From Candidatus Poribacteria bacterium (lineage in GTDB: Bacteria > Poribacteria > WGA-4E > WGA-3G), in NCBI GenBank assembly GCA_026706025.1, contig JAPOZO010000088.1:1-35668 (forward strand): a stretch of DNA of 35,668 nt, given 5' to 3'. The notes beneath the pieces were generated by a model, which was given only the letters and a program-made list of their open reading frames with translations, was not told the origin of the DNA and did not search any database. A program made the position numbers and the translations under genes. Below, piece by piece: positions 1-35,668 of the stretch. Positions within the stretch are counted from its first letter, which is position 1; each line of letters begins with the position of its first letter.

Positions 1-41
1 TACACATATCAAAACCGTCTCTCGATAAAAATTAACGATTT

Positions 42-251
42 ATGAAACACCCTCAATTAATTCGTGATGGTTCTTATGAATTCGGCAAGCCTCTTGATAT
101 TAATGTTCAAACATTGATTGGTGAAAATGGCGAAGTAATTGTATCACCACACGCTGACGAATGGATTGCAGGTACGCTTAAAAAGATAGTTGGACGGTGT
201 GGATTCCAATTTCCCGTCAACCGATCAAAACTGTTAGATCCGCCAGATTGA
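42..251 (+). CDS. Doubtful small ORF, unknown function
   Basis: A 69-residue reading frame that I do not recognise. It begins with an ATG but has no Shine-Dalgarno sequence; the upstream bases are AT-rich. The middle (around residues 35-50, containing SPHADEWIAGTLKK) looks protein-like, whereas the last 20 residues look like random translation. It could be the 5' remnant of a decayed gene or simply a chance ORF. No signal peptide or membrane segment is visible. Confidence 0.25.
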   Translation: MKHPQLIRDGSYEFGKPLDINVQTLIGENGEVIVSPHADEWIAGTLKKIVGRCGFQFPVNRSKLLDPPD

Positions 252-531
252 AAAGGCATGCAGACACAATGAAGAGATGTCCGAATGTGTGATCGCTGCA
301 GATGTGAAGCTTTAGGAATGTACAACCACTAAAGGTTCCCGACAACGATCCAGTATAAAATCATAGCAAATCCCTAAATCCCATAAATCACAGTTCAGAC
401 CATTAACCCCAAAAATCCGCGCAATCCACGTCATCCGCGAAAATCAGCGATTTGCGGCGTACGTGAAGAAACCCCCAAGCAAAAACCCCAAATGCGACCT
501 GCATTCAGACAATTAACGGCTGATCGCTACA
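252..531. other. Intergenic stretch with short ATCCGCG-type tandem repeats
   Basis: No convincing gene. Around 414-453 there are four imperfect direct copies of a 9-10 base unit (ATCCGCGCA, ATCCACGTC, ATCCGCGAAA, ATCAGCGATT). The rest shows nothing I can assign. It lies downstream of the minus-strand CopD-like gene. Confidence 0.5.
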
Positions 532-1047
532 TCAAATCCCCATACGGAGCGCAACCGCAGCGAGCAGAATCAACAACGAAACCACACCCATCAGACTGGA
601 TATAACTGACATCTGCGAGCGGAGCGGCTTGATTTCGGGTGGAAGCTCTTCAAGTGTCGGATCTAAATCCTCTATCGCTGCCGCCAAGCGGGGTGCGAAA
701 ATCATACTGTGCAAGACCGTGAGGATAATCAACACGAAGAAAAGTCCGATTTTGATGAGAAGGGTTCGCATAAACGCATCAGAGATTGGACTTGCGGAAG
801 TGATGTCAACGGAGAAAAAGATGTTAACGATGCCGGTAAAAAATAGCACACCGATACAACCCCAAACAACAGGCTCAAAGCGTTTGCCAATCTGCGTCAA
901 GAGTCTGATACGTTCGACAGGTGGTAGGTTCTGTCTGAAGTGCGGGACAATCACCATCGCTAAAATGAGGTTACCCCCGACCCATACAACAGCGGCAATA
1001 ACGTGTATCCAGAGAACCAAGAGAGAGAATATATCCATAGTATCCAT
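532..1047 (-). CDS. CopD-like integral membrane protein
   Basis: A 171-residue membrane protein with four hydrophobic helices: about residues 6-30, 58-78, 92-115 and 148-168. The first helix carries the WIHVIAAVVWVGG pattern, with His15 next to a Trp-Val-Gly-Gly turn, typical of the CopD/copper-resistance-D-like family. Members are proposed to act in copper import or haem-linked membrane redox, but many, including short stand-alone ones like this, are uncharacterised. AAGGA lies 9 bases before the chosen ATG. No copper chaperone or CopC partner is next to it, so a metal role is only family inference. The gene stands alone, downstream of the repeat-filled 1048-1314 region. Confidence 0.7.
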   Translation of the reverse strand: MDTMDIFSLLVLWIHVIAAVVWVGGNLILAMVIVPHFRQNLPPVERIRLLTQIGKRFEPVVWGCIGVLFFTGIVNIFFSVDITSASPISDAFMRTLLIKIGLFFVLIILTVLHSMIFAPRLAAAIEDLDPTLEELPPEIKPLRSQMSVISSLMGVVSLLILLAAVALRMGI

Positions 1048-1066
1048 ATTAGCAATTCCTTATAGA

Positions 1067-1319
1067 GTTATCGGTTATCGATTATCAGTTATCGGAAAGT
1101 TTTATAGTAGATTTTGAAATTACTTATACACTTGTTTCTTACCAGAGCAGCGTTTGTAGTAGGGCAATTCATTGCCCGTCTCTTCAAAACGTGCGCAAAT
1201 AATTACGGGCTCTACTATAAATGCCTCGCAGTGACCCTAAAGTGGTTAACAACTTTAGGATACTTCGCAACTTTAGATACACTCGCAAACTTTCTGACCG
1301 CTGATAGAAACTTCTTACC
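1067..1319. repeat. Dispersed heptad-bordered repeat, copy A (interrupted)
   Basis: Starts with GTTATCG/GTTATCA heptads (1067-1094) and ends near 1317. Bases 1221-1317 match 24790-24886 at 90 of 97 positions with no gap. The copy is split by a MITE-like insertion at 1105-1217. The right border coincides with the stop codon of the BatD-like gene: the TAA read on the minus strand at 1317-1315 lies in the repeat's CTTCTTA segment. Confidence 0.8.
1103..1219. mobile_element. MITE-like element 1 with TA target duplication
   Basis: A 113 bp element (1105-1217) flanked by TA dinucleotides at 1103-1104 and 1218-1219. The ends are inverted: TAGTAGA....AATTACTT on the left, and the reverse complement of the right end reads TAGTAGA....AATTATTT. 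An internal GGGCAA/TTGCCC hairpin is present. The uninterrupted repeat copy at 24781-24899 shows the empty site with one TA. TA targeting is typical of IS630/Tc1-mariner elements; the element itself has no coding capacity. Confidence 0.8.
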
Positions 1320-3039
1320 TGACGGCTAATTCGCTGATAACTGCTTCGGCGCGTGCGATTAACGTGCGACGCTCGTTCGCCGTGAGCGGCACGGGTGCGA
1401 AGCGATGGTAATCACATTTCGTAAGGAGATCAACGAGCTCTTCAAGTGTAGCCTCGGGGACACCGGCTTGCACGCAGACCTCGCGCGCCGTGTCAATATT
1501 GCGTTGTGCCAACCCAAGTGTGTCCTCAAGATATTGATACAATGTCTGTGCGAGTGTATTCGCAAACGCCGTCGCTGCATCTGTAGCATCGTTGCGGGCG
1601 AGTGCTATAAGCGCATCACGTGCTTCTGAAATAGGCGGTGCGGTTTCCGTTTCCGCCTGTCTTCCGCTGCGTCCTTTCGGTTCGTTGTTGTTAACCGGCA
1701 CCGTTCCGGTCGTCGCGTTTACTGCCGTATCCGTAGCCCTCTGAAACCTAACACGGTACCAGAGAAAACTTGCAACCAACACACCGAAACTCAGCACCAC
1801 CAATAATACTATCCATATCCACCACCGTGAAGACTCGGTATCAACAACACCAACGGCATCATTCGGATTTGGACGCACGGAGACAGGAATAGGGTTCGTC
1901 TGTACCGTTGCATAAACCGCCCGGCTTGGATCGAAGTAGATATAGGCAATAGCAGGGATACGCAGCGTTCCCGATCGAGCAGGAATTAAGGCATACGCGT
2001 AAGTTCGAGTTGTCGGTGCAGAGCCTTCAACGAGGTTGGGTCCGTTCACAACAACACCCGGTATCGCTGGCAGTTGAGGTGCTGTGACCGTTTGCATGCT
2101 GCCCCGTCCAGAGATCTGCACGGACAACGTCAGCGCACGTCCCGCTTCAATAGCACTCCGATCCGCATAAGCGGAAATTTGGTATTCGCCGACGGCACCG
2201 CTGAACTGCGAAGGCTTTCCAGTTTCGGGCAGCGGTTGGACAGTCAATTTCAAGGGGTTCGTTTTCAACGTCTTACGTCCACGAGGAATCGGGAGTATTA
2301 ATGTTGCAGGTTCGATGACAAGTTGTCCTGTCCGCTGTGGATATAACCGGCGCACCTGTTCCTGCACCCAAAATGTTCTCCCACGAATCCGCTGCGTCTG
2401 TGGGGACAGCGGTGGGAGTTCCTCAACTAAGAAGTCGGGGAACGTTGGGAGCTGTGGGGTTGGCGACGCTTGCGTCGGCAGCACCGCGGTATAGAGATAG
2501 CGAAAGGTATATGTCAGCGGGGCATTGAGATACGGTTCGGCGGTACTCACCTCGGCTTCAACTTGATGAACGCTCCGCGTCGAAACATCCGTATAAGTGT
2601 TGGCACCACTGACGCGGATGGACCCGGGATTCGCGAAATAGGTGTTGCCTTGGTAGGCAAAACGGACATCGGAGAGTGAAAAGTCGCCGATTGCCTGTGG
2701 AATCAGTTCATACGCCCACGCCATAGAAACGGCAATCTTATTTGATTCCAATCGGGGTGTCGTTTCGGAATGTAGCGGGACCGCGAGAAACGCAGGCAGG
2801 AAATTGAACTTCGGTGCCTCAATGTGCGCGATAGCGGTATCCCCTGAAAGCGTGAGGTCCAACCGTGCCTTCTCGTCAAGCTGAATCTGACGTGGATTTA
2901 CCACAGCAGCGACATTGATAATAGGCTGCGCAGCCGCTGCTACCAGACACAGGTCAGTGGTGAGAAGCCCGGATAGGCAGAGAAGTACCGTGAAAATAAC
3001 ACGGATCGTTTTTCTTTGCGGTTTACCAATCCTTCTCAC
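1315..3039 (-). CDS. BatD-like protein
   Basis: 574 residues from a GTG start at 3039. The frame stays open upstream to 3183, but that would overlap the preceding TPR gene by 160 bases; the GTG gives a 17-base overlap and places a clean signal peptide (about residues 11-37) at the N-terminus. The body holds repeated beta-rich domains with BatD features: a VNPRQIQLDEKARLDLTLSG-like first strand pair, and later GRALTLSVQISGRGSM. One membrane helix lies at about 403-428, followed by a basic linker and a helical cytoplasmic tail ending in SELAVR. BatD proteins belong to Bacteroides-aerotolerance-type operons with MoxR ATPases and VWA proteins. Here only the TPR partner is adjacent; batA, batB and moxR are not in the window. 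Confidence 0.8.
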   Translation of the reverse strand: MRRIGKPQRKTIRVIFTVLLCLSGLLTTDLCLVAAAAQPIINVAAVVNPRQIQLDEKARLDLTLSGDTAIAHIEAPKFNFLPAFLAVPLHSETTPRLESNKIAVSMAWAYELIPQAIGDFSLSDVRFAYQGNTYFANPGSIRVSGANTYTDVSTRSVHQVEAEVSTAEPYLNAPLTYTFRYLYTAVLPTQASPTPQLPTFPDFLVEELPPLSPQTQRIRGRTFWVQEQVRRLYPQRTGQLVIEPATLILPIPRGRKTLKTNPLKLTVQPLPETGKPSQFSGAVGEYQISAYADRSAIEAGRALTLSVQISGRGSMQTVTAPQLPAIPGVVVNGPNLVEGSAPTTRTYAYALIPARSGTLRIPAIAYIYFDPSRAVYATVQTNPIPVSVRPNPNDAVGVVDTESSRWWIWIVLLVVLSFGVLVASFLWYRVRFQRATDTAVNATTGTVPVNNNEPKGRSGRQAETETAPPISEARDALIALARNDATDAATAFANTLAQTLYQYLEDTLGLAQRNIDTAREVCVQAGVPEATLEELVDLLTKCDYHRFAPVPLTANERRTLIARAEAVISELAVR

Positions 3040-3652
3040 GTCGAGGTCCGCTCTTGCGCTGTTGCTGCAGTAATTTTTGCCGTAGCCTATTTTCATTCTT
3101 ACCAAAACGTTTGAGGAGTTGAAGTGCCTCCGCTTCGCCAATATCGTCCGGTTTAGTTTGCGGTTCCGCGTTTTTATTCGCACGCTGCTGTTGTGCTAAA
3201 TCCTTTTGTTGTTGCGCGAGTCGAAGCGCCAATGCAAGGTTGTGTTGGGCATCAGTATCCTGTGGGTTCAAACGGAGCGAGTGCCTGTAAGCATCAATAG
3301 CGCGCCCGAGATCACCGGTTTTAAATTCGGCATTTCCCAAGTTGTAATAGATATGTGCCAGATTTAGCGTCCGCTCGGTTTTTCCACTGTGCCTTGCCAA
3401 CGCTTCCCGAAACGCCTGTCCTGCTTCGCCAAACCTACCGCTTCTATAGAGTACAGTGCCGAGATTATAATAAGCGACCGGATTATTAGGCTTCTGAAAC
3501 GTCGCCTCTTGAAAAGCGATTTGTGCCGCGTTATAGTCTCCTTGCAGATACGCCTCGTGCCCGGTGTTCATCCCGCGCGACCAACCGCCGATCCAGCCGA
3601 CGAGCACAGAAGCGAGTAAAATTAAGAAGCAGATAAGGCATGTATGTCGCAT
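3023..3652 (-). CDS. TPR-repeat membrane-anchored protein (BatC/BatE-like)
   Basis: 209 residues. An N-terminal hydrophobic segment (about 5-24) acts as a signal anchor. Three tetratricopeptide repeats follow (about 32-65, 66-107, 102-135), with typical pairs such as AYYNLGTVLYRSGRFGEAG and YYNLGNAEFKTGDLGRAI. The tail is a Gln/Lys/Arg-rich coil (about 150-209). TPR proteins of this shape sit beside BatD in Bat operons and are thought to scaffold the envelope complex. Its stop lies 17 bases inside the downstream BatD-like gene, so the pair is probably translationally coupled. A consensus promoter is at 3683-3711, giving a very short leader; the ribosome site is weak. Confidence 0.8.
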   Translation of the reverse strand: MRHTCLICFLILLASVLVGWIGGWSRGMNTGHEAYLQGDYNAAQIAFQEATFQKPNNPVAYYNLGTVLYRSGRFGEAGQAFREALARHSGKTERTLNLAHIYYNLGNAEFKTGDLGRAIDAYRHSLRLNPQDTDAQHNLALALRLAQQQKDLAQQQRANKNAEPQTKPDDIGEAEALQLLKRFGKNENRLRQKLLQQQRKSGPRREKDW

Positions 3653-3682
3653 AGGCCGAGTTAGGGTAGATGCTGTGGAAAT

Positions 3683-3711
3683 ATTTTAACGTGCCAATCC
3701 GGATTTGTCAA
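3683..3711 (-). promoter_or_regulatory. Sigma70-type promoter for the TPR-BatD operon
   Basis: Read on the minus strand: TTGACA, 17-base spacer, TAAAAT. The -35 is the complement of 3706-3711 and the -10 of 3683-3688. The predicted transcript start is about 25 bases before the ATG at 3652. Confidence 0.75.
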
Positions 3712-3735
3712 GTTTAATAGTTGTCAGAGGGGATA

Positions 3736-3938
3736 GTTATCAGAGAAAATAGTTATCAGTTATCAGTTATCAGTCTGGGTTTGGATTCATTAACGTCTTT
3801 TTGTTACGGTTGTTTCCCAAATCCATAACAACGCTTACAAAGAGATGATAGACTATCAGAAACCTCTTAACTGAAAACTGACGACTGACAACCGATGACG
3901 CCTTTAACTGAAAACTGACAACTGAAAACTGATAACTA
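3736..3938. repeat. Heptad-bordered inverted repeat element
   Basis: The left arm (3751-3775) has three copies of AGTTATC-type heptads. The right arm (3863-3938) holds many AACTGAN heptads in the opposite sense (AACTGAA, AACTGAC, AACTGAT). The same arrangement recurs at 9959-10340, 24761-24899 and weakly at 34226-34250. It fills most of the 3653-3997 intergenic region. No ORF lies inside. Confidence 0.7.
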
Positions 3939-3940
3939 TT

Positions 3941-3973
3941 AAAAAAATAAGGCGCGCCGTAAGAAGCGCGCCT
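3941..3973 (-). terminator. Rho-independent terminator of the 3998-4828 gene
   Basis: On the minus strand the stem AGGCGCGC pairs with GCGCGCCT (3966-3973 with 3950-3957), loop of eight bases, followed by TTATTTTTTT. A shorter T-run on the other side makes it possibly bidirectional. Confidence 0.85.
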
Positions 3974-3997
3974 CGAAAAAATAGCGATAATAGATGG

Positions 3998-4828
3998 CTA
4001 TTTCCGCTTGATGTCTGCCCAGGTTGTAGTCAACTTCCCGGCAGGTTCAACGGAGGTCAGCGGTGCGATTTCATCGAAGAAACTCTGCTTATCCGTTGCG
4101 TCTTTCGGGTAAATAGTGACTGCGTCATGGGTTGCATCATCAAAGTGCAGGTTGAAATATGCGGAACCGCCAGATTCGCCGCAGCGATACAGGAGTACGT
4201 TCCCGCCTTTTTGCAACTCGACTTCAACATTGTGAAGAATCGTTCGTGCCGCCCCTGTCCATCTGGAGTTGTTGTGCCATTTCTCGCCGTTAATCCAGAT
4301 GTGGGCATGGTCATCGTGTGCAGGAGACATGATAGAGGTCATAGCACTCGGCGCGTCAATAACAATAACCGCATAGGTTTCGATATTATCAGCAGGACCG
4401 TCTCTGTTCATGTTGTTCCCATCTGCGGGATCAATTTCAAAGACCGTCCAAGCACGTGTGCCACCGTGGTCGTCTCCCCATTCCACATCAATATCTTGTG
4501 TCATGAGCAAGCCTGCCATAGTTGAAAGCGAGGCATCGGTAATTTGTCCGCCGGTACCTTCTGCTATAACGTCAACGAGTGCGGAAGCTTGAAAACCACC
4601 ATTGTTTTCATAGTTGCCATCGGGCCCATACCACTTCGTAATCCAGTTTTCATTGTCAGCGTGATCTTCTCTCAGATCGTCCCCGTTCGGGTCTGGGTCT
4701 TCCAAGTGTGCGTCTTCAGCCAGTGGGCCCCCTTGGATGAGGTCAGCCGCAAATAGATACTGCGAGCCACTGATAACGAGTGTGAAAACAATTGCAATCG
4801 TAAGTGTGAGAATGCTAAATTTTTTCAT
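3998..4828 (-). CDS. Secreted protein of unknown function with PA14-like core and C-terminal TTWA motif (paralogue 1)
   Basis: 276 residues with a clear signal peptide (1-28, ending LFA-A). Asp-rich segments follow (DPDPNGDDLREDHADNENW, about 45-63) that could bind calcium. The second half contains HDDHAHIWINGEKWHNNSRW and KGGNVLLYRCGESGG, which resemble the 'DD..W.NG ... G.N.LL.K' pattern of PA14-like or carbohydrate-binding beta-sandwich domains; that fold assignment is inference. The protein ends GKLTTTWADIKRK, a tail shared with the neighbouring paralogue and with the LamG protein at 12354. It has its own promoter (4940-4968) and terminator (3941-3973), so it is monocistronic and probably well expressed. 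AAAGGA precedes the ATG. Function is unknown; a glycan-binding or surface role is plausible. Confidence 0.7.
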   Translation of the reverse strand: MKKFSILTLTIAIVFTLVISGSQYLFAADLIQGGPLAEDAHLEDPDPNGDDLREDHADNENWITKWYGPDGNYENNGGFQASALVDVIAEGTGGQITDASLSTMAGLLMTQDIDVEWGDDHGGTRAWTVFEIDPADGNNMNRDGPADNIETYAVIVIDAPSAMTSIMSPAHDDHAHIWINGEKWHNNSRWTGAARTILHNVEVELQKGGNVLLYRCGESGGSAYFNLHFDDATHDAVTIYPKDATDKQSFFDEIAPLTSVEPAGKLTTTWADIKRK

Positions 4829-4864
4829 TCTATATCCTTTTTTGTAGACTAATAGTTAAGAGTC

Positions 4865-4890
4865 CTAAGTTAAACGACAACGTAACTTAG
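4865..4890. other. Leader hairpin upstream of paralogue 1
   Basis: CTAAGTTA at 4865-4872 pairs perfectly with TAACTTAG at 4883-4890, loop of ten bases. It falls in the roughly 105-base untranslated leader between the promoter at 4940-4968 and the ATG at 4828. A second, shorter GTTGAA/TTCAAC pair lies just upstream near 4910-4930. Confidence 0.5.
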
Positions 4891-4939
4891 ACTTCTCTGT
4901 AGATTAATAACGTTGAAACAGCGTTCAACATTACAAATT

Positions 4940-4968
4940 ATTATAATATCTCAACGAAAATTTGTCAA
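4940..4968 (-). promoter_or_regulatory. Perfect-consensus sigma70-type promoter for paralogue 1
   Basis: Minus strand: TTGACA, 17 bases, TATAAT. Both hexamers match consensus exactly (4963-4968 and 4940-4945). The first ten spacer bases AATTTTCGTT closely match the spacer of the paralogue's promoter at 6188-6216 (AATTATCGTT), so gene and promoter were probably duplicated together. Confidence 0.85.
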
Positions 4969-4977
4969 TAGAACTAT

Positions 4978-5193
4978 TAGGACTTACGCATCCCGCTTTA
5001 GAGTCCCCCTGATAAGGGGGATTTAGGGGGTTTATAGTGAAGCCCATAAATAAGTGAACATCTTTGTAGCATAAACTTTTAGTTTGTGCCAGTCTGAATG
5101 CCTGTTATAGGCATTTAGACTGTTTGAGAGTGCCCAATTAATTATAGGTTTTACTATAAAAGACGGAAATTCCAACTTTTTGCATAAGTCCTG
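4978..5193. mobile_element. Outer inverted-repeat element hosting a nested MITE
   Basis: Ends AGGACTTACGCA (4979-4990) and TGCATAAGTCCT (5181-5192) are inverted repeats matching at 11 of 12 bases. The pentamer ACTAT directly flanks both sides (4973-4977 and 5194-5198), consistent with a target duplication. A TCCCCCT/AGGGGGA hairpin follows the left end. It contains the element at 5035-5156. No transposase is encoded, so it is a non-autonomous or deleted element. Confidence 0.65.
5033..5158. mobile_element. MITE-like element 2 with TA target duplication, nested
   Basis: A 122 bp element (5035-5156) flanked by TA at 5033-5034 and 5157-5158. Left end TAGTGAAGCCCATAAATAA and the reverse complement of the right end, TAGTAAAACCTATAATTAA, are clear inverted repeats. 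Two internal hairpins fill the centre: GCATAAAC/GTTTGTGC-like, and CAGTCT..ATGCCT pairing with AGGCAT..AGACTG. Size and ends match the elements at 1105 and 10068. Confidence 0.75.
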
Positions 5194-5227
5194 ACTATAA
5201 TGAACGCGAGGAAGGACTTCGGGTTCA

Positions 5228-6064
5228 CTAACGGTTTTGCTTAATATCTGCCCAAGTCGTTGTCAACTTCCCTACAGGATCGACATCAAGGACACCAGCG
5301 ACTTCGTTAAAGAAACCCTTCTGATCCTTCGATTTATTCGGGTAAATTTTGGCTTTGTTGTGGGTCTCATCATCAAAATGGAGGTTAATATACGCGGAGC
5401 CCCCGGATTCACCAACCCGATAGAGCACTACATTGCCACCCTTTTTCAAATCGACTTCGACATTGTGAAGGATCGTTTGTGCGGCACCCGTCCATCTGGA
5501 GTTGTTGTACCACTTTTCGCCGTTAATCCAAATTTGGGCGTGATCGTCATGTGCGGGGGACATGATGGCTTTTCTCGCTATAGGCGAGTGAATAACGATC
5601 ATTCCATAAGTATCAATGTTATCCACGGGGCCACCGCGGTTCATGTTGTTCCCGTCTGCCGGATCGAGTTCAAAGACTGTCCATTTTCGTGTCCCGCCGT
5701 TCCCAGCTTTCCACTCCATATCAAAGGTCTTTGTAAGGTTCAAGCCTGCGGCTGTCGAAAGTTTGGTTTCCGTGAGTTTACCGTTGGTGCCTTCATCAAT
5801 AAGATCTCTCCGAGAAGAAGCCTGAAAACCACCGTTGTTTTCATAGTTGCCATCGGGACCATACCACTTCGTAATCCAATTTTTGTTGTTAGCGTGGCTT
5901 TCTCTCAGACCGTCGCCGTTCGGGTCTGGATCTTTCAGGAGTTCGTCGGCCTTCAGGGGGCCCCCCTCGATATCGTTCGCTTGCGCGAACACAGTGTGCG
6001 AAGTTCCAATAACCAGTGCAAAGACAATCGCGATTGCGAATGTCAGTCCATAAACAATTTTCAT
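5228..6064 (-). CDS. Secreted protein of unknown function with PA14-like core and C-terminal TTWA motif (paralogue 2)
   Basis: 278 residues from the ATG at 6064, chosen because AGGAGG lies 9 bases before it; an in-frame TTG at 6088 has no such site. Signal peptide about 1-27, ending VFAQA. It is a full-length paralogue of the 3998-4828 protein: the same DPDPNGD block, NW(I)TKWYGPDGNYENNGGF block, DPADGNNMNR, and HDDHAQIWINGEKWYNNSRW. It ends GKLTTTWADIKQNR. The duplicated copies have diverged mostly in the region of about residues 90-130. It has its own promoter at 6188-6216 and a leader hairpin at 6095-6125. No catalytic motif is recognisable; it is probably an extracellular or surface protein. 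Confidence 0.7.
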   Translation of the reverse strand: MKIVYGLTFAIAIVFALVIGTSHTVFAQANDIEGGPLKADELLKDPDPNGDGLRESHANNKNWITKWYGPDGNYENNGGFQASSRRDLIDEGTNGKLTETKLSTAAGLNLTKTFDMEWKAGNGGTRKWTVFELDPADGNNMNRGGPVDNIDTYGMIVIHSPIARKAIMSPAHDDHAQIWINGEKWYNNSRWTGAAQTILHNVEVDLKKGGNVVLYRVGESGGSAYINLHFDDETHNKAKIYPNKSKDQKGFFNEVAGVLDVDPVGKLTTTWADIKQNR

Positions 6065-6094
6065 TAAAATTTGCCTCCTTATAGACAATTCATA

Positions 6095-6125
6095 AAAATA
6101 GCAGGCTTTAGGAACCTACTATTTT
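6095..6125 (-). other. Leader hairpin upstream of paralogue 2, attenuator-like
   Basis: On the minus strand AAAATAG.AGG pairs with CCT.CTATTTT, then TT, within the 5' leader of the 6064 gene. The stem is weak and AT-rich; it could attenuate transcription or simply be a local palindrome. Confidence 0.35.
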
Positions 6126-6187
6126 GTGAGCAGATTTTGAATCCGAATGTAATTGGGATTCATAATAGGATTTATCGCTATGTATAT

Positions 6188-6216
6188 AGTATACATTCTA
6201 AACGATAATTTGTCAA
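6188..6216 (-). promoter_or_regulatory. Consensus sigma70-type promoter for paralogue 2
   Basis: Minus strand TTGACA (6211-6216), 17-base spacer, TATACT (6188-6193). The -10 sits inside a GTATATAGTATAC palindrome. The predicted leader is about 117 bases. Confidence 0.85.
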
Positions 6217-6256
6217 GAAATAATTCGCAGCTGCTACACACCACACCCATTATTTT

Positions 6257-8077
6257 TTATTCGGTTGGATAAGCATCTAAAGCGGTTTGCCACTTCGTGA
6301 GCTGCGCGACGCGTTGTTCGGGGTCCGTGGTCATTTCAAGCGGTCTGCCGCGCGTATCAACAACCAAACCAACAACACCGCCTATCGCCTCGGTTTCAAT
6401 GGCGTTCCCGTTCCCCGCCCCGAGATCAAACCGACGTGCAGGTTGGAGCTTCAATGTCGCTTTCTCGCCCAATGGCAGCGGGTAGCGACGGAGTTCACCG
6501 AACTGAATGTCTTCACGTGTTGACGGTATATCTTCACCACTGATTTCGATAGTCAGACACTCATCGCCAGTATGCCCTTTACCGATCGGAGCAATAGCGG
6601 TGCCTAAGTGGATAAGACAGTCGCGTTCAAAGACGTGTGTAGCCGCTTCAGGATTGACTTGCGCAAGCACACCGAGTTGGGGCATCATGAAGATGCTGTC
6701 AACGGCGAGATGGGTTATGCCTTCGGGTTGAAACGCATCTATCATCATGAGCATCGCCTGCTGCCGACGCGGCGCGTGCGATAAAACGCCACCGCTTCCG
6801 ATGAGCATATCCAAAGCAAGCATATTCACAAGCGTCTGACCACTTTCCGCCTGATCAAAGGCTTCAGAGATCGTGCGCTGTTGCTGCACACCCCGCAACT
6901 CAACTGCGAGTTGTTTGTGCTGTTCAAAGGCAAGTCTGAGCGCCTCACGCGCAATCGCTTGCTCCAGGATTAACTCTTGCAAGGTTTGCGGAATCGTTGT
7001 CGGACGAATCATCTTGTTCTTGACACGATTACGCAGATCCCCCACTTCAATATCGAACGGTACCCATCGGAGCACGTTTTCCAAACCGGCTTCAGCGAGG
7101 ACATTTGAGACACTGTAACTCATACCGAGGTTCGCACTCACGGTCCGGTTAAAGATCGGTGCTGCCTCTTTATTTTTAAAGACAGAAAAGACATCCGTCG
7201 TTGCACCGCCGATGTCTACACCAACCACTTCAATATCCTGTTGTGCAGAGACCGTCTGGATGATTTCACCCACTGCCCCAGGGGTCGGCATAATCGGGGC
7301 ATCTGTCCAGTCGATGAGTCGTTTGTAACCCGGGGCGTGCGCCATGACATGCTCAAGGAACTGTTCCTGAATTTTATGGCGTGTCGGCATCAGGTTTTCA
7401 CGCTCTAAAACGGGACGCAGGTTATCTACCGTCTGGAGTGCCATGACATCTTGCAAGCGTTCCTGAATCGATTCTCGTGCGTCTATATTCCCAGCATAGA
7501 TAAGAGGGAGTTCATAAGCGATACCGAGCCGTGGTCTCGGACGTGCAGCGGCGATAATCTCAGCCAATTCAACGACGTGTGAAGTCGTCCCACCGTCAAC
7601 CCCGCCAGAGAGGAGTAACATATCAGGTCGGAGATGTCGAATGCGCTCGATTTTTTCATGTGGAAGCCGTTTGTCGTTAGAAGCGATGACATCCATGACG
7701 ATCGCACCAGCACCGAGCGCAGCACGTTCCGCGCTTTCGCCTGTCAGGTTACGGACAACACCCGCTACCATCATCTGCAACCCACCTCCAGCACTACTCG
7801 TCGAAATATAGACATCAACACCGGTGTCCCCGCTTTGTGGTTTTATGATAACACCGTTATCAAGGAGTTTGCGTCCAGCAAGTTCCTCAACTTCGGTGAT
7901 GGCGTTAATAACGCCTGCGGTTACATCTTCGACAGGTGCCTCAACAGTAGTAGGTGCTTCACCACGCACGATGAGTTGATACTCGTCGCCGCGTTTTTCA
8001 ATCAGAATCGCCTTGGTAGTTGTGCTGCCACAATCCGTGGCAAGAATAGAGCGGATATCGCCCGCTGGTTTGTTCAT
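6257..8077 (-). CDS. MutL/GlmL-family ASKHA ATPase (glutamate-mutase accessory-type protein)
   Basis: 606 residues from the ATG at 8077 (AGGAG 10 bases upstream); an open frame back to 8224 adds only low-complexity sequence. The N-terminal phosphate loop ATDCGSTTTKAILIEK (13-28) and a second one, VVGVDIGGATTDVFSVF, near the middle mark an ASKHA-fold ATPase. GSGGVLSHAPRR fits the adenosine motif. The family is typified by MutL/GlmL, found beside B12-dependent glutamate mutase and proposed to act as a mutase reactivase or chaperone. No mutase subunit (mutS, mutE) or B12 gene is in this window, so its client is unknown. It follows the FGE-domain gene after a 193-base gap, and may be transcribed with it. 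Confidence 0.85.
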   Translation of the reverse strand: MNKPAGDIRSILATDCGSTTTKAILIEKRGDEYQLIVRGEAPTTVEAPVEDVTAGVINAITEVEELAGRKLLDNGVIIKPQSGDTGVDVYISTSSAGGGLQMMVAGVVRNLTGESAERAALGAGAIVMDVIASNDKRLPHEKIERIRHLRPDMLLLSGGVDGGTTSHVVELAEIIAAARPRPRLGIAYELPLIYAGNIDARESIQERLQDVMALQTVDNLRPVLERENLMPTRHKIQEQFLEHVMAHAPGYKRLIDWTDAPIMPTPGAVGEIIQTVSAQQDIEVVGVDIGGATTDVFSVFKNKEAAPIFNRTVSANLGMSYSVSNVLAEAGLENVLRWVPFDIEVGDLRNRVKNKMIRPTTIPQTLQELILEQAIAREALRLAFEQHKQLAVELRGVQQQRTISEAFDQAESGQTLVNMLALDMLIGSGGVLSHAPRRQQAMLMMIDAFQPEGITHLAVDSIFMMPQLGVLAQVNPEAATHVFERDCLIHLGTAIAPIGKGHTGDECLTIEISGEDIPSTREDIQFGELRRYPLPLGEKATLKLQPARRFDLGAGNGNAIETEAIGGVVGLVVDTRGRPLEMTTDPEQRVAQLTKWQTALDAYPTE

Positions 8078-8270
8078 ATAATTCGTCTCCTCTTTCCGAT
8101 TTTCCCCAGACCCAGTAGGGTTTTTGCTTGGTGTCTTTGATAGGGGTATTTGATAGGGTGTTTCTGCGTATTTCTGCGTATTCTTCACGGTTTGCAACCG
8201 CACCGGACTTCCGGCTTCCATCAACTATCAGGACGCATAGGTTTCTTCTGTCCGTCTGACAGCTGATAAA

Positions 8271-9140
8271 TTAGAGCTTTACTGGCTTTACACACCGAAA
8301 TCCGAAAGTGTAGTCCGAGTGCAAAGCATCATACGATGATCGAGAGTAGACACGCACATGTATCGGTTCAGTGTTAGGCTCCCAATCCGTATCGTAAGCA
8401 CCGCCGCGTATGACACGCCTATTTTCAATAGTCGTGAAGTTATTTATAATATCCTCTATACTGCCACCAGCAACTGGGTTCCGCCGCGGTGAATTCGCAT
8501 AGAAATCCTCTTCATACGCATCGAGAACCCATTCCCAGACATTACCCGACATATCATATAAACCGTAGGCGTTCGCTGGATATGTCCCGGCAGATTTGGG
8601 ACTACCAAACCTATTTCCGTAGTTTGCCATATCGCGATTTAGTTCATTGCCCCAAGGATACTCTTTTCCCTCCAAGCCGCCGCGGGCTGCTCGCTCCCAT
8701 TCTGCCTCCGTCGGTAAACGCTTGTCTGCCCACTTCGCATACGCCATTGCGGCGTGCCAATTCACCCCGGTAACAGGTTCATTATCTTTACCCGCAAGTA
8801 CGCTGTCCCCTTTCCAACTCGGGAAGTAAGTGGCGATATGACGGTTTTTTGCTACAACTGCCTCTTTTTGCCAGTCTGGGTTCGCAGCGACAAACGCTTT
8901 AAACTCCGCATTTGTCACCTCTCGGACATCCATATAGAATGCGTCAACATAGACAGTATGTACAGGTTTTTCGGAGGCATCCGCTTCAGCGTCATTACTC
9001 CCCATCTGAAACTCACCTGCTGGAATCAGTACCATTCCCTCTGGCACCTTCGGCGGTTCACCGTCCCCACTTATTGTGAAAACTAAAAGCAAAATTGGGA
9101 ACAACGCGGTAAGAAATTTAATTTTATTTTCATATTTCAT
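8271..9140 (-). CDS. FGE-sulfatase (SUMF1) domain protein, secreted, lacking the catalytic cysteines
   Basis: 289 residues. A hydrophobic signal segment (about 8-24) precedes an FGE-sulfatase domain (about 34-287), with MVLIPAGEFQMGSND, VTGVNWHAAMAYAKWADKRLPTEAEWERAARGG, GLYDMSGNVWEWV and a terminal FGFRCVKP. True formylglycine-generating enzymes carry two cysteines shortly after the GG(S/A)Y motif; here the stretch reads GGAYDTDWEPN and the only cysteine in the protein is Cys283 in the structural FGFRC motif. It is therefore unlikely to make formylglycine; such domains also occur in binding or other iron/ergothioneine-type enzymes. It starts 6 bases after the upstream TIM-barrel gene, so the two are co-transcribed. 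Confidence 0.85.
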   Translation of the reverse strand: MKYENKIKFLTALFPILLLVFTISGDGEPPKVPEGMVLIPAGEFQMGSNDAEADASEKPVHTVYVDAFYMDVREVTNAEFKAFVAANPDWQKEAVVAKNRHIATYFPSWKGDSVLAGKDNEPVTGVNWHAAMAYAKWADKRLPTEAEWERAARGGLEGKEYPWGNELNRDMANYGNRFGSPKSAGTYPANAYGLYDMSGNVWEWVLDAYEEDFYANSPRRNPVAGGSIEDIINNFTTIENRRVIRGGAYDTDWEPNTEPIHVRVYSRSSYDALHSDYTFGFRCVKPVKL

Positions 9141-9146
9141 CAGACA

Positions 9147-9938
9147 TTAGTATCCCAATTGCCGCAAGTACTCCCGATTCACTGTCATCCGTTCTTCATC
9201 TGAACGGTCCTCGACCATACCCGGGCACGCCGTAATCCACCGATCATAATTGAGTTCCGCTAAGGTAGACATGATGCCTGGAAAATCCATCACATTTCCA
9301 GCACCCACATCAACCCAATCCACATCGTATGAGCTATCATCTCCGCCAGTGTAGCCGGAATAATCTTGAAGGTGGACATAGACGAGGACATCGCTATAAC
9401 GCCGAATGGACGCAATCGGATCATAGCCCCAGAGTGCGGAATGCGACACGTCTATGCATAACTTGCACTTCCGGAGCAGGCTCATATATTTCGCCCAGTC
9501 GTCAATCGAATCAACGGTGGTGTTCGTGTGGATATGGTAACAAACATCCAATCCGTACTGTGCAGCGTATTCCGCCCAATCTTCGGAGACATCGGCAAGT
9601 GCTGCGAGGTCGGAACTATCAACAGGACGATCTTGCGGTTTGCCTGCGCCCATGAACATGAAACAGTCGGCTTCGACTTCTGCTGCGAAATCAATCCTTC
9701 GTTTATTGAGTTCCATCTGTTCCGGGTTTTTGTCGATCGGCAGCCCACGTGCTGTAATCGCAGCGATAGGCAGATCAACATTATCACAGACCTGTCGGAT
9801 CCGCTGCGGTGTTCCGACCCAATCCAAGGATTGACGCATCTCCCAACCGTCCCAACCTGCGTCCTTGAGTTGCGTCAACAGTTCTTCAAAATCAGGTTGT
9901 TGCCAGCGTAACGTGCTATATCCAAATTTGAAACCCAT
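9147..9938 (-). CDS. Sugar phosphate isomerase/epimerase (xylose-isomerase-like TIM barrel)
   Basis: 263 residues, with the AP-endonuclease-2/xylose-isomerase-like TIM-barrel pattern: FGYSTLRWQQPDFEELLTQL at the first strand, WDGWEMRQSL, ADCFMFMGAG, VCYHIHTNT, LCIDVSHSALWGYDP and VHLQDY carry the expected metal-ligand His, Asp and Glu residues. The family includes inosose dehydratases (IolE), tagatose and other keto-sugar epimerases; the substrate cannot be fixed from sequence. A strong AGGAGG site sits 7 bases before the ATG. It is the first gene of a minus-strand unit with the FGE-domain gene, and lies divergently from the Gfo/Idh/MocA gene across a 497-base repeat-filled region. Confidence 0.8.
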   Translation of the reverse strand: MGFKFGYSTLRWQQPDFEELLTQLKDAGWDGWEMRQSLDWVGTPQRIRQVCDNVDLPIAAITARGLPIDKNPEQMELNKRRIDFAAEVEADCFMFMGAGKPQDRPVDSSDLAALADVSEDWAEYAAQYGLDVCYHIHTNTTVDSIDDWAKYMSLLRKCKLCIDVSHSALWGYDPIASIRRYSDVLVYVHLQDYSGYTGGDDSSYDVDWVDVGAGNVMDFPGIMSTLAELNYDRWITACPGMVEDRSDEERMTVNREYLRQLGY

Positions 9939-10022
9939 AGTGTTCCTCCTATCTTGGTTGTCAGTTATCGGTTATCAGCAGTCGGTAAAGAGGTTTCTAA
10001 TTAAACCAAACGCCTCCTTTAC

Positions 10023-10051
10023 ATTATAACACAATTGCAAATAAATTGCAG
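10023..10051 (-). promoter_or_regulatory. Possible promoter for the TIM-barrel gene
   Basis: Minus strand: CTGCAA, 17 bases, TATAAT (10023-10028). The -10 is consensus and the -35 is weak. It is 85 bases upstream of the ATG at 9938. Confidence 0.5.
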
Positions 10052-10065
10052 TTTTCAATGGTTAT

Positions 10066-10190
10066 TATAGTGAACCTAAAAATAAAGAGACACTTTACCT
10101 CCCCCCGGTAAGGTTTTTGATAGGGTGTTTCTTCGCGGTTTCCTAACCGAACCGGTGTGGAGTGTCCTGTTAATTCTAAACTTTACTATA
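10066..10190. mobile_element. MITE-like element 3 with TA target duplication
   Basis: A 121 bp element (10068-10188) flanked by TA at 10066-10067 and 10189-10190. The left end TAGTGAACCTAAAAATAA and the reverse complement of the right end, TAGTAAAGTTTAGAATTAA, are inverted repeats, continuing into GACACT on both sides. It is close in size and ends to the elements at 1105 and 5035. No coding capacity. Confidence 0.75.
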
Positions 10191-10435
10191 GTTTTCAGTT
10201 TTCAGTTAAAAGAGTTCTTGTGGCAGTTGAAGTTACTGGTCAAGCAACAGCAAACCTCTTTAACTGACAACTGACAACTGACAACTACTGACGACTGAAA
10301 GGTTTTTCGGAGAAAAACCGTACTGAAAACTGACAACCCTTAAAAAATAAATTGCTTGCTATATAACAGCGGGTTTTGTTAAACTATAGCAGTAAAACTT
10401 AGGGATTTTGAAATACCCATTTTTAAGGAGAAAAT

Positions 10436-11401
10436 ATGGATAAAGTGAAACTCGGTTTTATCGGGACCGGCGGTATGGCAGGTGCCCACATGCGCAACCT
10501 CAAAGATAACTTTGAGGATGTCGAATTTTCTGCGATGTGCGATATTTCGGAAGACCGCGCCAAGGCCCGCGCCGAAGAGTATGGCGGAAACGCTTATACC
10601 GACTACCGTGTCATGTACGATAAAGAGGATTTGGACGCGGTTTATATCTGCACACCGCCCTTTGCACACGGCGAACAAGAACGCATCGCTTGTGAACAGG
10701 GCATCGCAATGTTTATTGAGAAACCGATTCATTCTGAACTCGAACCGGCAATTATCATCAACGAAGACGTTGAGCGGAGTGGGGTCATCACGAGCGTTGG
10801 TTACCATTGGCGTTATGGTGGCAACGCGCAGAATGCGAAGGCGATGCTTGAAGAACAGCCACAAATTCTCGGCGCACTCGGCTACTGGATCGGCGGTATG
10901 CCCGGTACGCCCTGGTGGCGGGTTCGCGCACAATCCGGCGGACAGCACGTCGAACAGACAACGCATATCTTTGATCTCGCACGGTTCCTCGTCGGTAGCG
11001 ACGGTAAAACCGTACACGGTGTCGCCGCAAGTGGTAGCATGACGCACATCGAAAACTACGATGTAGACGACATCAGCATGGTGAACATTGAGTTTAAGAA
11101 CGGCGCAGTCGCGAATATCGTCTCAAGTTGCGCCATGGAAGGCTTCGGTCGTGTCCATCTTGAAGTGTTCACCCGTGGACTCGTTGTCACCGTTGGCGGT
11201 CCGAATAACGTCAACCGAGGGGGCGAGACAGAACCGCTCTCCGGCGACGGTGGGGCAGACAGAGACCGGGTCTTTATTGATGCTGTAAAAACAGGTGACG
11301 CCTCTAAGATCCTATCGCCTTATAGCGACGCCTTAGAGACGCTCCGCATCATGCTCGCAGCAAGCACCTCCTTCTGCACCGGTAAGGCTGTTGATCTGTA
11401 A
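10436..11401 (+). CDS. Gfo/Idh/MocA family NAD(P)-dependent oxidoreductase
   Basis: 321 residues. The N-terminal Rossmann fold has KLGFIGTGGMAGAH (5-18) and the hallmark EKP triad at 95-97 (FIEKPIHS), whose lysine is part of the active site. The C-terminal domain (about 120-321) is the usual beta-sheet domain, with WWRVRAQSGGQHVEQTTHIFDLARF as the substrate-side helix. These enzymes oxidise sugars, inositols or deoxy-sugar intermediates; the substrate is unknown. AAGGAG precedes the ATG by 6 bases. It forms an operon with the hydroxypyruvate-isomerase-like gene 71 bases downstream, a common pairing of dehydrogenase with TIM-barrel isomerase. The divergent gene at 9147-9938 is another TIM-barrel isomerase, so the three may serve one pathway. 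Confidence 0.88.
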   Translation: MDKVKLGFIGTGGMAGAHMRNLKDNFEDVEFSAMCDISEDRAKARAEEYGGNAYTDYRVMYDKEDLDAVYICTPPFAHGEQERIACEQGIAMFIEKPIHSELEPAIIINEDVERSGVITSVGYHWRYGGNAQNAKAMLEEQPQILGALGYWIGGMPGTPWWRVRAQSGGQHVEQTTHIFDLARFLVGSDGKTVHGVAASGSMTHIENYDVDDISMVNIEFKNGAVANIVSSCAMEGFGRVHLEVFTRGLVVTVGGPNNVNRGGETEPLSGDGGADRDRVFIDAVKTGDASKILSPYSDALETLRIMLAASTSFCTGKAVDL

Positions 11402-11415
11402 AACTTGAACTTTGA

Positions 11416-11437
11416 GGGACGGTTCCACTACCGTCCC
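11416..11437 (+). other. Intercistronic hairpin
   Basis: GGGACGG (11416-11422) pairs with CCGTCCC (11431-11437), loop of eight bases, between the dehydrogenase and isomerase genes. There is no T-run, so it is not a clear terminator; it may stabilise or attenuate the operon mRNA. Confidence 0.55.
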
Positions 11438-11472
11438 AATGCAAACTCAATACAAAGAAGAAAGAGAGAATT

Positions 11473-12228
11473 ATGCCAATTAATCAATCCATCTGTTTTG
11501 GCGGTTTTAGTCGGGGTAGAGACCCTGTAGAGGTTATCAAGAAAGCCGCTGACATCGGTTATAAATCTGTTGAGATGCTTCCCGCAGAATACTGGTCCGT
11601 CGTGCAAGACCACGGGATGCGGATTGCGATTATCGTAGGGCACGCGTCCCTGCCGTCCGGATTGAACGATCCAAGCAACCATGATCGGATAGAGGATGAA
11701 ATCCTCAAGAACATCGACATCGCAGCGGAAAACAATATCCCCGGACTCATCTGTTTCTCCGGTAATAGAGAGGGTAGATCAGAAGAAGAGGGACGCGATA
11801 ACACAATCGCAGGGTTGTCCCGCGTCACGAAATATGCTGAAGAAAAAGGGATTAACCTCTGCGTTGAACTCCTCAACAGCAAAGTCAACCACCCCGATTA
11901 TCAATGCGACACGACAGCGTGGGGTGTTGAAGTCTGCAAGGGTGTCGGTTCACCACGGGCGCAGCTCCTCTACGACATCTACCACATGCAGATTATGGAA
12001 GGCGACCTCATCCGTAACATCACAGACTACAGCGATTACATCGGGCATTACCATACTGCCGGTAATCCGGGCAGACACGACCTCGATGACGAGCAGGAGA
12101 TTTACTATCCTGCCGTGATGCGCGCCATTGTAAACACCGGATACGAACTCTACGTAGGGCACGAATTCGGTCCCAAAGGTGATGCCTTTGACGCCATGCA
12201 ACACGCGTATGACGTATGTAACGTCTAA
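11473..12228 (+). CDS. Hydroxypyruvate isomerase-like TIM-barrel protein
   Basis: 251 residues of the Hyi branch of the xylose-isomerase-like fold. Family motifs are LCVELLNSKVNHPDYQCD (129-146), LLYDIYHMQIMEGDLI (165-180) and GHYHTAGNPGRHDLDDEQEI (191-210), then YVGHEFGP near 227-234. Candidate metal/catalytic residues are Glu132, Asp168, His194 and Glu231. Hydroxypyruvate isomerase interconverts hydroxypyruvate and tartronate semialdehyde, but many homologues act on other keto-sugars. AAGAGAGA upstream serves as a ribosome site. It is second in an operon with the Gfo/Idh/MocA dehydrogenase and is closed by the terminator at 12248-12280. Confidence 0.8.
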   Translation: MPINQSICFGGFSRGRDPVEVIKKAADIGYKSVEMLPAEYWSVVQDHGMRIAIIVGHASLPSGLNDPSNHDRIEDEILKNIDIAAENNIPGLICFSGNREGRSEEEGRDNTIAGLSRVTKYAEEKGINLCVELLNSKVNHPDYQCDTTAWGVEVCKGVGSPRAQLLYDIYHMQIMEGDLIRNITDYSDYIGHYHTAGNPGRHDLDDEQEIYYPAVMRAIVNTGYELYVGHEFGPKGDAFDAMQHAYDVCNV

Positions 12229-12247
12229 TTAAAGTCCACAGTGTTAT

Positions 12248-12280
12248 AGGGACAGGTCTCCCTATATCTGTCCCTTTTTT
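12248..12280 (+). terminator. Rho-independent terminator of the dehydrogenase-isomerase operon
   Basis: AGGGACAG (12248-12255) pairs with CTGTCCCT (12268-12275), immediately followed by a run of Ts. It lies 20 bases after the isomerase stop codon. Confidence 0.85.
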
Positions 12281-12353
12281 CCCGCATCGAATGCAGACGG
12301 GGTTTGCAACCCCCCGCTACTTAACCGAACACCACATATAGGAGGAATTCTAA

Positions 12354-13166
12354 ATGAGAACCCTAAATTGGCTCATACTCACAACACTCATAGTGACTGT
12401 TTACCTGACATCGGTCGCAAGTGCTGGTCTGAATGACGGTTTACTGATCTATTTGCCTTTTGACGACCGTTCAGGACAAACTGCTGCTGATGAGAGCGGA
12501 AATGGCAACGCCGCTAAACTTATTGAGGGTGCCAAATGGAAACCGAATGGCGGTAAGATTGGCGGTGCTGTGGCACTTGATGGTGCGGGTGCTGCCGTTG
12601 AAGATGCGAAAGGTGGAGACTATATCAACGGACTTAAGGCTTTTAGCATTTCTGTTTGGGTAAAATCTGATTCCGTTGGACACGATAGAGGTATTGTCTT
12701 TGGTAAGGACCCTGCTGGCGGCGATGATGTTTTCGGATTCCGCTACGATGCCGCAAGTTGGGCAACGAAAGGTGGTACGAATCTCGTCAAGGGCGCAATT
12801 ACGACAACGGGTGGCGGTCAAGCGTATGAGGGTAAAAGCGATGTGCAAACGACTGACTGGCAACACCTCGTTTTTACTTGGAAAAGTGGTGAAAAACTGG
12901 CACTCTATATTGATGGCGAGCTTGATGATGATCCTATACACAATGACGATGGTAAACAGGGAGAAATCTCTGGTGCCACCAAATTAATCATTGGTAAAGG
13001 GGCAAAGGATAATAATGGCACATCGTGGCCTGGACTCATAGACGACCTGCGCATCTATGACAGAGCACTTGATGTAGCAGAAATCGAGCAGTTGGCGAGC
13101 GGTATTCTCGCCGTCGAAGCGGACGGCAAGTTAGCAACCACTTGGGCACACCTTAAGCACAGATAA
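12354..13166 (+). CDS. Secreted LamG/concanavalin-A-like domain protein with C-terminal TTWA motif
   Basis: 270 residues. Signal peptide 1-23 (VASA-G). A single LamG-type jelly-roll (about 27-245) shows the family pattern: LIYLPFDDRSGQTAADESGNG, GGAVALDG, FSISVWVKSD, WQHLVFTWKSGEKLALYIDG and GLIDDLRIYDRALDVAEIEQL. Such domains bind glycans or mediate surface adhesion. The last 30 residues carry no LamG signal but end VEADGKLATTWAHLKHR, matching the tails of the two secreted paralogues at 3998 and 5228. A perfect AGGAGG lies 9 bases before the ATG. It is a separate unit between the terminator at 12248 and a long GC-rich hairpin at 13183-13216. Confidence 0.85.
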   Translation: MRTLNWLILTTLIVTVYLTSVASAGLNDGLLIYLPFDDRSGQTAADESGNGNAAKLIEGAKWKPNGGKIGGAVALDGAGAAVEDAKGGDYINGLKAFSISVWVKSDSVGHDRGIVFGKDPAGGDDVFGFRYDAASWATKGGTNLVKGAITTTGGGQAYEGKSDVQTTDWQHLVFTWKSGEKLALYIDGELDDDPIHNDDGKQGEISGATKLIIGKGAKDNNGTSWPGLIDDLRIYDRALDVAEIEQLASGILAVEADGKLATTWAHLKHR

Positions 13167-13182
13167 GTCGATAATAGTATGT

Positions 13183-13216
13183 AGCGCGCGTTTGGGTTCC
13201 CCAATACGCGCGCGCT
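13183..13216 (+). other. Strong GC-rich hairpin after the LamG gene
   Basis: AGCGCGCGTTTGGG (13183-13196) pairs with CCCAATACGCGCGCGCT (13200-13216) with a small bulge. It begins 17 bases after the LamG stop. There is no T-run, so it is either a 3'-end stabiliser or a weak terminator. Confidence 0.55.
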
Positions 13217-13267
13217 CCGAAATGACTGTGTTCAAAGCTGGAAAACACGCCGAAGAGGTATCCATAA

Positions 13268-14680
13268 ATGCCAACACCAAAAGAAGTCTTTGATAATCCT
13301 CTGCAGTATCTTGATTTCCTTAAGTCTGCTGATTTTGAAGGGCAGTATTTTGAACGTAAAGAAGTTCGCATTGATACCAACAATCAAATCAATACACTGA
13401 AGGACAAAATCAAACAGTGTATTTCCGCCTTCGCGAATCGAAACAGAGAAGGTGGGATCTTAGTGCTTGGGATCACAGATGAGGGGAATATCAAAGGCAC
13501 ACAGCATGTTGATGAATCGACGATGAATAGTATCTTGCAAGTTATCCGGGATTTAAATAACCACGCGACACAGGTGCAAGACCTGGAATTACCAAATTCA
13601 AACGGAAGACAATTACATATTCTTTATACCCCATGGACACCGAATGCAATTTGTGGAACGGTTGGCGATTTTCCAAAAGCATGGAAAAGGGCTGGGGCAC
13701 AAAACCTTGCCTTGACGGAACCAGATAGGGAGCATCTTAAACGGGAAAAAAGAATAGTTGATTTTGAAACATCCTACTGCTGCCCCTATGATCCCGATGA
13801 ACTTGATATAAAAGTGGTCGAAGAGTTTAAGAAGGCTTACCTTGAAGCAGCAGGCGCGGAGTACGATTATACAACAGAAGAGATTTTGCACCGAGCCGGT
13901 GCACTGATAAAAGAGAAAAGGGGATATGCATTTACAAACGCAGGTTTTCTGTTTTTTTCTTCAAACCCTCGGAGGCTTTTTGCAAGTGCGTATGTAAGAG
14001 TACTACGCTTTGAAGTGGATGTGGAGGAGTCTCGAGACCGAGGCGCGACAACTTTTGATAAAGATTTCGATGGAGCACTTCCAAACATTATCCGTAAACT
14101 TCAAACCTTTTTCAAAGATTCGGCTCTTTTTCGGACGATGATAAGGCGAAGCTCTCATGGAGGATTCATTGAGGACCCTGAGTATCCACTCTTGGCAGTT
14201 GATGAAGCCCTTATAAACGCTGTTATTCATAGAGACTATGGGGCTACCACAGCGATTCACAGTATCGCGTACCGGAATGGTCTGGTCGTGGAAAATCCAG
14301 GCGGCATTCCTCAACCGGTTCCACAGCACTTCAGCCTTTCGGATACAGTCCTTGATTCTGTTCTGCGTAATCAGAGAATTGCCGAGTGGATGCGTCTTTT
14401 GAAAGATGAACGCGGACAGCCTTTGGTGCGCGCCTTGAGAGAAGGCACGAGAAGAATGCTTCAAGAAATGGAAAAAGTAGGGCTACCAGCCCCACATTAT
14501 GAAACGACTTTTGTGAAAACTTCTGTGACACTCTATAATCGTTTTGAAGAGAGACTGGAACCCCACGCATACACACGTACTAAAGAAACACGGGATAACA
14601 CACTTGCAACATCTTCTGAACAAGGCAGCGTAAAGAAGGCACTGCGTTCTATCGGTGAACGTCTCGCCAAAATCGAATAA
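13268..14680 (+). CDS. AlbA_2/Schlafen-type DNA-binding and HATPase domain protein (RecG-like regulator family)
   Basis: 470 residues. An AlbA_2 (Schlafen-type) domain covers about 18-140, with FEGQYFERKEV, an IKQCISAFANRNREGG helix and GILVLGITDEG. A HATPase_c_4-type region (about 225-400) carries DEALINAVIHRDYG and NGLVVENPGGIPQPVP, the pattern shared with proteins annotated as putative RecG-related transcriptional regulators. The tail (about 410-470) looks unstructured. Such genes are common in accessory regions and some neighbour defence or stress loci; a molecular role is not established. AAGAGG precedes the ATG by about 9 bases. No partner gene is evident, so function stays open. Confidence 0.75.
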   Translation: MPTPKEVFDNPLQYLDFLKSADFEGQYFERKEVRIDTNNQINTLKDKIKQCISAFANRNREGGILVLGITDEGNIKGTQHVDESTMNSILQVIRDLNNHATQVQDLELPNSNGRQLHILYTPWTPNAICGTVGDFPKAWKRAGAQNLALTEPDREHLKREKRIVDFETSYCCPYDPDELDIKVVEEFKKAYLEAAGAEYDYTTEEILHRAGALIKEKRGYAFTNAGFLFFSSNPRRLFASAYVRVLRFEVDVEESRDRGATTFDKDFDGALPNIIRKLQTFFKDSALFRTMIRRSSHGGFIEDPEYPLLAVDEALINAVIHRDYGATTAIHSIAYRNGLVVENPGGIPQPVPQHFSLSDTVLDSVLRNQRIAEWMRLLKDERGQPLVRALREGTRRMLQEMEKVGLPAPHYETTFVKTSVTLYNRFEERLEPHAYTRTKETRDNTLATSSEQGSVKKALRSIGERLAKIE

Positions 14681-14848
14681 AAATAAAGCGAATCTATAAC
14701 ATTGGTATGAATCGTTAAATTTGCTATTTGAAGGTGCTATCGTTGAAATAGGCATTGTATTTGACGAAAATCTGTGCTAAAGTCAGGACATATTAAGGAA
14801 TTTATCTCATAATAGAATATCCAGACAGAATTAGATAGTAAGGACTAA

Positions 14849-17278
14849 ATGAAAACACACCTCCTTGAAAACCTCCTCGGTTGTAATATAGAAGATACAC
14901 TTGCTGCGATTTCAGCAGATACTACTGCACTTGAAAATCTCCTTTCCACACTTCCCGCAGACACACTTGAACACCAACTCACACCGCAATGGGTAGTCCT
15001 CGCTGCTGGTAAAGGCACGCGGATTGATCCCACGGGACGTTTGAGCAAAACGTTGGACATCACCTTCGGGGAACAGAACACGCTCCAACACGCACGACGT
15101 TACTTGCCCGGCAGTCGTTCTGATATTGTTGTCATCAATTCACAGATGGCATCGCGTATTGAGAACAACGAATCTGCAGAGCAGTTGTTAGGTCCCAATG
15201 CTACTTTTTGTATTCAAGAAGAGATGAACGGCACGGGTGGCGCGCTGCAAGCAGCTCTTCCAGCACTTCGAGACTCCGACGCTGAGTGGATCGGGGTAGC
15301 GTTCGGTGACGAACCCTTTTTGGAGCGCGAGATTTTCGCACAGACACTGCTCTCACATTTTCTCTCCGGTGCGGATGTTACACTCTGCGGCAAAATCCCT
15401 GAAACTGTTGAGGATAAGGGCGGACTTTTCTTTGATGCTGAAGGCAGACTCACACGGACCAAAGAGTGGTACGATATGACAGAAGCCGAAAAACAGGAGA
15501 TGTGGGACCGCTGGCACAATGGTGAAGCATATACTAACACAGGTATCACACTTATTCGGAAAAGTGTGTTGTTAGAACGGATACATCGGTTGGAACCCCA
15601 CGCAAATCGGAACGACGAACTCCACCACGTCGATCTCATTCGCCACTGTTACGAAGACGGGCTGAAAACGAACGCCTTTATCTATCGCGGCGAAGTATTG
15701 TCTGGCGTGAACCGCTGGTCGAATGTTTTATCGGGCGAAGCAGCACTGTATGCACAGGTTCGGGAATCCCTGGCGCGAAAAGGCGTTCGCGTCGATCCGA
15801 ATGCCCAGATAACATTGGCAGGTGATGATATTGAGATCGGTACGGCGTGCTATTTTATCGGTAGGGTGCATCTCGGTGAACAGGTGCAGGTTGGCGACTA
15901 TTGTAGACTTGAAAACGTTACGTTGCTGGGTGCAACAAGGGTAGGAAACGCTGTCGGATTGCAGGATGTCTCCGCGAACGATACGACCTTTGAACCAAAC
16001 CCACTCCCAGAAACACTGGCAGCACCCGTACGTGGACTCGCGACAGGCAGCACGATCAAAAACGCTACATTCGATGCAGCGTGCATCGGCACGGATGTTC
16101 AACTTTCGGGAATTGTGGCGCGCGGAACCGTAATTCCGTCCAGTGTCGTTCTGACGGATCGGACGCTCGGTGTCCCACCCGCACAAGTCCCGCCTGCTGT
16201 ACCAAAGCCACTATTCGATCAGATTGTGCCGTCGGATTACATTCCTGGGGTCTTCACTTTCGGAGAAAAGAAGGAATTACCGGATTGGGAGAACCTCCGG
16301 CAACACGTACAATCGCATAGTGCTGCGGAACTCATTCCGCGTGCGACGCGCGATCCGCAGTTACAGCAGACGACTTGCGATGCTGTAAAGACCCTCTTGG
16401 ATCTGCGACGCGCAAACTCTGATTACCTCATTGAATCGCTCACACCAGAAGAACTCTGGGGAAGTATCTTCGAGTTGGTAGCACTCCATACCGGCAATCC
16501 GAATCCATATCATCATGATAAACTCAAAGCGCGGCAGACTGCGCTCGACCTACTGCCGGAGTTTTGGGATAATAATTGGCTGACACGTCTAAAACTGGTT
16601 GTCGCTGGAAATATCATCGACTATAGCAGCGAGCGAGTTGTTAAAAAATTAAAAGCGAATCCCGATTACTTTTCTGAAGCTCTACGCGCAGCGGTCGAAA
16701 CCCGTTTCACTATTGACTGTTACGAAGCATTCCGCGAAAAAGTGCTTGAAGGGACACCGCAGCACATTCTCTGGCTCGCTGATAATGACGGAGAAGTAAT
16801 ATTTGACATCGCTTTCATTCAGGATCTTGTCGTGTCTGGACACCAGATCTCTGTTGTTGGGAAAGCAGACAACGCCAGTAACGACGCGACGGTGGCAGAC
16901 CTGCATACAATCATCAACTATCCACAATTTCAGGAACTTCAGGCAGCCCTTCGCGACGGTACGCTCCAACTGCTGTCGTCAGGTGCGGTAACGATCGGGA
17001 GCAATCTCTATCAGGCGACTCCAGAATTCATTAACGCCCTGTCAGGAGCAGATCTTGTTATTTCAAAAGGACAGGGGAATTTCTATACCACACCGGGATG
17101 GGGAAAGGATACCTTCTATCTTCTACTTTCCAAGGGTTTGACAGCAGAACGGAGTACCGGTGTTGTGGCGGATCGGAATTTGCCGATTGATGGGATGATT
17201 TTGGCTTATGTGCCAGCAGGCACAAAACGGGACGCGCCTTTGTTGGATATTTGTCGGGAATGGACGACGGAAAGCTAA
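14849..17278 (+). CDS. Fusion: GlmU-like nucleotidyltransferase, left-handed beta-helix, DUF89 (ARMT1-like) phosphatase
   Basis: 809 residues in one uninterrupted frame. Residues about 47-300 are a sugar nucleotidyltransferase: VVLAAGKGTRID (49-60), Lys67 in LSKTL, QEEMNGTGGALQAALP and FGDEP. Residues about 310-440 contain hexapeptide-like turns (IGTACYFIGRVHLGEQVQVG) typical of a left-handed beta-helix. Residues about 460-805 are a DUF89 domain: VVAGNIIDYSS, WLADNDGEVIFD with the metal-site pair Asp645-Asn646, Asn678-Asp679 in SNDATVAD, and DLVISKGQGNF. DUF89 proteins are metal-dependent 'damage-control' phosphatases acting on phosphometabolites or sugar phosphates. The fusion suggests coupled activation and removal of a sugar-1-phosphate or a by-product; that is inference. 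AAGGAC precedes the ATG. Its stop is 11 bases from the convergent CapK gene. Confidence 0.85.
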   Translation: MKTHLLENLLGCNIEDTLAAISADTTALENLLSTLPADTLEHQLTPQWVVLAAGKGTRIDPTGRLSKTLDITFGEQNTLQHARRYLPGSRSDIVVINSQMASRIENNESAEQLLGPNATFCIQEEMNGTGGALQAALPALRDSDAEWIGVAFGDEPFLEREIFAQTLLSHFLSGADVTLCGKIPETVEDKGGLFFDAEGRLTRTKEWYDMTEAEKQEMWDRWHNGEAYTNTGITLIRKSVLLERIHRLEPHANRNDELHHVDLIRHCYEDGLKTNAFIYRGEVLSGVNRWSNVLSGEAALYAQVRESLARKGVRVDPNAQITLAGDDIEIGTACYFIGRVHLGEQVQVGDYCRLENVTLLGATRVGNAVGLQDVSANDTTFEPNPLPETLAAPVRGLATGSTIKNATFDAACIGTDVQLSGIVARGTVIPSSVVLTDRTLGVPPAQVPPAVPKPLFDQIVPSDYIPGVFTFGEKKELPDWENLRQHVQSHSAAELIPRATRDPQLQQTTCDAVKTLLDLRRANSDYLIESLTPEELWGSIFELVALHTGNPNPYHHDKLKARQTALDLLPEFWDNNWLTRLKLVVAGNIIDYSSERVVKKLKANPDYFSEALRAAVETRFTIDCYEAFREKVLEGTPQHILWLADNDGEVIFDIAFIQDLVVSGHQISVVGKADNASNDATVADLHTIINYPQFQELQAALRDGTLQLLSSGAVTIGSNLYQATPEFINALSGADLVISKGQGNFYTTPGWGKDTFYLLLSKGLTAERSTGVVADRNLPIDGMILAYVPAGTKRDAPLLDICREWTTES

Positions 17279-17289
17279 AGTCCGCGTAC

Positions 17290-18612
17290 CTATACTTTTG
17301 AAATCGTGTATTCCCGCTTTCCTGACTCAGGAATCGGAATATAGTCTACAAATTTCACAGTGACAACGACATCTCCACCGAGTGCCTTCTGGATACACTG
17401 AACGAGGTAACGGCGTGTTGACTCTGTCCACTGCCTATTAACAACCACTTTTAAGACACAATGCTTAAGGGTCTCTTGGATGATCTGGAACTGATTCACG
17501 CCTTTGACCCCGTAGAACTGTCGTGTAAAATAGCCACCGTGTATCAATGTCCCAATTCTCGTACGGAAAGTCGCAGTGGTGCGTCCAAGCAATTCAGCCA
17601 AAACAGGTAACGCATTACCGCAGGGGCACGGCTCGGCTGAAAGCATACCGACATCTCCAATCCGATACCGAATAAACGGCATAGCATAATTATTCAGCTG
17701 CGTGACGAGAATCTCTCCGGGTTCAGTGTATGGATCGGGACTGTCTATTTCAAGGTAAATATCGCGACAGTTGATATGCATCCTGCCTTCTGCGCATTCC
17801 ATTCCGATTAACCCGACTTCCCGTCCACCATAGCGATTATAGACTTTCGCCTTGAAAACAATCTCGGCTAAGGCGCGGTAATGTGGGTGTAACATCTCAG
17901 CGGAAGATATAATGCCCTTCAAATTCCATCGCGGGATCAAGCCATTATCTGAAAGAAACGCAGCAAATTGGTAAAGTGATGACGGATAAGCGAGGATGGT
18001 CTGAGGGGATGATTGATTCATCTGTTCAAACGCCGCCAGCATCGCTTTTTCTGTAAGGTGAAACCCGTTGAGCCAATACTGATTCCGCCAGAAGTTGCTG
18101 ACCCGATGCTTCCAGTGTCCATCGTCTTCCAAATCTACCGGAGCACCCCAGATAATCAATTGCGGTTGCCCGAAATTCCATCCCGCCCATCGATCGAAAT
18201 AGTAGACACTCAAGTTTCGTTGATTCCAATAGTTCCTATCCTGATAAAACTTCAGTGGCGTACCTGTTGAGCCACCCGTAGCGTTCTCAATCCGTTGCTC
18301 CGCTGTGAAGACTGTAGAACAGAGTCTCTCGAATTGTTCCCGGATATCCTGTTTCTCAAGTGGCGGAATTTGCGATATATCAAGCGTTTCCGTCTTGAGT
18401 AATTCACGGTAATAAGGTGTTGTCTGGTAGGCGTGCTGGAGGAGTCTTTTCAAACGCTCTGCCTGAAATGTTTCAATAGTTTCGCGCGGCGCATCTAATA
18501 ACGCAGCGGTTTGCGACAGTTGTGAATGGTAGTGTACACCTTTACGATAAATGTTATAGGCGTGCCATCCTGCCTTTGAAATTAACGTTTTAATAGCGCG
18601 ATGAATAGGCAT
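17290..18612 (-). CDS. PaaK/CapK-family adenylate-forming enzyme
   Basis: 440 residues. It carries the AMP-binding loop NATGGSTGTPLKFYQD (about 110-125), YNRYGGREVGLIGMEC near the middle and IRYRIGDVGML (about 315), typical of phenylacetate-CoA ligase and CapK proteins, followed by a CPCG cysteine pair and a small C-terminal domain. CapK-type members occur in polysaccharide or secondary-metabolite clusters and their substrates are mostly unknown; PaaK activates phenylacetate to its CoA ester. No phenylacetate degradation gene is nearby. It is transcribed alone, convergent with the nucleotidyltransferase-DUF89 fusion. The upstream region 18613-19040 is AT-rich and holds three phased repeats. 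Confidence 0.8.
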   Translation of the reverse strand: MPIHRAIKTLISKAGWHAYNIYRKGVHYHSQLSQTAALLDAPRETIETFQAERLKRLLQHAYQTTPYYRELLKTETLDISQIPPLEKQDIREQFERLCSTVFTAEQRIENATGGSTGTPLKFYQDRNYWNQRNLSVYYFDRWAGWNFGQPQLIIWGAPVDLEDDGHWKHRVSNFWRNQYWLNGFHLTEKAMLAAFEQMNQSSPQTILAYPSSLYQFAAFLSDNGLIPRWNLKGIISSAEMLHPHYRALAEIVFKAKVYNRYGGREVGLIGMECAEGRMHINCRDIYLEIDSPDPYTEPGEILVTQLNNYAMPFIRYRIGDVGMLSAEPCPCGNALPVLAELLGRTTATFRTRIGTLIHGGYFTRQFYGVKGVNQFQIIQETLKHCVLKVVVNRQWTESTRRYLVQCIQKALGGDVVVTVKFVDYIPIPESGKREYTISKV

Positions 18613-19040
18613 AATTCAAGATTGTATGTATAGGTAACATGTCCGAACTTGTTTTTTTAAAGAAAACGGAAAATCACAAAAATCGTTTCAAATAATACGT
18701 AATTATTAATTTTAATATGCTTCAACACGACAATTACCTAAGCACTAAGCAAATTTCATGCCAAAGACATGTTTGTATTGCAACATCTAAAACGCTGAGA
18801 ATATTTCATCGTCATCCGCCTAAAACAAAGGAAGCAACTCGGATTACCGCTGCTAAAAACCCGGATGCTATTCACAATTCCCGTTCTATTATGAGTATGT
18901 AAGAATTGTGAGTGACACGCAAGAATTGTAGTATATAACGCAAAAATTGCACTACCCGTCAATTTCAGATCGCCGTATTGCCTATAGATCGAAAATTTTT
19001 AACCTGTCCGGGTGAACAGACTTCAATTATTGCCTCGCAC
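18613..19040. other. AT-rich intergenic region, no convincing gene
   Basis: Small frames on both strands are present but have no ribosome site or recognisable product. The only structure seen is the array of three direct repeats at 18899-18949 and an inverted TTCACAATTC copy at 18871-18880. Confidence 0.5.
18871..18949. repeat. Helically phased direct repeats, operator-like
   Basis: GTAAGAATTG (18899), GCAAGAATTG (18919) and GCAAAAATTG (18940) recur at 20 and 21 base intervals, that is two DNA turns. An inverted partner TTCACAATTC is at 18871-18880. It lies about 290 bases upstream of the CapK-like gene on the minus strand. Regulator binding is inference. Confidence 0.4.
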
Positions 19041-20522
19041 TCAATTTCTAAGTGTGTCCACACTCGGTGAATACCCCGGTGGAAACTGATCGCTCACAGA
19101 ACGTCCATCTTGGAAGAGTTGCCCAGCGTCCGGATTCTCAGGTTCAACGGGTGGCGGGAAGTCTCGCCATCTATTACCGTCAAGAGGAACTTCATAGCCG
19201 TCGTCGCGGAGCCATTCAATCAAACGTTTTCGATAAGCGTTCAGCACCCTGCCATACCCAGGATTACCCCCGAGGTTCCGCTCGTCAAGTCTGCCTTGCA
19301 TACGCTTGAAAAGCCATTCCTGCCGATCAGCAGCAGAGTAGATGTATTTGTAGTCGCTGGTTAGGAGCATATAGAGGCCTGTATTTTCCTGTCCGAGTTG
19401 ACCGATAATCGTATCCCGTTGCGCATTTCCGGTAGCAAGTGCCGCGAGATCCGTTCCGCTGCGATCCGTCTGTGATGGCAAACCCGCTGCACCGAGACAG
19501 GTCGGTAGCACATCAACAAGACTCACTGGTGTGTCACACTGCGCGCCTGTCTCAAAACGTTCAGGATAACGGACAAGCAACGGAATCCGAGCAGCCGCAT
19601 CAAGGAAGGCGCGTTTACCGTAGCAGTCATAATCGCCGAGCAATTCGCCGTGGTCGGAAGTGTAAAGGATTAACGTGTTGTCCAATTCGCCTTCCGATTC
19701 AAGGTAGTCAAGGATGCGCCCGACCTGATAATCGATGAAAGAGATGGCTGCATAGTAAGCGGCACGCATTGTCCGAAGGAGATTCATATCTCGTCCTTGG
19801 TCGCGGTATTTGTAACGATTTTGATGGCGGTTCCAGTAGGTATGCAGGTGCTCGTAATCTGCTGGCAGAAACGGTAACGGCATCTCCACGGTTCGGTAGA
19901 GCCTGTTCCACGGCACTGGTGATTCAAACGGTGGATGCGGCTTAATAAAACTGCTCCAACACAAAAATGGGCGGTCGGTATCGCGCTGTGAGAAGAATTC
20001 AAGCGTTCTATCGCCTACCCACTGCGTATGATGTAACCGCCCGGGGAGTTGTGAGGGCTGCGGGATATAATAGTATTCACTCCGCTCACCGTGCGGTGCC
20101 ACAACGTGGTCATAACCGTTTTCAACCAGAGAAACCGTGAAATCGTCAGGACCGGGACCCTCTTCGGAATAGTCTCGCGTCTCAAATCCCCACATTTTAC
20201 GCCCTTGCGGCGTGAAGTGCATCTTGCCGATCCCGTGTGTCTGATAGCCTGCATCGTTGAGCAGCTCCATTACTGAGACACGATCTTGGGGCATTGCGGA
20301 ATTGCTTGTGCAGCCTGTCTGATGCGGCCATTGTCCAAGTAGGAAACTACAGCGCGATGCAACACATACAGGCGACGGACAATAGGTTGAAGTGAAACTT
20401 GTACCGTCTCGCACAATTCGGTCCAACGCCGGGGTCTGAATAATAGGATTGCCGAGTGCACCGATAGTATCAAAACGCTGCTGATCTGTCATGAGAAGAA
20501 GAATATTCGGTTGTTTTGCCAT
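19041..20522 (-). CDS. Cys-type sulfatase (alkaline-phosphatase superfamily)
   Basis: 493 residues from the ATG at 20522 (AAAGGA upstream); a longer frame from 20615 adds an implausible N-terminus. Sulfatase motifs: the metal-site LLMTDQQRFD (9-18, Asp13), the modification motif VCVASR with Cys53 and Arg57 (C-x-A-S-R, converted to formylglycine in active enzymes), and YTSDHGELLGD (about 300). The overall pattern fits the choline-sulfatase/sulfated-glycan branch. No signal peptide is seen, so it may act in the cytoplasm, or be exported by another route. It needs a formylglycine-generating enzyme; the one FGE-domain protein in this window lacks the catalytic cysteines. It stands alone. Confidence 0.9.
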   Translation of the reverse strand: MAKQPNILLLMTDQQRFDTIGALGNPIIQTPALDRIVRDGTSFTSTYCPSPVCVASRCSFLLGQWPHQTGCTSNSAMPQDRVSVMELLNDAGYQTHGIGKMHFTPQGRKMWGFETRDYSEEGPGPDDFTVSLVENGYDHVVAPHGERSEYYYIPQPSQLPGRLHHTQWVGDRTLEFFSQRDTDRPFLCWSSFIKPHPPFESPVPWNRLYRTVEMPLPFLPADYEHLHTYWNRHQNRYKYRDQGRDMNLLRTMRAAYYAAISFIDYQVGRILDYLESEGELDNTLILYTSDHGELLGDYDCYGKRAFLDAAARIPLLVRYPERFETGAQCDTPVSLVDVLPTCLGAAGLPSQTDRSGTDLAALATGNAQRDTIIGQLGQENTGLYMLLTSDYKYIYSAADRQEWLFKRMQGRLDERNLGGNPGYGRVLNAYRKRLIEWLRDDGYEVPLDGNRWRDFPPPVEPENPDAGQLFQDGRSVSDQFPPGYSPSVDTLRN

Positions 20523-20739
20523 GAGGTGTTCCCGTCCTTTCAGAGAAAATGCGCTTTGGTTTGTGTCTGAAATATACGGATAGCATAGCACTTTTTCGTG
20601 TAGAATGCAACCCATCTTTCAAGTTAGCCATCAGCCGTCAGCAATCAACACGCAGTCGATGTCGCTATTACCGATAACCGAATATCTCAGTTCTGACTTT
20701 ATACGGGATTTTCAAAAGAAAATCAACAAAAAATTTATG

Positions 20740-20768
20740 TAGACATTAATGAATTTATGTGATATACT
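20740..20768 (+). promoter_or_regulatory. Sigma70-type promoter upstream of the molybdoenzyme unit
   Basis: TAGACA (20740-20745), 17-base spacer, TATACT (20763-20768). It is the only good plus-strand promoter seen before the 20880-23496 genes and would give a leader of about 105 bases. Confidence 0.65.
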
Positions 20769-20781
20769 TTAATAACTGATC

Positions 20782-20837
20782 AACTGGTAATCCCAGTTAG
20801 CAGTGCCGCGGTAGGTGCAACGGCAATTGCACCTACC
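20782..20837 (+). other. Two leader hairpins
   Basis: AACTGG (20782-20787) pairs with CCAGTT (20793-20798). GGTAGGTGCAA (20810-20820) pairs perfectly with TTGCACCTACC (20827-20837), loop CGGCAA. Both fall in the predicted leader of the molybdoenzyme unit. No T-run follows. It could be a regulatory leader or a dispersed REP-like palindrome. Confidence 0.5.
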
Positions 20838-20879
20838 ACCCAATAATTTTAGAAATACGCTTTAAAAAAATATAAACAG

Positions 20880-21077
20880 ATGCAAAAATGGTATGAAAAC
20901 AAAAAACTCCTGAACACCTTCATTGTTGTGATGTGTGCCAGTTTCATCGCCTACTTTTTCTTTAACTGGCATTGGGGGTTGCCTTTAACACTATGTCTCG
21001 GCACAGCGATCATGGTGAGAGGTGTCGTAAAAATCACGATGCGGATGCGTGGGAGAAAAAAGCAGAAAGAGAAATAA
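20880..21077 (+). CDS. Small two-helix membrane protein, hypothetical
   Basis: 65 residues, two hydrophobic helices (about 10-27 and 33-48) and a strongly basic C-terminal tail (MRMRGRKKQKEK), as in many small inner-membrane proteins. No Shine-Dalgarno sequence is evident before the ATG. It lies downstream of a promoter and two leader hairpins, and 143 bases upstream of the Tat-exported molybdoenzyme. It could be a membrane partner of that enzyme, but nothing in its sequence shows haem or quinone ligands. It is moderately likely to be real. Confidence 0.45.
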   Translation: MQKWYENKKLLNTFIVVMCASFIAYFFFNWHWGLPLTLCLGTAIMVRGVVKITMRMRGRKKQKEK

Positions 21078-21220
21078 CAGTCAGCAAAGAGGCAGGCGGT
21101 ATATTATAACCCGCTTTTTCAGAAGCACACGTAGCTTGAAACGAAGTGGAAAGCGGATATACGGCGAGCGACACGAAGGTCTCAAACCCAGCTGACCGAA
21201 CCGCAAGGAAAATTAAAATA

Positions 21221-22213
21221 ATGAAAAGACGCAGGTTCATAAAACTGAGCGCGATTAGTGCCGCAGGGATGGTACTCCCCCTTCAATTGGAAGGAAACGC
21301 AGCAGCGAAACCGCTCCTTAAACCGAGTACGCTGATTACTCCCAACGCTGACTTCTATATTTTGCAGATCGGTAACCCTGCCGTCCTTGACGCGAAGAAT
21401 TGGCGGATGGCAATCACTGGCTTAATCGAGAAACAGCCGCTCTCCTTAGGACTTGCGGATATCACAGCGATGGAAGCCGCTGAGGCGATGCGGACTTTGA
21501 AATGTATCGGTGACCCGATTGGCACGGAACAGATGAGCAATGCGAATTGGAAAGGTGTTCGGCTTCGGGACCTGCTTGAGAAAGTCGAACCCAAACCCGA
21601 AGCAAAAGTGGTTGTTTTCCGTTGTGCGGATCGGTATCATACAGCAATTCCACTCGAAGATGCGATGGGCGAAGAGACGCTCCTCGCCTACGAAATGAAT
21701 GGGGTACCACTTCCCACGGAACACGGCTTTCCTATCCGACTCCTTAATCCGGGACACTACGGCACGAAAAACCCGAAATGGATAGTGAATATCCACTTGG
21801 CGAAAGCGCATGAAAGTTATTGGGAGAAACAGGGCTGGGATCCGATTGCGAATGTGAAACTCGGTACAATGATTGGGACTCCGAGTGAGGGTGAGGAAAT
21901 CATTGGCGGCAAGGTTTACACAGTCAGCGGCGCGGCGTTTGATGCGGGCAACCACGGCGGTATCAAGAAGGTAGAAGTCAGCGTTGATTTCGGACAAACA
22001 TGGCAAGAGGCAGAAATTTGGGCGAAGGATACACCACTGGCGTGGGTACTCTGGAAATGGGATTGGCACGTCCCAGCGGAAGCGAATCCCGTCGAAATCT
22101 ATGCAAGAGCCACTGCGAATAGCGGTCTCATACAAGACGAAATCGGTATTGAAGTGGAACCAGTTGGTGCGATACCTTACCACATGATTGATGCGAAGAT
22201 TGTAGAACCCTAA
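21221..22213 (+). CDS. Tat-exported sulfite-oxidase-fold molybdenum enzyme
   Basis: 330 residues from the ATG at 21221, chosen because AAGGAA lies 10 bases before it and the protein then begins with a twin-arginine signal (MKRRRFIKLSAISAAG). An oxidoreductase molybdopterin-binding domain follows (about 40-215): Cys95 in LKCIGDPIG is the expected molybdenum ligand, then NWKGVRLRDLL, VVFRCADRYHTAIPLEDA and HGFPIRLLNPGHYGTKNPKW. A C-terminal dimerisation-type beta domain (about 225-325) holds KKVEVSVDFGQTWQEA and WKWDW. There is no fused cytochrome. It resembles SoxC/SorA/YedY-like enzymes that act on sulfite or other small S/N-oxides; the substrate is unresolved. The MFS gene follows after 23 bases. 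Confidence 0.85.
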   Translation: MKRRRFIKLSAISAAGMVLPLQLEGNAAAKPLLKPSTLITPNADFYILQIGNPAVLDAKNWRMAITGLIEKQPLSLGLADITAMEAAEAMRTLKCIGDPIGTEQMSNANWKGVRLRDLLEKVEPKPEAKVVVFRCADRYHTAIPLEDAMGEETLLAYEMNGVPLPTEHGFPIRLLNPGHYGTKNPKWIVNIHLAKAHESYWEKQGWDPIANVKLGTMIGTPSEGEEIIGGKVYTVSGAAFDAGNHGGIKKVEVSVDFGQTWQEAEIWAKDTPLAWVLWKWDWHVPAEANPVEIYARATANSGLIQDEIGIEVEPVGAIPYHMIDAKIVEP

Positions 22214-22236
22214 CATCCGGTGCGGAACGATATAAT

Positions 22237-23496
22237 ATGCGCCAACTTTGGTCGGGCAAGTTTTGGCTGGCGATCGTCGCCAAAATGTGCCAACTGTTTA
22301 CAGTTTATCTCCCTGTCCTACTCATCGATCTCGCTTTTAGCGGCATCATCACCAACACCTCCTTTTATACCAGTTACTTAGGACTCTCCTCAACCTTTTT
22401 AGGCATGCTGAAAGCAGTCATGACTGCCTTCTTCGTGGTCCTTGCGATCCCGTTCGGACGGTTATCAGATCGAATAGAGCGGCGATATGTGCTTTACGCA
22501 GCGTGTCTGGTGCTCAGTGCTGTTAGTATCGCGCTACCGCTATGCCGAAACAGCCTGCACCTGATGCTTATTTTTCCGGGCATCGGCATCAGTATGGCAC
22601 TTTTCTGGCCAGCTTATGAGGCCTGGCTCGCTGAACGCGAAGGTGAAGGTCAACTGATCCAACGGGTTATGCTCTTTAACCTTTTCTGGAGCGTTGGGGT
22701 CACTTTAGGACCAGCACTTTCAAGTTACCTCTATGGCGATACGAACCCGTTTAGATCGTTCTATCTCGCAGCGGTCTTCAGTTTACTCACCTTAGCGACA
22801 ATTGTCGCGAACACTCTCCGAACATCGGATGTACCAGAAACCGATGCTGCCTCTCAAATCGCTTCGGAACCGCCTGAAACGCTTTATCCACCTCAACCCG
22901 TGCGAACGACTTATCTTAACCTTGCGCGGTGCGCGAATTTCACGTCGTGGTTCCTGCTTGGCGTGTTGCGCCGCCTCGCGCCAAAACTCACGAAGGAAAT
23001 GGGGATGCCGCCGACAACATTCGGCAACCTGATGTTGACACTTGGCGGTATGCAGACGTTAGCCTTTCTTGTGCTTGGGAGTGGCTACTCGACCCGATGG
23101 CACTACCGTTTCGCCCCCATATTGATCGTTCAGGTGTTGGCAGTTGTCAGCTTTCTCGGAATATGGAAAATCCAACACACGACTCTCTGGGTATTCGCGT
23201 TCGGGGTTATCGGCGTGTCTGCCGCTTTCACCTATTTCAGTAGCCTCTACTACGGTTTGGATCGGCATGCGGACAAGGGGAATAAGAGCGGATGGCATGA
23301 GGGGATATTGGGGTTAGGGATTCTGTTGGGACCTCTCTTAGGGGGCATTCTGGCGGATTCGAGATTCGGGACACAGAGTCCGTATCTGCTCTGTGCAGTG
23401 GCAATCCTTATCGCTATTATTGTTGAAGTCTTTATTATATCTAAGAATAATCGATCTTCAGGAGATTCGCCTCAATATAGTCCTCATCAGGCGTAA
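22237..23496 (+). CDS. Major facilitator superfamily transporter
   Basis: 419 residues with about 12 predicted membrane helices. The loop 2-3 signature is visible as FGRLSDRIERRYVLY (about 75-90), and a charged central loop with Pro-rich sequence (about 200-225) separates the two halves. The family moves small solutes by proton exchange; the substrate cannot be read from sequence. It starts 23 bases after the molybdoenzyme stop, so probably co-transcribed. Its last 56 bases overlap the 3' end of the convergent enolase-superfamily gene. Confidence 0.85.
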   Translation: MRQLWSGKFWLAIVAKMCQLFTVYLPVLLIDLAFSGIITNTSFYTSYLGLSSTFLGMLKAVMTAFFVVLAIPFGRLSDRIERRYVLYAACLVLSAVSIALPLCRNSLHLMLIFPGIGISMALFWPAYEAWLAEREGEGQLIQRVMLFNLFWSVGVTLGPALSSYLYGDTNPFRSFYLAAVFSLLTLATIVANTLRTSDVPETDAASQIASEPPETLYPPQPVRTTYLNLARCANFTSWFLLGVLRRLAPKLTKEMGMPPTTFGNLMLTLGGMQTLAFLVLGSGYSTRWHYRFAPILIVQVLAVVSFLGIWKIQHTTLWVFAFGVIGVSAAFTYFSSLYYGLDRHADKGNKSGWHEGILGLGILLGPLLGGILADSRFGTQSPYLLCAVAILIAIIVEVFIISKNNRSSGDSPQYSPHQA

Positions 23497-24571
23497 CACC
23501 GAGTCCAGGACCGTCCGGAACTGTCACAACATGGTCGTGTATTTCGACACCACACACCGCCATCGTTTCCAAAAAGGCGGGGGCATTGAGTTCAGCAGGA
23601 AGTACGAGATCCAAAGTCGCAAAGAGGTGAACACTGGCGATGAAACCGATACCGGCTTCCGTCAGACCGCTACCGAGGAGTTCCAACGCATTGGCTTCGG
23701 CGACATGAGTGCTTTTGAGACATTCCGCTAAACCGCCAGATTTACACACCTTCAAAACGACGGCATCTGCACATTCCAAGCGCGCTATTTTCGCCAAGTC
23801 GAAGTAAGTAAAGCAGCCTTCGTCAATAGCGATCGGAACGGGTGCGTCCTCCCGAACCCGTTTCATCCCGAACCAGTCTTGGCTCGCAACGGGTTGTTCC
23901 ATACAGTAAATTTCCCGGATGTCTCCGACACGCTTTAGCAATTCCAGCGCATTAGACGGTGTATAGGACTGATTCGCATCAATCCAAAGCCTCGCATCCG
24001 GCATCGCTTCATGGACTGCGCGTAAGCGGTCTTCATCAGCCGCGGGGATCCCCGCAACTTTCACTTTGAAACAAGAACAGGGTGCCAAGGCTTTCGCCTT
24101 CAATCCCATTATTTCTGGCGTATCAATACTCAAGGCATAACAGAGCGGAAGTGTGTCGTGGCGTTTACCACCGAAGAGGGTGTGTAGCGGAACATCAAGG
24201 ATGCGGCCACACAGATCATGCAAAGCAATATCCACTGCTGCTTTTGCGAAGGGGTGTCCGTTGCTGACAGCAGGTTTCAATGCGTTATAAATAGCAGAAT
24301 GGATGGCATTGAGATTCAGTGGATCTTGTCCGAGCAGTAGCGGGGCGATGTGGTGTCGGATAGTAGTTGTGATGGATTCGGTCGTTTCGTAACTCCACGA
24401 GGGGAGGGCGCGTTGTTCGCCCCAACCTACGTAGCCGTCGTCTGTTGTGACTTTGACGAAGACGTGGTCCCCTGCGGAGCCGGTATCTCCGACAAAGCCG
24501 GTCCCGATATTAAAGACATCTTTCATCCCGACAGCAGTCGGATAAACGTCTACGTGTACTATTTTACGCAT
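23441..24571 (-). CDS. Enolase-superfamily enzyme, dipeptide-epimerase/MLE subgroup
   Basis: 376 residues: N-terminal capping domain (about 1-130) and TIM barrel (about 140-370). Active-site signature of the muconate-lactonising-enzyme subgroup: KxK at Lys169/Lys171 (FKVKV), metal ligands Asp198 (WIDANQSY), Glu225 (MEQPV) and Asp250 (AIDEG), and Lys274 in VVLKVCKSGGL, which fits the sixth-strand lysine of L-Ala-D/L-Glu-type dipeptide epimerases. The subgroup also includes o-succinylbenzoate synthase and N-succinylamino acid racemase, so the reaction is not certain. It overlaps the MFS gene tail-to-tail by 56 bases. The ribosome site is weak (AGGGAT). Confidence 0.85.
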   Translation of the reverse strand: MRKIVHVDVYPTAVGMKDVFNIGTGFVGDTGSAGDHVFVKVTTDDGYVGWGEQRALPSWSYETTESITTTIRHHIAPLLLGQDPLNLNAIHSAIYNALKPAVSNGHPFAKAAVDIALHDLCGRILDVPLHTLFGGKRHDTLPLCYALSIDTPEIMGLKAKALAPCSCFKVKVAGIPAADEDRLRAVHEAMPDARLWIDANQSYTPSNALELLKRVGDIREIYCMEQPVASQDWFGMKRVREDAPVPIAIDEGCFTYFDLAKIARLECADAVVLKVCKSGGLAECLKSTHVAEANALELLGSGLTEAGIGFIASVHLFATLDLVLPAELNAPAFLETMAVCGVEIHDHVVTVPDGPGLGVTPDEDYIEANLLKIDYS

Positions 24572-24760
24572 GTGCGAATAGAATCCCTGTTATTATTGTA
24601 GTTAATTTTCGCGTAGATAACCACTGCGAAACCCATAAACATCAATAACCCTAAATTGATCTCCATGAGTAGGTTCTGGTTCTACCCAACTTACGCCCTG
24701 TCCATATTTTAGCACAGCGACCACGAATTAATCAAAACAATTTCCCAAAGGTAGACAGCT

Positions 24761-24899
24761 GTCAGTTATCGGTTATCGGAAAGTTTTAAATGCCTCGCAG
24801 TGAGAGTAAAGTGGCTAACAACTTTAGGATACTTCGCAGCTTTAGATACACTCGCAAACTTTCTGACCGCTGACCGAAACTTCTTAACTGATAACTGAC
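24761..24899. repeat. Dispersed heptad-bordered repeat, copy B (uninterrupted)
   Basis: Left arm GTCAGTTATCGGTTATCGG (24761-24779), right arm CTTAACTGATAACTGAC (24883-24899) in inverted sense. The central 97 bases (24790-24886) match copy A at 1221-1317 with 7 mismatches. It lacks the MITE seen in copy A and so gives the pre-insertion site. Confidence 0.8.
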
Positions 24900-24918
24900 T
24901 GCTATTAGACAATTTCCG

Positions 24919-24947
24919 TTGACATCTTCGGCGTTATCAACTATAGT
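24919..24947 (+). promoter_or_regulatory. Sigma70-type promoter of the KDG-kinase-like operon
   Basis: TTGACA (24919-24924), exactly 17 bases, TATAGT (24942-24947). The first gene's ATG at 24992 is about 38 bases after the predicted transcript start. Confidence 0.8.
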
Positions 24948-24991
24948 AATAAGCATTATAGTTGCTGTAGATTGTTAGAAGGAAACGCGCA

Positions 24992-25258
24992 ATGCTATTT
25001 GTTATTTTTGTAATTTTCACACCGATCGCTGTTTGGTTGATTCTGCATCTCACGTCTCGGCAAAAAAAAGGGGATGAGACGGATGAACCCAAAGACCCCA
25101 TAGAACTTTGTGCGGTTTGCCAAGAAGAGTTCCCGATGAACCAACTGCTTGAAAAAGAGGTCGGCGGATATGGCAGGGTCTACTGTTTCTGTGGGCAGTG
25201 TATTGAAAATCTTTATCACGAATATCAGAATACAACAGACATCAAAACAGGAGAATGA
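24992..25258 (+). CDS. Small membrane-anchored zinc-ribbon protein, hypothetical
   Basis: 88 residues. One N-terminal membrane helix (about 1-22, LFVIFVIFTPIAVWLILHL), a short charged linker, then a cysteine module: CAVC at 40-43 and CFCGQC at about 65-70, spaced to bind one zinc ion. AAGGAA precedes the ATG. It is the first gene after the promoter at 24919-24947 and ends 3 bases before the sugar kinase ATG, so the two are translationally coupled. I recognise no named family. Its role, perhaps in membrane regulation or protein quality control, cannot be assigned from sequence. Confidence 0.75.
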   Translation: MLFVIFVIFTPIAVWLILHLTSRQKKGDETDEPKDPIELCAVCQEEFPMNQLLEKEVGGYGRVYCFCGQCIENLYHEYQNTTDIKTGE

Positions 25259-25261
25259 TAT

Positions 25262-26305
25262 ATGTATGATTTAGTCACATTTGGAGAAGCGATGATTCGT
25301 CTCACCTCGCCAGAGTTTATGCGTCTTGAGAACGCGACATCGCTGTCAATCACGGCTGGCGGTGCGGAGATGAACGTCGCTGTCAACGCTGCCCAGCTCG
25401 GACTGCAGACAGCATGGGTATCACGACTCGTGGATAACTGGTCGGGTCGCTACATCCGCAACAAAGGACGCGAACTCGGGGTCGACATGTCCAACATCGT
25501 CTGGGTGGACTTCGACGGTGTCGGCTTTGAACGTAACGGGTTTTATCACCTCGAAATGGGGGCGGGACCGCGTGCGAGTAGTGTTACTTATGACCGTGGA
25601 TACTCGGCAATCTCCAAAGTGCAACCCGGTGAAATCGATTGGGCATCTATTTTTACCAATGCACGGTGGTTTCATCTCAGCGGGATTACACCGGCGTTGT
25701 CGGAATCCGCGGCTGCCGTCTCGGCAGAAGCACTTCAAGCGGCGCGTGCGGCAGGGGTCAAAACCAGTTACGATCTGAACTTCCGCTCTAAATTGTGGAG
25801 TGCGGAGGAAGCACAAGCAGCAAACCGACCCATGATGGAGCATGTTTCTGTTCTCATCGGTAATGAGGAAGACTTTGAGAAATCGCTCGGTTTCGCAGCG
25901 GAAGGGGCAACCGAATCCTATAGTAAACTTGAACCTGAGAGCTACAAAGCGGTTGCTGAGCGCGTCAAAGACGCTTTTCCGAATATTGAGATGATCGGTA
26001 CGACACTACGCGATGCCAAAACCGGTTGGCTCAACGATTGGCGGACGCTCTTGTTTGATGGTGAAGACTTCTATTTGTCACGTATCTATGAGAACTTAGA
26101 ACTCGTTGACCGTGTCGGTGGCGGTGATAGCTTCTCATCAGGGTTAATCTATAGTCTCTTGAACGGCAAATCGCCACAGGAGGCAGTCGATTTCGCTGGT
26201 GGGTATTCCGCCTTAGCACACACCTTCCCTGGAGATTTCAATTGGGCAACGGCAGAAGAGGCAGAGAAGGCGATGCAAGCGGGCGGTGTTCGCATCAGTC
26301 GCTAA
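25262..26305 (+). CDS. PfkB-family sugar kinase, 2-keto-3-deoxygluconate kinase-like
   Basis: 347 residues of the ribokinase fold. The N-terminus TFGEAMIRLTSPEFMRLENA with AGGAEMNVAVNAAQLG, and the C-terminal signature DRVGGGDSFSSGLIYSLL with catalytic Asp289, match KdgK-type kinases, which phosphorylate 2-keto-3-deoxygluconate to KDPG in uronate and sugar-acid breakdown. No KDPG aldolase is adjacent, so the substrate is inferred from family resemblance only. AGGAG precedes the ATG. It sits in an operon after the zinc-ribbon protein and 12 bases before a D-2-hydroxyacid dehydrogenase. Confidence 0.85.
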   Translation: MYDLVTFGEAMIRLTSPEFMRLENATSLSITAGGAEMNVAVNAAQLGLQTAWVSRLVDNWSGRYIRNKGRELGVDMSNIVWVDFDGVGFERNGFYHLEMGAGPRASSVTYDRGYSAISKVQPGEIDWASIFTNARWFHLSGITPALSESAAAVSAEALQAARAAGVKTSYDLNFRSKLWSAEEAQAANRPMMEHVSVLIGNEEDFEKSLGFAAEGATESYSKLEPESYKAVAERVKDAFPNIEMIGTTLRDAKTGWLNDWRTLLFDGEDFYLSRIYENLELVDRVGGGDSFSSGLIYSLLNGKSPQEAVDFAGGYSALAHTFPGDFNWATAEEAEKAMQAGGVRISR

Positions 26306-26317
26306 ACACATAAAACT

Positions 26318-27328
26318 ATGGAAACCAAAATTTTACTATCTCCTATTTTTGAAAATACCGAATTCGATACTGCGAAACGCCGGGCAGCGTTGGCAGATTT
26401 GAAGAAACTTGGTGAGTTGAGTATCCATCCACCGGAACTGACAGCGGAACACGCCGATGGTGTTGTTGGCGTGATCGCGGGCGGAGTACCCTTTCATGAA
26501 AGCTTCTACGAAGCGGCCGAATCGCTCCGAATCATTGCGCGGTGGGGTGTCGGATACGAAACTGTTAACGTTGATTTGGCGACGGAGTCCGGTGTCATTG
26601 TCACAATCGCGCCTGAACACATGGTCACTGTCGCTGAGTATGCGATTGCGCAGTGGTTCGCAACTATGAAGCGGGTCTACACGCTCAATAGAGCCTCCCA
26701 TAGCGGAGATTTTGGACTTATCAAGACCCATGAGGTGATGGGTTCTACGCTCGGTTTATACGGTTTCGGTCGGATTGGGCAAGAGGTTGCCCGTCGTGCG
26801 CGACCGCTGCTCGGCGAGGAAGGGCGACTCTTGGTTTATGATGTCCGTCCGGATATCGCTGAACTCGCAGCGGAATTCGGGGCGGAGGCTGTTGATGCCC
26901 CCCTGACCCTCTTCAAAGAGAGCGATACCGTATCTTTGCACCTATCGGGTGCGGATACTGTTGTCGGCTACGAGGAATTCTGTGCCATGAAACCGCATGC
27001 CTCGCTCATTAATCCGTCACGTGGAAACCTTGTTGACGATGCAGCAGCGAACCGCGCTGTTAGTGAAAATCGACTCTGGTATTATGTCGTGGATGACCCA
27101 GTTAACGGAACACGAGCGATTCATAAAGATCATCCGCGTATCATCTCTACGAATCATAATGCAGGCATGACTGTTGAATCCGGGATTCGGTTGGATCTTC
27201 GGACAATTGAGCAGGTTACAGACGCGATTCAAGGACGTGCCCCGGCATATATTCTCAACCCAGCAGTGTTGGAGCATCCGAGAGTTAAGGCATTTTGCAA
27301 GGATACTTCACAACCCCTTAAACTGTGA
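26318..27328 (+). CDS. D-isomer-specific 2-hydroxyacid dehydrogenase (SerA-like)
   Basis: 336 residues. NAD-binding motif GFGRIG at 149-154, preceded by STLGLY, with catalytic Arg235 (NPSRGNLVDD) and His280 (STNHNAG). The usual catalytic glutamate in the '(E)EP' motif is replaced by Asp260 (VVDDPVNG), a conservative but uncommon change. Enzymes of this family reduce 2-keto acids such as hydroxypyruvate, glyoxylate or phosphohydroxypyruvate. No Shine-Dalgarno is evident; translation may be coupled to the kinase 12 bases upstream. With a KDG-kinase-like gene before it, a sugar-acid catabolic role is plausible. Confidence 0.82.
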   Translation: METKILLSPIFENTEFDTAKRRAALADLKKLGELSIHPPELTAEHADGVVGVIAGGVPFHESFYEAAESLRIIARWGVGYETVNVDLATESGVIVTIAPEHMVTVAEYAIAQWFATMKRVYTLNRASHSGDFGLIKTHEVMGSTLGLYGFGRIGQEVARRARPLLGEEGRLLVYDVRPDIAELAAEFGAEAVDAPLTLFKESDTVSLHLSGADTVVGYEEFCAMKPHASLINPSRGNLVDDAAANRAVSENRLWYYVVDDPVNGTRAIHKDHPRIISTNHNAGMTVESGIRLDLRTIEQVTDAIQGRAPAYILNPAVLEHPRVKAFCKDTSQPLKL

Positions 27329-27402
27329 CTTTAGTCCTTATAGGTATTTTTTTTCTAAGAACGTGGGATAACAAGGTTAACTGAGACAACAAATCCAGAT
27401 TC

Positions 27403-27424
27403 GACACCTCGAAAAATCGGTGTC
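27403..27424 (+). other. Small hairpin between dehydrogenase and GDPD genes
   Basis: GACACC (27403-27408) pairs with GGTGTC (27419-27424). An eight-T run lies further upstream near 27348-27355 without a clear stem. Neither is a convincing terminator. Confidence 0.35.
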
Positions 27425-27457
27425 TTGCAGGCTTCATTTGCGATTAGGAGATAAATT

Positions 27458-28279
27458 ATGTCCTTCAACATGCTGATGCTTATGTGTGTGATTGCTGCGC
27501 CGGAGCCTGAGACGAACGAGTTACCCGGGGATCCAATTTTACTTGCTCACCGCGGTTTGGTGCAGCACGCGCCTGAGAACACTTTGCCCAGTTTTGGCGC
27601 CGCTATTGCATTGGGTCTATCAATCGAATTGGATGTCTATCAGACACGCGACGAGCACCTTGTCGTCATTCACGACAAGACTGTAGATAGAACGACTAAC
27701 GGCACCGGTGAAGTGACCGAAATGACGTTGGCAGAAATCCGTAAACTGGATGCCGGAAGTTGGTTCGATCGGCGTTTCACTGGCGAGAAGGTACCGACAT
27801 TGGAAGAAGTATTCAAACTCATTCGTGAACGTCAACGAACACCGGTAACCATCGCACTGAATATGAAAGTCATCTCGCCAGGGATTGAGCAGAACATCGT
27901 CCGGCTCGTCGAAAAATACGAACTGTTCGATCAACTCTTCGCCTTCGGTCAGTCCAGCGATTCGAGTCACCGTTTCAAACAAGCCAACTCCAAGCTGCGG
28001 ACCACAGTGTATCTAAATGATAGTGAAGCCGATCAGTTTGCCACAGCCTTGCGCGATCCGCTCGCCGATTGCCTGTGGGTGCGATTCATTCCGAGTGCGG
28101 AAGCGATGGAACAGGCTCGTCAACTCGGTAAACAAGTCTGGCTCGCCTTGCACATTGGCGAGAATCGACCTGATATCTGGGACGAAGCCCGCGCCAATAA
28201 AATAGACGGTATTTGTACGGATTGGCCATTGGTGTGCAGCAGACATTGGCGGCTCGGTGCAAAACCCAAAGGCAATTAG
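27458..28279 (+). CDS. Glycerophosphodiester phosphodiesterase-family protein with an altered metal site
   Basis: 273 residues. GDPD TIM-barrel motifs: LLAHRGLVQHAPENTLPSF (His31, Glu40), IELDVYQTRDEHLVVIHD (Glu57, Asp59, His72), then DRTTNGTG. In canonical enzymes a third metal ligand is the glutamate of an 'EIK' strand; here it reads ALNMK, with Asn135 in that place. Family members hydrolyse glycerophosphodiesters to glycerol-3-phosphate and alcohol. The N-terminus (1-14) is hydrophobic but short, so export is uncertain. AGGAG lies 8 bases before the ATG. It ends 7 bases from the convergent methylase gene. Confidence 0.85.
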   Translation: MSFNMLMLMCVIAAPEPETNELPGDPILLAHRGLVQHAPENTLPSFGAAIALGLSIELDVYQTRDEHLVVIHDKTVDRTTNGTGEVTEMTLAEIRKLDAGSWFDRRFTGEKVPTLEEVFKLIRERQRTPVTIALNMKVISPGIEQNIVRLVEKYELFDQLFAFGQSSDSSHRFKQANSKLRTTVYLNDSEADQFATALRDPLADCLWVRFIPSAEAMEQARQLGKQVWLALHIGENRPDIWDEARANKIDGICTDWPLVCSRHWRLGAKPKGN

Positions 28280-28286
28280 GTAAACT

Positions 28287-29420
28287 TCAAATAAGAGGCA
28301 CGTTTTTCTCAAGAAGAAAAAGAAATTCTCGGTTTGGCGTTTCAGCGTCATTTATCCATTCGTCTGTCCATTTCATACCTGCCATGACGTTCTTTTTATA
28401 GTCAAGCTCAAGGACAGCGAGGAGTTTTCCGTTGTCTTGCATGACTTCGTTCAGCTGCTGGGCAGTCGCACGACCGCCGGAACTGTAGGAGAGCAGAATC
28501 CAACGCGCGTGCGTTTCACGAATCAACTTGGCAATGGCCTCAACAGCGATGAACCGTCCGTCATCGTTACGGCGGAATTCCTCAAATACAGAGGCGGCGA
28601 GAGGGTCTGATGTATCTTCTCGCCGTTTTGCTTTGCCGAAAAGGGTGGGTTTATCGAAGAGCACAACGCTTTTCCAGAGATGGTAATAGGCAGCATACCT
28701 AACACGGGACGGCGGCATTTTCTCATTATTTGAACCATAAGGCGGATCGAAGTACGCAAGGTCTACAGAGACACACGGCACGAGGTCAAAGATGTCGCTT
28801 TGGTAAACCTGATGGTTTCCTTCTGAGATGAAAATTTCCGGGACTTCAAGCACTAATTCTTTATAGGCACGCGGTGCCCAATCCTTGAGATACGAAGAAA
28901 AGTGACCAAGGGTACTATCAACGCGATCGAGTGCCAGCATCAGGCTCGTAAGCGCGACCGCCTTATCGACTGGCTCAAGATTCAAGTCCTCGATCTCCTG
29001 ACGTATTGCATCCAGTTTACGGGTGTTATGGAGCTGCCACGGTTTCTTGAATCCGTCTGCTTGGATTGCGTTGCCACCATTGGCATGTCCGCCGTAGTGT
29101 TCTGTGAACCAGCCATCAACAGGCGACACAGCGTTGAGGTGATCAATAAGCGGTTGATATGCTTCTCTCGGTTTTGTATTGAGTAGATAGCAGGTACCGA
29201 AAACCTCTGACCACGGGGCAACATCGTTGCAGATAACGGTATAACCGAGTTTAGCGAGGGCTTGTGAGACACGGGTTGTGCCTGCAAAGCCGTCAAGGAT
29301 TGTTTTAGCGTTGACTTTTTTGATGAGTTCAAGGACATGTGGAATGAGTTTGAGTTTGGAACCGATGTATTTGATGCCTTCGGTGGGTGGTGTACGGAAA
29401 TGCGGAAGCGTCTGTTGCAT
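28287..29420 (-). CDS. D12-class DNA adenine-N6 methyltransferase
   Basis: 377 residues. KYIGSKLKLIPHVLELI (17-33) and DGFAGTTRVSQAL (43-55) form the AdoMet-binding motifs of the D12 class, and DPPY is at 225-228 (YFDPPYGSN). A large insert between about 80 and 215 is the target-recognition region. These enzymes methylate adenine at N6 in short recognition sites. No restriction endonuclease is next to it, so it is either a solitary methylase or the remnant of a restriction system; the site cannot be read from sequence. It starts 17 bases after the Stf0 gene with no clear ribosome site, suggesting coupling. Confidence 0.85.
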   Translation of the reverse strand: MQQTLPHFRTPPTEGIKYIGSKLKLIPHVLELIKKVNAKTILDGFAGTTRVSQALAKLGYTVICNDVAPWSEVFGTCYLLNTKPREAYQPLIDHLNAVSPVDGWFTEHYGGHANGGNAIQADGFKKPWQLHNTRKLDAIRQEIEDLNLEPVDKAVALTSLMLALDRVDSTLGHFSSYLKDWAPRAYKELVLEVPEIFISEGNHQVYQSDIFDLVPCVSVDLAYFDPPYGSNNEKMPPSRVRYAAYYHLWKSVVLFDKPTLFGKAKRREDTSDPLAASVFEEFRRNDDGRFIAVEAIAKLIRETHARWILLSYSSGGRATAQQLNEVMQDNGKLLAVLELDYKKNVMAGMKWTDEWINDAETPNREFLFLLEKNVPLI

Positions 29421-29437
29421 GGATTTATGTCAGATTC

Positions 29438-30091
29438 TCAGCGCAAATAGGTTCTTATGATCTGGTTGTATAAGTCTTTATCCCATTCAGTATCCTGACG
29501 GACACCCCAAATTTTAGGATCAATCGGTGTCTCGTGAATGTGAAGGAAACCCAAGGCTTTCTTGAGGATGTTCTTTTGCTGTGTTTCTGTTTCTAATTCT
29601 TTATACCAAATTGTGAGAGGACTAATCTGATTTTCTTGGAAATAATAGCCCCACGACATATCTTGCGCTGTCAGTTCAAACGTGCTATATACGATCTCAT
29701 CATCTGTAATTTTGATTTGATTGAGATCATCATCTTTCCGAGTTTCATTTGTCTCATGAAAGCAATTACGTTTGGTAGCCTTCAAAAGGGAGATAGCTTG
29801 TTTAATTTTATTTTCTCTGCGGAGCCAGATGCATTTTACCTTTTTAAAGTCTATAAACTTTTCAACAATATGTTTTTGCTTGTACATCACTTGTATTCCG
29901 CAAACACCATTTGGTGAAGTGCTAACGGATACGTATTTTTCGTATGTTTTTGGATCAGTTATATCCAAATCTTTTAGTGATTCGTGTTCTTCATGGTATT
30001 CTCTCGGATATCCTGCTATATCGGATGAAATCAACAAGTCACATAAAACGGTGCTTCGTGTGCGAGGTGTTGTGCAGATGACGTAGTCCAT
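29438..30091 (-). CDS. Stf0-type sulfotransferase
   Basis: 217 residues. The N-terminus DYVICTTPRTRSTVLCDLL (2-20) is the PAPS 5'-phosphosulfate loop of Stf0/NodH-type sulfotransferases, followed by GYPREYHEEH and, near 90, the 3'-phosphate-binding stretch VKCIWLRRENKIKQAISLLKAT. Family members transfer sulfate from PAPS to sugars (for example trehalose) or lipopolysaccharide. The gene is visibly more AT-rich than neighbouring genes, with many Lys, Asn and Ile codons ending in A or T, which hints at recent transfer. AGGAA precedes the ATG. It precedes the D12 methylase gene in one unit, an odd pairing. Confidence 0.82.
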   Translation of the reverse strand: MDYVICTTPRTRSTVLCDLLISSDIAGYPREYHEEHESLKDLDITDPKTYEKYVSVSTSPNGVCGIQVMYKQKHIVEKFIDFKKVKCIWLRRENKIKQAISLLKATKRNCFHETNETRKDDDLNQIKITDDEIVYSTFELTAQDMSWGYYFQENQISPLTIWYKELETETQQKNILKKALGFLHIHETPIDPKIWGVRQDTEWDKDLYNQIIRTYLR

Positions 30092-30139
30092 TTATTTTTT
30101 CCTATAGGATCCGTTTTCCAGAGGTTCGCGACCAGCAGT

Positions 30140-30383
30140 GTAGGTTGGGTAGAACGGATACCACCAAAATCGTCCAAACCATAGAAAAACTAAACTTGCC
30201 CTATATACGCTACATCAAACAGAAACCGAGTGAAACCCAACGTTTTTATGATGAGGTTCCCGAGGTGTAGACAGGCTGAAGTTGGGTTTCACTCCGTTCT
30301 TGATTGCCTCCGATGGTCTGTTAAATGCAAAGTATATTTGAACCGCCACGCCTGCCTTCTGAGTTCCGTTCAACCCAACCTAC
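30140..30383. mobile_element. Nested inverted-repeat element, non-coding
   Basis: The outer arms GTAGGTTGGGTAGAACGGA (30140-30158) and TCCGTTCAACCCAACCTAC (30365-30383) match as inverted repeats at 18 of 19 bases. The inner arms GAGTGAAACCCAAC (30228-30241) and GTTGGGTTTCACTC (30281-30294) match perfectly. The 244 bp element fills the region between the Stf0 and Uma2 genes and has no ORF. The GTAGGTTGGGT core is a widely scattered bacterial repeat motif. Confidence 0.7.
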
Positions 30384-30439
30384 GGCATCCCTAATTCAGT
30401 ATGAGTTTTATGATTCCTTTCGCATCACGCTCAAAAAAT

Positions 30440-31006
30440 CTATTCAAAAAGTTGAGAGACTGGACATGTAAATCCTTCAACGACATCCTCACCTGTCAAT
30501 GTGTCCTCATAGTTCAGTACAGTGAAATCGGTCTCGGATCGGTAGACCATCACTGTTTTTGCGACGGGTTCAATCACCCAGACAAGGCGCGTGCCTGCTC
30601 TCAAATAGGCTAACGCTTTTTCGGTGACATCATAGTGTTTGTCTGATGGCGAGACGACTTCAACCGCCAAATCCGGCGGGACAGGTGATGCCTGCTCTCT
30701 ATTTTCGGGTAATCGGTCGGTCGAAACAAACGCAATATCCGGCTTTACTGCTCGGTCATCCAATTGAAATGTTGTTTCGGCAATATATAATTGTCCTAAC
30801 CGATTTTCCTCAACGTGCAGACCTAAGCGTATATGAAGTTTACTACTGATTTGACCATGTATCATCGTCGCTGGTGGCATCGGGACTAATTCTCCTTTTA
30901 CATATTCATATCCCTCTAAGTCGTTTTCAAGAAATTCCTCCAGCGTCATTGTATCGGGCACCGATATTTCTTGAATAGCCTCAGGGGTTGTTTGCGAATT
31001 AAGCAT
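30440..31006 (-). CDS. Uma2-family endonuclease-like protein (DUF820)
   Basis: 188 residues from the ATG at 31006 (GGGAGG 6 bases upstream); the frame is open to 31078 but that would overlap the permease gene. Uma2 is a PD-(D/E)xK fold: YEYVKGELVPMPPAT (34-47), VKPDIAFVS with Asp90, and DLAVEVVSPSD with Glu116 supply the expected catalytic acids, and Lys130 follows in the next helix. The family is abundant in cyanobacteria and Poribacteria-like genomes, often in many copies; its biological role is unknown. It follows the permease gene by 49 bases on the same strand, possibly co-transcribed. Confidence 0.85.
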   Translation of the reverse strand: MLNSQTTPEAIQEISVPDTMTLEEFLENDLEGYEYVKGELVPMPPATMIHGQISSKLHIRLGLHVEENRLGQLYIAETTFQLDDRAVKPDIAFVSTDRLPENREQASPVPPDLAVEVVSPSDKHYDVTEKALAYLRAGTRLVWVIEPVAKTVMVYRSETDFTVLNYEDTLTGEDVVEGFTCPVSQLFE

Positions 31007-31055
31007 CAGTTGCCTCCCTTCAATTGGATATTGGACTTTGCTTTTACAACCGTTT

Positions 31056-32294
31056 TTACGTATGTCGGATAGCATCAATAGGCGTCATTTTCGCGGCTTG
31101 GCTGGCGGGGTAGTAGCCGAAGAAGATGCCGACGGCTGCACCCGCACCGACAGAGATTAGCACGGCTTTCAACGTAATCACAGCGGGCCACGACATTTCG
31201 TCTAAAAACTTGCCGACTATCCACGCAAAACCGTTCCCAACCACAGCACCTAACGCAATACCGAGCAGGCTCCCAATCAGACATAACAGCACAGATTCCG
31301 TCAGGAATTGTAAGCGGATGTCAAAACTTTTGGCACCGACCGCTTTCCGTAATCCGATCTCCGGTATCCGCTCTGTTACGGAGACGAGCATGATATTGAG
31401 AATCCCGATACCCGCAACAATCAAGGAGACAGACGCGATGACAACCAAAACCGACTCTATAATAAAGATCATCCGCTTTCCACTTTCAATCCCCTTCTTC
31501 GCGTTCCACGTTCGGAAAAAGGTGTCATCGCCACCGTGATTGCGTGAAATAACGGTTTTAACCTCTTTGAGTGCCTGATCAACGACATCAATGCTTTTCG
31601 CACGCGCCATAATCGCACCGACGCGATTCCGGCCGCCAAAACGGGTTTGAGCAGTGGTAATAGGGACGAAGATCATATTGTCATCACTTCTACCGCGCTC
31701 CAACCCATCGCCACGACTCTCCATGATACCGACAATGGTAAAACGTCTGTTGTTGATACCGACCTCTTTACCAATCGGATCCCGTCCTTTAAACTGCTCC
31801 TTCCAGACCTTTGCACCAATAACACAAACTTTATTCCAGAAATCCATATCGGTATCAGCGAGGAATCTACCGTATTCCGTTTTCCATCTGCGAACGGCTT
31901 GGTATTCGTTAGTTGTTGCGCGCATGTAGGTTTGCCGATGCCGTCCTTCAACTTCAAAATTGATGAAATGACTTCTTTCGACAGTAGCGACCTCAACAGA
32001 AGGGCAGTCTGTCAGAATATCGTGCAGATCTTGCATGTCCAAATAATGCGGGCTGGTGTTGCGCTGCCAACGGTTATTTTTCCGAATATGCCCGGGTCGG
32101 TAAACGCCGAACATACTGGGGCCACCGATATTCTCAAATTCTGCCATCATGAGTTTTTCGGCACCCGCGCCAAAGGACATCATCGCAATGACACCTGCAA
32201 TACCGATGGTAATCCCTAAGAGTGTGAGGACTGTGCGGAGTTTACTTCCGCGAAGCACAGAAAACGCTGAGATTAGATTCTCCAGCACGAGCAT
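31056..32294 (-). CDS. MacB-type ABC transporter permease (copy 1)
   Basis: 412 residues. One N-terminal membrane helix (about 18-40), a large periplasmic MacB_PCD domain (about 45-275), then an FtsX domain with three helices (about 283-310, 325-355, 365-395), containing SVSLIVAGIGILNIMLVSVTERIPEIGLRKAVGA in part. It ends MTPIDAIRHT. MacB-like permeases extrude peptides or siderophores, or act in lipoprotein export, with a separate or fused ATPase. No ATPase gene is in the window; the neighbouring gene at 32912 is a paralogue. The start ATG at 32294 has AAGG upstream. It is read after the DUF4258/DUF2283 pair. Confidence 0.85.
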   Translation of the reverse strand: MLVLENLISAFSVLRGSKLRTVLTLLGITIGIAGVIAMMSFGAGAEKLMMAEFENIGGPSMFGVYRPGHIRKNNRWQRNTSPHYLDMQDLHDILTDCPSVEVATVERSHFINFEVEGRHRQTYMRATTNEYQAVRRWKTEYGRFLADTDMDFWNKVCVIGAKVWKEQFKGRDPIGKEVGINNRRFTIVGIMESRGDGLERGRSDDNMIFVPITTAQTRFGGRNRVGAIMARAKSIDVVDQALKEVKTVISRNHGGDDTFFRTWNAKKGIESGKRMIFIIESVLVVIASVSLIVAGIGILNIMLVSVTERIPEIGLRKAVGAKSFDIRLQFLTESVLLCLIGSLLGIALGAVVGNGFAWIVGKFLDEMSWPAVITLKAVLISVGAGAAVGIFFGYYPASQAAKMTPIDAIRHT

Positions 32295-32316
32295 GATGGG
32301 TTACCTTAGAAATTTG

Positions 32317-32568
32317 TCAAAAAGCATTGTGACCAGATTTATTACTTTCACCAACAAGCGAAAGTCCTTCAATGAAATTAGCACCTAAAATTGTATCCTG
32401 AATGAAAGCACTGGCGTTGAGGATTTCAATCCCGATAAGTTCCCCGTTTTCATTCAGTTCAGCCGTGATATTAGGACTTAGTTCTAAACTGTCGCTTTCA
32501 GGTTCATCGGAAATTACAAGATGCAATATATCTTCTTTTTCAAAATAGGTCATCTTCGGTTTATTCAA
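32317..32568 (-). CDS. DUF2283-family protein, antitoxin-like
   Basis: 83 residues from a TTG start at 32568, chosen because GGAGGT lies 7 bases upstream; an ATG five codons later is the alternative. The DUF2283 pattern is visible as YFEKEDILHLVI, a run of acidic residues, and ELNENGELIGIEILNASAF. DUF2283 genes are often found next to DUF4258 genes in toxin-antitoxin-like pairs, and the first 8 bases overlap the end of the upstream DUF4258 gene. The antitoxin role is family inference. It precedes permease copy 1 by 22 bases. Confidence 0.7.
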   Translation of the reverse strand: MNKPKMTYFEKEDILHLVISDEPESDSLELSPNITAELNENGELIGIEILNASAFIQDTILGANFIEGLSLVGESNKSGHNAF

Positions 32569-32830
32569 GGGTATACCTCCGTGTTCTAATCCGAAATCGA
32601 ATTTGCTGACGGGTCGTTGTGTGAATTGTTATAGGGGTAAACGAAGTTTGATCTGTTTCATAAGCAATCATAACTAATTTTGTGCCATGGTGTCCGATAA
32701 CAACCCATCGACCTGTTTCAGTATCGAAGTAGCGTTCTGTCGAATATCTAACTATATCCTCAATTTGAGTCAGATCAAATCCGCGTAACGCTGCTCTGTA
32801 CTTCATATAATCAGTCCACACAAACTCCAT
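32561..32830 (-). CDS. DUF4258-like small protein, toxin-like
   Basis: 89 residues. It shows a RelE/BrnT-like outline: an N-terminal helix-rich part (KYRAALRGFDLTQIEDIVRY), then a beta hairpin (GRWVVIGHHGTKLVMIAY) and a strand ending TPITIHTTTRQQ, as in DUF4258 proteins. Basic residues dominate the C-terminus (RFRIRTRRY). It lies immediately upstream of, and overlaps, the DUF2283 gene, a toxin-first two-gene arrangement. It sits between two tandem ABC permease paralogues. No biochemical role is established; toxicity is inference. Confidence 0.6.
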   Translation of the reverse strand: MEFVWTDYMKYRAALRGFDLTQIEDIVRYSTERYFDTETGRWVVIGHHGTKLVMIAYETDQTSFTPITIHTTTRQQIRFRIRTRRYTLE

Positions 32831-32911
32831 GTAACCATCCAGTCCAACTATGAAAAGGAAGCATTAATAAATTCCTTTTTCCAAAAGAACAGAAGTCCTA
32901 CGACTTTCTGA

Positions 32912-34162
32912 CTACGTATGGCGGATAGCATCAATGGGGGTCATTTTGGCGGCTTGGCTGGCGGGGTAGAACCCGAAGAAGATGCCGACGGCGGCACCCG
33001 CACCGACGGAGATTAGTACTGCCTCCGGGGTAATCACTGAGGGCCATGCAAGGTCATCTAAAAACTTACCGACTATCCAAGCGAAACCTTTTCCAGCAAC
33101 CGCACCCAACGCAATACCGAGCAGACTCCCGATGAGACATAAAATCACAGATTCTGTGAGGAACTGCATTCGGATGTTAAAACTCTTCGCACCGACCGCT
33201 TTTCGGAGTCCGATCTCCGGTATCCGTTCTGTTACAGAGACGAGCATGATGTTGAGAATCCCGATACCCGCGACAATTAAAGAGACAGACGCGATGACGA
33301 CCAACACCGACTCTATAATAAGGATCATTCTTTTCGCTTGTGCGATGCCCTGTTTAGCGGACCAGGTTCGGAAAAAGGTGTCATCACCGCCATGGTTGCG
33401 CGTGATGATCGTCTTTACCTCTTTCAACGCTTGCTCAACGTGCGTCGGACTTTTGGCACGCACCATGATATGTCCAACGTGATCGTGCCCCCAAAACCGT
33501 TTTTGTGCGGTTGTAATCGGAATGAAAAGCATATTATCATCGCTTTTGCCGCGCTCTAAACCGTCACCGCGGCTCTCCATAATCCCGATAACTGTAAAGC
33601 GTTTGTTGTTCCCAAAGTTATTGATGATGACCTCTTTACCGATAGGATCTTCTCCCTTAAACTGCTCTTTCCAGATCTTTGAACCGATGACACACACTTT
33701 CGTCCAAGCGTCCATATCGGTATCAGCGAGGAATCTACCATATTCCGTACGCCATTCGCGAACGGCTTGGTATTCGTTTGTTGTTGCACGGAGATAGGTG
33801 CGTTGAAATTTCCCCTCAATGCCAAGGTTGATATAGTAGCTGCCTTCAACAGTGGCAACCTCAACGGAGGGACATTCGGCGAGGACATCGCGGAGGTCTT
33901 CCATCTCAAGGTGGTGTGGACTGGTATTGCGTTGCCATCTCCCGTTCTTTCGGATATGTCCGGGTCGATAAACACCGAACATGCTGGGACCGCCTATCTT
34001 CTCAAATTCCGCCATGATAAGTTTTTCAGCACCCGCCCCAAAGGACATCATCGCAATGATCCCAGCAATCCCAATCGTAATCCCTAAGAGCGTGAGAATC
34101 GTCCGTAACTTGCTCGCCCGAAGGACAGAAAACGCTGATATAATATTTTCTAAAAGCCTCAT
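32912..34162 (-). CDS. MacB-type ABC transporter permease (copy 2)
   Basis: 416 residues from the ATG at 34162 (AAGGGA upstream); an in-frame TTG at 34189 has no ribosome site. It is a close paralogue of the 31056 gene, colinear throughout: MMSFGAGAEKL, FGVYRPGHIRKN, a periplasmic MacB_PCD domain, an FtsX domain with three C-terminal helices and the same MTPIDAIRHT ending. Main differences are in the periplasmic domain, including a short insert (IINNFGNNKRF against INNRRF). No ATPase gene is adjacent, so it probably relies on an unlinked ATPase. The two copies may form a heterodimer or be specialised duplicates. Confidence 0.85.
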   Translation of the reverse strand: MRLLENIISAFSVLRASKLRTILTLLGITIGIAGIIAMMSFGAGAEKLIMAEFEKIGGPSMFGVYRPGHIRKNGRWQRNTSPHHLEMEDLRDVLAECPSVEVATVEGSYYINLGIEGKFQRTYLRATTNEYQAVREWRTEYGRFLADTDMDAWTKVCVIGSKIWKEQFKGEDPIGKEVIINNFGNNKRFTVIGIMESRGDGLERGKSDDNMLFIPITTAQKRFWGHDHVGHIMVRAKSPTHVEQALKEVKTIITRNHGGDDTFFRTWSAKQGIAQAKRMILIIESVLVVIASVSLIVAGIGILNIMLVSVTERIPEIGLRKAVGAKSFNIRMQFLTESVILCLIGSLLGIALGAVAGKGFAWIVGKFLDDLAWPSVITPEAVLISVGAGAAVGIFFGFYPASQAAKMTPIDAIRHT

Positions 34163-34337
34163 ACCTATTCCCTTTTTTGGAGCCTCCAAAACCGTGTGTA
34201 GGAGCGATCTCCGAATCGCGATATCTAACTAATAACTGACAACTATCTTGTAGAAACGTCCTCCGAATCGCGACAAAATCTCGATAAAATTGACGAAAAC
34301 CGAAAACGCAATGGCTCTGAGGATCGCAAACTTTTGA

Positions 34338-34366
34338 TTGCATGAATTCCCAAGGTGTGCTAAACT
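34338..34366 (+). promoter_or_regulatory. Weak candidate promoter for the truncated hydrolase gene
   Basis: TTGCAT, 17 bases, TAAACT (34361-34366), about 100 bases before the GTG start at 34474. Both hexamers are imperfect. Confidence 0.35.
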
Positions 34367-34418
34367 TTTAGTATAAAAATCGAAAAATTACGAACCTGTA
34401 CATATCCTCAGCATTAAA

Positions 34419-34448
34419 AGTATATCACAAAATATTTAACAGTTGCAA
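34419..34448 (-). promoter_or_regulatory. Candidate promoter for the permease operon
   Basis: Minus strand TTGCAA, 18 bases, TATACT (34419-34424). It shares TGTGATATACT with the promoter at 20740-20768. The leader to 34162 is about 250 bases and contains AACTGA heptads near 34226-34250. Confidence 0.5.
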
Positions 34449-34473
34449 ATTTTTTGGATAGGAGTTGGCAGTT

Positions 34474-35668
34474 GTGCAGACGGATGCTTTTAGCACGGGA
34501 AACGTGCTATCGTGGCAGAGGACGCAAAACGCAGCAGCACATCAAGCGGAATTACGACGAAGCAAACAGGCATGGGTTGCGTTGCCGTCCGCTTTACTGC
34601 AAACGCGCTATCAATTGGACGCGATAGACCTATCCTTCGGCGATGCGGAAACAGCAACAACAATCCAGCCCGCGCTTCGGAATTCTCAACTATCGGACGG
34701 AACAGGATTTAATCAATACTACTTAATCGCGGAACCACACGCCGATGCGCCGTGTTATAACATCAGCGACTATATTCAGCGATGTGTGGCAGGTGACCTC
34801 ACGATTGCAGAACGGCTGCGTGGACGAACGGTAATTAACCTCTACCAGACAGAAGGGGTGACGGACGATCTGCTAAGTGACAACGGCGTATCTCAGTTCA
34901 TAGAGCGGATGCTGAGAGGCTACTTAAAAACTTACGGCAAGCAACACCTCATCGGTTTTACCTGTGAACTCCCGAAATTTCTGTCTTTAGCGAGTGTCTT
35001 AGGTGCCGGAACAGCATCAGTACCGTGGAGTCCTGTGTTACTGGACGCGTCGGAAACGACACTCGCAACATACCTGCCGTTAGTGTTCTATGAAACTTAC
35101 AACTCGGCGGCGGTCAGAAACACTTTCTGGAAAGCGTTGACGACGCGATTCGCGACCTGTTTCCTTGGCGGTTTACGTAATTTCTGTCATCAAGAAGGAC
35201 TTCGGTTCGCTTTAAGCCTCCCAGCGAGTGCGAAGACGTTGGAGTTTGAGTTAGGATCCATGCTCGCAGAAGTGGACTGCCCTATTCTGAACACCACCGA
35301 AATAGATACACCAAAGCGGTTCGTCGTTGCTAAATGGGCGTGCAGCAACACACAATATGCAAGTATTGCCCGGAAAACAGGTAACAAAACGGATGCGCTC
35401 ACGCCAACATCGCGACGCCTTGAAGATGCGAGCCTCGGTTTCAACTTGTGGATGAACAGAAATAGTGCTGCTGATAGTGTCCCGCAAGGATTAACAACGG
35501 GTTACCCGAAACGACCAATCCTAATGGTAGCACCGACGCAGAGCCTCTGGACAAAGCCCGATGAGAAATCGTGGAGCGGTGTCACAAAAGCGTGGGGATG
35601 GTTGTGCCAAAGTGTATGGGAATTGGCTTACGATTTCAGGATTGTCTCGGAGCAGGAACTCGGTGCCA
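34474..35668 (+). CDS. Glycoside-hydrolase-like protein (GH106/alpha-L-rhamnosidase-like), 3' truncated
   Basis: An open frame of 398 codons runs off the window end. The start is GTG at 34474 with GGAG 9 bases upstream; a stop at 34459-34461 bounds it, and no ATG start exists near this position. The order of motifs resembles large GH106-like hydrolases: a short acidic segment (TCELPKF), PWSPVLLDA, LPLVFYETYNSAAVRNTFWKALTTRF, LGGLRNFCHQEGLRFALSLPAS, then KRPILMVAPTQSLWTK and YDFRIVSEQEL. In that family the first segment usually reads TDEP; here it is CELP, so one acid may be lost. No signal peptide is seen. The family assignment is a recollection of motif order, not an alignment. Confidence 0.55.
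   Translation, partial: MQTDAFSTGNVLSWQRTQNAAAHQAELRRSKQAWVALPSALLQTRYQLDAIDLSFGDAETATTIQPALRNSQLSDGTGFNQYYLIAEPHADAPCYNISDYIQRCVAGDLTIAERLRGRTVINLYQTEGVTDDLLSDNGVSQFIERMLRGYLKTYGKQHLIGFTCELPKFLSLASVLGAGTASVPWSPVLLDASETTLATYLPLVFYETYNSAAVRNTFWKALTTRFATCFLGGLRNFCHQEGLRFALSLPASAKTLEFELGSMLAEVDCPILNTTEIDTPKRFVVAKWACSNTQYASIARKTGNKTDALTPTSRRLEDASLGFNLWMNRNSAADSVPQGLTTGYPKRPILMVAPTQSLWTKPDEKSWSGVTKAWGWLCQSVWELAYDFRIVSEQELGA

Follow-up and report, generated by a model that had tools for sequence, protein, structure and literature searches.

We describe a poribacterial gene whose single product joins a GlmU-type uridylyltransferase domain to a DUF89 phosphatase domain. Our leading explanation, to which we assign a probability of roughly one half, is that the protein is a UDP-GlcNAc pyrophosphorylase that carries its own phosphatase, the latter acting on hexosamine phosphates as a brake or an editor. 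The gene lies in a 35,668-nucleotide stretch of DNA (‘the window’) from a member of the Poribacteria, a sponge-associated bacterial phylum. The two domains are fused, both active sites are intact, the acetyltransferase site of GlmU has been lost, a pathway operon surrounds the gene in relatives, and canonical GlmU is absent; from these observations we infer what reaction each half catalyses, which substrate the phosphatase takes and what the protein does in the cell. UDP-GlcNAc is a cell-wall building block, and the textbook bacterial route to it (GlmS, GlmM, GlmU) is an antibacterial target; for DUF89, few bacterial roles are known.

The complete gene occupies positions 14849–17278 of the forward strand, the strand of all protein features given below, and encodes 809 amino acids. 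A stop codon directly precedes its ATG, an AAGGA-like ribosome-binding site lies just upstream, and the frame is then open for 809 codons, as the initial annotation had it. That annotation also allowed that the fusion might be an assembly artefact, missing from related genomes. In a set of 85 species of the phylum, 83 of them in the class of the window genome (G000), the fusion is a single-copy gene with homologues in 78 of the 83, closed single-contig genomes included. Its absence from some genomes, such as G071 (96% complete), counts against our best explanation. Two DUF89 motif patterns, run against the contigs of 84,980 species, returned 66 relatives, all from Poribacteria; fusions with other motifs outside the phylum would be missed by such a scan. 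In two sister families of the phylum, the DUF89 proteins are all stand-alone. The assembly that holds the window comprises 103 contigs, a circumstance that would suit two genes having been joined by assembly or gene calling. Nevertheless, the full-length fusion recurs throughout the class and in closed single-contig genomes, and purifying selection acts on both halves (median dN/dS 0.059 and 0.078); these data rule out an artefact, the probability of which we consider negligible, and mark the fusion as genuine rather than a product of chance.

The protein begins with a helical extension of low conservation (residues 1–44; 14849–14980; four predicted helices, mean identity 0.49), and the alignments with several order-level relatives do not begin before residues 36–39. 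Next comes the uridylyltransferase domain (residues 45–300; 14981–15748), recognized by its Pfam NTP_transferase match (residues 49–290, E = 3.7e-8, over the cut-off), its fold and its active-site residues. In AlphaFold models (mean pLDDT 79 with 18 sequences, 84 with 61), residues 43–352 superimpose on E. coli GlmU (b3730; PDB: 1fwy, with 2oi6 as a further structure) with a Z-score of 26.9 and an rmsd of 3.3 over 292 aligned residues (VIA-align for 1fwy); the fold is nearer to GlmU structures (Z mostly 24–27) than to UDP-glucose enzymes (Z about 21 or less; about 21 for the UDP-glucose pyrophosphorylases).

The likeness to GlmU extends to the active site: on alignment, 12 of the 13 E. coli uridylyltransferase residues that we examined are identical in the fusion. 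Gly14, Gly16, Arg18, Lys25, Gln76 and Gly81 correspond to Gly54, Gly56, Arg58, Lys67 (15047–15049), Gln123 and Gly128, while Thr82, Asp105, Gly140, Glu154, Asn169 and Asn227 correspond to Thr129, Asp154 (15308–15310), Gly192, Glu206 (15464–15466), Asn230 (15536–15538) and Asn288 (15710–15712); Asp154 and Asn288 align with Mg ligands, Glu206 and Asn230 with sugar contacts. The sole mismatch is Tyr103, replaced by Phe152. Nearly all of these residues are invariant among about 68 homologues, Gly56 and Arg58 being strictly so, and 67 of 69 homologues retain both active sites of the protein unchanged. The nucleotide-binding loop that contains the counterparts of Gly14, Gly16 and Arg18 is present, as initially annotated, but it reads AAGKGTR and spans residues 52–58 (15002–15022), rather than GAGKGTR at 51–58. 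Against our best explanation, the fusion, at about 20–25% identity to GlmU, scores only 89.5 bits with the GlmU equivalog model TIGR01173, far under its cut-off of 366.85; with TIGR03992, the model for archaeal-type bifunctional GlmU, it scores 42.4 bits, also under the cut-off (292). We regard the N-terminal half as a probable and well-supported UDP-GlcNAc uridylyltransferase, which would convert GlcNAc-1-P and UTP to UDP-GlcNAc and PPi, as in GlmU.

GlmU is a bifunctional UDP-GlcNAc pyrophosphorylase and GlcN-1-P acetyltransferase, whereas the fusion has no acetyltransferase site and carries DUF89 instead. The hexapeptide helix of the initial annotation proved to be weak: residues 301–445 (15749–16183) contain short strands modelled at low confidence, the Hexapep match (12.7 bits) is below the Pfam cut-off of 27, and pLDDT at residues ~350–440 is only 40–60, even with 61 aligned sequences. 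This region also has the highest dN/dS among the domains (0.111). None of nine GlmU acetyltransferase residues (Arg333, Lys351, His363, Tyr366, Asn377, Asn386, Lys392, Ser405 and Ala423) is found in the window protein, and His363, Tyr366, Asn377, Lys392 and Ser405 are kept in no homologue compared; an active acetyltransferase in this segment is unsupported, because its catalytic residues are missing. Residues 301–445 are best read as a remnant of the GlmU beta-helix: the acetyltransferase half would have decayed, leaving a vestigial spacer, and a metal-dependent DUF89 phosphatase would have taken its place.

The phosphatase half comprises a helical N-terminal part (residues 446–535; 16184–16453; predicted helices) and a DUF89/ARMT1-like core (residues 536–800; 16454–17248). 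Pfam PF01937 matches residues 539–745 at E = 1.5e-31 and 110.2 bits (gathering cut-off 25), so that both ends of the protein fall, over the Pfam cut-offs, into the families to which they had initially been ascribed. In the AlphaFold models, residues 469–804 align with PH1575, a stand-alone archaeal DUF89 phosphatase (PDB: 2g8l), with Z-scores of 28.5–29.7 and an rmsd of 2.6 over 280 residues; the match to another solved DUF89 structure, 1xfi, gives Z-scores of 26.9–28.4. All three motifs of PH1575 (Asp-Asn, Asn-Asp and KGQGN) are present: the metal and catalytic motif DNDGE (residues 645–649; 16781–16795; kept in 67 of 69 homologues), Asn678-Asp679 (16880–16885) and KGQGN (residues 740–744; 17066–17080). 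The pairs Asp645-Asn646 and Asn678-Asp679 are located exactly where they were first reported, and Asp645, Asn646, Asn678, Asp679 and Lys740 are each conserved in 67 or 68 of the 69 homologues. Two Asp residues are essential in the DUF89 domain of PANK4 (PMC9352595). We predict with considerable confidence that the DUF89 half is an active phosphatase.

Several features set the fused domain apart from stand-alone DUF89 proteins. It has DNDGE where the latter have DNAGE or DNVGE; its third motif continues as KGQGN-x-(F/Y)-T, with Glu replacing the Phe/Tyr in three of the four stand-alone sequences compared; and a CxxC near the domain start, present in the stand-alone poribacterial proteins L055, L056 and L057, is absent from the fusions aligned (this CxxC is a trait of the stand-alone poribacterial members and does not define the DUF89 family as a whole). 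Taken together, these differences suggest that the fused domain has a substrate of its own, and we put the odds that it is a hexosamine phosphate at about even.

Bearing in mind that characterised DUF89 enzymes use fructose-1-phosphate and oxidised 4'-phosphopantetheine (PMC8669784), the uridylyltransferase assignment could be right while the DUF89 half is a general damage-control phosphatase, with fructose-1-phosphate or other glycating sugar phosphates as its substrates, for instance, and merely carried along. Nearly all of the fusion-bearing genomes tested have no DUF89 domain other than the fused one, which may therefore serve the whole cell; moreover, G051, in which the fused DUF89 has decayed, possesses a separate, intact one. 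On the other side are the distinct surroundings of the active site (DNDGE; KGQGN-x-(F/Y)-T) and the tie to a single pathway that is created by the fusion itself and by an operon with GlmM, YvcK and NagB (see below). We view a general role as unlikely, though it is the strongest of the competing explanations. The exceptions to motif conservation are G051 and G052, in which the uridylyltransferase motifs are kept, but the phosphatase motifs are gone and the helical part is shorter by about 65 residues; the phosphatase site is therefore dispensable in these two genomes, which counts against our best explanation. By locus, fusion homologues that have lost the DUF89 catalytic motifs and about 65 residues lie at L038:3227–5347 and L039:6960–9035, and the genome of L039 also carries an intact stand-alone DUF89 at L055:4440–5300.

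Evidence that the fusion belongs to UDP-GlcNAc supply was derived from the operon in deep-branching relatives, to which informative gene context is confined. In G054 and G057 (family f5) the gene order is archaeal-type GlmM, YvcK/GlmR, fusion, NagB; G050 of the same family has YvcK and NagB flanking the fusion, with GlmM not adjacent; in G058, too, YvcK and NagB are the flanking genes; and G052 has GlmM, YvcK, fusion, NagA. Those operon members that were scored exceed their NCBIfam cut-offs. The earlier interpretation is partly supported: its domain calls and its connection of the phosphatase with nucleotide-sugar supply stand, and the GlmU-type site and this GlcN/UDP-GlcNAc pathway context make that connection specific; the phosphatase may correct, brake or supply. 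GlmM and YvcK are adjacent in most other genomes and in G000, where the pair is on another contig (C43; GlmM 496 bits, cut-off 439); the fusion is not beside the pair in G000's own family, which counts against our best explanation. Nor do the window's own neighbours set a role, an idea that we rejected: the flanking genes (AlbA/Schlafen-like, PaaK/CapK-like and sulfatase) point to no pathway. The gene for a PaaK/CapK-like adenylate-forming enzyme (17290–18612, reverse strand; assigned by NCBIfam; neighbour cluster 3) is convergent with the fusion and ends 11 bases past its stop codon; 14 genomes from family f1 have this cluster beside the fusion, and the enzyme is probably outside the system.

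Canonical GlmU exceeds its cut-off in none of the 85 genomes. GlmS does so in one of 19 genomes (G044) and NagB in the other 18, and we suggest that poribacterial NagB probably works as an aminating enzyme; run backwards in this way, it would supply the first step of the pathway. MurA is found in all 19, and UDP-GlcNAc is therefore needed. We identified no enzyme that would acetylate GlcN-1-P or GlcN-6-P, which weighs against our best explanation. G044 is, of the 19, the sole genome with GlmS and lacks NagB; its GlmS gene follows the adjoining GlmM–YvcK pair.

Other candidate makers of UDP-GlcNAc also count against our best explanation. GlmR/YvcK acts in UDP-GlcNAc synthesis (PMC6171935, PMC10128056), and Listeria GlmR is an accessory uridylyltransferase that makes UDP-GlcNAc from GlcNAc-1-P and UTP (PMC10128056); it shares the pathway and, in relatives, the operon of the fusion, but it is a separate gene of another family, without a phosphatase domain. 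G000 itself has seven nucleotidyltransferases besides the fusion: GlgC, RmlA-like, HddC/mannose-like, a kinase–GalU fusion, GalU-like, MocA-like and L163. The last (L163:1480–2883, contig C50) is a GlmU-like protein of archaeal type, even though the phylum is bacterial; it has the full nucleotidyltransferase and beta-helix layout, is not fused to DUF89, scores 179.5 bits with TIGR03992 and could serve the same pathway, as the chief rival to the fusion. Its family is present in roughly 60 of the 85 genomes, with a distribution that is patchy relative to the fusion, several genomes having only one of the two. That the fusion is the sole GlmU-like protein everywhere is thus ruled out by the L163 family in G000 and many other genomes; it is true of some genomes only, G044 being one.

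These proteins raise the prospect that the N-terminal half of the fusion activates a different sugar-1-phosphate, with UDP-GlcNAc being provided by the L163 family or by GlmR/YvcK. However, L163 is below its own cut-off and lacks the equivalents of GlmU Glu154, Asn169 and Asn227, whereas the fusion carries the GlmU signature and, in relatives, resides in the GlmM–NagB operon. Furthermore, the L163 family is absent from 12 fusion-bearing genomes, each at least 91% complete (G036, G038, G039, G041, G043, G044, G045, G046, G050, G073, G074 and G077), with G044 assembled as a single contig. We therefore rate a different sugar-1-phosphate as improbable, somewhat more so than a general damage-control role.

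Returning to a pathway-specific phosphatase, we envisage that residues ~450–800 dephosphorylate a hexosamine phosphate belonging to this pathway, whether GlcN-1-P, GlcNAc-1-P or a 6-phosphate. In doing so, they might restrain UDP-GlcNAc synthesis, as a brake or overflow valve, or might act as an editor that removes un-acetylated GlcN-1-P. A narrower version, which we advance tentatively and hold to be rather less likely than the general proposal, places opposing activities on the committed intermediate for cell-wall precursors in one polypeptide: the uridylyltransferase would use GlcNAc-1-P, and DUF89 would destroy either GlcNAc-1-P or un-acetylated GlcN-1-P. A further alternative is that the phosphatase performs an obligate step, in which a precursor that is bisphosphorylated or 6-phosphorylated loses a phosphate and becomes usable by the nucleotidyltransferase. 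Phosphatase–nucleotidyltransferase fusions and pairs do exist in heptose and keto-deoxy-sugar pathways, and the two domains of the poribacterial protein diverge together (distance correlation 0.89). Yet the neighbouring GlmM–NagB set yields hexosamine-1-phosphate without a phosphatase step, and the nucleotidyltransferase persists in G051 and G052, where the phosphatase site has been lost; an obligate step seems very unlikely.

Both domain families are already known. To our knowledge, a hexosamine-phosphate role for DUF89 is not, and it would be new if true. A literature search of incomplete coverage found no earlier report of the fusion, of a phosphatase replacing the GlmU acetyltransferase, or of phylum-wide rewiring. 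The whole phylum appears to have rebuilt the UDP-GlcNAc pathway, with NagB for GlmS, an archaeal-type GlmM, and a GlmU half in which a phosphatase stands in for the acetyltransferase. DUF89 is thereby assigned to a definite pathway and to a class of substrates that can be tested, and opposing activities, if real, would constitute a new way of editing UDP-GlcNAc synthesis or of setting its flux. The closest analogy is PANK4, a pantothenate kinase–DUF89 fusion in which DUF89 is likewise joined to a biosynthetic enzyme and its phosphatase activity suppresses CoA synthesis, limiting the output of the pathway (PMC9352595); the poribacterial fusion would be a second case of DUF89 policing a biosynthetic pathway from inside one of its enzymes. 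Partner and pathway are unrelated, however: Pfam finds no pantothenate kinase domain in our protein, and the kinase domain of PANK4 is inactive in amniotes, whereas the partner site in the fusion is intact.

We also noted other proteins of related composition. The kinase–GalU fusion of G000 (L162:439–2364, contig C84; 642 amino acids) combines a GHMP-type sugar kinase (galactokinase/mevalonate-kinase-like) with a GalU-like nucleotidyltransferase, an uncommon arrangement. In G052 (L059:1–2265, contig C297), a galactokinase-like kinase is joined to a GlmU-like nucleotidyltransferase, with NagB near on the same contig. Finally, positions 6257–8224 of the window (reverse strand) encode a 655-amino-acid GlmL-family protein of the methylaspartate mutase accessory/ornithine degradation Or-4 type.
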